Source of the DNA: Nothopassalora personata
Lineage: Eukaryota; Ascomycota; Dothideomycetes; Mycosphaerellales; Mycosphaerellaceae
Assembly: GCA_033816765.1 (NCBI GenBank)
Contig: CM066295.1
Span: 3,162,001-3,226,000 of the forward strand
DNA: 64,000 bases
Reading direction: 5' to 3'
The position numbers were made by a program, and so were the translations under genes. The notes beneath the pieces were generated by a model. That model did no database searches. It was not told where the DNA came from and worked only from the letters and a program-made list of their open reading frames with translations. Within the stretch, counting starts at the first letter, position 1, and each line of letters opens with the position of its first letter. Of this stretch, positions 1 through 64,000 are shown piece by piece.

Positions 1-22
1 AGATACGGGTGAGATTTCTAGC

Positions 23-1009
23 TCACATGGCCAGCCAGGGGTCGGCTAGCTTCGCCAGTGCATCGTGCAGGGCTTCATCAGTGCCCGCTTCAAAGGCCCG
101 GGCGTGCTGTACTTCTGGATTGTGTCCAACGAAGGGTAGATAGTCTGGCTGGCAAAAAGTTTCTGGTCTCGGCATCTTTCCGGCCTAAAAATACTTGCGA
201 ACATGCTTTGCTGTGCACGTCGAAGGCATAGCATGAGAAGAATGGCCTTGGGAATCCTGCTGCAGCACGACCGAGCCAGAAAACAGCTTCGACACCTTTC
301 TCGCATTCGCAATAGGCGTCACGGTATTATCCGTGTTGCCAATGATCAGCAGAGGATGTGCAGTCGTTACAGTGACCTCGAAGTTGTATTCCCAGGCTGG
401 CTGCTCTTTGATCCCAATACACGACATCCGGTGCCGTGCCCATCTAGGACTGAACCATTCGCTCTGCTGCTGCAGCTTCTGATAGTAGCTCTTGAACTCT
501 TCCTTGGTGATATCTTGCTGTCGATACGGCGCGCTGTCCATGCATTCGATGACTGGTGTAGGACCAAGAAGGCCGAAGTATCTCTGCGGAAAGCAGCCCT
601 GCTCAGAGTGGCGACAAGAGGCAAGGGAAGCGGCTACATCAAGCTGGGCTTCTTTGCTGGCCGCAATATCGCTGACATTGCCTTGCTGAAGCTTGTCGAG
701 TAGGTCAAAGAATTTTTCTGCGGCAGCGTGTGGGAATGCCATCGCGTCGATGGCTCTGAGGTAGAAGTCATCAAAGGTTACTACCATCGGGTCTGCTTTC
801 CCCTGATGTGAGGCAACGGTTAGGTCAGCTCAAGGCCGCATCTTTAGCGATATGAGTGAGCCTGCGCTGCTCCATGAGAAGGCGTTGTCGGTGTCGTGAT
901 AGCTTTTGTGCAGGTCACCGTTCTGAGAAGATGCCAAGACTGGCTCTGGTGCAATAAGACTTAGCACGGCGATAGCAAGGAAGCACGTGGTCGTTGCCCT
1001 GCGATCCAT
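23..1009 (-). pseudogene. Broken secreted TAP-like alpha/beta hydrolase (core deleted)
   Basis: Read on the minus strand, an ATG at 1009 opens a frame with a clear signal peptide (hydrophobic run FLAIAVLSLIA, small residues at the cut site) followed by FSWSS, which resembles the start of mature TAP-family (tripeptidyl-aminopeptidase-like) hydrolases. After about 60 codons there is a TGA (830-832). In the same frame the C-terminal TAP domain follows, with HPLLIIGNT, TVTP and the histidine motif QGHSS. The catalytic core with the nucleophile-serine motif (about 250 residues in the family) is missing. A TAG at 185-187 interrupts the tail, which continues in frame to a natural stop at 23-25. The TAG fits one CAG to TAG transition. 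A splice-acceptor-like stretch (GCTGACC...ATCAG, about 805-832) suggests an intron once ended here. T1 begins about 125 bp upstream of the ATG. The gene is almost surely non-functional; the family assignment rests on C-terminal motifs. Confidence 0.8.
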
Positions 1010-1134
1010 TACACTGCAATGCTCCTTTTACGTGGAAGAGAGACGGGGAGAAGAATCGATGTTTTGACATGACGTCGACGCGTTACACTCCGAGTGACCA
1101 CCGAGTAATCTCCCCTGGTGCCCTAGAAGTGGTA

Positions 1135-1338
1135 GTATCTCAATATTCACATTCGAGGTGTCGACATTCGAGGTGTCTACAATCCACGTAACGAGGTGTC
1201 TACAATCCACGTATCGAGGTGTCCACATTCGAGGTCTCTACATTCGAGGTATCTATAATCGACATTCGACATGCCGTGAACATACTAGGAGCCGCTAAAA
1301 CTGGCCAATATTAGCTGCTCCTAGTATGTTCACGGCAT
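1135..1338 (+). repeat. Left terminal inverted repeat of T1
   Basis: Made of short repeats CATTCGAGGTGTC and CGAGGTGTCTACAATCCACG followed by a palindrome around AACATACTAGGAGC. It matches the reverse complement of 17646-17853 over its whole length with scattered differences. It still contains many CA and TG dinucleotides, so it is less RIP-mutated than the interior. Confidence 0.9.
1271..1338. repeat. Palindrome P1 in left TIR
   Basis: ATGCCGTGAACATACTAGGA and its reverse complement flank a short centre (about 68 bp in total), so the DNA can form a long hairpin. Same motif as P2-P6. Confidence 0.9.
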
Positions 1339-1493
1339 AGTCATCCACATTATGTAACTAGATAGGACCTCGAATCTTAGTAATAATAATAACCTCTTTA
1401 CACGCCTATCCCTCTTTACACGACTATTACCGTTTACGAGCACCCGCACAGTAGTAGCGACCTACGAGAACACGAACACAACACATCGCTACT

Positions 1494-2063
1494 ATGCCTA
1501 TCGTCGCTAGCGTCCGCGGAAAGCTACCTATTAACCTCGAGCCATTTCGCGAAGAAATCGCTAACCTACTCCCCTACCGTACCTATCGCGATATTATCCT
1601 ATATCTACGCTACAATTGCGGCGCCTATATTACCCTACCTACCCTAAAGCGTAGACTCGAGTAATGGGGTATAAGTAAACTAAACATACGTACTAAGTTC
1701 GATAAATGGTAGGAAGCGCGACTACGTAGAAAGATCGAATATAACTTCTAGAGGTACTCTACGCTTAGTAATAGGACTATAGTAAGGATGCTATAGTAGG
1801 ATAGCTACACGGTAACGCTTAGGCAATACCGTCGTCTACGTAAGTCAATAGGCCTACTGCGACGTATACTACTAGAGAATAAGGAGGAAATTAAAGCTAC
1901 TATACGCGACACCCTTAAGGTAGTAATGTCGTCCGGTATAACATATAATAGTGGGTATCGTGCTATTGCGAACTACCTTCGTAGGAATAATCGATTCATT
2001 AGTAGGTACGTTGTCTCTCTTACTATGCCTATTACCCCCTATAAACATATAAGGAGTAGGTAA
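1494..2063 (+). pseudogene. T1 transposase, N-terminal part
   Basis: One frame from an ATG at 1494 stays coherent for about 180 codons apart from TAG/TAA stops that fit Gln or Trp codons changed by RIP. It begins MPIVASVRGKLPIN and contains EEIANLLPYRTYRDIILYLR ending near TLKRRLE, a helix-turn-helix-like segment resembling the Clr5-type N-terminus of fungal integrase-core transposases. A second segment, GYRAIANYLRRNNRFISR, resembles the next conserved block before the catalytic core. The frame runs into palindromic repeat DNA at about 2037. The core resumes at about 3110 in a different frame, so the gene is split by the repeat block or by an intron containing it. Confidence 0.65.
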
Positions 2064-3099
2064 CCTTCGCGGCTCCTCGTATGTTTAGTATACTACGCAC
2101 CGCCTCGCGTAACATACGCGTTATTCTACGCGCGTCCTTACGAGTCGCATCGCTAAAGCCTATAGTAGAGCCTATAGTAGAGCCTATAGTAGAGCCTTAT
2201 TCGTAGCGTAGTAACCGGCCGTTATTGTTAGAGTTCTCTCTATTCTCATTAGCCTACGGCGAAGAGTGTAGGAACACCGTTACTACGCCTACTAGAACGT
2301 CTATTACGCGTATAAAAGCGTAGGCTAATAAGAGCGCGAGAAACACCGCTAACTTCGTGTAATTATATGCTACTAGGGCGACTTACCCACGGTACAATAT
2401 ACCGCACCCTAGACTTCTAAGGAGCACGATACGCCCGCCCCTATACTTTCGAGGAGCACGATATACCGTACCCTAGACTTTTAAGGAGCACGATATACCG
2501 CACCCTATACTTCTAAGGAGTACGATACGCCGTACCCTATACTTCTAAGGAGCACAATACGCTCGTCCTAGACTTTTAAGGAGCACGATACGGTACGGTA
2601 AATATTCTAGGAGTACGATACCGTAAATATTCTAGGAGCACGATACCGTAAACATTTAAGGAGCATCGTAAACATTTAAGGAGTACGATACTACTACCGT
2701 GAACTTTTAAGGAGTACGACACCGTAAACATTCTAGGAGCACGACACCGTAAACATTTAAGGAGCACGATACTACTACCGTGAACTTTTAAGGAGCACGA
2801 CACCGTAAACATTCTAGGAGCACGATACCGTGAACATTTAAGGAGCACGATACTACTACCCTAAACTTTTAAGGAGCACGATACCGTAAACATTAAAGGA
2901 GCACGATATACTACTATAAACTTTTAAGGAGTAGAGCCGTCCGTATCGTAGCTATTAGCGCCCCGGCATCGTAGATGCTACGGTCTAAACGAGTGTATCT
3001 AAGCGCCTACCTCTAGATACCGTAGGGCACGGTATGCGTAAACATACTAGGAGTAGCTAAAATCGGCCGATTTTAGCTACTCCTAGTATGTTTACGCAT
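2037..3099. repeat. Palindrome-bounded repeat block inside the T1 transposase
   Basis: The block starts with an imperfect palindrome (AAACATATAAGGAG ... GCTCCTCGTATGTTTA, about 2043-2090) and ends with the perfect palindrome P2. Between about 2400 and 2940 lie some twenty imperfect copies of a 20-30 bp unit, typically AAACATTTAAGGAGCACGAT plus ACCGT, all in one orientation. Around 2160-2200 CCTATAGTAGAG is repeated three times. No gene is seen. It separates the two halves of the transposase. Confidence 0.75.
3034..3099. repeat. Palindrome P2, perfect 66 bp
   Basis: Two 33-bp arms, ATGCGTAAACATACTAGGAG... and its exact reverse complement, meet at CGGCCG with no spacer. The arms carry the same AACATACTAGGAG motif as the TIR palindromes. 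Confidence 0.95.
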
Positions 3100-3109
3100 G
3101 ATTTAGAGA

Positions 3110-4355
3110 ACTCGCTAACATTTCTATCTTATAGGGACCGCATCTACCGCATTGCCCGCGAGATTAACGCTACGCTATTTCGCGCCCGTAAGCTAAGGGA
3201 ACTAAGATTCTAACCCGCCTATAGTCGCCTAGTAGCTATAAGCTCGAATAATGTCTAGTCGATCGACGCCTATTATAAGCTTAAGCCATTCTTTAGTATC
3301 TAGATCTACGTCTATATCGATATGTTCTCGCGAATAATTATCTAGGCCTATATTAGTAACCTAGCTAAGATAAAGTTCTCTACGTTCTCGTAGTACCTTA
3401 AGGAGATAACTAAGAGAGGCTTTTAGCTAAGAGTCGTACGGTCTAATAAGGGTGTTAAGATAACGATACTTACGAACGCCTACCTTGAATTACGGGAACT
3501 ATTCGAAGGGTAACCTCTTAACTTCTCCTAGTGCTTCTAGTATACTATAAGCAAAGGGAATAACACCGTCGAGTACTAGAATAGCGAAGTCGCGAAGGGT
3601 GCGTTAAACCGAATTATAAGTTCGAGTATAGCTAACGCCGTTCTATTTAGGTGCGCTTAACACGTAGCGCGATATATTCGGCAAGATTAAGGATAAAGGC
3701 TAGTACGACCTAGATTGTAAGGCTGATCGTATAGCCTTCCTTATAGTATACATGCCTATTATCCGTACGACTATTACTAATTTTATTGAACACTAGAACA
3801 TATACTACGTACGGTACTAGGCTAACGCGGAGTCGCATTATTTAGGGACACTAGAGCTACTATATCGTTACCCTAAGCTATTCGGCGGAGCCCGCGATAT
3901 AGGTAGGCTAATCGACACTAACTATCTATAGATTTAGCACTAGTAGAACTACACGTAGCAATTCGACCTTAAAGCCTACTTACTGCCGGTAACACTATTA
4001 TAGTGTTAGAATGCCCTCGAGATACTTAACTTTCCCCGCGAGCTAGATGGAACTAAGCGCGGTAACGACCCTACGAATAGATCTGTCCGTATGTACTTCC
4101 TCGTATATCGTGAGCTAAGTCGGGCAATAGCTACGTTCCTATTAGGTAGTGGAGAGCTCGCTAAGTTTAAGCGGCTAAGAGACAGCGAGGAGCTATAACT
4201 ATCCGACCGCCTAAAATCTATGTTTACCGCTACTAACGAGCCGCTATAGACGACTAATATAGTCGTTGTCTATATCGCTATATCGCTACGCTAGTTAAGG
4301 GTTATTACTAGCGTGCCGAATAAACCCTAATCGTAATAGAGCTATATCGCACTTT
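3110..4355 (+). pseudogene. T1 transposase, integrase-like DDE catalytic core and C-terminus
   Basis: A coherent frame, broken only by TAG/TAA, carries the retroviral-integrase-like fold signature of fungal 'integrase core domain' transposases: SIDAYYKLKPF (first Asp, codon 3265-3267), then IYVYIDMFSRIII, RSNKGV at the second acidic position, and NTVEY with the Glu codon at 3571-3573. The second acidic residue is now Asn (AAT at 3445-3447), a GAT to AAT change. The C-terminal half, with DRIAFLIVYMPIIR and YRYPKLFGGARDIGRLID, fits the same family. It should have cut and joined the TIR ends. It is dead as it stands, because of many stops and the missing Asp. The family assignment rests on recalled motifs. 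Confidence 0.75.
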
Positions 4356-4396
4356 TAAATTAAACACCTTATCTTTATCGTTAACTATCTCTAGTT

Positions 4397-4456
4397 ATCC
4401 GCATCGATCTCATCCGCATCGATCTTATCCGTATCGATCTTATCCGCATCGATCCT
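4397..4456 (+). repeat. 15-bp minisatellite, four units
   Basis: ATCCGCATCGATCTT and close variants are repeated four times head to tail, just after the transposase frame ends. Confidence 0.9.
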
Positions 4457-4503
4457 ATCTACCGACGTTAAACATACCTCAATTCTATACTAACGATAGG
4501 TAT

Positions 4504-6636
4504 AGGTTTAAAGTAGGCGATAAGTTCTATACCGTGTACGGTAGCGAGAGGCTAGCTCCGGGCGACTCTATATTAAACCCTATAACGGACGATAACGCCG
4601 TAGCTTAAAGCAATCCGCTAGCGAGTAGTATACCAATAAGGACTGTATTAGCGACCGTATTAGGTGGTAGCCGAGCTAGGGCGTACGCTAGCCTAGAGGA
4701 CGTTTTTCATAACTTAGGTAGGGCCGAGAAAGAGAAGAAGAAACAGCATAAAAGCTAGGAAAGGCTAATCCCTAATACTATGTTCGATCCGATACATCCT
4801 AATACTCCGTAGCCTATAAAGAGGTACCTTCATTCGGATAATAAGGACAATATGCTTAAAGCCGGGTTATAATATATATCTCGTACGAAGGGTAAGGGTA
4901 AGAGTAAGTAGACCGTACGACCGGCGATACGATTTAACTACACCTTATTTACGGTTTCTATCTTATCGAATGAAGGCTCTCGCTTCCTAACTTATAGCGA
5001 GCCCGTTTAAATAGGTGTATAGCATATCTAAGAGTTCTAAGATGTCTTTATACCGATGTTCCGCTAGTAGCCCGAGCTCGATAGGCCTAAGTGGCTGTTT
5101 AAATATCTTATTAAAGAGGAGTACAATATATAAGAGATGATAGATAAGCTACACTACGCCTACTATCTTACCTAGAGTATTAATAGCCGTAGTAACTAGC
5201 CCGTACGTCTAAGGCCGTCGTTACTTAAGTCTAGCGAGATAGACTCGCTTAGCTATACATTTGATTATCCTCGAAGCGGCGTCTAGTGTCTAAAGCTTAT
5301 CGTTATCCTTATCCGGGAGGTTTACGAGGTCTTTAATAATAATAGCCTCGGTAAGGATACGACTAAGAAGAAGATAAACGAGAGGAGTGCTACACCGGAC
5401 AGTATTAGCGGCATACGTAACATACGTAACTACGCCGCCGAAGCCGAGGACAGCTTATTTATGTAGTAGGACGAGGACTTATAATCCGATAATAATTATC
5501 CTACATAGTTAATGTAGGATTAACCTACGGAACTAGTTAAACCGGCGCTATTATTACCTAGGAACTTTAGGGCTCCGCCCCTACTACCGTAGGAATAAGA
5601 GGCTATAGCCCGAGAAGTAGCATCCTAAGAGGTAGTAGATTATAAGGCTGCTTTTCCTATTAGTGACTTTATCGACGACGCTACCTTTAAGGCATATATG
5701 CAGGTAGGTAGACTCGAGTCGTTACTCTATGTAACGCCTCGTAATAGAGAGAGTAGCGCTATAGCAGCGAATGCTATAAAGAAGGTTATATAGAAACTAC
5801 TTAGGCCCCTTAAGTAGAATAATACTACTACATCTAGATCTAGAACTACATCTATATCTACATCTACATCTACTAAGAAACGGCCTACGAGCTAAGAGCT
5901 AGAGAGGTCGTTATCTATTAATAGTAGCAGTTCGTCTAGCCTAGCTAGTCTAGCTCCTATACTCCCGTAGGCGTAGCTACGCCTACGCGTATATAGCGAC
6001 TCCGATCTAGATGCCGAGTGCCTAATATATACTAATAGCTAGAATGATAGCTAAGTTATCCGGTATCAAACTATATACCGCTATTACATGTACCTAAAGT
6101 GTATATCTAGACTAGTCGCGATGTATACGAAACCTTTATGTCCCTACTATCGAGGAGATCTAGTACTAGACTATAGAGATCCGTTCCTACTATCGGCCTC
6201 GTAGCTAGGTAAAGGAGTTATAAGTAACATTAGAGCATCGTAGTAGGAAGCATCGTAGTAGGACGTTACATCGCAGTAGGATATTGCATCGTAGTAGGAT
6301 ATTATATCGTAGTAGGATGTTACATCGTAGTAGGATGTTACATCTTAGGCGATGCCGTTAGAGTAGGAGGCCGTAGCGAACCTAGAAGACGAGTTGTTTC
6401 GTAACTTTACGGCATTCGACGACCTATTAGATAATACTACCTTACGGCCGTAGTTAGAGTCGGTTTAAGGCTCTTAGTAAGACCCTCTACCGTAAGATAA
6501 TATACTATAGTAACACATACAGTAATAGGAGATCTAGCGGTAAGAGACCTAGTAGCTATAGCTACAGTAAGAGCCTATCGTATTGTAAGCAGTTATATAG
6601 CGGTAGTAGGAGTCTACCGAGGATAATATAAACTAA
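4504..6636 (+). pseudogene. T1 accessory ORF2, unknown function, Gln-rich tail
   Basis: A single frame can be followed for about 710 codons. Nearly all of its stops are TAG or TAA and fit Gln (CAG/CAA) or Trp codons hit by RIP. It opens near RFKVGDKFYTVYGSERLAPG and has a Lys-rich stretch (EKEKKKQHKS), an acidic middle, and a Ser/Thr-rich region (TTTSRSRTTSISTSTSTKK). The C-terminus has a tandem S-Q-Q-D repeat (6236-6350) and would be very Gln-rich if the stops are read as Gln. The last stop is a TAA at 6634-6636. I recognise no domain. The start is not determined; no ATG is clearly favoured. It may be a regulatory or DNA-binding partner of the transposase, but nothing in the sequence proves this. 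Confidence 0.55.
6236..6350 (+). repeat. 18-bp coding repeat (SQQD-type), about six units
   Basis: Units of the form TCGTAGTAGGATGTTACA follow each other inside ORF2. One unit retains CAG where the others have TAG, which shows directly that the repeated stops were Gln codons. Confidence 0.85.
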
Positions 6637-6904
6637 TAACTAACACGACGCCTAGCTAGTGCTTCGAGGGCTAATTAGATAGTTCCTATAGGCGCTACAT
6701 TAAGCTCGCTAAGGAGACTAAGATAACGTAGTAACAACCGCAAGACTAAGGGCTCTAAGAACTATAACGGTAGTAGGGGGTAGGCGAGTAGCGTGTTCTA
6801 TGTACTTTTGAGGAGCTAATATAGCGACGTTACTAATGCGATAGTATTAGTCGAATAATAGAGGCGTTTCTATAGCCTCGCGAGCTTCTTATTTCTCTAT
6901 AGAG

Positions 6905-7423
6905 CGGTAAACATACTAGGAGCACGCTATTTACACGTTTTAGACGTGCTCCTTATATGTTTACGGCTCCCTAGAAAATAAGGACTTCTCTCGATCTCGA
7001 ATGTGCCTATATCTTACGGCTCTCGCTATATAAGCTAGTCTAATTTCCCTTATACAGTCGTGAACATATAAGGAGCACCTTAAGGATGTAGCTTAAGGAT
7101 GTAGCTTAAGGATGTAGCTTAAGGATGTAGCTTAAGGATGTAGCTTAAGGATGTAGCTTAAGGATATAGCTATAAATATATAAGGAGTAGCTTAACTAGT
7201 AGTCGTGAATATATAAGGAGCACCTTAAGGACGTAGCTATAAACATATAAGGAGTAATAGTAGCTATTCGATAGCACCTACCTTGTAATATGTTGTACTT
7301 TATCGCTTACTCGCTTACTCGCCGGTACGCTTTATAGCGAGCTATTTCCTAATCACTTTATAGTAAACATATAAGGAGTACGTTAGATCACCTATCTAAC
7401 GTGCTCCTTATATGTTTATATTA
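6905..7423. repeat. Second palindrome-bounded block of T1 (P3, minisatellite, P4)
   Basis: P3 (6905-6967) and P4 (7363-7419) are hairpins with arms TAAACATAyTAGGAGCACG or TAAACATATAAGGAGTACG. Between them a 13-bp unit CTTAAGGATGTAG is repeated seven times (7079-7169), and single AACATATAAGGAG motifs occur near 7060, 7180, 7210 and 7240. No gene is seen. Confidence 0.85.
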
Positions 7424-7727
7424 TAGATACCGGGTTACCTATTGTAGTTACGTAACTACCTTATCGATAGTACAAGCCGCGCTCTAGGAGCTATTTCTTT
7501 ACACTTACTACTTTGACACCTCGACACTTCGACACTTCGACACGGACTTAATAGCCTACTTACACGGCTCCTAGTATGTTTATGTTACTAATCTTAAGTA
7601 ATAGCTTAAGAAACAGTATTACCGACTAGTACTTCGGCGTTTCTTAGCATTTATAGCTTGCTACCTATCCATTTATCGCTACCCTACCTTCTACACACTC
7701 CGGACACTCGATATAGTAATAGCGCAC
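7424..7727. other. T1 interior without a recognised gene
   Basis: RIP-mutated T1 sequence up to the Gypsy-A insertion point (TSD CGCAC at 7723-7727). It holds a triplet of GACACTTC/TCGACAC repeats near 7515-7540 and another CTCCTAGTATGTTTATG motif near 7565. Confidence 0.6.
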
Positions 7728-8114
7728 TATTACGGTTCGGTCTAAATGGCAGCCCCGACTAGACACACGAAACACTAATCACTTAGAAACACGTAATACT
7801 AATTATCTGGACGCACGTAACACTAATCACTTCACGGACTGATTAGTATAATTAGTATGCTTAGTAGGACTGATCAAGGTGATTATACTAAGCTATAGGC
7901 TCTACGCCGCGAATCTTCTTTATATTTAGGAACGCTAGAAACCCTTATGGTTCTAATACGTTTAACTTATGTTACTATCTCACTAATTGGAATACAACTC
8001 TTATTCCTATTATTCATCTTCGCTTAGCTTGCTTTAGCCTCTCTAAAGAATAATACCGCTACGTAACTTAACTTATCTCTCTTTTAAGACTAGCCCTAGA
8101 ACGAGATAATAACA
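7728..8114 (+). repeat. 5' LTR of Gypsy-A
   Basis: It starts TATTACGG (a TG end changed to TA) and ends AATAACA. It is more strongly mutated at CpA/TpG than the 3' copy. Confidence 0.95.
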
Positions 8115-8131
8115 CTTTAAACGCCCTTAGG

Positions 8132-9300
8132 ATGAGCGCTACTTAAGCAGCTAGTAGGGGAACACCCGCCCCCAGCGAAGTAGGAAGCATCCGCCGTGCG
8201 CCACCATAACAGACCACTACGAAGGACGATAAGTCTAATAACGATGACGAGCCTACTCTAAGGAGGAACGACGTTAAGGCTACTAAGCTAGACCTCTTCT
8301 ATGGAGATAGGGCTAAGTTCGACGACTAGATTAATTAGATGGATATGTATCTTATGTTTAACCTAGTCGATGCCGATAAAAGAACTATCTTCGCTATTAC
8401 GTACCTTCGCGGAAGTGCGTAGAACTGGATTAAACCTTACCTTAAGGAATACCTTGAAGGTATGGGACGATTAGACCCCACTGGAATGTTCAGGAGCTAC
8501 ACCCTTTTCAAAGAAAAGATGAAATTAATCTTTAGAACCTCGAACGAAGTCTAATAGGCTATACGAATCATTCAACACCTAAAGTAGAAGACGTCTACTT
8601 TAGAGTATGCCGCCAAATTCGAAGAATACGGACAAATTACCGGATGGGACTAGACGGCGTTAATAACTATGTTCCGACGTGGACTTAAAGACTCCGTTAA
8701 GGACGAGTTAATAAGACACGGGGGACGGATTACTAACCTCGAAGAGCTAATAAAGGCGTCGATTAATATCGATGACTAGCTCTAGGAACGACACTAGGAG
8801 AAGAGATACGACTCTAAAGTAGGAGGAATAGTAGGATACGCTCCGGACCGCAGACCCTTAGGAGGATACGTTACAAAGGGAGAATTCTTACGACAAAGCT
8901 AGCCCTACTATAGACTATAGCCAATAGAACTAGACGTTACCCAACGAGGACGGAAGATCGACAAGAGTAGGGGCTACGGAAAGCCCTTTAAAGGAAAAGG
9001 AAAACTCACATGTTATACCTATAGTAAGGAAGGCTATATAGCGCGAGATTGCCGCGGTAAAAATATAGTGCGCCGCGAGCAATTTAATATAATGCAACCC
9101 CGAACTAGTAAATCTAAGAGCAGCGTTGGATCTCGAGGAGATACCGACTATACTCGGAGAGTAGAGGAGAGAGCTAATAATAGAAGCACGACGCCTCTCC
9201 TAGACCCCTTAGAAGGACGAGGAGGATACTATAGGTAGTAAATGGTAGTCATTCCATTTAATGCGAAGAACCAACTACGACAGTTTAACATAATAACACG
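8132..9300 (+). pseudogene. Gypsy-A gag
   Basis: An ATG at 8132 opens a frame reading LDLFYGDRAKFDD, AITYLRGSA, NWIKPYLKEYLEG and FRRGLKDSVKDELI, the usual fungal Gypsy capsid pattern. A zinc knuckle appears near 9011-9052 as CYTYSKEGYIARDC, where two positions of CX2CX4HX4C read Tyr instead of Cys and His, both single RIP-type changes. Many TAG/TAA stops are present. The boundary with pol is not clear: the gag frame continues past 9240, but the polymerase is in another frame. Confidence 0.75.
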
Positions 9301-12300
9301 AAGAGTCGACTACGAGACCGAATCCGAGTCTCGAAATAGTTATAGAAGCCTTCATTAGCGATTCTGTTACTAAGACTCGTGTCAAATCCACTACGCCGCG
9401 AAATTAGGCGTAGGGTATTAGCCTTAGCAACTACGAGGAACCCTAGGAGCGACGTATAGGTAAAACGCTACGCTTAGAGAAGTAGACATCGATAAATCCT
9501 ACTTTAACAAAGATAGAAGTAATAAAGAAAATTAGGACCTAGGATGGAACGGATCATGGTCACTAGAACTATAAGAAGAAAGTTAAGAAACCACCGGGCT
9601 AGATACTATCGAGGAAGAACAGGATCCGGAAGAATTAAGCGAAGAAGATTCCTCCGAAGGAGAAGAGAGCGATACTAACGACGACAACGAACAACTTACC
9701 TTTACGGTAGATGCACCTAAGAAACTGTACGATATAATTATCTACCTATAAAGAAGGCACGAGGAATTCCTACCTAAGATAGGTAGACGAAGGAAGCTAC
9801 ATTCTATTAAGTTTAATAAGACACTCGACACCCTACGAGGCATAGCCTAGGGATACCCACTTATAGAAACAACCGAGAATCTAGTAACTACCGTTATAGA
9901 ACGACTACCGATAGGAAGCCGAATAACAGGAACCGGATATCTTACACCGTTAGGAACATTCGTATCGAATAAATTACGTAACATAGTGCAACACGTACGC
10001 GTACTCTACTTAGAAACGTAGAAGATCTAGGAACGTAATAGACTACAAGTGTAGACATAGGGCAACGGGCTATAGGTTCTAGCCGAAGCCTCTAGGCACG
10101 AAGCATAGCGAACTATATACCATTCGGGAAAAGAATTAGCTCCCTAGGAATAAGCGACCGGAGGGAGTTATGCAATACTTAGGCTTATGTATCGACATGG
10201 AACACAATTTTCTAGATACAAGCAATCGTTAACGGACACAAGACTAGTGTTATAATCGACTTAGGAGTAGCGGGGAATTTTATCTCCGAGTCTTTTACAA
10301 GAAGAAACGGGTTAGCTACCCTAAAGAAGAAATAGGGTTACGAGTTGATCGCGGTAAACGGATTATCGTTACCTAGCGTAGAATGGGAGACGATACTATT
10401 GCTACTAGCTATCTAATAGCACTACGAGAATATTACCTTAGATGTTACTAATATAGCTAGTTATAACATAGTATTAGGTATGCCTTAGTTAAGAAAGCAC
10501 AATCTAGTAATCAACTAGAGAAGAGGAGTACTTACATTTAGGGAATGCGATTGCGTTGTCGACATTCAGCCTACGTAGTAGTAGCGTTCACTAGTAGATA
10601 AGGCAAGGAAACAGCTAAACGAGATACAGCTTACGCCAACTAGAAGGACAAAAGAACCACCTTCGACCGGGATAGACACTAGCGTAGGGCCGCCGGGTTA
10701 CGAAGTTACTAGAAGTAATAGAAGTAACGCACTATCGAAGAATACTAACATCTTAGAGTTAAGTATTCCTAAGGAGTATCGTAAGTAGTCGCGACTCTTT
10801 AAAGAGGAGAGAGGCAAAACCGCCTTACCTAAGTACCGCCTATAGGATTATAAGATCAACATTTAGCTAGGGAAAGAGCCTCTATAGGGACCCCTATATT
10901 AAATGTCTAAGAAAGAGCTATAGACCCTACGAGAATAGCTAAAGGAGAAGCTAGCTAAAGGATAGATAAGAAGATCTACCTTAAGTGTAGGAACTCTATG
11001 TATGTTCGTTCTAAAAGCAAACGGGAAGTTACGACTCGTATAAGACTATAGGAAGTTAAACGAGATTACGATTAAGAACCGATACCCGCTACCTAACATC
11101 GAAGAAGCATAGGACAGATTAACCGGATCGGACTAGTACACGAAGATTGACCTACGAGATGCCTTCTATGCTATACGAATAGTAGAAGGAGAAGAATAGA
11201 AAACCGCTTTTAGAATAAGATACGGACTCTTCGAATTCTTAGTTATACTAATAGGATTAACTAACGTACCCGCATCCTACTAGGACCTTGTAAACGAAAC
11301 ACTTAGAGACCTACTCGACGTATACGTTATCGCCTATATGGACGATATACTAGTCTACATAAAAGAATCCCTATAGGAACACATAAAACAAGTCTAGGAC
11401 GTCTTCGAACGACTCACGCAATTAGGATTTAAGACGGTACCCGAGAAATGCGAATTCCACAAGAAAGAAGTTAAATTCTTAGGCTTCATTATTAGTACTA
11501 TAGGGATAACGATCGACCCTGCGAAGACATAGTTAATTAGAGAGTAGCTAGAACTAAAAACAGTTAAGGACGTACAATCATTCCTTAGACTAGCGAACTA
11601 CAACCGGAAATTCATTAAGGACTACGCGAAAATAGTAGTACTAATGACGATGCTTACGAGAAAGGGCGTTACTTAGAAATGAGGAAAGGAATAGACTAAA
11701 GCATTTAAGAAACTTAAGGAACAATGCGCTTTAGCCCCTACGCTTCGATTATTCGATAGTAGTAAGGAAGTCTACATCGAGACCGATGCGTCTAATATAG
11801 CAATAGGCGCGTATCTAACGTAGACACACGATAGGTAGAGACACCTAGTAGCCTATTACTCCCGGAAAATGACTATAGCGGAACAGAACTACGACATCCA
11901 TAACAAAGAGCTTCTAGCCATTATTACTACTATATAACATTAGAGAGTATATGTCGAGGGCCTACCGAAGTTAACGATTCTTTCTAACTATAAGAATCTT
12001 ACGTACTTTACGACGACGAAAGAACTTACCCGAAGGCAAGCCCGCTAGTCGGAGCTGCTAGGACAGTATAAGTTCGAAATTAAATATACTCTAGGACGAG
12101 AGAATAGCCGCGCCGACGCGCTAAGCCGAAGAAGCGACTATATAGAAGAAAAAGAACTAGTGCAACATAAGATATTAAAGACGAACCCCGACGGAAGTCT
12201 TAGTGCTAACATAAGAGAATTTAATAACATCGTACGGATATTAGGCGATAGGGACGAACAATTCCCTATATTGTAAGGAAAATACTAAGTACCTAAGGAT

Positions 12301-13985
12301 CGAGAAGAAGAATGCATACGATAACATTATAACGGACTAACTTATAGACACCCTAGAACTTTAAAAACAATGGACCTAATATAGCGTAGCTTCTCATTCC
12401 CATAAATGAGACTTAAGGTATTACGCTACATTAAACAATGCGTACACTACTAACGAAACAAGGCTACGAGACATGCAAAATACGGTCACCTACAGTTTAG
12501 GACACTACCGACGAAACCATAGGACGAAGTCATAATAGACTTTATTACGAAACTCCTACCGTTAAGAGATTAAGTTACGAAACAACTATACGACATAATA
12601 CTAGTTATAGTTAATAGACTTACGAAATACGCACACTTTATTCCTACATTAGAAACGTACAATTGTTACGGTTCGGATGAAGGACGGTGCAGGACGTGGC
12701 ATGGGGAGGAAGAATCAGAAGACACGAACCAATCGCTAGGAAGAGAAAGGGACCCCACGTCCGGGTCACGTGCACGACCGCGCGCTTAGTGCATGGTCGA
12801 ACACGACCGCAGAAGTAGCGTATGGACGTACACGACCACACGACCAGACGACCGGTCGAGTGGACAGACGGACATCTAACACCGGATGGCATACGAACCT
12901 CCTTTGTATTTAGGAACGCTAGAAACCCTTATGGTTCTGATGCGTTCAACTCATGTTACTATCTCACTGATTGGAATACAACTCTTATTCCTATCATTCA
13001 TCTTCGCTCAGCTTGCTTCAGCCTCTCCAAAGAATAATACCGCCACGTGACTTGACTTATCTCTCTTTTGAGACTAGCCCTGGAACGAGACAATAACAAC
13101 AATGTAGAGTAGCTCGGATACCTCGTACTAGATAGACTTATCCGATACTACGGATTCCCTTAAGCGTTTATAACGGATAGAGATAAGCTATTTATATTAA
13201 ACTACTAGAAGACGCTTATAGGAACGATCGGAATTAAACATAAGCTATTAATAGCATATTATCTGGAAACAGACGGACAAACCGAAAGGATGAATTAAAC
13301 GCTAGAACAATACCTACGACACTACATTAATTATGCATAAGACAACTAGGTCTCATTACTGCCAATGGCGCAGATTGCACTAAATAACCATAAATTAGAG
13401 ATAACTTTAACGACACTATTTTATGCGAACTTTAGTAAAGATCCTAACCTATTTAGAACACCTGGATCCCACCTATAAGCCGAAAGAGCAATCGTAACGA
13501 CGGATACTCTTAAGGAAGTGCATAAAGAAACACGCAAGGCGATCGAAGATACATAACATAAACTGTCTTAACAACGGTAGGACACGAGAAAAATGGCACC
13601 TCTGCTAAAAGAGGGGGATAAGGTCTATCTCCTTACAAAAAACTTAAGAATAAGAAGACAGACTAAGAAACTGGATCACGTTAAGGTCGGAACATTTTTT
13701 ATCGATAAAGTTATAGGACTAGTTAACTACCGCCTACGACTACTACTAGACGCAAGAATCTACCTAGTCTTCTATATCTCTAAGTTGGAACCCGCAGACG
13801 CCGAAACACCCTGCTAGGAGAGCTTCTATTTCGAACCGGAAGCAGAAAACAAATTCGAAGTCAAAAGAATCCTAGATAAGAAAGGTTAGCGATACCTTGT
13901 TAAATGGAAAGAATACGACGAATTAGAAAATACCTAGGAACTAGAAAAGAACCTACAAAACTGTTAATAAAAGATCCGAGAATAT
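9300..13985 (+). pseudogene. Gypsy-A pol (PR-RT-RH-IN-chromodomain)
   Basis: Protease is seen as IDLGVAGNFIS near 10258 (Asp-Leu-Gly for Asp-Ser/Thr-Gly). Reverse transcriptase includes KIDLRDAFYAIRI near 11140 and the catalytic AYMDDIL at 11332-11352. RNase H shows ETDASNIAIGAYL near 11780. Integrase has IIDFITKL near 12530 and is then split by the solo LTR at 12664-13098. It resumes downstream and ends in a chromodomain, FEVKRILDKKG..RYLVKWKEYD (13851-13920), the hallmark of chromoviruses that target heterochromatin. Most stops are TAG/TAA at former Gln/Trp codons. It is inactive. Confidence 0.85.
12664..13098 (+). repeat. Solo LTR (family E), clean, inside Gypsy-A
   Basis: 435 bp from TGTTACGGTT to AATAACA, flanked by the exact duplication ACAAT (12659-12663 and 13099-13103). 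CA and TG dinucleotides are intact, so it arrived after its host was mutated. Its last ~200 bp are closely related to the Gypsy-A LTR, but the upstream part is unrelated. A near-identical copy lies at 38560-38993. Confidence 0.95.
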
Positions 13986-14010
13986 TATAAGAAAAACAAA
14001 GACCTATAAG

Positions 14011-14568
14011 TTAACTAGTAGGGAGTAGTTCGGGTACCTCCTAGAACTCGTTACCGAGACCCTTAATAGCACCCTATGTGCCTAGTGACAAGTTGAGAGC
14101 TAGACCCTTATAAGGGATATCCGAAGGAAGTAAAGAAGCCTCTTCTATCTCCTACTCCTCGATCTCCCTTTCCTTAACGGAAATCGCCTCCTCGGCACGA
14201 CGATCTACTAGATCTATCTACTAACGTAAGCGCTCCTCGCGCGCGCGAGTAATCTTTAGATCCTCGAGAGCCTTCTTATAAACCCGCATCGCCTCCTCCT
14301 AAGCGGACCGAGACTCCTAGATTTTCTAACGAAGACGAGCCTTCTCATCTACTAACCTCTTAAACTCCGACTAAGTTACTCTTACATCGTACCTTTAGCC
14401 GCGACGAAGACACTTACTACACTTCCCGGAACGAATGTGCACCTTGCACACGCGACTATGCTTTTCACACGTTAAGCATTTCTTAACTATAACTTCTCCC
14501 GCGGATTTAACGAACTCGTAGAGACGGCGGCGACGGATAGTACTAGAAGGGCGTTAGTAGATAGGCAT
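14011..14568 (-). pseudogene. Antisense Zn2Cys6-like ORF of Gypsy-A
   Basis: Antisense to the element, an ATG at 14568 opens a frame that stays coherent to a TAA at 14011-14013 (185 codons). About ten internal TAG/TAA codons lie at places that fit Gln. The N-terminal half has C-x2-C-x6-C-x8-C-x2-C-x6-Y, with the last Tyr (TAC) one RIP-type step from Cys (TGC): KCLTCEKHSRVCKVHIRSGK followed by CSKC. A long charged, probably helical region (EEAMRVYKKALEDLK and similar) and an acidic end (NEF.EVPELLPTS) follow. It aligns along its length with the intact antisense frame of element C (33142-33702), including VC(K/R)VHI(R/K)SG(K/R)CS and YDVRVT / CDVRVT. The cysteine spacing fits the GAL4-type binuclear zinc cluster, so it may be a DNA-binding regulator. 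Function is inferred only. Confidence 0.75.
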
Positions 14569-14659
14569 CGTAAAGGGAAGAAGCCATACGCAAATACATA
14601 GAGGATACCGTTCGTTATAAGTAAGCTTAAGGGACTAAGCTAGGCCAGAAGGGGGATAG

Positions 14660-15046
14660 TGTTACGGTTCGGTCTAAACGGTAGCCCCGACTAGATACAC
14701 GAAACACTAATTACTTAGAAACACGTAATACTAATCATCTAGACGCACGTGACACTAATCACTTCACGGACTAATTAGTGTAATTAGTATGCTTAGTAGG
14801 ACTGATTAAGGTGATTATACTAAGCTATAGGCTCTACGCCGCGAATCTCCTTTGTATTTAGGAACGCTAGAAACCCTTATAGTTCTAATACGTTTAACTT
14901 ATGTTACTATCTCACTAATTGGAATACAACTCTTATTCCTATCATTTATCTTCGCTTAGCTTACTTTAGCCTCTCTAAAGAATAATACCGCTACGTGACT
15001 TAACTTATCTCTCTTTTGAGACTAGCCCTAGAACGAGACAATAACA
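14660..15046 (+). repeat. 3' LTR of Gypsy-A
   Basis: It starts TGTTACGGTTCGG and ends AATAACA, the same length as the 5' LTR. It keeps TG and CA at several sites where the 5' LTR has TA. Confidence 0.95.
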
Positions 15047-15051
15047 CGCAC

Positions 15052-15509
15052 GCTCGTTACATACCCGGGATTACATAAGTTTACTATCGTAGCGTGTTTC
15101 GACGGCCTTAGGATACAATCTCTCGAAGACCTACTTATTAAAGAGCGCTAAGCCTAGTAACAATAGTAGGTGAATTGTTAGATAATAGCTAGACAATATA
15201 ACTTCACACATCGCAGATAATACGATAGGCACAAGTCGGGTACAATAGAGGCGAGAGATTAACCTTCGAGTAGTCTTCCTCTTTTACTTTCTCTTTCTTT
15301 CCTACTAACTTATTATATATACCCTCTTATAACCATCCGTAACATTACTATAAGCATAAGAACTACACTAACGACATATAAGTAACGATACCTCGCTTCT
15401 TTACGCCGGGCTCGGCTAGACCGAGCCCTCCCTTCCTCTTCTCCCTCCTCGAGTATATCTTTAGTCTTTAGTCTTTAGTCTTTAGTCTTCGGTCTATAGC
15501 TCTTAAGCT
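15052..15509. other. T1 interior upstream of ORF3
   Basis: RIP-mutated, with no coherent frame recognised. It holds a TTTAGTC repeat (about five units, 15458-15492) just before the ORF3 ATG. Confidence 0.5.
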
Positions 15510-15992
15510 ATGCTTAAGAGTAGGCTGCTTATTAAGATTAAGCAAGGCTAATAGTTTTATAGTAGCGACTTCTTCTACTACGATAGCTCGCTACAAGTTC
15601 TAATTCCGGCCTTATTATTTACCGTAGTATGCTAATATGTCTTTAGCGACTTCACCCGTGCCGTCCGCGCCCGCGCTAGGGCTCGCGCGACCGTACTATT
15701 AAGACGCTCCGCTACCTTTACCCGTGCCCGTAAGTAGCTCGCCTCTAAGGTCGCTCGTAAGTCTACTAGTAGTAAGGCTCTACGTAAGTAACTTGCCTCT
15801 AAGGCCGCTCGCAAGTCTACTAGTAATAAGGCCCTACGTAAGAAGCGCGCCTCTAAGGCTACTCGTAAGTCCGTACTATTACCTACCGCGCCTACCTAGT
15901 AGTAGTAACAGTAGTAAGATGCCGCTCCGGCTTTCGAGCTATAAGGTAAAGGCCTAATTATATACGTCTTTAGTCTTCTATTCCTAAGTTAA
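15510..15992 (+). pseudogene. T1 ORF3 with reiterated histone H3 N-terminal tail
   Basis: An ATG at 15510 opens a frame (MLKSRLLIKIKQG) that reaches an Arg/Ala-rich segment and then, at 15720-15873, repeated H3-tail-like sequence: ARKSTSSKALRK, a TAA, LASKAARKSTSNKALRK and RASKATRKS. Ascomycete H3 reads STGGKAPRKQLASKAARKS over K9-K27. The differences fit RIP: ACT-GGT-GGT to ACT-AGT-AGT (Gly to Ser twice), CCA to CTA (Pro to Leu), CAG/CAA to TAG/TAA (Gln to stop). The A-R-K-S motif of K9/K27 appears twice, with a third variant TRKS. A run of about seven Gln codons or RIP-made stops and DAAPAFEL follow. The globular histone fold is absent, so this is not a histone gene copy. It could bait or recruit H3-tail readers or writers (inference). 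The true 3' end is uncertain because the final TAA may also be a changed Gln. Confidence 0.7.
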
Positions 15993-16029
15993 GCTCGACT
16001 TAAGCTCTCGACTTAAGCTCTCGACTCGC

Positions 16030-16671
16030 GAAGAATGTATACTAACATTATACTCTAGCTAAGACGACGACGACTTCGGCGGCGGCGGCGGCGACACTAG
16101 TGGCTTCTAGGTAGATAGCGACACTAGCGGCTTCTAGGTAGATAACTTTAGTAGCGGCGAGGACTTATAAGTCTTATGTCGCTAAGCTTTCGATAAGTAT
16201 TAAGTAGTCCTTAAGCGAGTACTAACTATGTATACGTAGTAACACTAACTATAACGAGGGCGCTACCGGCCTATCTTCTACTCCTACGTAAGTCTTACTC
16301 TTAGTAAGCTTAGCTTATAATCTTAACTCCGCATCGATCTTAAGAACTTATCGCTAATATGTTACTATAGTACTACTAATACTAACACTAGTAGTAGTAG
16401 TAGCAACACGACTACGCCCTCTACCGGCGGTAGAAACACTACCGGTACGGCACCTAAGATTACTATACGTCGCCGCGGCGACCGTTTTGTAAATGTCGGC
16501 GCTAATAATAGCATCCCTAGTCGCCCTAAGGGTAAGCCTAGTAAGTATCGCCGGCTAAATGCTAGTACGCCTATGTCTATATCGGACGAGGTACGTCTTT
16601 CTATTTATACGAGCTAATATAGTATCTTAACTCTTAGCTTCTTAAGACTTAAGGTGTTAATGTCTTCTTAA
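16030..16671 (+). pseudogene. T1 possible ORF4 or second exon of ORF3, low complexity
   Basis: A frame different from ORF3 reads DDDDFGGGGG, repeated DTSGF.VD, FDKY, a Ser/Thr/Asn-rich stretch, then PKITIRRRGDRFVNVGANN and RPKGKPSKYRRLN. Stops are mostly TAA/TAG. I recognise no family. It may be joined to ORF3 by splicing, because the two are separated only by 40-odd bases and a frame change. Downstream (about 16880-16960) a short frame, PCTRYRRFGHTSRC, looks like a damaged zinc knuckle, but the spacing is not standard. Confidence 0.35.
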
Positions 16672-17109
16672 CTCTTAACTTACAATACTACTTAAGGTTA
16701 ATAGCTAACGTATTTATAGCTATAGGAGAGGGAGATTAGTCGCTTAGGGGGTACTAGCTCGGGTCTAGCGTTAAGTAACCTCGCGAGGTAGGCCTTAGCC
16801 GGTAAGGTTTAAGATACCAACGCCGGTAAGCTACGCTTACTACTATGCCGTCCCTATAAGGGTACGCCTTACGAGGTAGTATGTCGTGTTACTATAGGTA
16901 GTGTCGGTCCGTGTACTCGCTACCGTCGTTTCGGGCATACTAGTAGGTGTGTTTAGATTATAGGTACTAGGTTGTTTTTTCTACTATATCGTCTTAAGTG
17001 TATTATAACGACAATACTACCTACGCTATACGGCTCTCTACTTAATCGTTCTTGTCTTAGTCTTAATCTTATATATCTATGTTCTATCTTCGATAAGATC
17101 TACTTAAGA

Positions 17110-17645
17110 CATTAGGGCTACTCCTTAAATGTTTACGGTGTCGTGCTCCTTAAAAGTTTAGCATCGATATATTAGAGCTACTCCTTAAAAGTTTACCGTC
17201 TAATACATTCGAGCTGCCTAAGAATAGCGGTAGTGCTCCTAAAAAGTTTATAAGTGTATAAACATATAAGGAACAGCGAGGACTAGCAGCTCCTTATATG
17301 TTTACGGTTAATAAGCAGCTCCGTAGAAGTTTACGGTTAACAACTTAAGTAGCTCCTTATATATTTACGGTTAATAACTTAAGTAGCTCCTTATATGTTT
17401 ACGGTTAATAACTTAAGCAGCTCCTTATATGTTTACGGTTACTAACTTAAGCAGCTCCTTAGAAGTTTACGGTTAAGTTCACGGTTAATAACTTAAGTAG
17501 CTCCTTATATGTTTACGGTTAATAACTTAAGTAGCTCCTTAGAAGTTCACGGTTAATAAGTAGCTCCTTAGAAGTTTACGGTCAACAAGCAGCTCCTTAG
17601 AAATCCACGATTAACAACCTAAGCTGCTCCTTAGAAGTTTACGAT
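17110..17645 (-). repeat. Right subterminal repeat array of T1 with palindrome P5
   Basis: About fifteen imperfect copies of a ~35 bp unit, CTTAAGTAGCTCCTTATATG plus TTTACGGTTAATAA, in the opposite orientation to the left array (2400-2940). A hairpin P5 (17256-17306, AAACATATAAGGAACAGC ... GCTCCTTATATGTTTA) interrupts it and P6 (17646-17708, in the TIR) ends it. Repeated subterminal motifs in inverted orientation at both ends are what transposase-binding sites look like, but binding is not shown. Confidence 0.8.
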
Positions 17646-17853
17646 GCTATAAACATACTAGGAGCAGCTAATTTTAGCCAATTTTAGCGGCTCCTAGTAT
17701 GTTTACGGCATATCGAATCTCGAATGTCGAATTTCGAATGTCGAATGTAGAGAGCTCGATTGTAGATACCTCGACACGTGGATTGTAGACACCTCGTTAC
17801 GTGGATTGTAGACACCTCGGATGTCGACACCTCGAATGTGAATATTGAGATAC
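17646..17853 (-). repeat. Right terminal inverted repeat of T1
   Basis: Reverse-complement partner of 1135-1338, with the same order of modules: palindrome on the inner side, then CGAATGTCGA-type repeats, then CGTGGATTGTAGACACCTCG repeats, ending GAATATTGAGATAC. Confidence 0.9.
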
Positions 17854-18502
17854 CTACACCTCCAGGCTTCCGCCTCTCCTTCACCTTCGCGCAAGTCAGC
17901 ACAGATATGTACGACCGCAAGGTGAACATCAAGGAGATGGAACGCATTGTCTACTATGGGCAATCCACCTGGCGGCCGCTGAACAGCCTATTTCTCACCT
18001 CGCTGATAGTATAGAGCAGACGAAGCTCCATGGTATACTTCGGTGTGGCCAAGGCGTACAGTTGACAGCTGAAGTCACCCAGTGGACGCCCGATTACAAT
18101 GCGATTTCTCAGGTCGACATGCTATCCACATGTTCAGCCTCCACTCCGATAATAGATACTTGCTGTCAGCTATGCCGAATATGGTACGTGGTGTTTGTTA
18201 CACAGCATGATAGGCCCCCCCAAAAGCTCGCTTATTATGCCGCATAGCTGAGAAGTCTCGTACTGGCTCTTGCTTTACAGTGGCCTGGTCTTGTACCCGG
18301 AAATCTTGGTGACAATCATAATAACGTAGGTACGCGCTGTCCGAGCTGTGCTGTACCACAGACCCTACCTGACGGTGGCGGTGGCAATGTCAGCTACAGC
18401 CGTCAGTACATGATAGCTCATGATTCTTCGGCTTCAGCTCGACCGTTTCGCTCCCCTCACGTCAAAATCGAGATACCAGTCATTTGTGAGCGGTTCATTT
18501 CA
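17854..18502. other. Intergenic, no supported gene
   Basis: Normal, un-RIP-mutated base composition. A 50-codon open stretch right after the T1 end (LSFTFAQVSTDMYDRKVNIK, about 17873-17932) could be a remnant of a host coding region disrupted by T1, but I recognise nothing. Probably also the promoter of the next gene. Confidence 0.5.
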
Positions 18503-19350
18503 ATGGCATCGACATACCACCATGACGACGTCTCACTCAGGCCGATGCCGCTTGCCAGCGCGACCTCCCTACACTCCGGCTTCAGCGACGGCAGCTACAA
18601 CCCTCTCCCACCATACAACGACTCAAAGCCAGATCAAGCCTTCAAGCAAGCTGGGCTAGAAGATCAACATCTCAAGACGAGCATACGCATCCTGAAGCTC
18701 ATCTCTCGCGTCCTTGCAACGATCCTCTCAGCAACCACTCTCGCACCATTGATCCAAACCCTCGTCAAGTACTTCCAGACAAAGTATGTCTACTTCACAG
18801 TCGAGGGGCAGGAACGCACGGCATGGGCACACGACACGATTACATGGTATACGTACATGTATACCGCAGTCTCGGCTGTATCGCTGCTTCTGAATCTAGT
18901 CGTCCTGGTCGCATATTTGCGTGGAGGGGTTGGGGGAGGGAACCGCGCGGCAGCGTATGAGTCCAGCTGGACGTGGTTTGTGTTCGGTGTACATGTCATC
19001 GTCTGGGCCGTTTCTGCTGGAATCTATCGCTATGGAAAAGAGCCTGTCAACGGGAAGTTCAGAGATCTGTGGGGCTGGACTTGCAGCACACCTGCGGAGG
19101 AGCTGCAGGATGTGCTGACGAGTGTCGATTTTGAGAAATACTGTGGCGTACAGGTGAGGAGTTCGATGGCACATGTGCTTTCATTGCTGACCTATGTTTC
19201 CAGACAACTTCGTTCTACAGCGGTGTTGCGAACGTGGCGACTAGTGTGTTGAGTCTGTTCATTATTGTGCTGAGTGTGATGCGGCGAAGAACGAAGAAGA
19301 GAGTTGGTTTGATGCCAGCGAGTGAAGACCTGGAGCCATTGCGAGCTTGA
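18503..19350 (+). CDS. Fungal integral membrane protein, four predicted TM segments
   Basis: Exon 1 runs 18503-19153, a 50-bp intron 19154-19203 (GTGAGG ... GCTGACC ... CAG), and exon 2 19204-19350, giving 265 residues. The first ~65 residues are polar and Pro/Ser-rich. Hydrophobic segments follow near residues 75-95 (ISRVLATILSATTLAPLI), 125-145 (TAVSAVSLLLNLVVLVAYL), 160-178 (WFVFGVHVIVWAVSAGI) and, in exon 2, 223-243 (VANVATSVLSLFIIVLSVM), then an RRRTKKR positive stop and a short tail. The topology resembles small MARVEL-like fungal membrane proteins, but no defining motif is visible. I chose the ATG at 18503; an in-frame ATG at 18410 would add 31 residues. It is convergent with the MFS gene. 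Confidence 0.8.
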
Positions 19351-19741
19351 TTGCAGACTCCACAAGCAAGCTGAGGTCAGTAGCTCTTTGTGTTCGATGG
19401 CCATCAATGTCTAGTAACTCGGTGGTGCTTCACGTGTCGAAGGTGCTTAGGCTTTCAAGCACAAATGTTCTGTCTCTGTGCGCATTGGGTCTCTGTGCGT
19501 GTCTCCAGTGTTCCCGCTAGAGTCGCGCCCGGGGTCACAGTCATTGCTCATGTTCACCGTACGTGCCTCGATAGGAAGCGCTCACGGTGCGTGAGATCGA
19601 CCGCAGAGTGACTCAAGTCGAGCCAACATACGCGAACCTGTATGATGTAACATTGGACTAGCAGCCATGGTAATGGCTCGGTGTCTATCTTGCATCGACA
19701 GCCCCGGTGGATGCTAAAGATGCTCAAGCAAAGATTACCTT

Positions 19742-21268
19742 TCAGACTTGTCGCCGGCGGCTGGTGACCTTAAGCAAAAGCGTCATGGCGAAGCTAGCCG
19801 CGATACTGGCAAGTAGAATCGCGATCATCACCCAATTACTCCCAACATATACCGGACTCCGCTTCGCGTCCTCAGGCCACCCGGAGAATAAAGCATAGTT
19901 CGTCACCACACTGCCCAGGTTGCCAAGCCCGGATACAAGAGCGCATGCAGCAGCTACGCCAATCTCTCCGTGCCTTGGCTGGAAGATCTCGGCAGTCCAG
20001 GTCATGGTGATGGGCACAGTCGGGCCAAGTCCGAAGCCCACGATCAGAAGTCCTACATACCGTCCCCATTTCGCTGATGTCGAATCTCCGGCATATGTTG
20101 ATATCAGCAGGCCGGTGATCTGTAGAGCTGTCGGGATGCTGAACCATAGTGCTCTGTGTTTGTGGAAACGGTCGCTGATTGGAGTGATGCAAAGAATCCC
20201 TATCAGGTCGCAAATCCAGATAGGTGCATACAAAAGGCTCAGCTCGACGCCGCTGAAGGATGGATTGACGGCTTTGAGGATAACTGTGCCATAGCTCTGT
20301 ACTCCGTTGCCCACGCCAACAACACCAAAGTACATGATGAGCAGCGGCCAGAAGCGCCAGTCAATCAGCACGTTCCATAGATCCCGCATCGTCCAATCAG
20401 AGTTATGGTACGCCGCCTGCAAGTCTTTGTAATGTAGCGCAGCATCATCTCCAGTAAGCGCAGGTCTAGGGATAGGCAGGAACCTACTCATCCAGCGCCG
20501 CTTCGGCTCCTGACCAGGTATCAGCGGTCGGTCTGGCAGCCACCAGATGAGACTGAACCCAACCAGCAAGGTGATTAGACCCCAGAGTAGGAACATCCAC
20601 TGAAACCCGACAAGCCCTACATCACCATCCATTTTCTGGAAGCCGGCACTGACAAGCCCCACCACAGCCGCAGAAACCTGAGACGCAGTGAAATACCACC
20701 CAACCCTCTTCGCCATCCTTCTCGGCGGATAAAACATGGTCAAGAACAAACTCATACCTGGCCACATCCCCGCCTCAACAGCCCCCAACAAGAGCCTCAG
20801 AACATAATAACCAGCAGCATTCTTCATACCCACCATCGCCGTCCCGATCACCCCAACAGAGATCACGATCCTTGCTAGCCAGATAGATGGGGAGAGCTTA
20901 CTCATCGCGAGATTGCTTGGCACTTCCAGCACGACATATGTGACATAGAACAATGCCAGACCAGTCGAGACTTGGTGAGAGGAGATTGAGAGGTGTGAGC
21001 CGAGATCGTGGCCGTTGGAAGTGTTCATGGTCTGGGCGAGCCCGACATTGGAGCGCACGGCGGAGCAGAGGAAGTAGAGGAGCCAGAAGGGGGGTATAAT
21101 CCGACAGTCCAACTTTCGATAGATCCGACGCATTCTGGCTGCATCCGGCGTGTCATCTTGGTTGTCGATGTCATGTTCCGCGTTCTGTGATTTGATTTCC
21201 GCTCCTTTGAGGTGGTCATCCTCCATGCTAGCTCGATGGGCCCTCTGATGACGGACGAGGTTGGCCAT
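19742..21268 (-). CDS. MFS transporter, anion:cation symporter (Dal5-like) family
   Basis: A single exon of 508 residues, the usual length. After a ~50-residue polar N-terminus comes YRKLDCRIIPPFWLLYFLC, the typical start of TM1 in the fungal allantoate-permease/Dal5 group of the ACS family. LLGAVEAGMWPGMSLFLTMF fits the conserved TM4 region, and FYPPRRMAKRVGWYFTA follows. A central loop near WWLPDRPLIPGQEPKRRW and six further hydrophobic segments complete a 12-TM layout. The family imports small organic anions such as allantoate, nicotinate or pantothenate. The substrate cannot be told from sequence. It is a plasma-membrane protein by family. The ATG at 21268 is used; a second Met at codon 16 (MEDDHLK) is a possible alternative. 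Confidence 0.9.
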   Translation of the reverse strand: MANLVRHQRAHRASMEDDHLKGAEIKSQNAEHDIDNQDDTPDAARMRRIYRKLDCRIIPPFWLLYFLCSAVRSNVGLAQTMNTSNGHDLGSHLSISSHQVSTGLALFYVTYVVLEVPSNLAMSKLSPSIWLARIVISVGVIGTAMVGMKNAAGYYVLRLLLGAVEAGMWPGMSLFLTMFYPPRRMAKRVGWYFTASQVSAAVVGLVSAGFQKMDGDVGLVGFQWMFLLWGLITLLVGFSLIWWLPDRPLIPGQEPKRRWMSRFLPIPRPALTGDDAALHYKDLQAAYHNSDWTMRDLWNVLIDWRFWPLLIMYFGVVGVGNGVQSYGTVILKAVNPSFSGVELSLLYAPIWICDLIGILCITPISDRFHKHRALWFSIPTALQITGLLISTYAGDSTSAKWGRYVGLLIVGFGLGPTVPITMTWTAEIFQPRHGEIGVAAACALVSGLGNLGSVVTNYALFSGWPEDAKRSPVYVGSNWVMIAILLASIAASFAMTLLLKVTSRRRQV

Positions 21269-21969
21269 CGTGGTTTACTGAGCCTGAAGAGAGAATCAAA
21301 ATTAATGTTCGAAGAGCCATCGTGATCCAACGGTTGATGTGGCACGGTTTTCATCGTGACTGCGACTGCATGTGACTTTTCATGGTGTCGACAAGGATTT
21401 CGCCCGGCTCGGCCCTTCAAGTTCTGATTGGCTTGCGAGCTGTCTTCCTATGTCGGCAATTGAAGGACATTTACCATGTGGTCTGCTTCCACGACCATCA
21501 AGATGAACAAGCGACCTTCGTGCTGGCCGTGGACCTGGGCCTGCCCCGGGGCCATATGTGACTTAGACTACGCTCTTGCACGCGAGATGAATCCTTAGAA
21601 GATGCGCAAGATGCTGTTCGTGTAGTGTATCGACCATCATGGAGGAGGATTCAGCTCCGATAGACCGTCAAGACCCCAGTGATGGCACCATTTGAAGTTG
21701 ACAGCGCTGGCTGGAGCCTTTCCCGGCGCTGCAGAGAGTCCGTCGAGCACAGCCGAGGCTCCATCGACCGTACCGGTGGATGATATGTTTACTCAGTACT
21801 TGCAGTATGTTGAACCGCTCTACAACATCTTCCACGTTCTGGCAAATCCTTGGACCAGATCGTGTTGCACTTCAAATAATTGGTGGACACGGTAATGTTG
21901 CGGGCTGATCCACTGATATGGCAACGGTACCGCCCCTGACCTTATACGGGGTACGCATCTCATGATATA
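21269..21969. other. Intergenic, no supported gene
   Basis: Upstream region of the MFS gene. Short open frames here have no recognisable product. The stretch ends at the Tc1/mariner left end. Confidence 0.5.
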
Positions 21970-22515
21970 CAGTCGAGTGCAAAGTTTTTGCAACCTCTGT
22001 ATCTACGCTTTACCTTATCAGGCTATCAATTGTCTATTCTTAAGTTGTTGCTATCCCTCTATCTCTTTAACCATCTTGTTATCCACCTCTCTATATGGTT
22101 CGTGGGCGCGACTTCACTGAGTTCAAGAAGGGCCAGATATGGGCATTATACAAACACGCTCACTGGCCATTGCAGCGCATTGCGGACACTCTCCAGACGA
22201 ACAAAGGCTCTATCTCTACAGTCATCTCAAGGCTTGAAAGGGAAGCAGTAACAGGGCCTTCTACACCGAAGAAAAGAGGCCCACCACCTCGCCCCAATAC
22301 ATAAGGCTTCAGCAATGATTAGTCTATTCAAGGAGAAGGGCCTCCAACTTATGGAGTGGCCAGCCAACTCACCAGATCTCAATCCAGTTGAGAATCTATG
22401 GAGTCTTCTTGAGCACAGGGTATGGCTCCATTTCTCTACAACACGCAGTGAGATTTTAGCTGCGGTCAAACTTGAATGGAGCAGGCTAGATTTGGCGACT
22501 ATTCTGTCAAGTATA
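21970..22515 (+). mobile_element. Tc1/mariner deletion derivative, 3' truncated
   Basis: A left end CAGTCGAGTGCAAAGTTTTT preceded by TA looks like a Tc1/mariner terminus. A frame from 22095 (MVRGRDFTEFKKGQIWALYK) is the helix-turn-helix DNA-binding domain. At about 22293 it joins, in another frame, the C-terminal part of a DDE_3 transposase: APIHKASAMISLFKEKGL and ANSPDLNPVENLW (third acidic residue in VENLW). The middle, with the first two catalytic Asp, is deleted. No right inverted repeat is seen, and the sequence passes directly into a decayed transcription factor. Confidence 0.8.
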
Positions 22516-22519
22516 GTCT

Positions 22520-23527
22520 CGCTGGACGTATACTGCTCTTTTGACCGTGGCTCAATACCTGCTCTACCGACGGAGCCATTCTCACAGCCAGTACCCGCGA
22601 GATGTAATGACGAAGACTTCGATGAGCAATCTTTGACCATCTCGGACCGCGATGGTCAGCTCGCAGAGATGACATTGGGTCTCGTCGCGCGAGAAGGCTA
22701 CGAAGCATCGTCTCGCATGGCATTACCAGGCTTCAGCTAGGAACAAAGACTGGAGATTGTCCGCGAGACGCATGCACAAATAAACGAGAAATACTCACAA
22801 TTATGCAATCTAGACATCTCCGCTCACAAAGCGGTTCTCTGTGTCGCAAGGGTGATGAATACAGCATGATCTTACATGCCGTCAGGCCTATCAATGTCCG
22901 CGACGCTGGCTCGCCGCCTAAGATCGACTCTCCTTAGGTCATGGAGATCGCGTTGAACCTCTTGCGACCCGCGGCAGAGCTTTGCAAGAATCATGAAGCT
23001 GGATATCGCACGGCTCCTTGGATACCTCGGCACTCCATGGCTGTGATCCTTGCAGGGCTTTGCTCGATTCGAGATACGCCTATGGCTAATGAGGCCTGGG
23101 ATCTGATCAATGTGAGCATGAACCGGTACTGCCATGACGTGGCAGATAGAAAGCATGGCATGCTATGGAGGGCGTTTGAAAAGCTGCACAAGATGGCGAC
23201 CGCTTTTGGAACTCTTCTCCAGCTGTCAACACGGAAATGCTGTTCCAGCCTGTCCGTAACTTGATTCCTCCGCTGAGTGTCCCTACGCTCACGGACGTCA
23301 TTATTATGGAGTATGATCCCAACCTCGTTGCGAATATGTACGATGTACCATTGGCTGATGATTGGCTCGATTGGGAAGCTCTGATGCGAGAATTGGACGA
23401 CATGAAGGACAGCTTCTTGCCCTTGCTTCCTCGTACAGGACCCTGCAACATGCTGACAAAAACCACGGAATTTGGTCTGCGATGTACCCATGTCAACGTG
23501 TCAAGCTTTGATTTCGAACGAGCTTAA
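22520..23527 (+). pseudogene. Decayed fungal transcription factor (MHR/C-terminal part)
   Basis: Fragments in several frames fit the C-terminal half of a Zn2Cys6 regulator: RCNDEDFDEQSLTISDRDGQ and LGLVAREGYEASSRM (22600-22738), then after a TAG EQRLEIVRETHAQINEKY. After a frame change come VRPINVRDAGSPPKIDSP, a stop, and EIALNLLRPAAELCKNHEAG to LHKMATAFG (22940-23205). After another change comes VANMYDVPLADDWLDWEALM (23310-23370), a typical acidic end of such factors. The zinc cluster and N-terminus are absent, and the 5' side is cut by the Tc1/mariner remnant. Non-functional. Confidence 0.65.
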
Positions 23528-23710
23528 ACCGAACAAGGCAGTCTTGATCTACAAATCCTCAGCATGTGCAAGACTTATCGTGGCACGGTAAAGTGTCAAT
23601 ATGACTAGACTGCAGCTATACTGTTCAGTCGCTATGTCGGTCTGGACACCGGCTAGAGGAATTAGCAAACGACAACGGCGGCTACAGCGCCGTCCTGAAG
23701 CGCTAACATG

Positions 23711-23917
23711 GGAAATTGCTAAACCGGACACACCCTGCGGCCGGACACACCCACTAGCCACACTCCTCGGCTGTGTTGACAGCGCATATGTCGCATCACT
23801 TCCTAATTAACTAGTCGCTCAAAACACACGATATATAGCTTATTTTGTCCGCATTTATCGTGCGACATCGAATAAATTATTTTCATGTTAATATCTGCGT
23901 TGTGGTGCTGTCGTGAC
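23711..23917 (+). repeat. Left TIR of T2
   Basis: The first ~52 bp are nearly identical to the right end and contain CCGGACACACCC twice. Inner blocks (AGTCGCTCAAAACACACGAT, AATAAATTAT, GTCGTGAC) are conserved with divergent spacers. Confidence 0.9.
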
Positions 23918-24198
23918 TGTACTTAGCATTTTGCTTAACATCTTAATGGAGTTCTATAGTATGCGGGTAGACCCGCTCACCCTAGACGCGTAACGCGACA
24001 TCTTAATTCTCGTGTTTGCGGAAAACATTAGTAAATACAACATACTATCGGCAGCTATAGCGACTTAACTACTACCTATAGCGACATAATAGTAGTACGA
24101 GAATGATTTTATAGCATTAGACGAACATTCCAAACTAGGTCCGGTGTCACTACGACACCTATAGTAAGAACTATAGTCGCGTTAAAATCTTAGGTCTT
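23918..24198. other. T2 interior, left part
   Basis: RIP-mutated MULE DNA between the left TIR and Gypsy-B. No coherent frame is recognised. It ends with the Gypsy-B target site GTCTT (24194-24198). Confidence 0.6.
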
Positions 24199-24382
24199 TG
24201 TCACGGGCAGCCCGCGACCCTTCACTGACGATGCGTCGTCCCGGCGGAACCTCGGACCTTCCGCATCGGGTTAGCGCGGCTTGGCGATGCTTTATGTATC
24301 CGCCGCGCCTCGCGCTCCTCTTTCGTAGCTTCGTAGAACAACAACTATCTCATTCGGACCCTATGGTACGCGCGCCCTTACA
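24199..24382 (+). repeat. 5' LTR of Gypsy-B
   Basis: TGTCACGGGC ... CCTTACA, 184 bp, unusually short for a Gypsy LTR. Confidence 0.95.
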
Positions 24383-24551
24383 GTTTGTTCTACCTCCCTA
24401 CCCAGATCGCGGATCCAGGTAAGGGACGCGTAACAACAGGAACAGACTCACAGAACCGCGCACGGCGTAGATACAGAACTCGCGACTCGCAACATCGCAA
24501 CAGAGGCAAACGGATTCAGAACACGGAACACGGTAAGGCACTAAGCAACAG

Positions 24552-26585
24552 ATGCCCAAGGAAACCAACGCACCAAAGGCCTCAGCAACAGGCCGCGTTG
24601 AAGGAAACAAAATGACTTCCCAGCAGTCACAGACACAAGGCAAGCGCACCTCTCTTTTCCCCGACCTCTCCAGTTTCGACAGTCAGACACAAGGAGACGA
24701 CACTCGGCGAGTCACAGTTGACACCGGTGTCGCGCTTCAGCAAGAGCTGGACAAGGCATGGAACAAAGCACAAGACAGGGAGCAGAACGGTGAGCTTGAT
24801 TTCACAGAACTCTTCGAGCCCAGGGTGGGAGAAGAGGAGGACACACCAGTCTTCATTTCACACGACGAAGCCGAACACATCGCTGCCGCCGACTTCCAGA
24901 ACATCACCGCCGAAGACCTGGCCACACTGACCAAGGAACACCCGAAGACCGTCCACGATTTCGTGCTACGAGGATTCAACACTGCCATCATATCTAGCCA
25001 ACAACTCGATGTGATGCAACGCGCCAATGCACTTCAGAACAAGCAGTACCGTACGCTGTATGCCGAGTACGATCGCATCCACGGGATGCTCAAGACCGAA
25101 CAGACCGCCCTCGCGAAGATGGCCCAGGACCTTAAGAATAAGAACGCCGACACCCTCAAACTCAAGGCTGTCGAGAAGAAGTACAAGGATGCGAACGAGC
25201 TATGTCAGCAGTTCGCCGATATCACCGACTCGGAGAAGAAGAAGAGCCAGGCATTACAAGCTGAGGTTGATGACCTGAAGGTCCGTCTGCAAGCAGCAGA
25301 GGACCAGGCACGAGGACGTCGTTCGCGCTCGCGCCCACGCTCACGCCCACGATCACCACCACCCCGCGAGACCTCACTCGAGGTGCTCCAGCGTCGGTAC
25401 CGTGAGGCGGCAGCAGGAGGAGGTGGCGGAGGAGACGATGATGACGATGGCAATGGAGACAAGGACAGGGATCGCCGTGGTCGTGACCATGACCGACCAC
25501 GTCGTGATGAGCGCCAAGGCACACAAGGCACGCAGCGGTCAGGCGGTGGTCGCAGCAACCGCACGCAGCAGACACCTCTCGTGGACCTGCCGGAGCGTCT
25601 CATCAACATCGACCCCACCCTCGACCGCAGCATGAAGATCGGCAAGGGTGTGCCTGACCCAAAGAAGTTCAAGAACGATGACGACCCGACTTATGACAGC
25701 TGGTACACAAGCATCCTGCTGAAGTTGACAGTCGCGACGTTCCGCACTGAACAGGACGCCCTACGCTTCCTGTATGGATGGACGGACGGTGAGGTGCAGA
25801 AGACTGTGAAGCCTCGCATCCCCATCCCCGGGCACCAGGCTTTCAACGAGTTCATGACTGGCGAAGAACTGTTGGACTGGATGACTCGACAGTACGGCGT
25901 CCGCAACGAGGCCACCAAGGCTGCAGTGGACATCACTACCTGCAAACAGGCTCAGAAGGAGAACTTCGTCCCATTCTTCGCACGCTATTCCAAGCTGAGG
26001 GCATGGGTTGACTGGAGTGACGAGACCGAGTTGATGCTGTTCCGCACACGCCTCAACAAGCGCTACTACATCAAGACCTTCGGAGACCGCGAGGTGGACC
26101 GACGTCTGAACAGCATGCAGGACGTGATCGAAGAGTGCACTGCACTGGACGAGCAGTTCTACGAGACCGAGCAGCTGTACCCTCAAGAGAACAACAACCG
26201 CCCACGCGGCAATGGAGGAGGCAACCAGAACGGCAACGGCAACGGCAACCAGAACCAGGGCAACACAGCTGCAGCTGCAGCCGCTGGTGCTGCCGGCGCC
26301 GTCGTTCAGCGCCCACCACAGTACGTAGGCACCAAGAAGAAGGAAGACTTGCCAGCTCACCTTCGGGACCTCCCACCGCTCAACTATGAGGGTCGCGAGG
26401 AATTGAAGAAGCAGGGCAAGTGCTACCGATGCCGCACCGGACCCCACTTATCCAGCAATACCGAGTGCCCGATGTATGGCTACGACGGCGACTATCGCCC
26501 ACCGCGCCCGCGTAACAACAACGGAGGCAACACCAACCTCAGTTCCCTGGCCGCCGGGCAGGGAAATGGCGAGGCCACTGCCTAA
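24552..26585 (+). CDS. Gypsy-B Gag
   Basis: 677 residues. After a charged N-terminus there is a coiled-coil-like region (about residues 170-255, rich in Leu, Lys and Gln) and an Arg/Ser/Pro-rich basic patch (about 255-272). A Gly/Asp-rich low-complexity stretch (about 290-330) follows, then the capsid-like domain (about 365-560, with VDITTCKQAQKENFVPFFAR). Near the end a zinc-knuckle-like CYRCRTGPHLSSNTEC has spacing CX2CX4HX6C instead of CX2CX4HX4C. Gag assembles the particle that packages the RNA. It overlaps the pol frame; the stop at 26583-26585 lies 16 nt after a slippery heptamer. Confidence 0.92.
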   Translation: MPKETNAPKASATGRVEGNKMTSQQSQTQGKRTSLFPDLSSFDSQTQGDDTRRVTVDTGVALQQELDKAWNKAQDREQNGELDFTELFEPRVGEEEDTPVFISHDEAEHIAAADFQNITAEDLATLTKEHPKTVHDFVLRGFNTAIISSQQLDVMQRANALQNKQYRTLYAEYDRIHGMLKTEQTALAKMAQDLKNKNADTLKLKAVEKKYKDANELCQQFADITDSEKKKSQALQAEVDDLKVRLQAAEDQARGRRSRSRPRSRPRSPPPRETSLEVLQRRYREAAAGGGGGGDDDDDGNGDKDRDRRGRDHDRPRRDERQGTQGTQRSGGGRSNRTQQTPLVDLPERLINIDPTLDRSMKIGKGVPDPKKFKNDDDPTYDSWYTSILLKLTVATFRTEQDALRFLYGWTDGEVQKTVKPRIPIPGHQAFNEFMTGEELLDWMTRQYGVRNEATKAAVDITTCKQAQKENFVPFFARYSKLRAWVDWSDETELMLFRTRLNKRYYIKTFGDREVDRRLNSMQDVIEECTALDEQFYETEQLYPQENNNRPRGNGGGNQNGNGNGNQNQGNTAAAAAAGAAGAVVQRPPQYVGTKKKEDLPAHLRDLPPLNYEGREELKKQGKCYRCRTGPHLSSNTECPMYGYDGDYRPPRPRNNNGGNTNLSSLAAGQGNGEATA

Positions 26586-26601
26586 GCGTGGCAGACAGTG
26601 G
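26561..26601 (+). promoter_or_regulatory. Probable -1 ribosomal frameshift signal, Gypsy-B gag/pol
   Basis: The heptamer G-GGA-AAT (26561-26567) is in the gag frame with the X-XXY-YYZ pattern. Seven bases later a stem-loop can form: CCACTGCC (26575-26582) pairs with GGC (26590-26592) and AGTGG (26597-26601), or CTGCC with GGCAG around a 7-nt loop. After the shift the frame reads straight into pol without a stop, and pol has no ATG here. Confidence 0.75.
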
Positions 26602-29600
26602 TCAACCGAACAACCAAGGACAGAAAGAGCATGAGATTGAGAGACACAGAGTGCAAGAGCAAGACACGGATACAGACTATGGTGAGGAGCTGAAGATATC
26701 GGCCTGCGCATTGGAGCCGCAGCAACCAGATGTACACCCTCACATAGTACTCCCAGTAATGATACAGCATGGGAAGGCACGAGGCCTTGTAGACTCTGCT
26801 TCCACCTCTCTCTTTCTCGACTGGAAGTTCACACGCAAACACAGAATACCCTTGATACCCCTTGTGCGCAACAAGAACCTGACCCTTGGGGATGGTAAGG
26901 CTGCTGCACGTCGCATCACGCACGTAGCCCTCGTCGATGTTGATATCGACGGTCATCACGAGCAAATGCTATGCTACATAACCGACCTCGAATACGACAT
27001 CGTCCTGGGCCTGCCGTGGCTGAGCACGCACAACCCAAACATCTTCTGGGAGACCGGTGAAGTGGCACTCAGATCAGACTACTGCTTTGGTCACTGTCTT
27101 AAGAACAAGACATCGACAACAGTCCAGTCCCTGAACCATCGACACCGACAACGTAAGGAAGCAATGAAATATGGACCAGAGCCCTTCACCGATGATCGCA
27201 GCTTCACGGCAGGAGGGGCAGAAGCAGAACTGAACCTATCCTCGATGGGCCTGTACGACGATGATGAGGAAGTCGAGTGTATAGGCGTCACGCAGCGCGC
27301 CTTCGAGATGTACGCGCACCGACCTGGCGCTGAATGTTTCTACATACTATCTACCGGCAAAGAGGACGAAGAAGGCGATGGTGAGATCAAGCTGAGCGCA
27401 ATGGCAGCTGATGACTTGGATCAGTTCCTGAACAAGGAGTTCAACCATAACCCGAAGGAGAAGCTCCCACCAGAATACCATGATCTCGTAGATGCATTCT
27501 CAGCGAAAGACCATGAAGGACTTCCTCCTCACAGACCTGGAATCGACCACGAAATTCACATCAAGCCTGATGGGCCCCAAGAACCGCCATACCGTAAGCC
27601 CTACGGACTGGCGCCTCAGGAGAATGAAGCAGTCAAGAAGTGGGTCACCGAACAGGAGCAACAAGGCAAAGTCCGGCCAGCAGGACAGAAGACGAGCCAA
27701 TCGCCGGCACCAGTACTGGTAGTCAGAAAGCCAGGCGGTGGACTGCGCGTGTGCATCGACTACCGAGGACTCAATGCGATCACTATCAAGAACAGGTACC
27801 CTATACCGCTAATCCAAGAGACACTGAACCGCATGCACGGCAAGAGGTACTTCACGAAGCTGGACATCGTCGCAGCCTTCAACAAGCTTCGCATTGCAGA
27901 AGGGCACGAATGGCTTACAGCATTCGCTACACGATATGGGGTGTACGAATGTCTTGTGTTACCATTCGGCCTATGCAATGGCCCTGCGTCGTTTCAGTCA
28001 TACATTAACAGCGTGTTACAAGAACACCTGGATGACTTCGTCTCCGCGTACCTGGACGACGTTTTAATTTTTAGCGACACACTGGAGGAGCACATCGAAC
28101 ATGTGCGCAAGGTACTAGCAAAATTGAGGGATGCCGGACTGACGGTCGACATCGACAAGTGCGAGTTCCACCAGCAGCGAGTTAAGTACCTGGGACTTAT
28201 TATCACCCCAGATGGCATCGAAATGGACCCAGAGAAGCTTGAATGTATCCAGTCATGGGAAGCACCTTCCAACCTCAAGGATGTGCAGGCGTTCCTCGGA
28301 TTCGCCAACTTTTACAGACGGTTCATCGAGGCCTTCTCACGCCTCGCAGCGCCGCTGACCGAATTGACCAAGTCAAATGGACCTAGTAATCACAAGAATC
28401 GCAGGGTTGACTGGACACCAGCATGCCAAGCAGCATTTGACGCTCTGAAGGCAGCATTCAGCAAAGCCGGTATGCTCGCACACTATGTGCCCGGTAGGCA
28501 AACAGTAGTCGAAACGGACTCATCAGATTTCGTGAACGCCGGAGTGCTTTCTCAGTACGACGAGGAAGGCGTGCTTCACCCTGTAGCATTCTATTCAAAG
28601 AAGCTGAGCCCGCAGGAATGCAACTATGAGATTTATGACAAGGAGCTTCTAGCGATTATTAAGGCCTTCGAGGAATGGCGCCCGGAGTTGGCCTGCGAGG
28701 CGGATGATGACACCATCGAACCCGTGAAGGTGTTCACGGATCACAAGAACTTGGAGTACTTTATGACCACTAAGCAGCTGAATCGGCGCCAGGCACGTTG
28801 GGCCGAATTCCTGTCCCAGTTCAACTTCCGTATTGTCTATCGACCAGGTGTCCAAGGCACAAAGCCTGACAGCCTCACGAGACGCAGCCAGGACCTTCCG
28901 CAGGGGGTGGACGATCCGCGAAATCAGCATCAGCATCAGACGTTGCTGCCGCCTGAGCGATTTCTTAAGATCGACTCGATGCGCGCAACTGTCGAAGATG
29001 CGGCTGAGGATGTTGCACCTGTTGAGAACACACCTACCGCACCAATTGAGGAAGCCCTGAACCCGGAGGCCACCGAATTCATACCGTCCACGCAGACGCA
29101 GACAGCATCCGAGACGGAACAGGAAGCCGAACTCGAGTACAGAATGACAATGGCTTATGCCGCGGATGCAGACCTGAAGTCAGCTATCAGAGCCCTGCAG
29201 AAGGGCGAGACCCCAGCACTCCTTCAGAAAGCGAAGGTGCATCCAGTACACTGCAAGGTCGAAGGGTACCTGCTGTACGTCCGTAACCAGTATAATGACT
29301 GGAGTCTATGGGTGCCAGAGGACCAGAAGCTCCGCACTCGGATAGTCAAGATGAACCATGACACCCCAGCGGCCGGTCACCCAGGCAGAGCCCGCACCTA
29401 CGAGCTCGTTGCACGTGAATTCTACTGGCCTGGTTTGGCTAGATCTGTGCGCAGATACAACGCGAATTGCCGCAGGTGCCGCACGACGAAATCTGTGCAT
29501 ACCCAGCCACCTGGATTACTGCACCCACTTTCGGTGCCAGAACGACCTTGGCAACACATCGCAGTTGACTTTGTGGTTGACCTGCCACCAAGCGAACTCG

Positions 29601-31390
29601 ACGGCATGACTTACACCAATGTTATGACAGTCACCGACAGACTCACTAAGGAAGTGGAACTGATACCCATCGGCGCGATGACAGCGCAGAACGCGGCGCG
29701 ACTTTTCTTAAAGCACGTGTTCACCCGGCATGGCCTCCCAGAAACCATCACGTCTGATCGCGGAAAGCAGTTCATCGCCACTTTCTGGAAGCGCCTATGC
29801 AAGATGCTGCGCATCAGCAGGAAGCTGAGTTCCTCCTACCACCCTGAAACGGATGGGCAATCAGAACGCACTAACCAAGAGATGGAACAGTACTTACGCA
29901 CCTTCACGAATGAGGCACAGAGCGACTGGGCCGACTGGCTGTGCTTAGCGCAGTTCGCTATTAACAACCGAGTGTCGGAGACCACTGGAGTGTCACCGTT
30001 CTACGCCAATGTTGGATATAACCCAGAGTTCACCGAGCGTATCGATTTGCAAGCAGGCAAGGACCGACACATGACAACCCTTCAGCGACTCGACAGCAAG
30101 TCAGCCGAAGCCTTCGCCAAACGCATCTGTGAGCTACATCGCAATCTTCAAGAGAACATGAGGATGTCACAGGCGCTGCAAGCCGAAGCAGCAAACAGGC
30201 ACCGAAGCATCCCACCAGACTACAAGGTTGGCGACTGGGTGTATCTAAGCACGAAGAACATTCGCACCACTCGACCATCCAAGAAGCTGGACCGCAGATA
30301 TGCAGGACCGTACCAGATCACGGAGGTGATGCCCGCTAGGCTGTCATACAAGCTGAACCTGTCGGATGCATTGAGCGGACTCGATAATTGCTTCCACACC
30401 TCCCTGTTACAGCGAGCCGACAACCCCGATCTCCCACCGCTCGAGGGACAGCACCTGGCACCGCCGCCGCCAGTGGCCATCGAACCCGACACAACTGCAG
30501 CTGACGCAGTCGCCGATGTCACAGTCACAGCCCCGGCACCAGAATATGAGGTGGACAAGATCTTGGACATGTACACGCGGAAGCGCGCAGGCAAAGTGAA
30601 GAAGGGAAAGAAGCGCAAGGTGGACACTTGGTACAAGGTGCGATGGACTGGCTATCAGGATATGGAGGCCGGAGAGACTTGGCAACCTGCAGAGGACCTG
30701 TTTGTGAGGGCAGCCGCCGCTCTTGCGGACTTTCACCACAGCCGGCCGGATTTGCCCACGCCTCAGGGCTTCGCAACGCCATCTGACTGGTCTCCAGTCA
30801 ATGAGGTGCTCGGACTTAACACGATCAGGGTCGACAGAGACACCGCCACAAATAAGCCTAGCCGAGCCTTGCCTCTGATAGAATCTGGTCAGCGCATGTT
30901 CACTACGCACCGCTACGATGATCAGGTTACAGGAAAGTCCGTCGTCCCAACTGAGGATCACGGTGCAAGCCGCCGCCCTCAGCTCTACGACAGAACAGAC
31001 AGTTGTACCGATGTTCTAGCGAACCCTGCAGAGCCTGCATTGATACCCAACCTTGGTCAAAAGGATCAGACGCGAGCGTTCGCCGAAGAGGGGCTTAGGC
31101 CCTGGGCGTGCCAGCAGTATGAGCAAACAGAGTCTGATGCGCAAGCCGCAGCAGTAGTGACAGAGATGGAGGACGACCTTGAAGACGATTGGACGTTTGC
31201 ACGATTATGGAGTTCGACAGGCAAGGGTGATAAGTGGCCGCACAAGACGATGGATAGGCGAGTTAATGGACTGAACGCTCAGAGGACTGAGACGAGTTTT
31301 GAGAGGGGGGGTACTGTCACGGGCAGCCCGCGACCCTTCACTGACGATGCGTCGTCCCGGCGGAACCTCGGACCTTCCGCATCGGGTTAG
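26568..31390 (+). CDS. Gypsy-B Pol (PR-RT-RH-IN-chromodomain)
   Basis: About 1,600 uninterrupted codons in the -1 frame relative to gag; the first obvious codons after the gag stop are GTG-GCA-GAC. Protease is seen as GLVDSASTSLFLDW (Asp-Ser-Ala). Reverse transcriptase has VCIDYRGLNAITIKNRYP and the catalytic AYLDDVLIF (YLDD at 28049-28060). RNase H starts ETDSSDFVNAGVLSQ. Integrase has the zinc-binding HPGRARTYEL ... CRRC, then VDFVVDLPPS, TSDRGKQFIA and DGQSERTNQEMEQ with all three acidic residues. The chromodomain runs YEVDKILDMYTRK to GYQDMEAGETWQPAEDL. About 220 residues of unknown function follow and run into the 3' LTR, ending at 31388-31390. All catalytic motifs look intact. Confidence 0.95.
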
Positions 31391-31498
31391 CGCGGCTTGG
31401 CGATGCTTTATCTATCCGCCGCGCCTCGCGCTCCTCTTTCGTAGCTTCGTAGAACAACAACTATCTCATTCGGACCCTATGGTACGCGCGCCCTTACA
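31315..31498 (+). repeat. 3' LTR of Gypsy-B
   Basis: 184 bp, one visible difference from the 5' LTR. The pol frame ends inside it. Confidence 0.95.
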
Positions 31499-31503
31499 GT
31501 CTT

Positions 31504-31694
31504 TACTAGAACTTCCTACGCAATAGATTAAGTCTAAGCCTATTTTCGCCCCTAGTAACGTTATTACGGACATAGACGACGTTAATATTAATGCTGTTAG
31601 TAAGGACGAGCAGCCTCGCGATGATCTATAGCCTATACTACGTAGCCTACCTAAGGAAATAGACTTTATAAACAGCGACCTTATAGAAGCTTAT
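31504..31694 (+). pseudogene. MULE transposase of T2, N-terminal fragment
   Basis: RIP-mutated reading LPTQ, a stop, IKSKPIFAPSNVITDIDDVN and LRSLPKEIDFINSDLIEAY, interrupted at 31694 by element C (TSD CTTAT). The reading continues after 34099. No domain can be named in this piece alone. Confidence 0.5.
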
Positions 31695-32013
31695 TGTTAC
31701 GGATCGGTCTGGGGAAGCCCATAGCCAACCAATCGATGCCAGCAGACCAGCGGATGCACCCGATATGCAGAGTGCTCTCAGTGCTCTCGGGTGCTCTCTC
31801 GAGAGAGCAGAGAGAGCAGAGAGAGCAGGAAAGATCACGCCAAGACACGGCACTATATAGACGACGCTCTTTTGCAAGTAGATAGGAGCCTCGTGCTCAA
31901 CTCATTTTAAGTATACACCATATACTGTTTGGGACCACTACCTTCTCAACGAGTCAGAGACATCACTGCAAAGATCCAAGCCCAGTTGGGATAACGTACA
32001 GCGGTTCCTAACA
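31695..32013 (+). repeat. 5' LTR of element C
   Basis: TGTTACGGAT ... GGTTCCTAACA. It contains a GCTCTC/GAGAGC-rich inverted repeat (about 31767-31829, centre CTCTCTCGAGAGAG) just upstream of a TATA-like CACTATATAG (31851-31860). Confidence 0.95.
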
Positions 32014-32045
32014 ACTTTGAGCACCACCACCAGGGCACTTTGCAT

Positions 32046-33038
32046 ATGTCTGGGAGAGACGCTACCCGGAGTCCGTCACGACAACAGCCACAGTCAACTG
32101 GCATCACGGAACGAATGAGCGAAATGTCGATTACAGGAAGCAGCAAGAACAACAACACTCCTATGGGTATGCTGAACCCATTGGACCACCACCGTGCACC
32201 TAAGGTGTCTACGCCGGAGACGTTCGACGGGACCAAGGACAAACTGGAGGCTTTTCAACTGCAGGTTCAGTTGTACCTTCACTTCAACGCACACCAGTTT
32301 CAAGGCGAGGCCAGCAAGGTCTTGTACGCCGCATCCTTCCTACGAGGAAAAGCAGCTAGAGGATTCCGACCATACCTCAAGGACTGGCTACACAACCAGG
32401 GCGAGGGAGAAACACCGAAAACGGAAACTCGAAAAATTTTCCACGACTACGACGAGTTTGAGACGAAACTCGATGATCTATACGGGATACCAAATGAGGA
32501 GGTATACGCCGACCGACATATCCGACAACTTCGACAGACTACTTCTGTAGCGCTGTACGCCTCAGAATTCCAAGGATATGCCGCCGACCTGGAATGGAAC
32601 GACGCAGCTTTGCGATCGCAGTTCTACCTCGGGCTGAAAGACAACGTCAAAGCCGAACTATCCCGAAACGCCAGCGTCGTTACGCTAGGGGCGATGATCA
32701 AGGCAGCAAAGGAGATCGACGAAAGGCTCCAGGAGTTAAGGTACGACCGACACGTACAGCCTGGATACCAGAGACCCGCCGCGGGCGGAAGAGGGGGCTT
32801 CAAGGCCAGAAGTCAGGACCCTAATGGTTACGGAGACCCAATGGAATTGGACGTAACGGAACGTAGGACAGGAAGGGGGCTGAAGAGCAAAGGTTCCACC
32901 TGCTACGTATGTGGCGAGCAAGGCCATTATGCGAGGAACTGCAAGAAAAAGAACATGGTTAGCCGCGAGTTCAACGCAATGATTCGCGAAGAGAATACAT
33001 ACCAGGAATGCGAGAACTTCTTCTCGAAATCTGCCTAG
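32046..33038 (+). CDS. Element C Gag
   Basis: 330 residues from the ATG at 32046. It has the fungal Gypsy capsid region (TPETFDGTKDKLEAFQLQVQ, SFLRGKAARGFRPYLKDWL, YADRHIRQLRQTTSVALYAS) and a canonical zinc knuckle CYVCGEQGHYARNC (CX2CX4HX4C) near the C-terminus. No protease or polymerase follows. It is related to the capsid of Gypsy-A and not to the longer Gypsy-B Gag. Intact. Confidence 0.92.
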   Translation: MSGRDATRSPSRQQPQSTGITERMSEMSITGSSKNNNTPMGMLNPLDHHRAPKVSTPETFDGTKDKLEAFQLQVQLYLHFNAHQFQGEASKVLYAASFLRGKAARGFRPYLKDWLHNQGEGETPKTETRKIFHDYDEFETKLDDLYGIPNEEVYADRHIRQLRQTTSVALYASEFQGYAADLEWNDAALRSQFYLGLKDNVKAELSRNASVVTLGAMIKAAKEIDERLQELRYDRHVQPGYQRPAAGGRGGFKARSQDPNGYGDPMELDVTERRTGRGLKSKGSTCYVCGEQGHYARNCKKKNMVSREFNAMIREENTYQECENFFSKSA

Positions 33039-33141
33039 CAGAAACAACCTGATGACGAGGCATCAAACAGCGGCTTCTTGATTTGATGACCTAGGACACA
33101 GAAGTCAACACTACGACACGGAAAACAGATAAAGGACGAAC

Positions 33142-33702
33142 TTACGACGAGACCAACTCCGAGAAGGATTCAGGAAGGAGGAGATTCCCATCCAAGGACA
33201 AGCTAGGGTCGAAGACCGAAGGATCGGAGGCAGGAAACCACCAGTCTTCCGGGATGGAAGGCGGAGCGGCCTCGAGCTCCCCTTGTTCTAACACTTGGAT
33301 GCTCGCCTCCTCGACAGCGATCGCCTCGCCCTCGCGCTTTTCGTGCAGCTCAAGCTGACGACGAAGACGCGCCTCCTTCGCATAGGCTGCCGCGATCTCT
33401 TCACTCTTGCGAACGAGATCATGACGGACCGCTTCAAGCTCACGGGTGAGCTTGTCCCGTACGGACTGAAGGGACTTCCACTCAGCAGGAGTGACTCGCA
33501 CGTCACAACCCTTGATGTTGTGTTCGTTGCACTCCGAACAGCGGCCCGATTTGATGTGGACACGGCACACCTTTTCCTCACGAGTGCAGAAAGAGCACGA
33601 CTTGACCATAGTAATCCCGTTCTCTCGAATGAACTTGGCAAGCTTCTTGCGACGATGCGTACTGGTTTTGGTGACGGGAAGGGAAAGGGAAGAAGAAGAC
33701 AT
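33142..33702 (-). CDS. Antisense Zn2Cys6-like protein of element C
   Basis: An intact 186-codon gene on the strand opposite to gag, ending 440 bp downstream of the gag stop on the genomic map. A basic N-terminus (HRRKKLAKFIREN) precedes six cysteines, C36-x2-C39-x6-C46-x8-C55-x2-C58-x7-C66. This spacing falls within the GAL4-type binuclear zinc cluster consensus, although the first loop (TREEKV) is less basic than usual. A long charged, coiled-coil-like region (about 75-135) and a C-terminus rich in acidic and bulky hydrophobic residues (EDWWF, DPSVFDPSL, LPESFSELV) follow, as in activation domains. The homologous RIP-mutated frame sits at the same place in Gypsy-A. The likely role is a DNA-binding regulator of the element or its host. 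The alternative is a structural zinc protein or an antisense-strand attenuator of retrotransposition. Confidence 0.8.
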   Translation of the reverse strand: MSSSSLSLPVTKTSTHRRKKLAKFIRENGITMVKSCSFCTREEKVCRVHIKSGRCSECNEHNIKGCDVRVTPAEWKSLQSVRDKLTRELEAVRHDLVRKSEEIAAAYAKEARLRRQLELHEKREGEAIAVEEASIQVLEQGELEAAPPSIPEDWWFPASDPSVFDPSLSLDGNLLLPESFSELVSS

Positions 33703-33775
33703 CGTTGGATGACAAAGTTGGAAAGGAATGACATCTTGTAAGCTTCGGGACGAAGCTAGGCTAGAAGGGGGATGG

Positions 33776-34094
33776 TGTTACGGATCGGTCTGGGGAAGCC
33801 CATAGCCAACCAATCGATGCCAGCAGACCAGCGGATGCACCCGATATGCAGAGTGCTCTCAGTGCTCTCGGGTGCTCTCTCGAGAGAGCAGAGAGAGCAG
33901 AGAGAGCAGGAAAGATCACGCCAAGACACGGCACTATATAGACGACGCTCTTTTGCAAGTAGATAGGAGCCTCGTGCTCAACTCATTTTAAGTATACACC
34001 ATATACTGTTTGGGACCACTACCTTCTCAACGAGTCAGAGACATCACTGCAAAGATCCAAGCCCAGTTGGGATAACGTACAGCGGTTCCTAACA
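33776..34094 (+). repeat. 3' LTR of element C
   Basis: 319 bp, identical by eye to 31695-32013. On its minus strand it could also serve as promoter for the antisense gene, which starts only 74 bp away. Confidence 0.95.
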
Positions 34095-34099
34095 CTTAT

Positions 34100-36004
34100 A
34101 CTAGGTCCTATAGTCTATAGTATAGCTACGACTTTATTAAGAAGAACGAGAAGAAGTCTAAGGCAAAGGACTTACCTACTAAGTAGTGCTATCGCTTTAA
34201 TATGCGCTACAACTTCTACGGTAAACTAGATAGGCGTCCTTCTCGTCCTATACCGAAAGGTACTGCCTATTATAGTACTTCGAAGACATAATGTCCGGCT
34301 TACTTTAAGGTAATTAACACGTGTCCGTAAGATCTAGCCTCTAGCGTATAGAGGTTCTTATACAGTAGTGCTAGTATGTAGTATAACTATGCTCCTACTA
34401 ATATAATATAGCTTACTAGGTATCGTAGGAGAGCACGGTAACTAGTACTATTAACGATCCACGACTTTTAGAAGAAGATAGGTGTTAAGGCTACTCGCAT
34501 TAAGGCTTATTATAATGGTAATCTCCTAGTTAAAGTAAAGGACGTACATAATGCGAAGGCTGCTTCTACTATACCGGAGAGACTATAATATAACTAAGCT
34601 AAGCGCACTATTCGTATACTCTAGACACACGGTTATAACGAGCGATATTAGCGCGTACGTAAGGACGATATAATAGGCTAGATACTATCCTTCCTTACAG
34701 TAGATCTAACTACTCTTAACTAGTTTCGTAACTACCCTAAGTGTCTATACTTCGACGGTACCTTTCGGACGAATAGCTACTATAAGGACCTCGTCGATAT
34801 ATACGGCATTACCGGCATAGGTACTATAATTGCGCTCGGTAACTGTCTTATAAATGGTAAGAAGTAGTCTAACTATAAAGAACTACTAAGCTAGATCCGC
34901 GATATCGTACTACTTCCGCCTAAGCGTCTAGTACTCGGATAGGGTAAAGAAGACCTCCGTCCGCCTACAATTACGATAGTAGACATAAAGTGTATTATCT
35001 CTAACCGCGAGGAGGCATTTCTAAACGCATGTAACGTAGTATTCCCCGAGCTACACTCTATTGTGTATAAATAGCATCTAGCGAAGGATCTCGTTACTAA
35101 ACTGCGTACTCTAAAGGGCGAGGAATAGTAGTAGGTATACGACGACGAGAAGAAAGAAGAGGTAGAGTCCGAGAGCTACTAGCAGTTTATGCGTATGTTC
35201 TTCTATACTATCTATACTACTAATAAAGTAGACTTCGAATCGTGTCGCTATAAGATAGAATAGACCTATCCGTAGGTAACGAGATATATAAACAATAACT
35301 AGTAGAAGTATAAGAAGCGTTTTACTAATGCCTAGACGAATAGGGTGCTCTACTTCGGTAAGAAAACATTATCGTTATGCGAAGGATGCTATGTAAGGGT
35401 AAAGGATTAGCTATATAACTCCTCGCGACACGACATCTATTTGCTGTTCGAGTCTATTATTAACTACTAGTAGGCGTAGAACCGTGTTAATCGTTAGACG
35501 ATTGCACGAGACCTTAGTACTATGCCTATATAGATAGTTAACAAGTTCTAGTCTAGCGTACGAAGAACCATTTACCGACATCCCCTAGTCGAGTCTTATA
35601 AGTTATAGAAGCGTACGAAGGAGTTACGTACGCGTATAGAGGATAAAGAAGGTAGAGCGCTTACTAAACCGCACTCTACGATTATATACGATTACGCCGA
35701 GTGCTAGTACGACGATTACCTCGTAGTAAGTAAGGGTAGGCCCTACTTACACTTCTTTATAATATTGGACGAGATAGGCGGCAATTCGAAGGGTTATCTA
35801 CTGCCTAGGCATTACTATTCACATTACTAGATTTATAGAGTACGCGCTCTAAAGCCTTAACCGTTACTACTACGAGAGCCTATAGTAGGTAGACGTAGTA
35901 ATCTTACGCCGCGGAAACGTACTAGTAAATAGTTAACTACTCGTACGAAGACACGCGAAGAGCTATCTAATAAGAACTATAAGATACGTAGGAAACGAGT
36001 ATAG
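34100..36004 (+). pseudogene. MULE transposase of T2, catalytic part
   Basis: A coherent frame with TAG/TAA stops reads CLYFDGTFRTNSYYKDLVDI then YGITGIGTIIALGNCLINGK (first catalytic Asp at about 34754-34756). It continues with TIVDIKCIISNREEAFLNAC and VVFPELHSIVYK.HLAKDL, the second acidic region and the C/W-x-H segment of MULE transposases. KPHSTIIYDYAEC.YDDYLVV lies further on. An N-terminal region rich in KKNEKKSKAK and FKVINTCP may be the zinc-binding part. Gypsy-D interrupts it at 36004. This independently supports the MULE assignment made from TIRs and duplication length. Confidence 0.75.
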
Positions 36005-36201
36005 TGTTAAGGGGATGTCGTAATGTATAGTATGCCTACGACCTACTAGTCGTAGATAAACTAATTCTTACCTTTTATTTAAGACGCATCGCGCGTCGTA
36101 AGGTGTACTTATGCGTGTTACGTGCGGCTTAGTAGCCGGTCGCGACCGTATGTTATATGTAAGGCTACATATAGGGGTTAGCTACTAGGCTACCCCTTAC
36201 A
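36005..36201 (-). repeat. 3' LTR of Gypsy-D (left on the map)
   Basis: A direct repeat of 43722-43918 with a few CpA/TpG transitions between the copies. Confidence 0.9.
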
Positions 36202-36503
36202 ATTGCCTCCCCTCCCGTACGAGCTATCCTTAGCTCGCTAGTTACTACGTAGAGGCTCCTATGTACTTCTAGAACTATAGTTACTATACGGCCTACATAC
36301 GGGTTACGTACGTGTCGTTATGTAGGTATAGGTAAGTAAGGCTTAGTTACTATGCCGACGTAGCTAGTTAGGGGCATAAAACTCTAGCCTAACCTAGCCC
36401 TTTCTTAGCACGCTCCCTAGCTTATTACCTTCGCTACACTACTACTACGCACCCGTACCGCACTATTATCGCAAGCGCCTCGCTAGCATCAGTATTATTA
36501 TTA

Positions 36504-37130
36504 TGTCTACCGTACCCTCCTCGCCGCTATTCTCTAGCCGCTCCGCCTTCTCTAGTAGTACTAGTAGCGACAGTACTACTAGCGCCGTAGAAGACGAGCG
36601 CCGCTAGGCGGCTCTAGTACGCGACGCCCCTAGAACGCCTAGTAGTCGTAAGCGACTAGCATTACCCTCGTAGCTACTAACGCCCTCGCTAGCTACTAAG
36701 CTCTCGTAGAGAATTAACATATACATACGGTACCTCCCGTACTTCGTTAGGGGTAAGTCTCTACGCGTGTCGCCTACGATTCGTATGCTAACTACTTACT
36801 AGACGAGGCCGATGACTATAATAGTATTACTACCGGCGAGCTCCTAAAGAAGTATAGCCGCTATAGGCGTAGTAAACATAGCTACGTGCCTAACACTAGC
36901 TACGCTATCGCCTCGCTAGTAAGCCGCCTACGCGCCGCGCGGTCCTAGCGCGACTTCCTTACGGCTATAATAGGCTAGGCGCCTATAGACCTCTAGTAGT
37001 AGGAGCTAGTAGAGTAGATCCGCCTATATGCCTAGCTAGGCAACGACATTAAGGAGGTAAGTCGCTACTTCGCTCGTGCGAGTCGACTACTACTCGCGGG
37101 GGAGGGCTCTAGTACGTCCCCTATACTTCG
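36504..37130 (+). pseudogene. Antisense ORF of Gypsy-D, unknown
   Basis: This lies between the pol end and the 3' LTR and is opposite in orientation to pol. An ATG at about 36504 opens MSTVPSSPLFSSRSAFSSST, then SAVEDERR, a stop, AALVRDAPRTPSSRKR. In shifted frames LPYFVRGKSLRVSPT, ADDYNSITTGELLKKYSRYR and VSRYFARASRLLLAGEG follow, suggesting a ~200-residue protein with a Ser-rich start. No six-cysteine motif is seen, so it is not an obvious relative of the Gypsy-A/element C antisense protein. It occupies the same position in its element. Confidence 0.45.
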
Positions 37131-37228
37131 GCTAACCCTTCCTATAGGCTATTAGGCAGTTTAATGCCTATAAGCATAAGCGTACCGGGGAGACCCGTAT
37201 GCGTGCCTCCGCCGCCACCGCTACTACT

Positions 37229-37681
37229 TGTTAGGAACCGCTGTACGTTATCCCAACTGGGCTTGGATCTTTGCAGTGATGTCTCTAACTCGTTGAGAAG
37301 GTAGTGGTCCCAAACAGTATATGGTGTATACTTAAAATGAGTTGAGCACGAGGCTCCTATCTACTTGTAAAAGAGCGTCGTCTATATAGTGCCTCCGCAC
37401 GAGTGCGATCGGCCACCATGAGTCGCGCTATCACGAGCCCGATCCCTCTGGGTTATCGTTCTCGTCGTAGCCACGTGATGTGTGCGATCCGCTTGTTAGA
37501 CCCGAATCGCTCCTGCTCTTCGGTGATTGGTCTAAACCGTAACACCCTAATTAAGAGTGATTAGGACCGATCAGTCCTAATCGCTCTGTCACGTGACTCC
37601 CCAGGCATCCATGTCTGCAGCTTCGTCTGGTTTCCTGCTCCGTTGTCCAACCATTTGCACCGATAACACTGTTCCGTAACA
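37229..37681 (-). repeat. Solo LTR (family C-like, different U3) in Gypsy-D
   Basis: 453 bp with exact duplication CTACT (37224-37228, 37682-37686). On the minus strand its last ~160 bp, from the TATA box on, match the element C LTR, but the upstream U3 is unrelated. A few CA to TA differences suggest light RIP. Confidence 0.93.
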
Positions 37682-38559
37682 CTACTACCGCCGCCCCCGC
37701 CGCCGAAGCCCTCGCGCTCTAGTAGGAGTAGAACCGCGCCCTTAATAAGCTGTTCGAACTCGGCCGCGCCGTAAGTCGCATATTCCTCGCCTACGTATAC
37801 CCTACTAACCGTAGTCCTAGTTCCTATAGGCGTAGAACATCGACACTACCGCCGCCGACTAGGCATTCTTACCTAAGTTACTACGTAACGACAACTGAGG
37901 CGCTCGCCTTACACGCTGCTCGCGGGCTCCTTGCCTACTACTACTCTACGTAGCCCCTAGTAGGCGCGCTACTCTTTAGCTTTTATTTTATTTATAGTTA
38001 AGAAAAGTTTTGTTTATGCTCTAGTACTAGTCTTATTTACTTCTCCTTAACGCCTTATAGTCGGCTACTATGCGATCCGCATTCGCGAGGCCCTCCGCCG
38101 GTTCCTAGCTATTATACTCCTCTAGCTAGTCCTTCTACTAGACTAGATACTATAGCTTACCCTTACGCTTACGCCTATCTAGTACTACCTCTACCTTATA
38201 CTCTCCGTCCTTATTAGCTAGAGGGGGTACGGGTCTATCCTTATCGCTACCGATATACGGCTCGAGGAGAGAGACATAGAAGACGTTATAGAGCCTTAAG
38301 TCGGCTAGTAGCGCTAGGCGGTACGCCTACGAACCGATAGCGTCCGTAATGCGGTATAGGCCGATAAACTTCGGACCTATCTTCTTCTTTAGTACTACTA
38401 ACTTAAGGTTCTTCGTTAACAATAGGACTAAGTTACCTACGCGGTAGGTCTTAGCTTAGTAGGTCTTATTATAGTAGCGAGCCTAGCTTTCTGCTATAGC
38501 CTTCTATCGCTCCTCGAGTATAGCGCGTAGTTTTCGCATGCGACTCGTAGCTATTACCG

Positions 38560-38993
38560 TGTTACGGTTCGGATGAAGGACGGTGCAGGACGTGGCATGG
38601 GGAGGAAGAATCAGAAGACACGAACCAATCGCTAGGAAGAGAAAGGGACCCCACGTCCGGGTCACGTGCACGACCGCGCGCTTAGTGCATGGTCGAACAC
38701 GACCGCAGAAGTAGCGTATGGACGTACACGACCACACGACCAGACGACCGGTCGAGTGGACAGACGGACATCTAACACCGGATGGCATACGAACCTCCTT
38801 TGTATTTAGGAACGCTAGAAACCCTTATGGTTCTAATGCGTTCAACTCATGTTACTATCTCACTGATTGGAATACAACTCTTATTCCTATCATTCATCTT
38901 CGCTCAGCTTGCTTCAGCCTCTCCAAAGAATAATACCGCCACGTGACTTGACTTATCTCTCTTTTGAGACTAGCCCTGGAACGAGACATAACA
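38560..38993 (+). repeat. Solo LTR (family E), clean, in Gypsy-D
   Basis: 434 bp, nearly identical to 12664-13098, with exact duplication TACCG (38555-38559, 38994-38998). Not RIP-mutated. Confidence 0.95.
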
Positions 38994-39452
38994 TACCGCT
39001 ACTAGTACTTCCCCCCCCTAGGTCTCGTCTCGAGATCTAGTTAGTATAGGGGTAATCTTAGGTCGCTAACCGTACGCTATTTCGAACGGACTGATCCGTA
39101 GTGTTAGGTAGATGCTATTATTAGCTACGAATTTAGCAACTGTAAGCTACTTAGCCTACTTAGTTTAATTATTACTATAGTGATAACGAAGGTATTGTTC
39201 GAGGGTTTAGTTTACCCTCTTAGTTTAGCCGTTAGTCTAAGGGTAAAAGGCCGTAGATAGCTTACGCTTTACACGCGCCTCGAAGTAGAAGTTACTCTAA
39301 AACTAACTAGTAAAGACCGGACCTCGGTCGCTTACTATGCCTAACGGGACACTATAGTGTCGCACGACTTCGTCTCGTAGGAGCCTCGTAAGCTCTACGG
39401 CTATATAAGTCTTCGTCGTCGGGATGTATAAGCTCATTTTTAAGTAGCGATC

Positions 39453-39771
39453 TGTTAGGAACCGCTGTACGTTATCCCAACTGGGCTTGGATCTTTGCAG
39501 TGATGTCTCTGACTCGTTGAGAAGGTAGTGGTTCCAAACAGTATATAGTGTATACTTAAAATGAGTTGAGCACGAGGCTCCTATCTACTTGCAAAAGAGC
39601 GTCGTCTATATAGTGCCGTGTCTTGGCGTGATCTTTCCTGCTCTCTCTGCTCTCTCTGCTCTCTCGAGAGAGCACCCGAGAGCACTGAGAGCACTCTGCA
39701 TATCGGGTGCATCCGCTGGTCTGCTGGCATCGATTGGTTGGCTACGGGCTTCCCCAGACCGATCCGTAACA
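39453..39771 (-). repeat. Solo LTR of element C family in Gypsy-D
   Basis: 319 bp in reverse orientation, differing from the element C LTR at only a few sites, with exact duplication CGATC (39448-39452, 39772-39776). Confidence 0.95.
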
Positions 39772-42330
39772 CGATCGACTATTACTAGGATCGCATTATA
39801 CACGCAACCGGCTCGCGTACTTAGAGGTAGGTCCGTAATAAAATCCATAGTAATTTCCTACTACGGTCGCTCCGGTCTAGGAAGCGGTTATAGCTCGCCG
39901 TAGGGTCGATAGCGCCTCGCCTTCGAACCCTAGTAGGTTCTATAGGCTTAGACGTATTGTTTCACGTCCGTACTAAGTGAGTCCTACTAATAATTACGTC
40001 GTAACAGCTCTTTAGTCTTAGTCCTTCTAAAGTAACCCGCGAGGACGTCGTCGTAGTGTATGCGAATTAGATGCGACCTAATTGCGTAATCCCTAGGTAC
40101 TACGATTGCGTCTCCGTAGTACATAAGGTTATCCTTTATATGCTATCCCTTAGCGTCCCTCGCGCTTAGCGCCTACGCTAAGCATACGATACACTAGTCG
40201 TCTTACTACTACGCGATCTTTATTAAGAGTAGGATTAACTTACCCGTCGAGCTATAAGCTTAACCCTATATTACTATAGCGTACACTACTACTAGTAAAG
40301 ACGGCTTATCTTAATAGGGAAGGTCACCTCTCCGCACTGCTATTGCCGCGCCTATGTCGCCCTACATCGCCTCGTAGGTAGTAAGCACGCGCTTTACCGT
40401 CGGCTCGCTTATCCCTTCTAGAGACTCCTTCTAGAAAGATAGCTTACTTTATAAGGTAGGCAGTAAGTTCGAAGTTTATTACGTTATAGCTACGTAGTTA
40501 CTACGTCTCGAAGGCGCGTCGGCTAGGTTAGTCTTACCCGGCCGATGCTCCACTATAAAGTTAAAAGACTATAGAAACGTAGCCTATCGAGCTTACCGTC
40601 TATTTAGCTACTTTACTATTATAAAGCCCTATAGGTTAGCGTAGTCGACTAGTACTCGTACCGTATGCGTAGCGCCCTCTAAGTATAGCCTCTAATACTT
40701 AAAAGCCTTAACTACTATAAGTAGCTCCTAATCGTACGTCTCGTAGTTATACTTAGCTAGTATTATCTTACGTGAATAGAACGCGATAGGATGCTACTTA
40801 GTACTAAACAATTAGGATATAATACCTACGATCGCGAAACCTAAGGCATCCGTCTCGACTCGCGTGCGTAGCGTAGGATCGAAGTGCCTAAGTATTAGTG
40901 CACCTAAGAATCCGGCCTTAAGCTATCGAAACGCCTACTCTTCGCTTAAGGTCTACATAAGAGGGCCGTACTTCTTACCGTCCTTAGATCCCTTTAGTAG
41001 GTCCGTTAGGGGCTTGTAGACCCTTAAGTATCCTTCTATAAAACGCCGGTAGAAGTTACAAAACCTAAGGAAGGACTGTACCTTATAAAAGGTCGTAGGT
41101 ATAGGCTATTCCTCGATAGCGGCTACCCTACTCCTATCTATCGACACGCCTACGGCGCTTACGACAAACCTAAGGAACTCTACACTCTCCTAGAAGAAGT
41201 AACACTTCTTAGGGTTTGCGAATAGGGTAAACTTTCGTAGCCTCTCTAGTACCGCGCGTACGGCTCGCACGTGTGCCTTACGCGTCTCGCTATAGATAAG
41301 GATATTATCTAGGTAGACTACGTAAATGTTATTAACTAAGCCGGTTAGCGCCTTGTTAATATACCCTTAAAAGGTTGCCGGTGCGTTAGTTAACCCGAAC
41401 GGCATTACTAGGTACTCGTAGTATCCGTATCGCGTGCGAAACGTAGTCTTCTACTCATCGCCTCGCTTAATAGGGATACGATAGTAGGCGTCCTTTAAAT
41501 CGATTATAGTAAAGAACCTAGAACCTAATAGCCTATCTAGCGTCTCGCTAATTAGGGGTAGGGGGTATCGGTTCTTTACTATAATCTCATTTAGGCCTCT
41601 ATAATTAACATAGAGCCTAAGAGTGCTATTCTTCTTTAGTACGAATAGGATAGGCGCACCCGCCTCGCTTACGGACCGCCTAATCCACCCCTTCTCTATT
41701 GCTTACGCAAGGTACTCCTTTAAGGCCTCTAACTTAGTTAAGGACTAGTGGTACAGCGGCTTAAAAGGGGGTTTCTTTCCTTTAACGAGATTAATCGTAT
41801 GCTTAACCCCGTCGGGTATCTTACGCTTCGCCTACTTATTAGGTACGTATATATCTCGGAAGTCTATAAATTCTTTAGGCTACGAGGGGCCCTCTCCTTT
41901 AGGTACTGCTATAGTAATAGCCCGAACACTTATCGTATAAACCTACTTTAAGCTCTCGAGATCCTTAAGAAACTCGCGTACGTTACGCTACTAAACCGTA
42001 GGCGTCTCTATACCGTAGTACTACTAGTTATCCTTATCGGCCTTTACTATCCGATTAAGATGCCGCTAGGGTCTACCTAAAATTACTAATAGCCTACCTA
42101 TAGGTACCGCGTAGTAGATAGCGTCACTTACGCGCTCTACTCCCGCGTTATTAGCGAGTCGCAGCCGAACCGTAAAGGCGCCGTAGCAATACCCTAGGTT
42201 ATGCGCATACGACTCTAACTTCGGTAGCCTTACCCTATTAATAGGTTGCATTTAATGTCGGAGTACATACTTATACGACACTAGGCTAAGATCCGCATAG
42301 TTATCTAGGAGAAACGTGGCCTCGCGAAAG

Positions 42331-43700
42331 CCCTTACGAGTCTCGACTACGCCTCGTAAGTGACGTGCTAGACATGCATCTACTCGCCTTAAGGGGTCGA
42401 CTTTAGGAAAACTCGGACTTAGGAGCGACCTACTTATAGTCCTCTACCTTTTCCCTAGTCGCTACGATAGATACACATCCACTCGCCTTAAGGGGTCGAC
42501 TTTAGAAAAACTCGGACTTAGGAGCGACCTACTTCTAGTCCTCTACCTTTTCCCTAGTCGCTACCCTTCTTAGTTAGAGCCTTCGTAGCGTCTACCCTAC
42601 GAACCGCTTACGCGCTACGGTCCTTCCATAGGTGCCTATTCGGGTAATCCGTCTTAATATAACCCTTCTTATAGCATCTATAACACTCCGCTTTAGTCCT
42701 ATCGAAGGTTATAGACGATCCGCCGGCGTCCCGCTAGTAACTCGCACCCGGGTCGCGCGACGCCTAACTATACTTCTACTACTTCGAGCTACGATCGCTT
42801 CGCCCTTAGTCGCCCTTAGTCTCTCGCCTACGGCGACTATACTGCCCGCGGTCGTACCCTCCGCTACTACGCTCCGTGCTTTCAATACGTAAAGCTAGGA
42901 TTACTAGTTCCTCTCTAGTTGTTAGGATGTTATAAAACTTAACGATTACGGACCGTAGGCTAGGCGTAAGCTTAGCGAGCATATGTCGTACGCGTTGCGC
43001 CTCCGTATAGTCCCCTAACTAATTCTCTATAACATCTAGCTTAGTCGTAAACTAACGTACTGTCTAGTTGTTCTTCTATTTCACCGCCTTATACTCTAAC
43101 ATTACGTTAAGCACGCGGTTTATAGAATTACCGTATGCGTCTCGATAGAACTCCTTAGAGTCCTAGTATATATACCCTTTAAGGTTAAGGGCGCTATAGT
43201 TAGCGTGCTATCGCTTACTTGCCTCTCCGCTTAGGTACATAACCCTATATAGGACCTTTAACTCGTTCGTCGTATACGTGCCGCCTAAGAGGGTAAAGAT
43301 AAGAGAGAGCTCCCTTAGGAATACCCGTGCTTTCTTAATCGAGTCCCCTATATAAGGCGTAGGTTCTTTAAGACGTAAACGTGTCGTATGCGATACGACC
43401 GCGCCTCGAGCTACGATATTATCGTTAGTTACTATAGATAGAGGAGGGGGAGGGGGAGTAGGGGATAGTTCTCCGCTAGATTCGCCCTAAGGGTCCGCCG
43501 GCGGTACGCTTACGTCCCGTAAGATCTCTAACTGTTTAATCTCCCTCTATATCTCCTTCTCCTTAACCTCTACCCGAAGGGCATCCCTCCTTACGACTAA
43601 GGCTACACGCCTCGCTTATTACTAGGCCCTAGGGCTTAGGGGAGCCGTAGGCGTAGCGCTGCTATCGTCGCGTTCGGACTCTATAGCGTGTATAGATTGT
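42331..43700 (-). pseudogene. Gypsy-D gag
   Basis: The minus-strand frame reads LYRVMYLSGEASKRW, KEFYRDAYGNSINRVLNVML and RHMLAKLTPSLRSVIVKFYN, then a damaged zinc knuckle ECYRCYKKGYIKTDYPN near 42690-42640, where His and the last Cys now read Tyr through RIP-type changes. Confidence 0.75.
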
Positions 43701-43721
43701 AACGAAGAGAAGAATTAGAAC

Positions 43722-43918
43722 TATTAAGGGGATGTCGTAATGTATAGTACGCCTACGACCTACTAGTCGTAGATGAACTAATTCTTACCTTTTGTTTAAG
43801 ACGTATCGCGCGTCGTAAGGTGTACTTATGCGTATTACGTGCGGCTTAGTAGCCGGTCGCGACCGTATGTTATATACAAGGCTATATATAGGGGTTAGCT
43901 ACTAGGCTGCCCCTTATA
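43722..43918 (-). repeat. 5' LTR of Gypsy-D (right on the map)
   Basis: 197 bp. Both canonical ends are changed by CpA/TpG transitions (TG to TA, CA to TA). Confidence 0.9.
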
Positions 43919-44250
43919 ATAGCGTCGCGTAGTGTTAGGGGCTAAAGACGAGCTAGAAGTCGATATGCCTACTCTAACGTAGAAGGAGCTTCGTGCGAAG
44001 GCGCTAGACGGTATATCGTATAGCTACCGCGGTCTATGTAAAAACAACTAGTATGCGTGCTTTAAGAAGTAAAGGAAGTGCGGTAAATAGTATTACCCTA
44101 GTAGACAATGCCCTAACTACCCGTCTAACGACACGAGCAATAAGGAAAACGAAGAGCTAACTACCGTAGCGATAGTCAATACAGAAGTCGTGGCTATAAG
44201 ATAACAGTTAGTATAAGTAGAAGAGAGGTTAAGATTATAGTAGGAGCAAC
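43919..44250 (+). pseudogene. MULE transposase of T2, C-terminal fragment
   Basis: It continues the frame interrupted by Gypsy-D: MPTLT, a stop, KELRAKALDGISYSYRG, then LCKNN.YACFKK.RKCGK and CPNYPSNDTSNKENEE. The Cys-rich part resembles the zinc-binding tails of fungal MULE transposases. It ends in a region rich in RIP-made stops at presumed Gln codons (EERLRL..EQLL). Confidence 0.55.
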
Positions 44251-44960
44251 TCCTTTATATATAACGAGCGTAGTAGGCATAAGTGTATACGTTACAAAAC
44301 CCTTAGTATATAATAATGCACGCTATATAGCCAATTGCCTAGTAATATAGGTAGTATAGACCTTAATAGTATAGCTAGGGCTATGCTTAATCCTAGCATT
44401 ATAGGTACGTTTAGAGGCAATAGTATCACTTCGCGCTACCGGCGCTAGGTCCGCCGTCGCACGAGGCACACGTACGTGCTAATATCCCGCCGAGGTAGTA
44501 GCATTATGCTAGCAATCGTCTATTGTAGTAATTAGAGCGCGTTTTAAGCGCGAATATTCGCGTTAAGGTCGCGACTTAAAGGAGTTCTTAGGCCTCTTAT
44601 TAGCCGACAGATCTAGGGCCGGATTTGAGCGATTTAGAAGTGTGTTAGGGGTTTTGCAAGGGGTATTAACGTCGCATTGCGACCGTAGAAGCTAGGTGTG
44701 TAATCCTATACTTTCGCGAATTTTCGCAATACAACGTATCGTAGTATGATGTTTATATTACATGAGCTTTATCTCCTAATGATTCTGCGTCGAATGCGCT
44801 ATCGCATGTTTTTGTCGGACGTGTTGCGAGGTCAATATAACCTTCGAGGCGAAATCTATGTTCTACTGCTATAGTATTAGACCCTGATTCTTCGTGAGGC
44901 TGTAAGTAATGTAGGGTCGCGCTTTCGCCGAGCATTCTTCGTAGCGACATCCACCTCACT
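44251..44960. other. T2 interior, right part
   Basis: RIP-mutated between the transposase and the right TIR. No gene is recognised. Confidence 0.6.
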
Positions 44961-45173
44961 GTCACGACTACACAACACGACATAAGCGACGATATTATAA
45001 TTTATTATATGTCGCATCAGCTCGGCGAGCAAAATGAACCATATATCGTGTGTTTTGAGCGACTGGCTAATTACATGCAGCGTGGCGACACAGATCGTCG
45101 CGAATTTGAGGGGGAAAGAGGTGTGGCTGGTGGGTGTGTCCGGCCGCAGGGTGTGTCCGGTTTAGCAATTTCC
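44961..45173 (-). repeat. Right TIR of T2
   Basis: Reverse-complement partner of 23711-23917, with the same conserved blocks in the same order. Confidence 0.9.
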
Positions 45174-45182
45174 GCTAACATG

Positions 45183-46578
45183 GCCCTCTGGCGTGAGAAG
45201 CGATAAAAACTATACTTTCGAGACACCGAGCATACAAGGATGTTGGTCTGCCGCAACTATCTTGGCGAGACGAAAGGACTGTCTCGAGTCATACACCTTC
45301 GTCATGCCTAGGCTGATGTCCACCATAGCAAGGCCTTCATATATTCTGGCTAAGTGTTCACTATAAACTCCAACAGAGCAGCTCTCTCTTCACGGGAGAT
45401 GTAATAACACGCGCATAGTTCTAGCCGCCGGAACTACGCCGTTATACCACGAAGTGAAATACACGAAGGGCTTCACTTGCGCCAAAGCCCGCTAGATGCT
45501 ATTGGGTATACATGCGCACTTCTCTCCGATGACTTCGCAAAAGGCCTTACTTGGGCACCCAATAATCCAACAGCGAGGTCGAAGCAAGTCCGAGCTATGG
45601 CAGCGACGTGGTCTTGGTACAAGAATCGGGCTAGCAGGTCTTTCTCGTCCATGATGTTAGGTCGAGCTAATCATGTCTTGTGTCCAGCACCTTAAGAATC
45701 TCAGCGCAACACCTCAAGCAACGGCAAGAGGAGCCGATGTCGAGCAAACGGGAACATCAAATGTCAGCTCTCCAGGAAACAAGCCAAAGGCCCGAAGGCC
45801 TTATCCTCATATTTCACTGCGTACCAAATCGAAATGCCCAGGCCAATGCTGGAGCCAGACCCAGACATTCGATTTTTACCGACCTTCGTGTCTCGCTTCA
45901 GGGATATAGATGGACCCGACACTCTTGCATACTTCCAAACTGACTTTCCGACAAGCAGATAACCTCATCAGAGAAGCCTACCACGCCCTCCTTGTTGGAG
46001 TCTGCAGTGCCCTTAGACCAACAGATCGGGAGCTCAGAGTTGAGGCTTAGGATCGGTACTGTAACCTACTGCGATCCATCCAGCTACATTTGCAGGACAA
46101 CGAGATGGCGAGTTGTATCTGCTCATTCGGCAGGACTCGATGGGTTGGGAAGGTCTTGCATTGCGTAATTGACTTGACTGTTACCCATTCCGGCAGCAAA
46201 GCTGACTCACAACAGTCGTATGTCGACCTTGGTTGGGAGTAGCGCAGGTGAGGAGTATTGGTACTGGTGCTTAAGTATGGATGGGGGATTGATGCTGTTG
46301 CATGTGTGTGTGTGTGTGTGTGCGTGTGTGTATGCAGTAAGATACAACAGGACGTGAGGGGTGGCTCCATTCGTGGGAGTCCTCAAGATGTGGCACGATT
46401 CGATGCATACTTCCACCGACCCAGCCTGCGACTTTGGATGCAGCGAGGGAACAAAGCGAGACGCAACGTTTTGCAACACTATCGGTATTTACAATTGTGG
46501 GTATCTCTCATCCAACTCTCCTCCGTCAATTCCATGCTTTTATCATTGTGTGTCGTGACACTTGAACCTCCTCCATCA
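45183..46578. other. Intergenic, no supported gene
   Basis: Normal composition. Around 45840-45960 a short stretch reads DPDIRFLPTFVSRFRDIDGP and could be a decayed host exon, but neighbouring stops and frame changes prevent a gene call. A TG microsatellite (about 46301-46332) lies near the NUF2 3' end. Confidence 0.5.
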
Positions 46579-48181
46579 TCAAATACTCCCCTCCATCTCG
46601 GTAATGTAAAGTCTAATATGACTCTCCATTTTCATATACTCCTCCCTCGCGCTCTGCACCTCATGCTCAATCTGTTCCTTGAGGTCCGCCATCTGTAAAC
46701 ACACACACACACAACGTTAGCTCAAAATAATCCCATCGCCAACCAGGTCTCACGAATCCCTCAACGAAATTTTCAATGCTTACCTTCTTCTGCGTCTGCT
46801 CAATCCTCACCCTCCTCTTCTCCACCTCTTCACCCCTCTCCCGCCTCTCCTCCGCGAGACTTCTATGCGTAGCCCGCAGCCCCTCCATCTTGACTTTTGC
46901 GTTCCCCGCGCGCGTTTCCGCGTCATTCCGGAGTTTCTCGGTGCGGTCTTGCCATTGCTGGAGTTGTTTGCGGAGCATTTTCTCTTGGCGTTCGACTTCG
47001 CGGACGTTGTTGACTTTTTCTGTGAGGGCTTCGCGGTTGCGGAGTGAGGTGTGGGCTTCGCTTTCTTCCTTCTGGAGGTCTTGCTGTAGGGACGAGAGGA
47101 GGCTGTTCAAAGAATTCAGGTCGGTGAGGAGTAGGGTGAATGTGTCGTGAGAGGTTTGGAGAGCGCGTGAGCGGCGGTCGAGCTGTTCGATGCTGTTCTT
47201 GTCTTGATTGAGACTCGAGGACAAGTCGCGGAGCGACTGTTCCAGTGCCTGAGGCGACTGCTCAGTGTATGGACGCAGCTTGTTGGCCTCTGATCGGGTA
47301 TTCATGACTTGGGTGGTCTTGTCCTCCAGCATTGTCTTCAGACGCGACTGTTCGCCCTTCACGCGCTCCAGCTTCTCCGTCACGCGCTCTTGCGACTTCT
47401 TCAACTCCAACAGTCGTGTCTTGAGGTCCTGGTTGCGCTGCTCCTTCTGCTTGATGGCCTGCTCGACATTCTTGCGGTTCTGCTCCATGTCCCGCAGGTG
47501 GTCTTCCTTCTCTTGGTTGTCATGGTACAGCTGCTCGATGGTGTTCTTGGTCTGCTCGCTCGAATTGTAGTACTGGTCGATGACATTCGTCTGCGACTCG
47601 CGGAAGCGGATGAAGTTGATGATGTAGCTGAAGATCTTGACGAGACGCGGGTGTGTTGGGCGGTATAGGTCGCTGAAGCTGAAGTCCTTGATGCCACACT
47701 CGAGCAGCAACTTGCGCATGGTGATGTAGAAGCCCATCAGCTCTCGCGTGTCGGCGGTGAAGATGCGGTCAGCGTCGTCGCCGCACATGTCCTCGGCTGC
47801 TGCGCGCATGGCCGGCGCGACGATCTCGCGCGTCGTGTTGGTGAGCAGCTCGGCGAACCATTCGAACACTTTCTGGATCTGCTGCGCGTTCGGCTTCCGC
47901 AGGTCGTCGATGCTGAAGTTGATTCCAATGTCGCTGATGCAACCGGCGATTTCCTTGTCGGGCTGCAGCACAATGATAATGTCAGTATACTAACTAGTAG
48001 GTGGGATTTACTGTTGGGATATACTGTTTGGGACCCATCAGCATCACAAGTGGTTGTCGCCTACCAAAGTCATGAATGCATCCTCGTCGGGCTCTTTCGC
48101 CTTCTTCTGCTGGCTGCCGCCCATCTGCGAGCCTCGTGGAGCCATGATACTCTGCCGTGGGTGGTAGTCCATACCGGGCAT
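46579..48181 (-). CDS. NUF2: Kinetochore protein Nuf2
   Basis: Three exons: 48065-48181, 46784-47962 and 46579-46692. The introns 47963-48064 (GTAGGC...CTGCAG) and 46693-46783 (GTAAGC...CTAAC...TTTACAG) are both phase 0, giving 469 residues, the normal size. The N-terminal globular domain shows [20 protein letters not shown] and [11 protein letters not shown] (calponin-homology-like fold, microtubule-facing) and [20 protein letters not shown]. From about residue 170 to the end it is coiled coil ([14 protein letters not shown] and similar), ending with [12 protein letters not shown] and [11 protein letters not shown]. Nuf2 pairs with Ndc80 in the Ndc80 complex that couples kinetochores to spindle microtubules. 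The start used is MPGMDYHP; an upstream in-frame Met at 48295 is possible. Confidence 0.95.
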
Positions 48182-49025
48182 AATGTGCTGTCGTGTGCGT
48201 ATAGACTTGTGCGCTGAGTGCCTGAGAGAGTCTCGCAGATACCTTAGGGTTCGCGCAAGTAAACACCGGAGAAACATCGGCTCAGAGCGGGACAACGCGA
48301 CGCGCGATGAGCTTTCGACCTCACATTTGAAACACGTCGACTTTCTTCACATCGCCGACTTTGCTCGGCATTTCGTCTGAAGAGAGAGAAGCAACATCAT
48401 GGCTAATATCGACACTTTTTACCAGGCGGTCCACTGACACTGGCAGTCTTTCCACGCGGCTGGGTGAGGCTTCTACACAGCTGTGCTGGTTGATCGACGG
48501 CCCTACAGTAGAAGCACTGCCGTCGTCTTGTCTGATGAGAGTCGCCCTTCCCAACTGGGACGATGTTGATGCCATGGACCGTCGGTCAACTGCCGACTAC
48601 GGACCCTACTGCCAGAGCGGTGGTAACACTCAGCATGAGTGGGTCGACGCTGGTTGGACGATGATGTCTGCCAACCAAACAGGCATCTGTGGAAGATCCT
48701 AACAATGAAGAAAGAGGGGCGAGTAGCAATATCAATTGATCCCCAACTTAACACAAGCAAGAATCGCAGGTGGTTGAGCGTCCGCCCAGCTGTATACCGG
48801 CGACAAGGTAAGCTTTTCTGACATTGGCTATTGAGCCATATTATCGCCTCTCACCAACATTGTGTTCCCAACTCCCGCGACTCCGCACCGCAGAGCATCA
48901 TAGACTGGCCGAGCGATTGCAAACAGCTCCGACTCGTCCGAGCACAAAACGTTCCAGCACCGCACACAGCATGACTCTCCAACTCCCACTACCCTTCCGG
49001 ACCTGGTGCTTCACTCGCTCCCGCC
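48182..49025. other. Intergenic between divergent NUF2 and the wall-protein gene
   Basis: A shared promoter region for two divergently transcribed genes. Short open frames here have no recognisable product. Confidence 0.55.
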
Positions 49026-52000
49026 ATGAAGGTCAAGACTCTGTGGGCAGTAGCCCTTGCGGCTCTGCCTCTCGTCTCTGCAACCCCAGCAGACCAGAAG
49101 AAGAAGACGAAGAAGAGGACTTGGTCTCCAATGACTTACTCGCCGACCTCAGAATGGGACGCTATTGGCAAGTCGTCTACTGTTCGCCATCGAGACCCCC
49201 GGTACTAACATTGATCAGTCCCTGTGTCCACGGAAACTATCCTGCACACTCGCACGATCTATGGAACCAAGACGCCAGCTGTTCATACTATTACAGTCAC
49301 TGTTCAGGGTTTTGTGGAATCCAAGGCTCCGTCGGTCGTTACAGTCTTCGAGACTCCAAAGCCTACCCAGCATGTCGTCGTTCTGCCCCCGCAGCCTGTC
49401 ACTGTTGCGACCACCGTCACCACGCAAGGCACTGCAACAGTCTATCCTGTCGTGGAAGTCACTGTCCAGCCTCAGCCCGAGTATGAGACATTCTACCTTA
49501 CCCAAATTGTGAGCGGTGTCAGGCCAAAGACTGCCGCGCTCAAGGAGCGTGAATTGGATGCTCGACAGGCGTCCACCGCGCCCACCAACCCCTCAGCCAC
49601 AACAAGTTCCTCTGCGGCTCCGACTAACATCATTAACCCTTCAGCGGTAACGAGCTCTTCAACTTCATCGACTAGCTCTTCCTCGTCATTATCGGTTATG
49701 CTATTCCAGCCTCCCAGCACTGTGACAGCCGTCGTTGAACCCGCCACTACGACTGTCACAGGCCTTGCGGGCGATGGCGCCACTTCGACGACTACGGTTG
49801 TGGCAGTCCTACCTGCGAGTACCAGCTCGACGCCCTTGGTGGCCCAGCCGGTGAGCAGCGCTTCCTCCAGCTCGATTCCAGTCGCGGTCGTCCAGCCTGT
49901 GACCATTGCATCGACCTTCACTTCTACCGTAGCTGGAGCCGCCCAGCTCGTCACCGCAGCTTCCGCCGTGACACGCACGGTTACTGGCTCGCAGTCCAGT
50001 TCTGCACAGTCCAGCTCTAGCGCAGCGGTCTCTAGCAGCGCAAGCGAAACGACGACTGTCACCCTAGCAACCGCGTCGACAGAGGCCGTTGCCACAGCTC
50101 CGGACACCGTCACTCTCCAAGGCACGATGGTCGGCACAAACGTGGTCATCACCCAGGGCGGTATCGCTTCCACAGTGACGGGAGCAACAGTCGTTGCCGG
50201 AACCACTGTCGTTCGCACAACCGTTTCTGACAGCGTTGCTACTGTCGCTGGCCAGACCCTTACTCAGAGCGGTATACAATCAGTGTTGACGATGGGAACG
50301 GTAGCATCATCGAGTGCTGTCTCGGTGCTGACTATAACTCTTCCTGCCTCGTCCGCCGCCTCTTCTCAGGTATCGACGGTCACTGTTACGCCAACATTTG
50401 TCGTCCTCACTGTTCCCGCGAGCTCGAGTGCGAGCCTGATAAGCTCTTCGTCCTCGAGCTCCTCTAGCAGCTCAGTGAGCTCAAGTTCGAGTGCAGCAAG
50501 TTCGTCGTCCTCCAGCTCGGCTGCCAGCTCAGGAAGCTCGAATTCCAGTGCTGCAAGCTCCAGCTCGTCAAGCTCAGTCGCCAGCAGCAGCTCAGTATCT
50601 AGCTCGAGCGTTTCGAGTTCCGCTTCTTCGAGCAGCTCTTCATCGGTAGTCTCGTCTTCCTTGTCAAGCAGTAATTCTCCTGCTGCGGCACTAAACTCTG
50701 GAGCCTCGACCGAGGTGGAGACTATCACTGTCTTTAGCTCCACGCAGACGGTCTCAGAGTCTTCTAGCACCTCTTCATCCACAGCCTCGTCTTCCTCGTC
50801 AAGCAGTGATGCCGCTGCTGCGGCACTAAACTCTGTAGCTTCGACCGAGTTGGAGACTGTCACTGTCTTCAGCTCCACGCAGACGGTCTCAGAGTCATCC
50901 AGCGCCTCAGATCCCCCACGACCTGCCATCACTTCAGAGCAGTCTCTCACCCCTGCGGCTCAGGATCCGAACACAGCCTTTTCAGAGAGCGCTTCTACTC
51001 TGTCGTCATCTGCCTCCCACTCTGCTCCAGAGTCATCTGCCTCCTACTCTGCGCCACCATCGTCATCATACCACAAGCCTTCTACGCATGCTCCATATCC
51101 TACTACTTCTTACGAGGAGCACAGTTCTTCGTCTGGGTACCCTGAAGCAACATATGCTCCGGGTGGTAACCAGGATGGCAACAGTGGCGAATCTCATAAA
51201 GGCGGCGTTTACTCGCCCGCTTCGGGCAACGGAGGCAAATCTGGCAACAATGGCGGAGACAATGGAGATGGCAACGCTGCTCCAGCGTACAGTGTCCCCT
51301 CCGAGCAACACGAGAAGCGAGGCCAGTATCCATCAGCCACGCCTTCTGCTTCTTGTCCACCACCAGGCGCCGCCGATAGGGAAGGACGCTATTCTTGCAA
51401 TCCAGCTCAGCAGTATCCGGAAGGCCAGATCTGTGACTACGTTGACGGCTGCCTATACCTCCGACAGCCAGGTCCCGGTGTCTCCGTCTCTGCTTCGAAG
51501 ACTGAGTCTGCTGGCGCATCTCCATCCTGCCCACCAGCTGGTAGCAATGACAGCGAAGGTCGCTACAGTTGCAATCCGGCACATCACTATCCTGAAGGTC
51601 AGATATGCCAGCTTGTGGATGGATGCTACTTCCTTCGCTCTGAAGCTCCTGGAGTGACTGCCACTCCTTCACAATATGGACCAGCTGGCTATGCCCCACC
51701 ACAGTTCACTGGCTGCAACAAGCCAAGCACTTCTGAGGACAAGAAGAAGACTACCTATATTGCTCCACCACCTTCGCAGCCACCTCCGACGTATAAGAAC
51801 AGTAGCTCCACGCCAGTGTACCAGGCTCCTTCCCAGCCTCCCAAGACATACAGGAAGAGCAGTTCTACGCCTGTGTACGAGAAGCCTTCGCAACCTCCTC
51901 AGACCTACAATAAGACCACGCCTGTCTACAACAAGCCCTCGCAGCCACCTCAAACGTACATGAAGCCCGGCTCGACGCCGGTTTACAAGCCTTCGCAACC

Positions 52001-52936
52001 ACCCATGTCTGTTCCAGTCTACAAGCCAAACACAACTTTGACCGAGAAGACTATCATCACTACGACCGTGCAAACTACCAACGTCATCACCAAGACGCAG
52101 GACGAGGGTTCCAACGTGTACGTGCCACCAACGACACAACCAGTGGACAACAAGCCTAAGCCTTCGGTGCCTGTCTACCAGCCTCCCAAGAACACTGTTC
52201 CCGTATACCAGCCTCCCAAGAACACTGTTCCTGTATATCAGCCTCCAAAGGACACCCCGAAGCCATCTCAGCCAGCTTATGTCCCACCGCCTCCGCCGAA
52301 GCAGGAGACTACCCTTTACCCAAGCTCGAAGACTACCGAGTCGCCTAAGCCAAGTCCGCCATATGTGCCACCTCAGCAACCAAGCAAGCCTGCTGCAAAG
52401 CCAAGTCAGCCATACGTTCCACCACAGCAATCTTCACAGCCTCCGCAGCCGCCTCCACAGCAGTATCCGTAAGTATCGGTCAGATGGCTGAGGCAGTCGC
52501 ACGGACTGCTTTAGCAAATTTGAGACACGATCACCCTTCGATCGATGCTGTCCACTTTTCATCAAGGCTAACGCTTCTTACAGCAACCCATCCCAACCAT
52601 ACTCCCCTCCTCAACAGCCTTCGCAGCCGGCAACTTCTCCAAAGCAACCTTCGACGCCGCCAGAAGAGCCTCAACCGCCTGCTTACCAACCCCCAGCGCA
52701 GCCTCCAGGTATTTATACTTCTGCAACATCACTTCTGCAACTTCTCACTCTGACATTTCACAGCCTCTTCCCCACCCGCCGCTCCAACTGCTCCGGCCAC
52801 TTCACCTCAACAAGCACCAACCAAAAGCGAGAAGGCTCCATCCCAGGTTCAGTACACTGGCGCCGCTGGTCAGATTCAGATCAACTCGGCCTTTGCTCTG
52901 CTGGCGACGGCTTGTGTCGCTTTCTTCTGGTTGTAG
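49026..52936 (+). CDS. GPI-anchored Ser/Thr/Pro-rich cell-wall protein with tandem four-Cys modules
   Basis: Four exons (49026-49167, 49219-52468, 52584-52708, 52764-52936) give 1,229 residues in one consistent frame. A signal peptide (MKVKTLWAVALAALPLVSA) and a Thr/Val-rich region come first, then a long Ser-rich mucin-like region containing a tandem duplication around ETxTVFSSTQTVSESS. Two copies of a four-cysteine module follow, each with EGRYSCNPA, YPEGQIC and VDGC (about residues 763-795 and 823-855). Pro/Lys/Thr repeats (PSQPPQTY, PVYQPPKNT three times) lead to a hydrophobic GPI-type end, INSAFALLATACVAFFWL, after small residues. It is probably heavily O-glycosylated and wall-bound. Intron 1 uses GCAAGT as donor (GC-AG), the only choice that keeps the frame, with branch point ACTAAC. 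The function of the Cys modules is unknown. Confidence 0.85.
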
Positions 52937-54220
52937 AGGAAGTAATGAAAGACTCCTTGAAAGTTCAACAAGGCGAATGGACTTTCACGATCAGAATTGC
53001 GGCTCCCTTTTGATGAGAAGGGGTATGTCGGCGATCTTTCCTGCTCGGCATGTCAATCCTTTGACGGGCGATAATCTGAGATGTTTTGAACGATATCTCG
53101 AGATACACCTTAGATAAAGACGAATAATGAAACGCGAACATCGCGTTTGAGCCACGGTGTTTTCCGGTGTATTCGCCTCTGGGCTCATTATGTCTTTGGC
53201 TTGCAAAGTCTCGTTGTCGTCGCCTTCGAGACCTGTCCTTGTGTCGTGAAGGGGGCCCTGTGACTCAGGCTGGTAAGGTTGGGTTAAGATTGCGTGCTGT
53301 GCGAGGTAAAGTGCCAGGACAGCGCGTGACATCGTCTATAACGCTAGCAGTACCGGGCGGGTTCTGATGGATCTTTTCCGTGCCTGTATCGTATCGCTGC
53401 TTGGGATTTTTCTGGTGCGTTGCTTCGGCAAAGGCCCGGGGGACCGCGGGGTGGCCGCCGAGGGGGGGGGGGGGTCCCGCTGGCATCGAGTGATAGTAAT
53501 GATAAGTGGATTTCGAAGCTTCTCGTGCGAACGGAACGGATTGAGTTTAGGAAGGAAGGAAGAGGAAGGGGTATGGACGACCTAACCTGTTGCCTCATAT
53601 GGAAATGCATCGAAAACGCTTGCAATGGTCGAGAAGCTTGGTCCGCTGGGCTGTGTCTTCTACAACGCGGCACGAGTACAGCCAAGTGAGGCGCTGGCAG
53701 CTCCAGCAGAGGAATTTGAAGAGGACTTTAGGGTATCGTGGCTTTGCCAAAGTAGTCGGGAGCGTGCTGAGGGATGATCATGTAGACCACGACTCTCGCG
53801 CTGTATGTGACAGCACAATGGTGTATACCACTCCTGAAGAACAGCGATGTCTCATTACCAACATTCATCGCCACCAGCAGCCTGCTACCAGAACAGCCTC
53901 TGCCGTTCTTGCTATCCCTCTCAGCAGTCAAGGCAAGTCAGCAAAACGTCGTTCCACCGCTCTGGGCAGCGTTCGGACAGGAGTTCTATATCGGACTTAT
54001 CAATGTTGGCGGCATGGTGAGTCCAGAAGAGAAGGACCTGAACCCAACACGAATAACAGGAGAGCTCGTCGGCTTCTACGAGCGACCTGCAGGCCAGTGA
54101 ACCGAAGATGTTGTGTTGTATCAATGGTAACGCTTGAGGGAGCGAAAGGATGCCTTTCGACGCCGGATTAATATCATCAGCAACTGGGTAGTAAAAGCAT
54201 CGACGAAAAGTGTCGCCGTT
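52937..54220. other. Intergenic, no confidently supported gene
   Basis: This lies between convergent genes. A 193-codon open frame (53590-54171) and a 97-codon frame (53807-54100) overlap in different frames and show no family motif, so neither is called. A run of 13 G sits at 53462-53474. Confidence 0.5.
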
Positions 54221-55519
54221 TCATTGTGAGATGTCCCGTTTCAGCATGTCCAGGATCTTGGCAGGGTCAACTTTGGTACTGCTGGATCCTGCGTCCGCGC
54301 GATCAAGCCCGGTGTTCTTGTCAGCTTTGGACATAGCCTCTCGTAATTCATCGCCCTCTCGCTTTCGTACTTGGATGTACTGCTTCTCTAGCATAAACCC
54401 TGCGGGTAAGGCATCTGGTGCTTGCGGGAGCACATAAATCGTGGGATACTCCAGGAGTGTTCGGCTTCGTAGACTCTTCGTCAGAGACTGCTGTGCATCC
54501 AGTGGAGCCAGGACCTTTGAGCTCACTGCGGTAGCAGGCTTTAGCAGATAGAAATGGTCCAGTTGCTGGGCAATGCTGGTCGAGTCCTTGGAACGATCCG
54601 GTGCGAGTCTATGAGAAGGTAATGCTGTCTTCGACTCTTTGGGTTCAGCCGTGACCTCAGCTGAGGTCGCATTGTGTTTGATGGTGTCACGGATGGAGTC
54701 ATTGACTGCTGTTACTGTAGATGGATCTGTTTGCTCTTTGTGCTTTTTGCTCTTGGGAGCTGTTGACGCATCGCCATCACGACCACGCTTCTCAGCCTTG
54801 CGTTGACTACGCTTCGCAGCAGCACGAAGATTGCGGATACTTTCAGATCCCATGCAATCATGACTCAGCTCGCTGACGCCGGCGGCATCAACCCATTCCA
54901 CGGTCCAGAGGGTATTGTTCTTCCTGTGCGAACGTTAGCGCGGTGCCACTGAATATTCATGCGAATTGGCGAACTCACAGTGTGGTGCGGGTCTGATTGC
55001 ATTTTTGCCGGGTCATGCCTCGCGGCGCTGATTGCACGTGAATGTTGTGCTCGACCAGGTACTTCTGAAAGTTGCTGTTCTCAGTCAAACTGCGGTGTGC
55101 GGATTTGGAGAGCCTGCTGCCATTGATGCCTCGATCTTGCGTATCTTTGTTCGCATGTTCGATGTCGCGTTCTACTGATTTCAGATAATTGTAATCTCGA
55201 TCGATCCCAACAGGCGTGGCAAGCTCCCTCTTCTTGAGATACTCTGCTGGGTCGCGCTTCCCGTTGCATGAAGCTCGCTGCTGGTGCTTCTTGTAACACG
55301 GCAGCGAGCACGTCCTCGTCTTGCATCTTGGACAGCGGTACTTGGGCGTCTCCTCGTAGCTACACCAGTCAGCAGGCTGTTGTCCGACAGTATCTCGATG
55401 GTGCACGTGACGGGAGGCGCGGAGTGTTCTGAGTGCCGCCGCCACCTGAAGATGTCGCAGGGAAGAACAGAATCCTACCAGAGACTGCACAGCTCGGACA
55501 GCAACGCCTCATGGGGCAT
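54221..55519 (-). CDS. BCD1: Box C/D snoRNP assembly protein BCD1 (zf-HIT)
   Basis: Three exons: 55479-55519, 54979-55359 and 54221-54923. The introns are 55360-55478 (GTAGGA...TAG) and 54924-54978 (GTGAGT...GCTAAC...CAG), giving 374 residues. Splicing intron 1 completes the HIT-type zinc finger at the N-terminus, LCSLCYEETPKYRCPRCKTR then CSLPCYKKHQQRASC, with the normal CX2C / CX2C / CX3C / H / C ligands. The charged middle (KRSQRKAEKRGRD) and C-terminal LLEYPTIYVLPQAPDALP fit BCD1. BCD1 is a nucleolar or nuclear factor required for assembly and stability of box C/D small nucleolar RNPs, acting with Rvb1/Rvb2 and Snu13/Nop58. Housekeeping gene; intact. Confidence 0.92.
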
Positions 55520-57145
55520 GACGACGATGATGAATTGTCAGAAGAATGGGTGAATGATCGTCGAGTGACAAATGGAATCGTTAACGTGGCTGGTGAAGAT
55601 GGCAGGATAATGTTTCACAATCTGCAAGCGGTATGCTGGATGCGGGCCCCGATGCCGCAAGATGGACAAGGAAGCTGGCAACGAATTCGCGCGCTCGTGC
55701 AGGTGATGATCGTCACAGCATACGATGCGCAACATACGTGATGGGCTGCATGCCATGAATCGTCAACTTCCTTCGAGAGCGGCCGACACCTGCACCGCTG
55801 CCCTACGCCGTTGAATTGGTTGGCGACTATCATTCCCGCTCGCAGTTGATGGTGGTGTATCATGACAATTGCTCGCGCTGGTACGGAAGACGGACTGTTC
55901 CGGTGCGACCCAACAAGGCGCATCATCGTTCAATTCCGAAGCATCGATAACCCTGGTTCTAGCCTATTTTCACGTCCGATCGCAACCCACTTTGATTCTT
56001 GACAAGGCCGAAAGCAGGCAAAGGGATGCCAGAAACATTGTAAAAGCACTCTGTAACCAAGCCAAGCGTAGCGTGGTTTCATGACATCTGACAGAGCTGG
56101 TTACGCTTCTCTCGATCGGACGTGCCACCACCTCGCTCCAGCCCGTCACAGAGCACGTGGAGGCATGTCCTGTGGCAACGACGAAAGCGCTGCAAGATTG
56201 TTGTGCTTGGCAGGCACGTTTTGCGCGTGTGTCCGACGTTGCCAGCGAGAATGTTTGCTTGCCACCGTTTGCCCCGAGCCGATCATCACTTGCAATGTGC
56301 ATTGATGTGCACGGCAGGCGTACAGTACCACTTGTCCAAGTCGCCAAGTTTGAAGCCGAGGAGCTCAGCGATCCTGGACTAGCGATGCATGCCCCTTTCC
56401 AATACATGAATCGCTGCCGAAAATGCCGCCCGCACACGACTAGTAGCAGCGTGCAGACGAATCGGCAGTTCATGCATCGTGCTCGAAATGTCGATTGTGA
56501 TGATGCTTTCGCTGGGCGGGCGTTTGCTGGAGTACTGGAACATGTGCTGTGGAGTAGTCACAGACAAACAAATACACAGAGGCTTTGACGCATTGATGTA
56601 GTTCTACCGGCAGCCAGCGTTCTACATATCAAATTTGCGCGGGGCGGGCGTACAGAGTTAGGTTCGCGGGTGGGAGTGCCTAATCGGGCATAAAGCCCAG
56701 TCGGGACACGGGCCACTGCTGCACGCCCTGCAGCGTTTCATGCGGAAGATCCAAGGCTAGACCGAAACGACGGGCATGATGCCAGGAGACACACGCTACT
56801 ACTGTACAGTACAAGGTTCGGCCATGCGCCTTTGCCTGGCAGAGTAGGGCACAAGAGCGTCTATGCCTTTGTGTCGCCGCACGCCCTCCCACCTGCACCA
56901 CTCTGCCTCTCGTCCTCACGCCTGACCCTCCTCGTCTTTCCTGTGCACGAGGAGCCTGGACAGCATCGCTGCGGGCAGCGACCAGGCATTGATCCCCACC
57001 ACCGCATCCCAGGCGCGGTCGGAAGCCATACACGGCGTTCCCGTCGTCGCGAGCTACTGCGGCGGGACTGTGTGCCGACGATAAGAGGCTCCGAAGCGGC
57101 GCTCGTGCGGCACGACCTCAGCAAATAGCTTCACCAACACCAGCG
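55520..57145. other. Intergenic between divergent BCD1 and the DENN gene
   Basis: 1.6 kb with several overlapping open frames on both strands (for example 55970-56473 minus and 56157-56588 plus). None has recognisable motifs or splice-supported continuation. It probably holds both promoters; I see nothing else. Confidence 0.5.
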
Positions 57146-60130
57146 ATGGCGCCCTCTTTCACCTCCAGACCTCGCTCTGGCGATGGACGACCCGTCTCTC
57201 GCGACGACGACAACAACCTCGTCGTCCCCAATCGAACGTCGTCGCTGCACTCGCGCATCGCCCAGCCAATCCCATCACAGATGCCCCAGCCGAAGATGGG
57301 CACGCGTGCGCCCAAAACATTGACCCACGCCTACATGGTGTGCGGTGTCGGGCGGGAGCCGTCGCAATGGGTGAAAGCACCTTCCCCCGGCCAAGGGAAG
57401 ATCGGGCACATGAAGGGCGCTGTCGGACAATTCTGGCTGCCGGAGATTCTGGGGAGCAGCCCGCGACTGGAGCAGGATAACGAGATTGCCCGCTCTCTCC
57501 ACGCAGCGATGAGGGTAAGTGCCGTGCCATGCCATGGAGAAGGCGTGAAACTTCGCACCTGCCAAAGATGGGATGACTGACGCGGCGTGCATTAGGCGTG
57601 CTTTCCTCACGACGTCGAAATCTGCACGGGCCCGAGCCAACCGCACTGCGTGCACCACGCCTTTGTGCTACAGCAGGACTCGTCGCACACGCTGTACGGC
57701 ATTGCTCTGCGCGTGTGGTCGCGCGCCGACGAGAAGCGCGCGGAGACGATCCGGGAACTGCGAAAACGCACCGAGCCGGACTACTATGACCAGCTGGGCG
57801 AGACGTACTGGATCCCGTACTGCTTGTCTTTCTTGTCGAGATATCCCCTGTACAACCTCCTGGGCGATTACCTGCGAGGAATGTGGATCCACTGGAACAA
57901 GGCGACGAATCTCTTCCACGCCGAGGAAGTCTCTCGCATCTTGAGCTTCCCTGCTCCCAGGCTGAACGATCTGGTGCGCATCGACATGAAGGACTACGCC
58001 CTGTGCTATCAGTTTCCGTCGAATCCCAATAACTTCCAGAACTTCGCCATGTGGCCACTGTTCTCCTGCTTGTCGATTCCCAACATTGTTGGCGTTCTGG
58101 AGGCCGCCGTCTCTCCCACAAGGAGGATCATCTTCATCTCGCACTATCCGGCAATGCTCACCGTAGCTACCGAGACCGTTCGTTACATGGTCCGCGTCTA
58201 CGAGTGGAGTGGTCTGTACGTGCCGGTCGTGCATGCCCGTCACGCCAAAGAGCTCGTCCAGGAGCCGGGTCCATACATTCTGGGAGTGGCTGCCGAGTGT
58301 CGAACTTTGTTCACCGCACCGTCGGACGCGCTGGTGGTTGACCTCGACCGGAACTTCGTGCTGACGTCCAGCCCTCCAACCGCATGGAGCGCAAGACAGC
58401 GCCAGAAGCTCATTTCACGCATGACACAAGCACTCGACGGAGACGTTGCGCCATCCGGTGTCCCCCAACACTTGAGATCAGCTTACGGTGGAGGGAAACT
58501 CATCCCTGCTGGTCAGATCATTGTGATGCGAGGTGAGGTAGAGAGTGTTCAAGATCCTGCCTGGTGGAACCAGGACGCGATGATGAAAGTCATGGATCAC
58601 GCCTGCGAGAAGCTGGTATGTATCAACCTAGCAGCAAGAACCATTTGGGATACAGCACGCTAACACGTCCGACAGGGCAAGAACACTGGTGTCAAAGCCA
58701 TGTTCGGTGGTGGACAGAAGAAGCCCCTCATGACGAAGGTTTCCATGCGTCACCTGAATGAAATCGTTAGGGAGCGCAACCAATATTCGCGGGATGCTAC
58801 GGAGGCCTGGCAAGACTTCATCAACCTCAAGGGTCGCATGGACACAGAGCTCACCAAAGTTACTAAGCGCAACAACTTCCTTGTCGAAGAGCTTGAAAGC
58901 TGGAAGCAACAGTTCCTCAAGTTCCAGGCATTTGCTGAACAGCTCACCAAGGAGACCAATGAGCTCAAGGTCAAGATCGAAGGTCACAAGCGGGAGAATC
59001 GCCGACTTACCATCCTCATCGACCAACAGAAGGATGATGCTGCTAGACTCACTGTTCGTCTCTCTGGCACCGAGAAGCAGCGAGATGACGCACTGGAGGC
59101 ACTGGTTCTGCAACAGGAGATTGCAGAAGAGCTCGAACGTGAACGCAAGAGGAACAAGAAGGACCTGTCTGCAATGCAGCACACTAATGCTACCCTCTTA
59201 CGCCAACGTGACGAAGCCCAGCGTGTTGTGCTGCACCTCCGAGCACTCATCGATGGCCAAGCCCACCACATGCAACACATCGTCAGGACACTGAACGACT
59301 CGACACCGGCGGAGGCAGCAGAGTTCTTGGACGCCCCGGAAGACCAGACCGACAAATATGTCAAAGACGATTCCGAGATCGGCGGCATTCGAGGAGCGGG
59401 AGGAATGGGATCGAGCACTTCTTCGCGAGCTAGCACAAGGTTGTCGCAGTATCGCACGGACGGTGAGGATATCTCGTCAGCTATGGAGGCTCGCCTTAGA
59501 AGCGCCTCCGCTGCTCGCAAACGTCTGTCAGAACTCAGCATGACTGACGTCGCAGATCGTCACCTCCGCGACAAGACCGACTCTATCGCCTACATCATCC
59601 GCAACATCTCAGAGCAGTGTGCCGCCGCCGTCGAAGGCCTCGACCTTGCACGCCGTGCCGATACATCCAGCGCTGCCAGCGAAGACGGCGGAGATGACGA
59701 GAAGAGAGAGTCGAAGAAGAAGCGAGGAAAGAGGCCGGTCAAGAATTTGGCACCGGATTCCACCGACGGTGACCACGAGCTACAAAGCACCGGCTCCGAG
59801 TCCGACTATGCCGACAGCAGGGCAGACAGCACAACTGGCTCATACCTCCATCCGAAGCGAGCCTCATCAGTCGTCCCACCCACGCCTGACCTCGTCCACG
59901 ACCGAAGCTCAACCAGTCTGAGTGTCGCCAGCGAAAGCACCGCCGCCACCCCCCAGCGACACAGTCTGCAAAGCCAATACAAGAACCGGGAGGAGGACAT
60001 TCCAGAAGTGCCCACACACATCGTTGACGATGAGGATGTTCACAAGCCTGACCAAGTCCCCGAGGAGCCTGTGACCAAGTTCAGCACGAACGGTCTCGAG
60101 CACCGTCACACCAACGAGCAGGCTCAGTGA
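57146..60130 (+). CDS. DENN-domain protein (Rab-GEF type)
   Basis: Three exons: 57146-57514, 57596-58615 and 58676-60130. The introns are 57515-57595 (GTAAGT...TAG) and 58616-58675 (GTATGT...GCTAACACG...CAG), both phase 0, giving 947 residues. The uDENN part is around residues 60-260 (AYMVCGVGREPSQWVKAPSP, HHAFVLQQDSSHTLYGIALR, YCLSFLSRYPLYN). The cDENN part is around 260-400 (WPLFSCLSIPNIVGVLEAAV, RRIIFISHYPAMLTVATETV, VPVVHARHAKELVQEPGPYI, LVVDLDRNFVLTS), followed by the dDENN part. A long coiled coil (about 500-690) and a Ser/Glu-rich disordered tail complete it. DENN proteins act as guanine-nucleotide exchange factors for Rab GTPases in vesicle traffic. The particular Rab cannot be told. 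Intact. Confidence 0.92.
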
Positions 60131-60905
60131 CTCGCTCGTCGGCCCCTCAAGCGACGGTCGCGAGGTCCCTTTCAGTTCCCGATAATGCCCACACTCTACA
60201 CGATGTTTAATCAAGACAGCAGCAGAAGGCATGAGCACGACTGATTGACTGGCATGGCGTATCGGCGACGGGATCAGGCGATTGTTTCGGAAAGGATAAT
60301 GTTGATCCGTCCGCGCTGTCGTTTTCGTGGACCGGCTTGTCTTGGGCCTGTCGGCCTTTGTTTGTTTACCCTGGTTGAGATACTCCCTCCTGCAGCGTGA
60401 TTGATTTCTGCTTGATGTCACTCTTTGAACGGCCTTTCTACGATCAAGCCGGGCGAGCCAGGCATTATACCACTTCAGATGTATTGGAACGAAGGACGGG
60501 ATAAGATGGGAGGAGAAGAACGCGATGGAGAAGAGAAGGGGGAACCAAGAGGAGGATGGCTTTTTGTTCCTACTGACTTTGCGTCTGTTGTCAAATGTAC
60601 TACTACTACCTCCTACTACTATATTATCGTCGCCAGATGGGCAGAAGAGTACTACTACTATAATATTATTGTCGACAGTCGGGCAGAAAAGTTTCCATCT
60701 TTATCGATTGTCCCCGTCAGGGCTCGGTACAGGGTGAGTCAATATCTTTATCTTTCGAAACGAGGCAAAAAAGGAAAAGGAAAAGGAACTGAATTCCGTC
60801 GTGCATGATTTCCTTGTACCACATAACCATGTCGGACATTTCTTCGAAAACGAGTTTATATCACGGCGTGCAAAAAAAGAAAAAGAGTAAGAACGTTAGC
60901 ATGGA
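60131..60905. other. Intergenic
   Basis: 3' flank of the DENN gene. A TAC/TAT-rich simple-sequence patch (about 60598-60670) is present; no gene is recognised. Confidence 0.6.
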
Positions 60906-60992
60906 TGCGCTGCACGAGATTCGAACTCGTGTCACCACCTGTTCTCATGAGATCATGGGAAGGTGGTATGCTAACCACTGCACCAGCAACGC
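60906..60992 (-). tRNA. tRNA-Gly (anticodon CCC) with a short intron
   Basis: On the minus strand GCGTTGC (5') pairs with GCAGCGC (3', one G-U pair) as a 7-bp acceptor stem with discriminator A. The D arm is GTGCAGTGGTTAGCAT, the anticodon stem CCACC/GGTGG, and the T arm ACGAG-TTCGAAT-CTCGT. The loop reads TTCCCA, giving anticodon CCC, followed by about 15 nt (TGATCTCATGAGAAC) at the canonical intron position after base 37. Internal promoter boxes A and B match the D and T arms. Confidence 0.93.
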
Positions 60993-62051
60993 TGAATATT
61001 CTGATTGATAAAGCGGAGCACCTTTGTGATGCGATATATAGGTAAGTGTGGCCCCGCATATGGTGGATGTTTCGCAGGGGTGCATGTGAAGGTGGCTTGT
61101 CGACCGGAAGATGGCCTGGGGTACCAAGACGATGGGGTGGGTATCTTGTGGTTGAGCGAGCGGCTTGAGTGATTTTTGGTGTTGGTGTCGTTATCGGCGG
61201 ATTTTGCCATCGGGTTTGGGTTGGATTCATAATATGGAGTCGTGATATGGAAGTAGGACAATTTCCAGTGTTCGATCCCCTTGAATCAAGCTTGCCTACA
61301 GAAAGAACAAGTCAGCCTTTGTGATGCGTTGCACAGCTTGATATGGTAAGGTATCTGGTGGACACCATGCGGTTTTGCGATATCGTTCATTGACCCTAGT
61401 ACACAATGTCGACAACCAATGCCTCAATCGGCCGTTAGACCGGGATGTTGGGCGGGCGTTGCCGGCAGATGACCGAGACTTGTATACGTGATGGCGGTTT
61501 GTTTTCCATTGATATATTTACAAGAGAAACCGGGCAAACGCCTCGAGGGTCCTTGTTTCTACGAGTGAGATTGGTGATGAGACGGCGCCGGCGGAAGAGC
61601 ATCGGTAGAGGTCAGATGCAGCGTGATGTATCCTGAGAGCCACTCATATGACCGAACGACCCTGGCCCTGGCACAATTCCAGCTGCCAGATGAGGGCAAG
61701 CGTAGTGACAGCAACACGCGGGGGGGGGGGGCGGGGGGGGGGGCGGGGGGGGGCGGGGGGGGGCGCCGTTTTCTAGCTAATACAGTACACAAGGCGGAGA
61801 GCTCAGTGCAGAGGCCGACCACTAGAAGTACTGTTCGTTTCTTGGCCGTCGTTGCTTGTCTGTCCTCCGCGAACGACGGCCCACAGTACCCATATCCTCC
61901 GCCCTCAAGCCTACCCACCCGTGTCGACGCGCCGTATGTGCGATCGGTAGCAGCTTGAGCGCGACGGCGGTACTGTACCGAGGCGGGCGATGATGACTTC
62001 TCGGCATTGAGAGCATTGATCGACGTCCGCCGCAACTGGCCGTCCACCGAC
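60993..62051. promoter_or_regulatory. Upstream region of xlnR with a G-run cluster
   Basis: About 1 kb without a supported gene, probably the promoter and 5' leader of xlnR. The plus strand at about 61720-61763 has four or five runs of 7-10 G separated by single C, starting 290-330 bp before the ATG. Confidence 0.6.
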
Positions 62052-64000
62052 ATGCTGTCGTCGGCAGGTGTACCGCACTATGCGCCCGCGCTGGGGAATG
62101 GAAACATGGTCACCCAAGATGCTCCGCACCCGCAACCACAGCGCACACCGACCAACGGACTCGATGCACTCGCCGAAGGCTCCCAGTACGCCATGCAGCA
62201 GTTGCAGCAACAACAGCAGGGACAGCAGGGACAGCAGGCAGCGGCCGGTGCGACCCCACCAGCCATCATCAAGCACCGGCACAGCTACAGCAATGGCAGT
62301 GCCAATGCCATCGACACAGCTCACAAAGACGCGCCAAGTGGGGGAAAGGGCGCCAAGGCAGCGGCGGGAAGCGGCCAACCGGTGAGGCGGAGGATCAGTC
62401 GCGCGTGCGACCAGTGCAATCAGCTGCGGACGAAATGCGATGGCCAGCATCCGTGCGCGCATTGCGTCGAGTTTGGGCTGACGTGCGAGTATGCGCGAGA
62501 ACGCAAGAAGAGAGGCAAGGCTTCGCGGAAGGATATCGCTGCAGCCCAGGCTCAGGCTGCGGCAGAAGGAAGGGAACACAGCCCAAAGTCAGGCAACGAG
62601 GATGCCCCCGAAGAGGCAGCGTCGGAGATGAAGCCTGATCAGCAGAGAGGTGTGAAACGGAGGAGGTCGAGCGGCGGCTTCCACGCACCGCTGCCTCCAA
62701 TGCCAAGGACGAACAGCATGCCGAGCCAGCCAGGACATGGACATGCACCGCACCCGATGGTGCCCAGACCGAGCCTGGAGCCTTCTGGAGGCAGCGTGAC
62801 AGGGACCACGATCGGCGAGCATAACGCAGTGGATAGGCTGCAGCAGAGAGCCGGTCCGCTTGATCATCAGACGCCAGGAGGCGTTGCTTTGCCTACGCCG
62901 CGAGTGCCGACTGCTTCGATGCAAGAACGAGGTCTGTCCGGGGGTATGGGTGAGTATGGGAGTATAGACGATTACCATCGAAGCATACTCCATCCTGCGG
63001 CGACGGTGACGGGCCACAACATTTTACATTCTGGTCCTACGCCCATGCCGCATTCTATGATCCAGGGTGGAACGATCACAGGATATGGTGAAAGTCCATA
63101 CAGTGTCACCTCGCCGAATAGCCAGCAAGGAATGGCAGGGCGTCCATATCACAGGACGGGCGAGTCGCCGCTGTCTACTGGCTTCTTGGGTCAGACTCCT
63201 ATGGCCGGTTCACCAGGCTGGCTTTCGTTACCCTCACCTTCGGCAGCGCTGTATCCTCATTTACAGCAGAACATCTCGAATCAGACGCTTCGGTACCCAG
63301 TTTTGCGACCTCTTCTACCCCATATATCCGCCATAATACCAATCGGACTGGCCTGCGACCTTCTAGACCTTTACTTTTCGAGCGCTTCTTCGGCTTTCAT
63401 GCAGCCATCATCGCCATATGTCCTGGCTTACGTCTTCCGAAAACGTTCTTTCTTGCGATCAACGAGTCCGCGACAGTGTAGTCCAGCGTTGCTTGCCAGC
63501 ATGCTGTGGGTGGCAGCGCAAACGAGCGACTCGGCTTTCTTGACTTCTGCGCCCTCAGCACGAGGCAAGATCTGTCAGAAGCTGCTCGAGCTGACAGTGG
63601 GTTTGCTGAAGCCGCTCATACACAATCCCACAGATGCGACGCAATTGTTTGGCGGCAATAAAATTATCAATGGAGTAGCACTGAACGGATTTGGTGTGGC
63701 ACTTCCAGGACAGGCACATGATACGGATGGAGGGTCTCCTGGCGCGACAGGTGGTCTGGACGATGTCGCTGCGTATATGCACTTAGCGACTGTGGTCTCA
63801 GCCAGCGAGTACAAGGCAGCAAGTTTGAGATGGTGGAATGCAGCTTGGTCCCTTGCGAGAGAACTCAAGTTGGGCAGAGAACTGCCGCCAAATCCAGAAC
63901 CTGCGAACCCTGATGGACCAGAAGCAGAGGCTGAGGCGACAGGAGAGGCCGGTCACCACGGATCATTGGGTCATGGCCACCAGCCTGGTTTCACATCGGA
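62052..64000 (+). CDS. xlnR: Xylanolytic transcriptional activator XlnR (5' part, runs off window)
   Basis: One open frame from the ATG at 62052 to the window end, 649 codons without an intron; the 3' part lies outside. A Gln-rich N-terminus precedes a Zn2Cys6 cluster with cysteines 119, 122, 129, 135, 138 and 145, preceded by RRRISRA and followed by the basic linker RERKKRGKASRKDIAA. That motif set is characteristic of XlnR/Xyr1/XLR-1. A long Pro/Ser/Gly region is followed by the start of the fungal regulatory domain: LRYPVLRPLLPHISAIIPI, YVLAYVFRKRSFL, LLASMLWVAAQTSDSAFLT and ATVVSASEYKAASLRWW. XlnR activates xylanase, cellulase and pentose-catabolic genes in response to xylose and is subject to carbon repression. 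Confidence 0.95.
   Translation, partial: MLSSAGVPHYAPALGNGNMVTQDAPHPQPQRTPTNGLDALAEGSQYAMQQLQQQQQGQQGQQAAAGATPPAIIKHRHSYSNGSANAIDTAHKDAPSGGKGAKAAAGSGQPVRRRISRACDQCNQLRTKCDGQHPCAHCVEFGLTCEYARERKKRGKASRKDIAAAQAQAAAEGREHSPKSGNEDAPEEAASEMKPDQQRGVKRRRSSGGFHAPLPPMPRTNSMPSQPGHGHAPHPMVPRPSLEPSGGSVTGTTIGEHNAVDRLQQRAGPLDHQTPGGVALPTPRVPTASMQERGLSGGMGEYGSIDDYHRSILHPAATVTGHNILHSGPTPMPHSMIQGGTITGYGESPYSVTSPNSQQGMAGRPYHRTGESPLSTGFLGQTPMAGSPGWLSLPSPSAALYPHLQQNISNQTLRYPVLRPLLPHISAIIPIGLACDLLDLYFSSASSAFMQPSSPYVLAYVFRKRSFLRSTSPRQCSPALLASMLWVAAQTSDSAFLTSAPSARGKICQKLLELTVGLLKPLIHNPTDATQLFGGNKIINGVALNGFGVALPGQAHDTDGGSPGATGGLDDVAAYMHLATVVSASEYKAASLRWWNAAWSLARELKLGRELPPNPEPANPDGPEAEAEATGEAGHHGSLGHGHQPGFTS

Follow-up and report, generated by a model that had tools for sequence, protein, structure and literature searches.

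Histone mimics of the ARKS type, found in viral and cellular proteins, are single short motifs. Histone H3 sequence is also carried by DNA transposons, and the closest described systems are hAT elements of Pseudocercospora, Cercospora and Sphaerulina, which have transduplicated histone H3 (PMC6710886), and an hAT element of Pyrenophora tritici-repentis, which bears H3L, an open H3-like gene with ESTs (PMC3538342). In the former group, the captures consist of spliced coding sequence and 94% of the copies resemble exon 3 only (PMC6710886). Such captures do not by themselves explain why transposons of this fungal class carry H3. Other captured or element-encoded proteins have been associated with resistance to silencing: fungal DNA transposons carry TET/JBP dioxygenases, captured DNA-modification genes for which a role in resisting silencing has been proposed (PMC12730594), and the VANC proteins of Arabidopsis VANDAL elements exert anti-silencing on their own family via tandem repeats (PMC10398659). 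The first-pass annotation of the locus reported here, which recognized a reiterated H3-tail mimic in a transposon, stated that no transposon-encoded H3-tail array had been described. With respect to H3 this was too strong, because hAT elements carrying it had been published (PMC3538342, PMC6710886); with respect to tail arrays it held, as none was found in the available portions of those sources. Among the hits listed in searches of one open library, outside which most papers of subscription journals lie, no H3 array reduced to the tail was seen in any mobile element, and the one paper joining histone mimicry with a transposable element was off topic by its listing.

The window, that is, the whole stretch of DNA analysed, comprises 64,000 nucleotides of Nothopassalora personata (GCA_033816765.1, contig CM066295.1, positions 3,162,001 to 3,226,000) and contains one copy of an element referred to as T1. 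With a high level of confidence, T1 and its diverged relative T2 are integrase-type terminal inverted repeat (TIR) transposons with a seven-exon gene that has captured and duplicated the tail of histone H3 without the histone fold and specifies a protein of about 300 residues. Like the hAT cases, they are Dothideomycete TIR DNA transposons with H3-derived sequence and RIPed copies (PMC6710886). The hAT elements of that report have a hAT transposase and 8-bp target duplications, whereas T1 and T2 are of integrase type with 5-bp duplications and carry only a duplicated exon-2 tail, which is placed in an accessory gene of several exons that is intact in one copy. In both hAT reports the fold was part of the capture (PMC3538342, PMC6710886), whereas no PF00125 match was obtained at the T1 and T2 loci among the best candidates scored; likewise, H3L has a globular domain in an hAT element and no tail array was seen in the available text (PMC3538342), whereas T1 and T2 have the tail array and no fold. 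The tail-only H3 gene is real and well formed, and it occurs in two or more divergent families of integrase-type transposon. The features of the element are as follows.

1109 to 1113: left 5-bp target duplication, TCTCC
1114 to 17874 (+): T1 DNA transposon; ends common to copy D, with TCTCC directly outside both
1114 to 1341 (+): left terminal inverted repeat region
1536 to 1679 (+): Clr5 domain at the start of the transposase (Pfam PF14420, 22.6 bits against a cut-off of 22.3)
3253 to 3560 (+): integrase-like transposase core, RIP-damaged, read from the translation
6016 to 6150 (+): RING-finger-like frame, with tyrosine at several expected cysteines
7728 to 15046: nested LTR element of 7.3 kb, foreign to T1
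17641 to 17874 (-): right terminal inverted repeat region
17875 to 17879: right 5-bp target duplication, TCTCC

The DNA search of the genome returned 33 matches at 20 loci, all of which were examined. These comprised seven T1 copies, six of them whole across the 483-base stretch 15510-15992 and one split by an insertion (L007/L008), one intermediate copy (L022), eleven T2 copies (L023-L032 and L034) and one divergent copy, L033, which is little RIPed but decayed and lacks most of exons 4-6. The counts refer to one genome and are lower bounds. T1 and T2 share 61-63% identity where their DNA aligns. H3-tail sequence was present at all 20 loci, divided over two pieces in the split copy. The array occurs in four lineages: T1, L022, T2 and L033. 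Further exon matches elsewhere in the genome were obtained by protein search; at two of those places, L039 and L040, all frames lacked an ARK[STP] tail. The RIPed T2 copy L026 (C9:3117500-3126500) is situated on the contig of the window, some 40 kb upstream.

T1 had been described at first as a giant transposon, which proved wrong. The nested LTR element is missing from its site in all six other T1 copies, where position 7727 joins 15047, and subtracting it leaves 9442 bases (~9.4 kb) as T1 proper. The insert has terminal direct repeats at 7730-8029 and 14662-14961. It is itself RIPed, with a zinc-knuckle-like frame at 8921-9238 that gave no Pfam match, and a third LTR-like repeat copy is located at 12894-13098.

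The inverted-repeat arms of T1 pair 1122-1247 with 17741-17866 (91%) and 1252-1341 with 17641-17730 (86%), and arrays of short-motif repeats are located near both ends. The target duplication was 5 bp in all three copies with both ends read: TCTCC in the window, ATAAT on either side of copy D and CCCAG on each side of the L034 copy of T2. The right end of T2 was set by nine right ends, and the left end of the L034 copy by analogy with T1. The T2 inverted repeats (L041:6182-6563 and L034:5747-6086) are mostly short tandem repeat, one frame of which repeats ACMPVCLY.

The Clr5 score of T1 was obtained by reading through stops as X, and the partial piece of the T2 counterpart that was scanned remained below the cut-off at 15.7 bits. 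The short T1 piece of the integrase-like core gave no Pfam match alone; its T2 counterpart matched PF24764 (rva_4) with an E value of 5.2e-13, while the general rve model was under its cut-off (E 0.16). The D, D and E motifs of the transposase were recognised by eye, and the integrase query had no match among PDB sequences. No hAT transposase match was obtained in the T1 and T2 pieces scanned. A DDE integrase-like transposase and a 4- or 5-bp duplication characterize Ginger2/TDD elements, and both features are present here; at the N-terminus, where the Ginger2/TDD definition names a zinc finger of Gypsy-type integrase, a Clr5 domain was observed in T1. IS3EU elements differ in their 6-bp duplication and TAYGG termini, as against the 5 bp and CCTGG... 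observed here. Between the transposase and the H3-tail gene, T1 and T2 alike have the RING-finger-like frame. It gave no Pfam match in T1; the T2 counterpart (L034:2069-2923), which has a single in-frame stop in L034, gave a read-through zf-RING_2 match with an E value of 8.9e-6 (26.3 bits against a cut-off of 27.3).

The H3-tail gene was modelled from L034 (locus C5:4801661-4802975), in which a frame of 305 codons is open across seven exons and six canonical introns. Its donors are, in order, GTATGT, GTAAGT, GTATGT, GTAAGC, GTAAGT and GTAAGT, and at the acceptors AG is preceded by CTAAC or CTAAT. The corresponding gene in the window is organised as follows.

15388 to 15452 (+): exon 1, with ATA as start codon; placed by alignment with L034 and by phases
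15563 to 15592 (+): exon 2, acceptor gctaatagttttatag; placed by alignment with L034 and by phases
15647 to 15961 (+): exon 3, holding the H3-tail array, acceptor atgctaatatgtctttag; placed by alignment with L034 and by phases
15729 to 15873 (+): H3-tail array, with ARKS, ARKS and TRKS sites spaced 18 residues apart
16059 to 16166 (+): exon 4, acidic and glycine-rich
16240 to 16287 (+): exon 5
16371 to 16590 (+): exon 6, basic segment, matched at 50% identity in a six-frame search with the L034 model
16726 to 16956 (+): exon 7, C-terminus with Cys/His, including the stop codon

T1 and L034 agree in their seven exons and intron phases, which identifies an element gene rather than the stray fragment of an H3 pseudogene that the first-pass annotation had named as a refuting alternative; little-mutated natural copies answered the question for which it had suggested a de-RIPed consensus. 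The T1 gene contains 14 internal stops, each TAA or TAG, and its read-through protein could be aligned, with gaps, to that of L034 from end to end. Three of the six T1 donors are non-GT (ACAAGT, ATACGT and ATAAGT); judged by comparison with L034, these and the start-codon change look mostly like the result of RIP. In both proteins a short N-terminus is followed by the H3-tail array, a Pro/Ser- or Gln-rich linker, the acidic and Gly-rich exon, a Thr/Asn/Ser stretch, a basic segment and the Cys/His C-terminus, and the array is set in a low-complexity, probably disordered stretch.

No histone core follows the tail, as had been noted at the outset: PF00125 had nine matches in the genome, none of them at these loci among the best candidates scored, and no histone match was obtained for the L034 model against Pfam. 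The whole L034 model retrieved 759 proteins at E <= 0.1, and the 120 of these that were listed cover 9-20% of the query and have histone-fold Pfam domains. The C-terminal part (L034 residues 165-305) gave 180 candidates among 5.8 billion proteins, none with E <= 1, and a sub-threshold match to PF12511 (DUF3716; E 0.048, 14 bits against 22), a domain for which no literature was found. Among viral contigs, 58 stretches matched a pattern and none was confirmed as a relative.

Frame 1 of 15510-15992 contains, in translation, RARK, a stop, LASKVARKSTSSKALRK, a second stop and LASKAARKSTSNKALRKKRASKATRKSVLL, and the tail was therefore found where it had first been read, in the same frame in six copies spanning the whole stretch, the window copy among them. 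The units of the array are RK-stop-LASKVARKSTSSKALRK, stop-LASKAARKSTSNKALRK and KRASKATRKS, with two ARKS sites and the TRKS variant as originally described, and the two 54-base units are 89% identical to each other. A single stop had been mentioned; it exists as the second of two in the array region, one of which is replaced by a Q codon in L005. The upstream part, 15510-15646, had been included with the tail but consists, by comparison with L034, of two introns and a 30-base exon.

The captured sequence was compared with host H3. The L034 tail agrees with host H3 residues 7-30 at 22 of 24 amino-acid positions and, at the DNA level, at 65 of 72 bases, confirming the likeness on alignment, and five of the seven codons that differ are synonymous. 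The L034 product also retrieved histone H3 among PDB sequences by phmmer (E 1.9e-6, best stretch residues 33-64); this value and the DNA identity rule out chance likeness. Host H3 almost repeats itself every 18 residues (A7-R-K-S10 and A25-R-K-S28). In the array S28 is coupled to T11, a junction absent from H3, and the array is therefore a duplication at the natural 18-residue period of H3. The host gene has an intron within codon 8 and another following exon 2, and all captured codons, including an extra upstream copy of 18-28, can derive from exon 2. Because no exon junction is crossed, DNA capture suffices, and capture by retroposition, raised in the first-pass annotation, is not needed and was dropped. 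The captured piece is host-type H3 exon 2, about residues 17-32, duplicated at its own period. Viral and cellular ARKS mimics share a short H3-like motif in a non-histone protein, which the L034 product also has; here, some 28-48 residues were captured from an H3 gene and duplicated.

Differences within the array had been attributed to RIP transitions, and the site counts bear this out. The six T1 copies vary at 37 sites (20 C/T, 14 A/G and 3 transversions), and 24 of the 34 transitions lie in RIP context (CpA or TpG) even though just 5 of the 125 C's in the window copy have A next. That the copy before RIP was closer to H3, as also proposed, is evident from the little-mutated L034 (KHTSKAARKSTGGKAPRKKLASKAARKPAP) and L033 (KHTPKAARKTTGGKALRKQLAFKEARKSIL). 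Every T1 copy read and ten of the eleven T2 copies are RIPed, so the gene gives no protection from RIP. No stop falls within the array of the ten RIPed T2 copies because K occupies positions at which T1 has Q, and all eleven T2 tails have ARKP instead of the second ARKS. Along the L034 copy, apart from the left terminal repeat, it is the H3-tail gene that shows the mildest RIP index. The gene (L034:4162-5476) is stop-free there, while the transposase pieces read (L041:6895-8500 and the start of L034) contain five in-frame stops; no fully intact element was therefore found, L034 being the least damaged T2 copy.

Conservation of the tail was assessed by counting transversions in the tail and in introns 1-2, since RIP makes transitions only. 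Tail transversions were rarer in T1-L034 (5/83 against 26/102, p 0.0003), T1-L033 (5/83 against 22/102, p 0.003) and L022-L034 (7/83 against 22/110, p 0.03); the difference was not significant in L033-L034 (6/84 against 18/117, p 0.08), and the counts were 6/83 against 11/95 in T1-L022 and 9/83 against 19/110 in L033-L022. When all differences in the tail were considered, codon position 3 was the most variable and position 2 the least in six of six pairs, with position-3 tests giving p 0.03 for T1-L034, 0.008 for L022-L034 and 0.21 for L033-L034. These p values are nominal and the lineage pairs are not independent; the T1 alignment is poor over exons 6-7. No such coding pattern is seen in the adjoining linker, and the tail is more alike than the introns and linker in T1-L034, L022-L034 and L033-L034. 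Together, the third-position variation and the rarer tail transversions argue for selection on the peptide. Repeated exchange with host H3, or repeated capture, could mimic this signal because host H3 is itself constrained.

The same comparisons bear on whether the tail is read in another frame. If exon 3 were translated in the frame shifted by one base, beginning at an ATG (MSIASIP... in L034), the H3 likeness would be a DNA relic. That frame is open for 130 codons from stop to stop in L034 and has few stops in RIPed copies, and linker position 1 of the H3 frame is the most variable in five of six pairs, with a tie in the sixth. It also has stops in T1, however, reads across intron 3 and disrupts the phase linking the remaining exons, and the coding pattern of the tail in all six comparisons belongs to the H3 frame, making this explanation highly improbable.

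Alternatively, the gene may hold a functionless H3 DNA fragment, as in transduplication by other elements. Capture of H3 by transposons recurs in Dothideomycetes (PMC3538342, PMC6710886, as far as their available text goes), most copies in this genome are dead, and L039 and L040 show no ARK[STP] tail. A mere fossil is nevertheless unlikely given that the tail diverges less than introns and linker, that its third positions vary most, that the frame is intact in L034 with phases kept in T1, and that T1 has three ARK sites where other lineages have two. Loss of the fold, with retention and duplication of nothing but the tail, suggests that the tail is the useful part; tail-only capture also makes the question of H3 carriage testable with short peptides.

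The mode of action preferred here is that of an element-local bait for H3 readers or writers. On its own this mode is tentative, possible rather than probable; taken together with the identity of the element, it forms the best explanation as a whole and is given not quite an even chance. Based on the Cys/His pattern, the C-terminus is a possible nucleic-acid binder and would probably bind the repeats near the element ends. H3-like tails held there would serve as bait for writers and readers of H3K9/K27 methylation (KMT1/DIM-5, HP1 and PRC2), which would be titrated or mis-seated on a non-nucleosomal tail, and the element's own chromatin would be less well silenced as a result. Because it has no histone fold, the protein would not be expected to enter nucleosomes in the manner of H3. 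The genome offers as candidate partners a single Pre-SET match, a single chromo-shadow match and three loci for DNA methylases. The stronger proposal is that of a selected, modular H3-tail decoy (two ARK sites in T2, three in T1), which would draw the H3K9/K27 silencing machinery away and would be the first such substrate mimic known in a mobile element; it is doubtful but possible. If the bait reading is true, mobile elements can resist silencing through substrate mimicry as well as through enzymes (TET/JBP) and DNA-binding factors (VANC). TET/JBP is likewise a captured gene in fungal DNA transposons but is an enzyme, as opposed to the putative substrate mimic here (PMC12730594, available text). 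For VANC, an anti-silencing function has been shown and no H3-like tail was seen in the available text (PMC10398659); the H3-tail gene may resemble it in possible mode alone.

The H3 tail is an import signal, and the captured tail might accordingly act as a nuclear-import or general basic nucleic-acid-binding peptide of which only the lysines and arginines matter. L034 and L033 share all K and R inherited from H3 but differ at S, P and A positions, although K/R survival in RIPed copies says little because the codons AAG and CGN do not in themselves contain a target for RIP. Such a role is somewhat unlikely, as non-basic residues are also among the 22 of 24 retained in L034 and exon 6 already supplies another basic segment.

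A methylated tail could instead bind HP1 or another reader and steer or hold the transposition complex in a chosen chromatin compartment. Retroelement integrases with a chromodomain represent the mirror-image strategy, and the carrier transposase here is of integrase type. Insertion flanks were un-RIPed in 13 of 15 cases (GC 0.51-0.58), the two RIPed flanks belonging to T2, a count without a genome-wide base rate that covers five flanks from three T1 copies and ten from nine T2 copies, only copies with the end pattern found being included. The stretches on either side of the window copy have a GC of 0.52-0.53. Heterochromatin targeting, as first suggested, is thereby disfavoured; the flanks do not speak against other compartments, and tethering in general is considered quite improbable in comparison with the local bait.

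Another open frame, unrelated to this gene, contains a near-perfect N-terminus of H3 (DMARTKQTARRSTGGQPP...) at L037:614-967 (-), C5:4979400-4981000. The frame downstream of this N-terminus gave 61 candidates in the protein search, none with E <= 0.01. The open frame with the H3 N-terminus was matched at three places, the others being C5:5010775 and C35:7859, and the L037 and L038 copies are identical over 700 of 700 bases.
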